Of a DNA stretch of 8,561 bases, positions 1-8,561 are shown piece by piece. Source of the DNA: a bacterium (GTDB lineage: Bacteria > UBP15 > UBA6099 > DSWB01); the NCBI GenBank assembly GCA_020061125.1, contig JAGUYV010000102.1, positions 1 to 8,561 on the forward strand. Direction: 5' to 3'. The stretch's first letter is position 1, and every line of letters starts with the position of its first letter. Under the pieces are notes generated by a model. The model saw only the letters and a program-made list of their open reading frames with translations, made no database searches and had not been told where the DNA came from. The position numbers and the translations under genes were made by a program.

Positions 1-2
1 CC

Positions 3-1067
3 GGGGGCGGCATCGTGTCGGGCGACGCCGCGGCGGGCGCGCATCAGGCCCGGCACTCCATCACCGTGCTTCGCCTGGCCGGCGCGCGCGGGGTCACCTC
101 CGACACCCTGGACGCCAATGAACAAAACGCCTCGGGACCGGGCGTGTATTCTTTTCTCGTGAAAAGCAACAACCAGGACATCCGTCTGTCCGTGAAGATC
201 GATCAGCTCGACACCAACGAGCAGGTTCTCGAAAAAGTCGCGGACGCCATCAACGGCGCGGGCCTGGGGCTGAACGCTGACATCGAGCGCAACAACCTGG
301 CCGGGACCGCGCGCCTGCGCGTGGACGGCTTCGCGCCCGGCGCCATATCGAGCGTGTCGTTGCGAGACGCATCCCGCACCCTGCTCGCGGACATCGGCCT
401 GTCCACAAAACGATTCGCCGAGGGCACAACCGGAGGCATCACCGAGGTGAACGACAACGCCGTGTTCACCATTGACAACGCCACCTTCGTGAGCGGCACG
501 AACCGGGTCGCACTCTACGACGGATCCCTCACATATCCCATAAGAAACACCGAAGACGGCACGCACATGCTGGGCGGATCGAACCGCGGAGGCGGCGGCC
601 TGTACGGCGCGCATCGCGCCACCATCAACCTTGACGCCGCGGGCACGGCCGCACTTCAGATCAACCCGGACACGGACGCCGCGGCGCAGGGCATCGAATC
701 CTTCATGGACAGCACCGGCAAGTTCCTGGATCTGCTGGAAGTGCATACGGCCCATGCATACAGCCAGGCGTCCGGCTTCATCCGCTCCGAACTCGATGCG
801 CGAGCGCGCAGCCTCGAAGACATGGGAATAAAAGAGAGCAACGGCACCTACAAAATCGAGCGCGACACCCTGCTGCGCGACCGTCTCGACAATAACCCCG
901 GCGCGGTGCAAAGCCTGTTCGCCGGTCCGGGCGGGCTGGCGCGGCGCACGGTGTTCGGAACGCTCCAGGCCTCGATTGCGCCCATGGTGAACTTCGCTCC
1001 CGCGGAAACGCTTTCCGATTCATCCCTGGCCCGCATCACCGGAACATTTTTCAACAGCACATTCTGA
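3..1067 (+). CDS. FliD-like flagellar filament cap protein (HAP2 family), 5' end missing
   Basis: The reading frame is open to the left edge. The GTG at 15 is only the first start-like codon in the window, and residues GGIV precede it in frame, so the true start lies outside. Numbering from that GTG, residues 14-26 (HSITVLRLAGARG) match the FliD N-terminal pattern in which an ITV strand is followed by LA. Residues 42-115 have the following Ig-like region, with a DAIN motif at 77-80. Residues 254-308 match the FliD C-terminal domain: SLEDMGI (266-271), a Gly-Thr strand, then DRLDNNPGAVQSLF (289-302). FliD caps the growing flagellar filament outside the cell and helps flagellin fold. The coiled-coil N-terminal segment is not visible. 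The tail after residue 325 does not resemble the usual FliD end, and no fliS follows, so this may be a divergent paralogue. Family assignment is fairly secure; identity as the main cap is not. Confidence 0.7.
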   Translation, partial: GGGIVSGDAAAGAHQARHSITVLRLAGARGVTSDTLDANEQNASGPGVYSFLVKSNNQDIRLSVKIDQLDTNEQVLEKVADAINGAGLGLNADIERNNLAGTARLRVDGFAPGAISSVSLRDASRTLLADIGLSTKRFAEGTTGGITEVNDNAVFTIDNATFVSGTNRVALYDGSLTYPIRNTEDGTHMLGGSNRGGGGLYGAHRATINLDAAGTAALQINPDTDAAAQGIESFMDSTGKFLDLLEVHTAHAYSQASGFIRSELDARARSLEDMGIKESNGTYKIERDTLLRDRLDNNPGAVQSLFAGPGGLARRTVFGTLQASIAPMVNFAPAETLSDSSLARITGTFFNSTF

Positions 1068-1091
1068 ATCGGGCCGGACCCGCGCAGCGCA

Positions 1092-1109
1092 TGCGCAGGG
1101 CCTTGCGCA
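1092..1109. repeat. Small GC-rich inverted repeat in the gap after the FliD-like gene
   Basis: TGCGCA at 1092-1097 is repeated at 1104-1109. Because TGCGCA is its own reverse complement, the two copies can pair as a 6-bp stem with a 6-base loop. An overlapping perfect 10-base palindrome, GCGCATGCGC, sits at 1087-1096. No T-run follows, so it is a poor candidate for an intrinsic terminator. It could slow transcription, form an mRNA hairpin between the two genes, or be chance in GC-rich sequence. Confidence 0.25.
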
Positions 1110-1129
1110 CATCCCGGCATATCTGATCC

Positions 1130-3400
1130 ATGGACCCATCTCCCGAACAGAACCGCGACGATCCCGGCAAACGGTTCGGCCTGGCTTTGTTCTATTTCTT
1201 GACATGCGCGGCTATTGCGGGCGGCGCGACCGCTGTGCGCCTGGCGCTGTGGGACAAGGGCATGAGCGCGAGCGAAGCCCTGGCGTACCAGATAGCAACC
1301 CTGCCCGACGCCGCGGCGGTCGAGGCCCAGGCGCGCACATTCGGGCAGCAGCCTCTGTATTATCTGCTGGCGCACCACTGGATGCGCGTGACGGGCGAGA
1401 GCCTGTTCAACCTGCGGCTGTTTTCCGCACTGTGGGGCGCGGCCTGGCTCATGCTCCTGTATCCCGCTGGCGCGTGGGTTTCCGGCGGACGGCGCACGGG
1501 CGGCTGGCTCGCCATGGCCTTGGCCGCGGTTTCGCCTTTCGCCGCCTACATTTCCCTGCTTGCCGGACCCGACGCCATGCTGGCCGCCCTGGCGCTGGCC
1601 AGCTTCATTGCTTTCCTTGAATTTACACGGAATAAGACGCCCGCGTGGGCCTGGCCCGCATGGGGCGCGGCCACGCTGTTCCTGCTGCTCACGCACCCTC
1701 TGGGCATCGCCGTTCCCTTGTTCCAGGCCGCCGTCATGGCTTTGCTGCGAAAAGACAAAAGCCTGTGGTTCCGCCGCTCGTGGTTCGCGCTCGGGGCAGC
1801 CGTAATTCTTTTTTTCGTGCTTCTGCGGGGTTCCATGCCACCGGATGAGCAGCGGCAGGTGGCGTTCACGCTTCCGGAATCCATGAAGCAGCTTCAGTTG
1901 CTGCTTGCGCTCGCGGGGCTGGGGTTTGTGAACGGAGGCCCGCCCTCCCCGCTCATGACATTCGAGAACTACACGGCGCTGTCGGTGTTTTCGTGCCTGG
2001 CAACGGGCATGGCGTTCGCCTGGGCGCTGCTGCTGCGCCGGAGCGAACCTGAACGAGCGCGCGTACTGATCCTGTTCGCGGCCGTGCCCGCGGGCGTGAT
2101 GTTTTTGGCCAGCGCGTCATTCAAGACCCCGGTCCTGTGGAACAGCTTTGCGTTTTTCAGTTCCGCGGCCTATCTGCTGATTGTGTTTGCGCTTGTGCGC
2201 GGCCGGAGCCGCAGCGCGCGTGCGGCGCTTGCCGCCATTTTGCTTATTGTCAATATCGCCGGCTTTCAGGCGTATGCGCGCGCGCCCCACTTGTCCAGCG
2301 ACTGGCGCGGCGCGTTCGAGCATGCCGCAAAGCATGGCGCGGGAGATGCGCGGCATCCGGAAACACTGTTGAGTCTCGCGCCTCCAGAGCACCGGCCCCT
2401 GACCGCATATTACGCGCAGAGCGAGCCGGGGTTGTCCGTGACTGCCGCGCGCGTGTCGCCCATAGACGGCCGGTTCGAAACCGCGCCCTCGGCGCTCGCC
2501 GCGCAGGCCGCGCATTCCAAAGACTGCTTCTGGATTGTGATTGCAAAGGACACGCTCAAAAAGGAAATGCCGCGCGCGTGGCGCAAACGGTTCTTCAATC
2601 TGCATCACGGGCGCGCATTCCGCAGCGTGTTCACGAATCAGGACCTCTTCGTGGAGCAGCTTTGCGCCAAGGCGTCCACCAAGAGCCTGCGCGCCATGTC
2701 CCTCGAACATTTCACCGCCTTCCTGCTGGCCACGCCGGAAACAGCCAACCCGCTGGATGACCGATACGCGCGCGCCAATTTCTTCTTTGAAAAGGGCTAT
2801 CTGGACATGGCCGAGCGCGAAATGCTCGGCATCAGAAAACAGTACGGGCATCTGCGCGGCATCGGCCTGAACCTGTGCTTCATCTCCCTTGCCAGGGGTC
2901 GGGACGAGAAAGATCCCGGGCGGCTTGAGCAGGCGCTGCCGCTGTGCCGGTCAGCGAAAGAAGACGAACCGCAAAACGCTTATATTGATTCGCTGATCGG
3001 TGAAGTTCTTTTTCATCTCGAACGCTACGCAGAGAGCCGCGCACCGCTCGAAACCGCGATTGGCGACAAAACGCTGTGCAGGGACAATGCCGGCGCGTGC
3101 CTGCGTTCGTCCTATTTCCTGGGCGCGGCCCTGTACCGGCTCGGCGAAAAGGAAGCCGCACTGCCCCACCTCGAAAAAGCCGCAACCGCCACGGACATTG
3201 GCCCCCGCGCATCTTATCTTCTGGGAGTCGCCTATTACGAACTCGGTTATCCCGAAGACGCCATTCCGCATCTCAAACTCGTGATCGGCGCGCAGCCCTT
3301 CGGGGAACACGCGGTGAGGCTTCTGAAACAAATCGAAACCGAGAACCCGGACCTGTTCAAAAAGGAACAAAGAGGCAGATTCCAGATCGAATCTCCATGA
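1130..3400 (+). CDS. GT39/PMT-like membrane glycosyltransferase with C-terminal TPR repeats
   Basis: This 756-residue protein has a short charged cytoplasmic N-terminus, then about 11-12 hydrophobic segments between residues 17 and 380 (for example 17-36, 95-114, 147-164, 216-233, 309-329, 337-356). QQPLYYLLAHHW (73-84) followed by LRLFSALWG (95-103) fits the conserved PPLYY...RL.S loop-and-helix pattern of GT39/ArnT-type GT-C enzymes. DWRGAF (391-396) just after the last helix is also typical of that family. Such enzymes move sugars from lipid carriers on the outer face of the inner membrane. In the first loop the usual acidic pair appears as SE (48-49), so the Asp normally thought catalytic may be missing. 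Residues 617-641, 660-682 and 694-716 form TPR-like helical pairs with G-Y/L-A-P-H-L spacing. ATG 1130 follows an in-frame TGA at 1124; no clear Shine-Dalgarno is visible. Acceptor and sugar are unknown. Confidence 0.72.
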   Translation: MDPSPEQNRDDPGKRFGLALFYFLTCAAIAGGATAVRLALWDKGMSASEALAYQIATLPDAAAVEAQARTFGQQPLYYLLAHHWMRVTGESLFNLRLFSALWGAAWLMLLYPAGAWVSGGRRTGGWLAMALAAVSPFAAYISLLAGPDAMLAALALASFIAFLEFTRNKTPAWAWPAWGAATLFLLLTHPLGIAVPLFQAAVMALLRKDKSLWFRRSWFALGAAVILFFVLLRGSMPPDEQRQVAFTLPESMKQLQLLLALAGLGFVNGGPPSPLMTFENYTALSVFSCLATGMAFAWALLLRRSEPERARVLILFAAVPAGVMFLASASFKTPVLWNSFAFFSSAAYLLIVFALVRGRSRSARAALAAILLIVNIAGFQAYARAPHLSSDWRGAFEHAAKHGAGDARHPETLLSLAPPEHRPLTAYYAQSEPGLSVTAARVSPIDGRFETAPSALAAQAAHSKDCFWIVIAKDTLKKEMPRAWRKRFFNLHHGRAFRSVFTNQDLFVEQLCAKASTKSLRAMSLEHFTAFLLATPETANPLDDRYARANFFFEKGYLDMAEREMLGIRKQYGHLRGIGLNLCFISLARGRDEKDPGRLEQALPLCRSAKEDEPQNAYIDSLIGEVLFHLERYAESRAPLETAIGDKTLCRDNAGACLRSSYFLGAALYRLGEKEAALPHLEKAATATDIGPRASYLLGVAYYELGYPEDAIPHLKLVIGAQPFGEHAVRLLKQIETENPDLFKKEQRGRFQIESP

Positions 3401-3419
3401 AACACATCGGCGTCATGAT

Positions 3420-5426
3420 TCAGTTTATTGGCAGAGTGAAAGAAAAAACGCTTCCCTTGCCGGGTTCGCTTTCGGCCCAGATGCGGCCCCCGTGCAACTC
3501 CACAAGCTCCCTGGAAATGGCCAGCCCCAGGCCCGTGCCCGGATATTCGCGCCCATCGCGCCGGTCCACCTGATAAAACCTGTCGAAAATATGCGAAAGT
3601 TCATGCCTGGGCATGCCGATGCCCGTGTCGGACACGGACACAATCACATGGTTCGCGTCCTGTGGATGGGAGATGCGGATGGTTATGGTTCCGCCTGACG
3701 GGGTGAACTTGATGGCGTTGCCCACGAGGTTGAACAGAATCTGTCCCAAGCGCTCGCTGTCCGCGTTCACGCGCGGCAGGTGCTCGGGCACGCTCATGAG
3801 GATCTGCAGCCTGCTCTGGCGCAGGCGTTCGCTGAACACCTCCTCCACGGTGCGCAGTTCATGCGCCAGATCCACATAGCGGCGGCGCAGTTCGAGGCGG
3901 CCTGCGTCCAGCCGCGACAGGCTCAAGAGGTCCGCAATCAGTTCCTGCAGGTTGCGTCCGCGCCGCAGCACAACTTCGAGAGCTTCGCGCTGATTGTCGC
4001 TGATCTCGCCCAGCGCGCCTTCCAGAAACATGGACACATAGCCAATGATGGTGGTGAGCGGGGTCTTGAGTTCGTGCGACACCGTGGACAGAAATGTGTC
4101 CTTTACCTCGTTGGCTTTCTGGAGCTTGATATTGCTGTCAAGCAACTGCTGGTTCACCTTTTCCAGTTCGCGCGAGTACATTTCCAGGCTGGCGTGCGCG
4201 CTTTTGAGGCGCGTGGAATAATCCTCGACCTGCTGCTTGGACTGGCGCATTTCCCGCATGCTCTGGCTCAAGCGCGCGGCCATGACATTGAACGATTCGG
4301 CGAGCTGCGCGATTTCGTCGTGTCCCGAGGCCTCGATGCGAAAATCCATGTTGCCGCGCCCAATCTGCTCCGCGCCCTTTTGCAAATTTCTGATGGGGCC
4401 GGTGATGCGGCGCGTGATTACAAGCCCCAAGAGCATGGCCAGAAGCAATCCGATGACGGAATAGAAGATTGTATTTTTGAGCATCTGGGAGCGCGCCGAG
4501 GCGATGAATGCGGTGCTGGTCCGCAGCTCGAACACCGCGGCCACGGAACCGTCCAGGGCGCGCAATTTCATATACCCGCCTATTTCGCCGCGGTCGAGGA
4601 AGTTGCGGATACGCCTTTCCGCGGTCTTGCCTCCGGTGAAGAATTCGCGGGGCAGCGTGGGAATCCAGTTCTCGCGCGTGGAATTCACGAGTCCGTCCAC
4701 GGTGTACACGCTGGCCACGCCACCGGTACGCCCGAAAATGTCGCGGAGCACATCGTCTTCGCCATTGAAGTAATATCCAGCGATCACCGCGCCCACGGCG
4801 TCGCTGCGTCCGTCGCCGGGCAATGCGTTCGAGGCGTCCGGCGCGCGGAACACGGGCGCCGCCACTTTGAGCACAAGCCCGGGCGGACCGCCCCCGGGGC
4901 CGGGGAGCGGGTTTTCTATCAGCCCCTCTTCCCAAAGCGCCGTCGCATCCATGAGCGCATATCCCGCGGCGCTGCGCCCCTTGAGCGCTTCCTGCACAAA
5001 GGAATCCGATGACAGGTTGTAGCCGAGAGTCTCGAATTCATTACCGCTGCGAAACAGCACATCCCCGTTTCCGTCCACAATGGTCAGAAAACTGACTTCG
5101 GCGCGGTCCGCGTCGGAGAGCGAATTCTTGCCCACGCCCTTGATCATCTCGGCTTTGGCGGGCGCCTGGATGTCATGCGCCAGAATGCGGCCGAGATACA
5201 TGTTGTGGGATACGGAACGCGCCACGCGCGTGAGGGTGCGTTTCTTGCGGTCCAGCACCAGGGAGCAGACTTCGAGATCCGAGATCATGCGCCGCCGGGC
5301 TTCTTCGTGGATGCGGCCGTACAGGGCGCGCACCTGCAGGATGGTGGGAATGCTGGTTGCGCCGAGAACCACCAGGATGAAGGCCACGACCAGCCTTGTT
5401 CCCAGAGATGTTTGGAATGATTTCAT
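3420..5426 (-). CDS. Membrane sensor histidine kinase (Cache-like sensor, HAMP, HisKA, HATPase_c)
   Basis: This 668-residue protein has a first membrane helix at 11-31 and a periplasmic sensor at about 32-315. The sensor has Cache-like features: TIVDGNGDVLFRSG (115-128) and LVLKVAAPVF followed by VGAVIAGYYF (211-220). A second helix lies at 318-337, HAMP at 338-390 and a coiled coil at about 385-442. In the H-box FLSTVSHELKTPL the phosphorylated His is residue 451. The ATPase domain has an N-box around NLVGNAIKF (566-574), G1 DTGIGMP (600-606), F-box FDRFYQVD (614-621) and G2 GTGLGLA (630-636), so all catalytic boxes are intact. There is no receiver domain, and no response regulator in the window. 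A Pro/Gly-rich stretch (173-182) interrupts the sensor and is probably a loop. It is the last gene of the transporter operon, 33 bases after the aldolase gene, so it may sense the transported compound or the loaded binding protein. Its ligand is not known. Confidence 0.93.
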   Translation of the reverse strand: MKSFQTSLGTRLVVAFILVVLGATSIPTILQVRALYGRIHEEARRRMISDLEVCSLVLDRKKRTLTRVARSVSHNMYLGRILAHDIQAPAKAEMIKGVGKNSLSDADRAEVSFLTIVDGNGDVLFRSGNEFETLGYNLSSDSFVQEALKGRSAAGYALMDATALWEEGLIENPLPGPGGGPPGLVLKVAAPVFRAPDASNALPGDGRSDAVGAVIAGYYFNGEDDVLRDIFGRTGGVASVYTVDGLVNSTRENWIPTLPREFFTGGKTAERRIRNFLDRGEIGGYMKLRALDGSVAAVFELRTSTAFIASARSQMLKNTIFYSVIGLLLAMLLGLVITRRITGPIRNLQKGAEQIGRGNMDFRIEASGHDEIAQLAESFNVMAARLSQSMREMRQSKQQVEDYSTRLKSAHASLEMYSRELEKVNQQLLDSNIKLQKANEVKDTFLSTVSHELKTPLTTIIGYVSMFLEGALGEISDNQREALEVVLRRGRNLQELIADLLSLSRLDAGRLELRRRYVDLAHELRTVEEVFSERLRQSRLQILMSVPEHLPRVNADSERLGQILFNLVGNAIKFTPSGGTITIRISHPQDANHVIVSVSDTGIGMPRHELSHIFDRFYQVDRRDGREYPGTGLGLAISRELVELHGGRIWAESEPGKGSVFSFTLPIN

Positions 5427-5434
5427 GAACCGGT

Positions 5435-5439
5435 TCCTC
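5435..5439 (-). promoter_or_regulatory. Shine-Dalgarno of the histidine kinase gene
   Basis: On the minus strand GAGGA lies 8 bases before the ATG at 5426, inside the 33-base gap after the aldolase stop codon. It supports the chosen start and independent ribosome entry for the kinase. Confidence 0.6.
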
Positions 5440-5459
5440 GGCGCATCCGGCTGATGGAT

Positions 5460-6368
5460 TCAGATCAGGCCCATCTGCTTCATTTCCATGCGGATGGCGG
5501 CGCGCTCCGGCTCGTGGAACCTGTCGAACGCTCCGCTCATCTGGTCCGAACAAATGCCCATCAGAGACAACGCGGTTTTCACGCCCTTCAAGTAACTGCT
5601 CCAGAAGCGGCCGTGCCGGTAGAGGCTGTTCAGATAAATAACCTGTGCCTGAAGCCGGTCCACGGTTTTGAAATCGCGCTTTCTTGCGGCGTTGTACAGA
5701 TTCACAAACAGGTCCGGGGCGATGTTCGCTCCACCGGGGATACCGCCCGCTCCATGGAACAGCACAGCCTCTGCGATGAGCGTTTCCACGCCGATGAATA
5801 CATGGAAATCCGGGCGGTTTTTGAAATGCTGCAGCAGGCCCTGAAGGTAAGTCATGTCCCCGTGGCTGTCCTTGATGCCTGCGACGCGCTCGTTGGCGCT
5901 GATGCGCACCACAATGTCATGGTCGAGATGCGTTTTGGTGAGCGACGGGATGTTGTAAAGTAACAGGGGCAGCCTGGAGTTCGACGCCACCCTGCCATAG
6001 AAATCCACAAGTTCGTCGCCGCCGAGCGGGTAATAAAACGGCGGCAGCACCACCACGGCGTCGCCCCCGATCCGTTCCACCAGTTCGATGTTTTTTATCA
6101 CCTGCAGATATGACGGATCGCTGACTCCGGCGTACACGGGCACGCGGCCGTTCACTTCCTCGACCGCGGTCTCAATCACGGCTTTTTTCATGGCCGGGGT
6201 CAGGGACGGAAATTCGCCCGTGCTGCCAAGCACGAAGACGCCGTGCACGCCTCCGTCCAGCACATGGTTCACCAGCCGGCGCAGCCCGGCGCGGTCCACG
6301 CGGTCCGGCTTGATCAAAGGGGTCACCAGCGGGGGAATGATGCCGTGCATTTTTTTGATTTTCGCCAT
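5460..6368 (-). CDS. DapA/NanA-family class I aldolase or lyase, probably not a true DapA
   Basis: The 302-residue length is normal for this TIM-barrel family. HGIIPPLVTPL (8-18) is the conserved first strand. GSTGE (48-52) is the carboxylate-binding loop. The Tyr of LYNIP (Tyr138) and Lys166 in GIKDSHGD are the catalytic Tyr and the Schiff-base Lys. GGIPGGANIAP (208-218) is the family's late glycine loop. In authentic dihydrodipicolinate synthase YNVP is followed by S/G-R-T, whose Arg holds the dicarboxylate end; here the sequence is YNIPSLT, so that position is Leu143. The first loop reads GST, as in N-acetylneuraminate lyase, rather than GTT. Both points favour a pyruvate-dependent sugar-acid or hydroxy-oxo-acid aldolase/dehydratase over lysine synthesis. 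The gene lies 21 bases after tctA and before the kinase, consistent with catabolism of the transported compound. ATG 6368 has only a weak upstream GGGA. The exact substrate cannot be read from sequence. Confidence 0.9.
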   Translation of the reverse strand: MAKIKKMHGIIPPLVTPLIKPDRVDRAGLRRLVNHVLDGGVHGVFVLGSTGEFPSLTPAMKKAVIETAVEEVNGRVPVYAGVSDPSYLQVIKNIELVERIGGDAVVVLPPFYYPLGGDELVDFYGRVASNSRLPLLLYNIPSLTKTHLDHDIVVRISANERVAGIKDSHGDMTYLQGLLQHFKNRPDFHVFIGVETLIAEAVLFHGAGGIPGGANIAPDLFVNLYNAARKRDFKTVDRLQAQVIYLNSLYRHGRFWSSYLKGVKTALSLMGICSDQMSGAFDRFHEPERAAIRMEMKQMGLI

Positions 6369-6389
6369 TGTCGTGTTTTCCCGGTTTCT

Positions 6390-7907
6390 TTATGTCTGTG
6401 TGCCGTCCTTGGCTTCAAGTTTGCGGGCGCGCTGCTCCTGAATCCACGGGACCAGCACGCTTAACACGGCCAGAACCAGCAGGCCCAGGGCGATGGGCGA
6501 CTTGAACATGGCCGCCGCATTTCCTCCGCTGATGCTCAAAGCGCGGTGCAGGTTGGCTTCGGCGATTGGACCCAGAATCACTCCCAGAATCAATGGGCCG
6601 GGAGGGAACCCGAGCTTTTTCATCGCATATCCGAACACGCCGAACGCGAGCATGATGTACACGGACATCATGGTGCCGGTCATGGCGAACGAACCGACCA
6701 CGCAGAACACCATGACCAGGGGCCAGAGGAAATGCGGCGCGATGGCCACGGTGCGCGAGAACAGGGGCGCGCCCAGAAGCCGCACCGGAAGCACGAGAAT
6801 ATTCGCGGCCATCAGCCCCGCGAAGATTCCCGTGACCAGAATCTGCACCTTGGGGTCGGGGTTGTCAAAAAGTGTCGGCCCCGGCTGCAGGCCAAGGATG
6901 ATCATGGCTCCGAGAAGAATGGCTGTGACCGAGTCGCCGGGGATGCCAAGCGTCATCATGGGAATCATGGCGCCGCCGGTCACGGCGTTGTTCGCGCTTT
7001 CGCTGGCCGCTACGCCCTCTATGGATCCTTTGCCGAATTCTTCCTTGTGCCGGGACGCCTTTTTCGTCTGGTCGTAGGCCACGAACCCGGCGATGTCGCC
7101 GCCCGCACCGGGTATTGCGCCGATGAGCGTGCCGATCACGCTGCTGATGCCGAGCGGTGCGAGGAGCCGTTTCATTTGCTCTCGGGTTGGAAACATTCGC
7201 GTGATCGCCGTTGCGCCTCGCTCCGGGGGACGCAGGGTTTCCACCTGCGAAAGCGCTTCGGTGACCGCGAACACGCCGATCATGAGCGGGATGTACCGCA
7301 GGTCCGATTCCGGCAGGTTCGGGATGCCAAAGGTGAGCCGATCCACATCGAACACCGCGCTTCGGCCCGCGGACGCGAACAGCATGCCCAGCGCGCCCAT
7401 AATCAGGCCCTTTAGAATCGAGCCTTCGCTGACTCCGGCGATGATGCTCAAGCCGAACACGGCGAGGCAGAACATCTCGAACGGGCCGAAACCCAGGGCG
7501 AACCCGGCGATGGGCTGCGCCACGGTGATGAGGATGATCGTGGAGAACACGCCGCCAACCGTGGAGGCGATGGACGATACATTGAGCGCCAAAGCGGCCT
7601 TGCCCTGCTGCGCGAGCGGGAACCCGTCGAATACCGTGGCCGCGGCCGCGGGCGTGCCGGGAGTGCGGATCAGGATCGCGCTGATCGCCCCGCCGTGCAT
7701 GGCGCCCACATACACGCCCAGCAGCACCATCATGCCCGCCAGCGGCGGATGAATTTTGAAGGTGAACGGCACCAGGAGCGCGATGGACATGGTGGCCGTC
7801 AGCCCGGGCAGCGCGCCCGCGAGGATGCCCGCGATCAGGCCGGCCAGCATGTACAACATCACCCGCGCCGTGAACAGCGTTTCAAGCGCTTCGCCAAGAT
7901 GCTCCAC
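6390..7907 (-). CDS. tctA: TctA, large permease subunit of a tripartite tricarboxylate transporter
   Basis: The 505-residue length is normal for TctA. The family's conserved blocks are all present: GILAGALPGLTATM (27-40), GVYVGAMHGGAISAIL (64-79), RTPGTPAAAATVFDG (81-95), GAIPGAGGDIAGF (263-275), and the long block FGKGSIEGVAASESANNAV (291-309) leading to IPMMTLGIPGD (315-325). Alternating hydrophobic segments run through the protein, ending in a charged cytoplasmic tail. TctA is the channel-forming subunit in the inner membrane. It works with TctB and the periplasmic binding protein TctC, driven by an ion gradient, to import carboxylates. The start is a GTG, chosen because GGAGG lies 7 bases upstream and an in-frame TGA at 7911-7913 rules out a longer form. 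Only 3 bases separate it from the preceding stop codon, which suggests translational coupling. The substrate (citrate, other carboxylate, or sugar acid) is not determined. Confidence 0.95.
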   Translation of the reverse strand: MEHLGEALETLFTARVMLYMLAGLIAGILAGALPGLTATMSIALLVPFTFKIHPPLAGMMVLLGVYVGAMHGGAISAILIRTPGTPAAAATVFDGFPLAQQGKAALALNVSSIASTVGGVFSTIILITVAQPIAGFALGFGPFEMFCLAVFGLSIIAGVSEGSILKGLIMGALGMLFASAGRSAVFDVDRLTFGIPNLPESDLRYIPLMIGVFAVTEALSQVETLRPPERGATAITRMFPTREQMKRLLAPLGISSVIGTLIGAIPGAGGDIAGFVAYDQTKKASRHKEEFGKGSIEGVAASESANNAVTGGAMIPMMTLGIPGDSVTAILLGAMIILGLQPGPTLFDNPDPKVQILVTGIFAGLMAANILVLPVRLLGAPLFSRTVAIAPHFLWPLVMVFCVVGSFAMTGTMMSVYIMLAFGVFGYAMKKLGFPPGPLILGVILGPIAEANLHRALSISGGNAAAMFKSPIALGLLVLAVLSVLVPWIQEQRARKLEAKDGTQT

Positions 7908-7910
7908 GCA

Positions 7911-8561
7911 TCAGCCTCCAAGCAGCCCGCGGATAAATTCATCCACGGGGCCTTCAATCACTGGCACATTCAAAAACACGCCGAACAGCCAGTACACGCC
8001 CAGGCCCGCAACCATGCAGAATATCGCGCCCGCGGCCCACGCCCATGCGCCGCCTCGCGGCTTGAGCATCAGAAAACTTGCCCCGAGAAACGCCACGGTG
8101 GACGCGACATAGCCCACGCGCGTAAGCAGGAATATGTACAGGCAAAGCAGCGCGAAAAATCCGATCATCAACCCGGCGTGCGGCCCGAACAATGGTTGCT
8201 TATCAGCTTCGGGTTTGCGCGTGAACAGGTTTGATGCTATCAGCAGCGCCGTTAGCGCGCAAATCAGACCAATCAAAGCGCGCGGAAACGACATCACGCC
8301 CAGGCCCCGCGCCTGTTCGTGTTCCTCCATGGGAGCGGACCCGAGCAGCGCACCGAACGAGCGGTCTTCTTCTTGCGCGAAGGCCAGAAATGCGTCTGCG
8401 TCCTGCCAGGCCAGCGACACCCCGCGACGCGCACACGCCTCCTGAAACTCCGGCGAATCAAAACCCTTCTTGAAACTGTCCGTGAGAATTTTCTTGATTT
8501 CGCGGGGAGTTCCCCGGGGCACGCCCAGCCCGCCCCAGGCGCCGGCCTCGACATCAAAGCC
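7911..8561 (-). CDS. tctB: TctC-TctB in-frame fusion (binding-protein C-terminus joined to small membrane subunit), 5' end missing
   Basis: The frame is open to the right window edge and gives 216 residues here. Residues 1-73 (from the edge) read as the end of a Bug/TctC periplasmic binding protein: GFDVEAGAWGGLGVPRGTP (1-19), a helix with DSPEFQEACARRGV (35-48), and DADAFLAFAQEEDR (54-67). With no stop codon, a linker (about 74-93) leads into a TctB-like part with four hydrophobic segments at about 95-113, 131-147, 150-167 and 174-197, including LTRVGYVAS between the second and third and NVPV after the last, as in TctB. Possible internal starts are ATG at 8330 and ATG at 8294; neither has a well-spaced Shine-Dalgarno. 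TctB is the small subunit that joins TctA. Positive charges fall after helices 1 and 3, favouring a periplasmic N-terminus, which suits a tethered TctC. A lost stop codon or a sequencing error remains possible. Confidence 0.85.
   Translation of the reverse strand, partial: GFDVEAGAWGGLGVPRGTPREIKKILTDSFKKGFDSPEFQEACARRGVSLAWQDADAFLAFAQEEDRSFGALLGSAPMEEHEQARGLGVMSFPRALIGLICALTALLIASNLFTRKPEADKQPLFGPHAGLMIGFFALLCLYIFLLTRVGYVASTVAFLGASFLMLKPRGGAWAWAAGAIFCMVAGLGVYWLFGVFLNVPVIEGPVDEFIRGLLGG
7915..7919 (-). promoter_or_regulatory. Shine-Dalgarno that fixes the GTG start of tctA
   Basis: On the minus strand GGAGG is embedded in the last codons of the TctC-TctB frame (GGA GGC TGA) and stands 7 bases before the GTG at 7907. 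An ATG overlapping the TGA (TGATG) is out of frame with tctA, so the GTG is the working start. Confidence 0.75.

Follow-up and report, generated by a model that had tools for sequence, protein, structure and literature searches.

A probable TctC-TctB fusion lacking the first TctB helix in a tripartite tricarboxylate transporter operon, with counterparts in other lineages

The window, by which we mean the whole stretch of DNA analyzed (8,561 nucleotides), is an entire contig (G000:C58) of a MAG that comprises 4.1 Mb in 513 contigs and is 78.8% complete. A gene fragment entering from the contig end (positions 1-1067) and a gene for a glycosyltransferase-like membrane protein that ends in a TPR tail (1130-3400) lie on the plus strand, opposite to an operon encoded on the minus strand. 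The operon includes the gene for TctA, the large membrane subunit of tripartite tricarboxylate transporters (TTTs), at 6390..7907; Pfam matches it over the full profile (PF01970, 1-423 of 423, E = 1e-137). Beyond tctA lies a gene for an enzyme of the dihydrodipicolinate synthase (DHDPS)/N-acetylneuraminate lyase superfamily (5460..6368, Pfam DHDPS, E = 1e-53), for which no NCBIfam equivalog cutoff was reached and which is a probable operon partner of the transporter genes. A sensor histidine kinase gene (3420..5426; HAMP, HisKA, and HATPase_c domains by Pfam) follows in the same direction, 33 bases beyond the DHDPS-superfamily gene; no response regulator gene was noticed in the window.

On the other side of tctA, the minus strand is open for 216 codons, from the contig end at 8561 to a stop at 7911, and tctA begins 3 bases past this stop codon in the same direction. 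The C-terminal part of TctC, the Bug-type solute receptor, is truncated where the contig stops and occupies 8343..8561 (residues 4 to 72; Pfam profile positions 200-268 of 274, E = 5.5e-5). TctB, the small membrane subunit, follows in the same frame at 7911..8318, stop codon included (residues 82 to 200; profile positions 22-135 of 137, E = 6.9e-14). The TctB match (PF07331) scores 52.6 bits against a cutoff of 29.1, with profile positions 1-21, which represent the first transmembrane helix (TM1), missing. The TctC match covers the C-terminal 69 positions only and scores 23.3 bits, below the 27-bit whole-domain cutoff, because the contig end leaves the C terminus alone. With purpose-built profiles, the TctC match ends at position 301 of 305 and the TctB match begins at position 18 of 144. 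Both Pfam domains thus lie within 8561-7911, which confirms the claim of an earlier sequence-only reading that TctC and TctB share a single uninterrupted frame. A stop-free frame by itself is cheap evidence; in the window, the residues themselves are TctC, the last ∼70 of the receptor preceding TctB. The receptor of a TTT is usually a separate, free protein, a trait that is common in these systems and does not define their sequence families; here, no stop separates it from TctB.

Because the frame runs off the contig end, the N terminus of TctC and its signal peptide lie outside the visible sequence. A genome-wide search of the MAG returned no second match to TctC and none to TctB; thus, the front part of the window TctC is simply unassembled.

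The junction, from the last TctC helix to the "FP" motif of TctB (FGALLGSAPMEEHEQARGLGVMSFP; 8286..8355, minus strand), places 23 residues (69 nt) between the two anchors and contains no hydrophobic helix. The sequence-only reading had described a linker of about 20 residues, and its estimate of the length was sound; it had overlooked that TM1 of TctB is missing from this linker. In an alignment with TctB of the nearest relative of the window (G001, same order), the first hydrophobic helix of the relative (DVIAGASMAGFSALIYGMTK) has no counterpart, and the TctC tail occupies its place. The best 19-residue hydropathy before the FP motif is 0.32 in the window versus at least 1.13 in separate TctB frames (median, 2.06; n = 88, including a few loci fetched twice). 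The linker codons ATG GAG GAA (8322-8330, minus strand) contain the string GGAGGAA, possibly left over from the ribosome-binding site that an ancestral, separate tctB once had.

In G001, tctC and tctB are separate genes. Its TctA is 74% identical to that of the window, its TctC is 46% identical in the aligned portion, and its TctB is 45 to 46% identical to the window TctB, which the genome search places at 7962-8318. In G001 (L155:174-1226 and L156:5486-5989), tctC is on a different contig from the tctB-tctA pair, and the receptor gene appears to be unlinked. The sequence-only reading had named orthologues with separate tctC and tctB as grounds for abandoning a fusion. G001 supplies such orthologues to the letter, and what they indicate is a fusion that is probably derived relative to G001, not one that is false.

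The sequence-only reading had also proposed looking for the same Bug-TctB architecture in related genomes. A direct scan of the genome contigs with the window protein did not find the same fusion, and a second fusion was absent from 80 TctA-anchored loci taken from genome contigs. We then relied on a chimeric profile, composed of the TctC C terminus and TctB without TM1, in which a true fusion gives one match over both halves; for the larger genome sets, the best 8 to 10 candidates per genome were scored. At the thresholds used, no uninterrupted two-half match was retrieved from the class of G105 (0/369 genomes), the class of G104 (0/385), the phylum of G115 (0/95), or the phylum of G099 (0/297). 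In Planctomycetota, the phylum of G098, the fusion was found in 12 of 294 sampled genomes. Sampling 386 genomes across the domain brought in two further genera (two genomes), both of the family f146. The search therefore recovered full-length fusions in 12 Planctomycetota and two f146 genomes.

Several other candidates were rejected. The third fused match of the domain-wide sample duplicated a planctomycete locus that was already in the set. In G105, stops separate the frames of two clustered matches, and in G871 both domains are spanned in one frame, but a stop sits between them. Eight fetched candidates (308 to 714 amino acids) with long open frames upstream of or around tctB proved to be wrong-frame chance open reading frames. 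TctB matches within frames of 660 to 714 amino acids (G110, G107, G117, G115, and G1733) may represent TctB-TctA fusions; L098, checked among such frames, was a chance frame.

All 14 full-length loci (L142 to L153, L177, and L178) encode a hydrophobic N terminus ending in a cysteine, then TctC, then TctB, with tctA adjoining. The TctC/Bug receptor domain (PF03401) is present in these relatives: in the six proteins scanned with Pfam, the TctC match runs from position 2-3 to 248-266 of the profile and the TctB match from 22-27 to 137, the latter start being 22 in the window. With the purpose-built profile, TctB of the 14 loci begins at position 16-34 of 144. TM1 is missing from 15/15 fusions, the window included (19-residue hydropathy of ≤0.77), and present in 88/88 separate TctB frames. 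Four Planctomycetota genomes carry the fused gene on contigs of 7.2 to 8.3 Mb; thus, the fused genes are not joining errors in those genomes. Measured from one fixed residue in the final helix of TctC, the distance to the FP motif could be scored in 14 of the 15 fusions (all except L152): it is 69 nt in the window and L153 and 66 nt in the other twelve. The same anchors in separate operons (n = 72) are 157 to 400 nt apart (median, 248), with frames mixed (29/23/20). That lineages so different share this spacing points to a functional constraint. The N-terminal cysteine gives the full-length fusions a lipoprotein-like appearance, and a lipid at one end and TctB at the other may together anchor their receptors.

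Phylogenetic analysis placed the fusions apart from one another. The window groups with the unfused G001 both in the TctA tree (support, 100/100) and in a tree of TctC plus TctB (100/99). In the TctA trees, the planctomycete fusions make up a separate clade with full support, and a third place is taken by f146; a single fused clade is rejected (AU test, P = 0.0002 and 2e-57). When the tree was built from the fused gene itself (191 columns covering the TctC end and TctB), the same three places emerged and a single clade was again rejected (P = 0.001); the rejection was weaker for a clade of the window and the planctomycetes alone (P = 0.03). Horizontal transfer of a single fused gene is ruled out by these trees of the fused gene. 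On this phylogenetic evidence, there is more than one origin of the fusion: the well-supported branches force two changes, and the third place depends on weaker forks. If the fusion did not arise late in the window lineage, G001 would have to have lost and then regained a separate TctB; such a scenario would need the return of the lost TctB helix.

Taken together, these results make it quite likely that the gene is a real TctC-TctB fusion (TctCB) and that it encodes a TTT with one tethered receptor per transporter. The sequence-only reading had suggested that, as a single chain, the binding protein would be tethered to the membrane complex; strong support for this suggestion comes from the full-length fusions whose junctions have the same geometry, some of them on chromosome-sized contigs. 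We infer that in the window organism the frame is translated as one chain and that the product would function in transport. The C-terminal helix of the secreted TctC domain would lead, via the linker of ∼23 residues between the anchors, into the second transmembrane helix of TctB, with the receptor in the place of TM1. By prediction, the TctB chain begins in the cytoplasm (PMC5812351), so that the second helix enters the membrane from the periplasm, and a receptor domain replacing TM1 would therefore lie on the correct side of the membrane. This topology draws on family knowledge and hydropathy. The receptor would be held in the periplasm by a covalent link, one receptor to each TctA-TctB translocator. 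The window protein presumably also carries an N-terminal signal or a lipid anchor, features visible only in the relatives. At high local concentration, with one receptor per transporter, ligand would be passed to its partner TctA by local tethered motion rather than by diffusion from a free pool. The expected kinetic consequence would be a change from a scavenging pool to a single dedicated receptor for each transporter.

An artefact of assembly or sequencing could also yield such a frame, if ∼90 to 180 bases or more, containing the stop codon of tctC as well as the start and TM1 of tctB, had been dropped and the frame were open by chance. The window copy is known from one incomplete MAG, on an 8.6-kb contig that is one of 513 and ends inside tctC; the nearest relative has separate genes, and a random deletion preserves the frame one time in three. 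However, the 69 nt of the window match the spacing measured in 13 fusions of the two further lineages (66 to 69 nt), whereas separate operons have at least 157 nt. By a rough reckoning, only one random deletion in about a hundred would give such a spacing in frame, and the same architecture occurs on 7- to 8-Mb contigs of other genomes. We consequently regard an artefact as unlikely. A natural deletion may instead have fused the genes at a decaying locus, whose product would be no working transporter. Deletions can create in-frame fusions, and relative to G001 the fused state is probably the derived one. Decay is nevertheless difficult to reconcile with an intact, closely adjoining tctA that retains its high identity to that of G001, with the motifs kept in the TctB part, or with the codon-position G+C pattern, which continues unbroken across the linker. 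In Planctomycetota, moreover, the fusion has been maintained over deep divergence. This reading is very improbable.

The sequence-only reading had itself raised the possibility that TctB is made from an internal start. The read-through from TctC would then be incidental, and TctB would come mainly from one of two in-frame ATGs within the junction, at 8330 and 8294, with GGAGGAA nearby in the linker. That string overlaps and follows the ATG at 8330 and lies ∼27 bases before the ATG at 8294, both of which are wrong for a ribosome-binding site. Moreover, the resulting TctB would still lack TM1, and with no stop between the domains the fused chain would be made anyway. We give internal initiation only a very slim chance, the smallest of those considered here, and favor a genuine tethered fusion.

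The known systems that most resemble this arrangement differ from it in instructive ways. Classical TTTs (TctCBA; PMC5812351) share with the window the TctC, TctB, and TctA domains, the order tctC-B-A, and a nearby sensor kinase gene; in the window, unlike in those systems, receptor and small membrane subunit form one chain and TctB lacks TM1. TctB proteins have been described with four to five transmembrane segments, and the only TTT fusions mentioned in the same review are rare TctA-TctB proteins (PMC5812351). A literature search found no description of a TctC-TctB fusion, although absence there is no proof. TRAP P-Q fusions, which are very rare, likewise join a receptor to the small membrane subunit in a transporter driven by ions (PMC8276074), but TRAP transporters and TTTs share no sequence similarity (PMC5812351). 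Pfam matched only TctC and TctB in the fused frame, with no DctP/TAXI receptor and no DctQ domain. In the TAXI-GltS fusions of Lachnospiraceae, an N-terminal receptor domain is also fused to a secondary transporter, but the receptor belongs to another family and is joined straight to the translocator, without involvement of a small subunit (PMC12344293). ABC importers with fused substrate-binding domains, such as GlnPQ and OpuA, also tether the receptor to the translocator, but they are ATP driven and their membrane domains are unrelated (PMC8025302); an ATP-binding subunit and an ABC membrane domain are absent from the window genes scanned with Pfam, and the resemblance would be one of operation only. 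Receptor tethering as an idea is therefore not new, given the ABC, TRAP P-Q, and TAXI-GltS examples; the TTT variant and the convergent exchange of a helix for a receptor appear to be.

We lean toward a broader interpretation, with less assurance than for the fusion itself. Fusion of TctC to TctB with loss of TM1 would be a recurrent, convergent design in at least three lineages, with a fixed spacing of 22 to 23 residues. It would define a two-gene class of TTT with an obligate one-to-one tethered receptor, in which TM1 is dispensable and the receptor C terminus sits beside the second transmembrane helix of TctB. A search of solved structures gave no match for TctA and only chance matches for the TctB part. 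The invariant spacing in natural fusions would pin the site of the receptor C terminus and suggests that the first TctB helix is not needed. These fusions also offer a natural way to test if an excess of free receptor is required by a secondary transporter that depends on a binding protein.

Finally, the gene neighborhoods bear on what is transported. The fused tctCB genes of f146 (L177 and L178) lie near genes for RraA-like aldolase and mandelate-racemase-like enzymes, hinting at sugar-acid uptake. Because these enzymes adjoin the f146 fusions and an aldolase-superfamily enzyme adjoins the window transporter, the substrate of the latter is probably a carboxylate or sugar acid that is handled by the neighboring enzyme.
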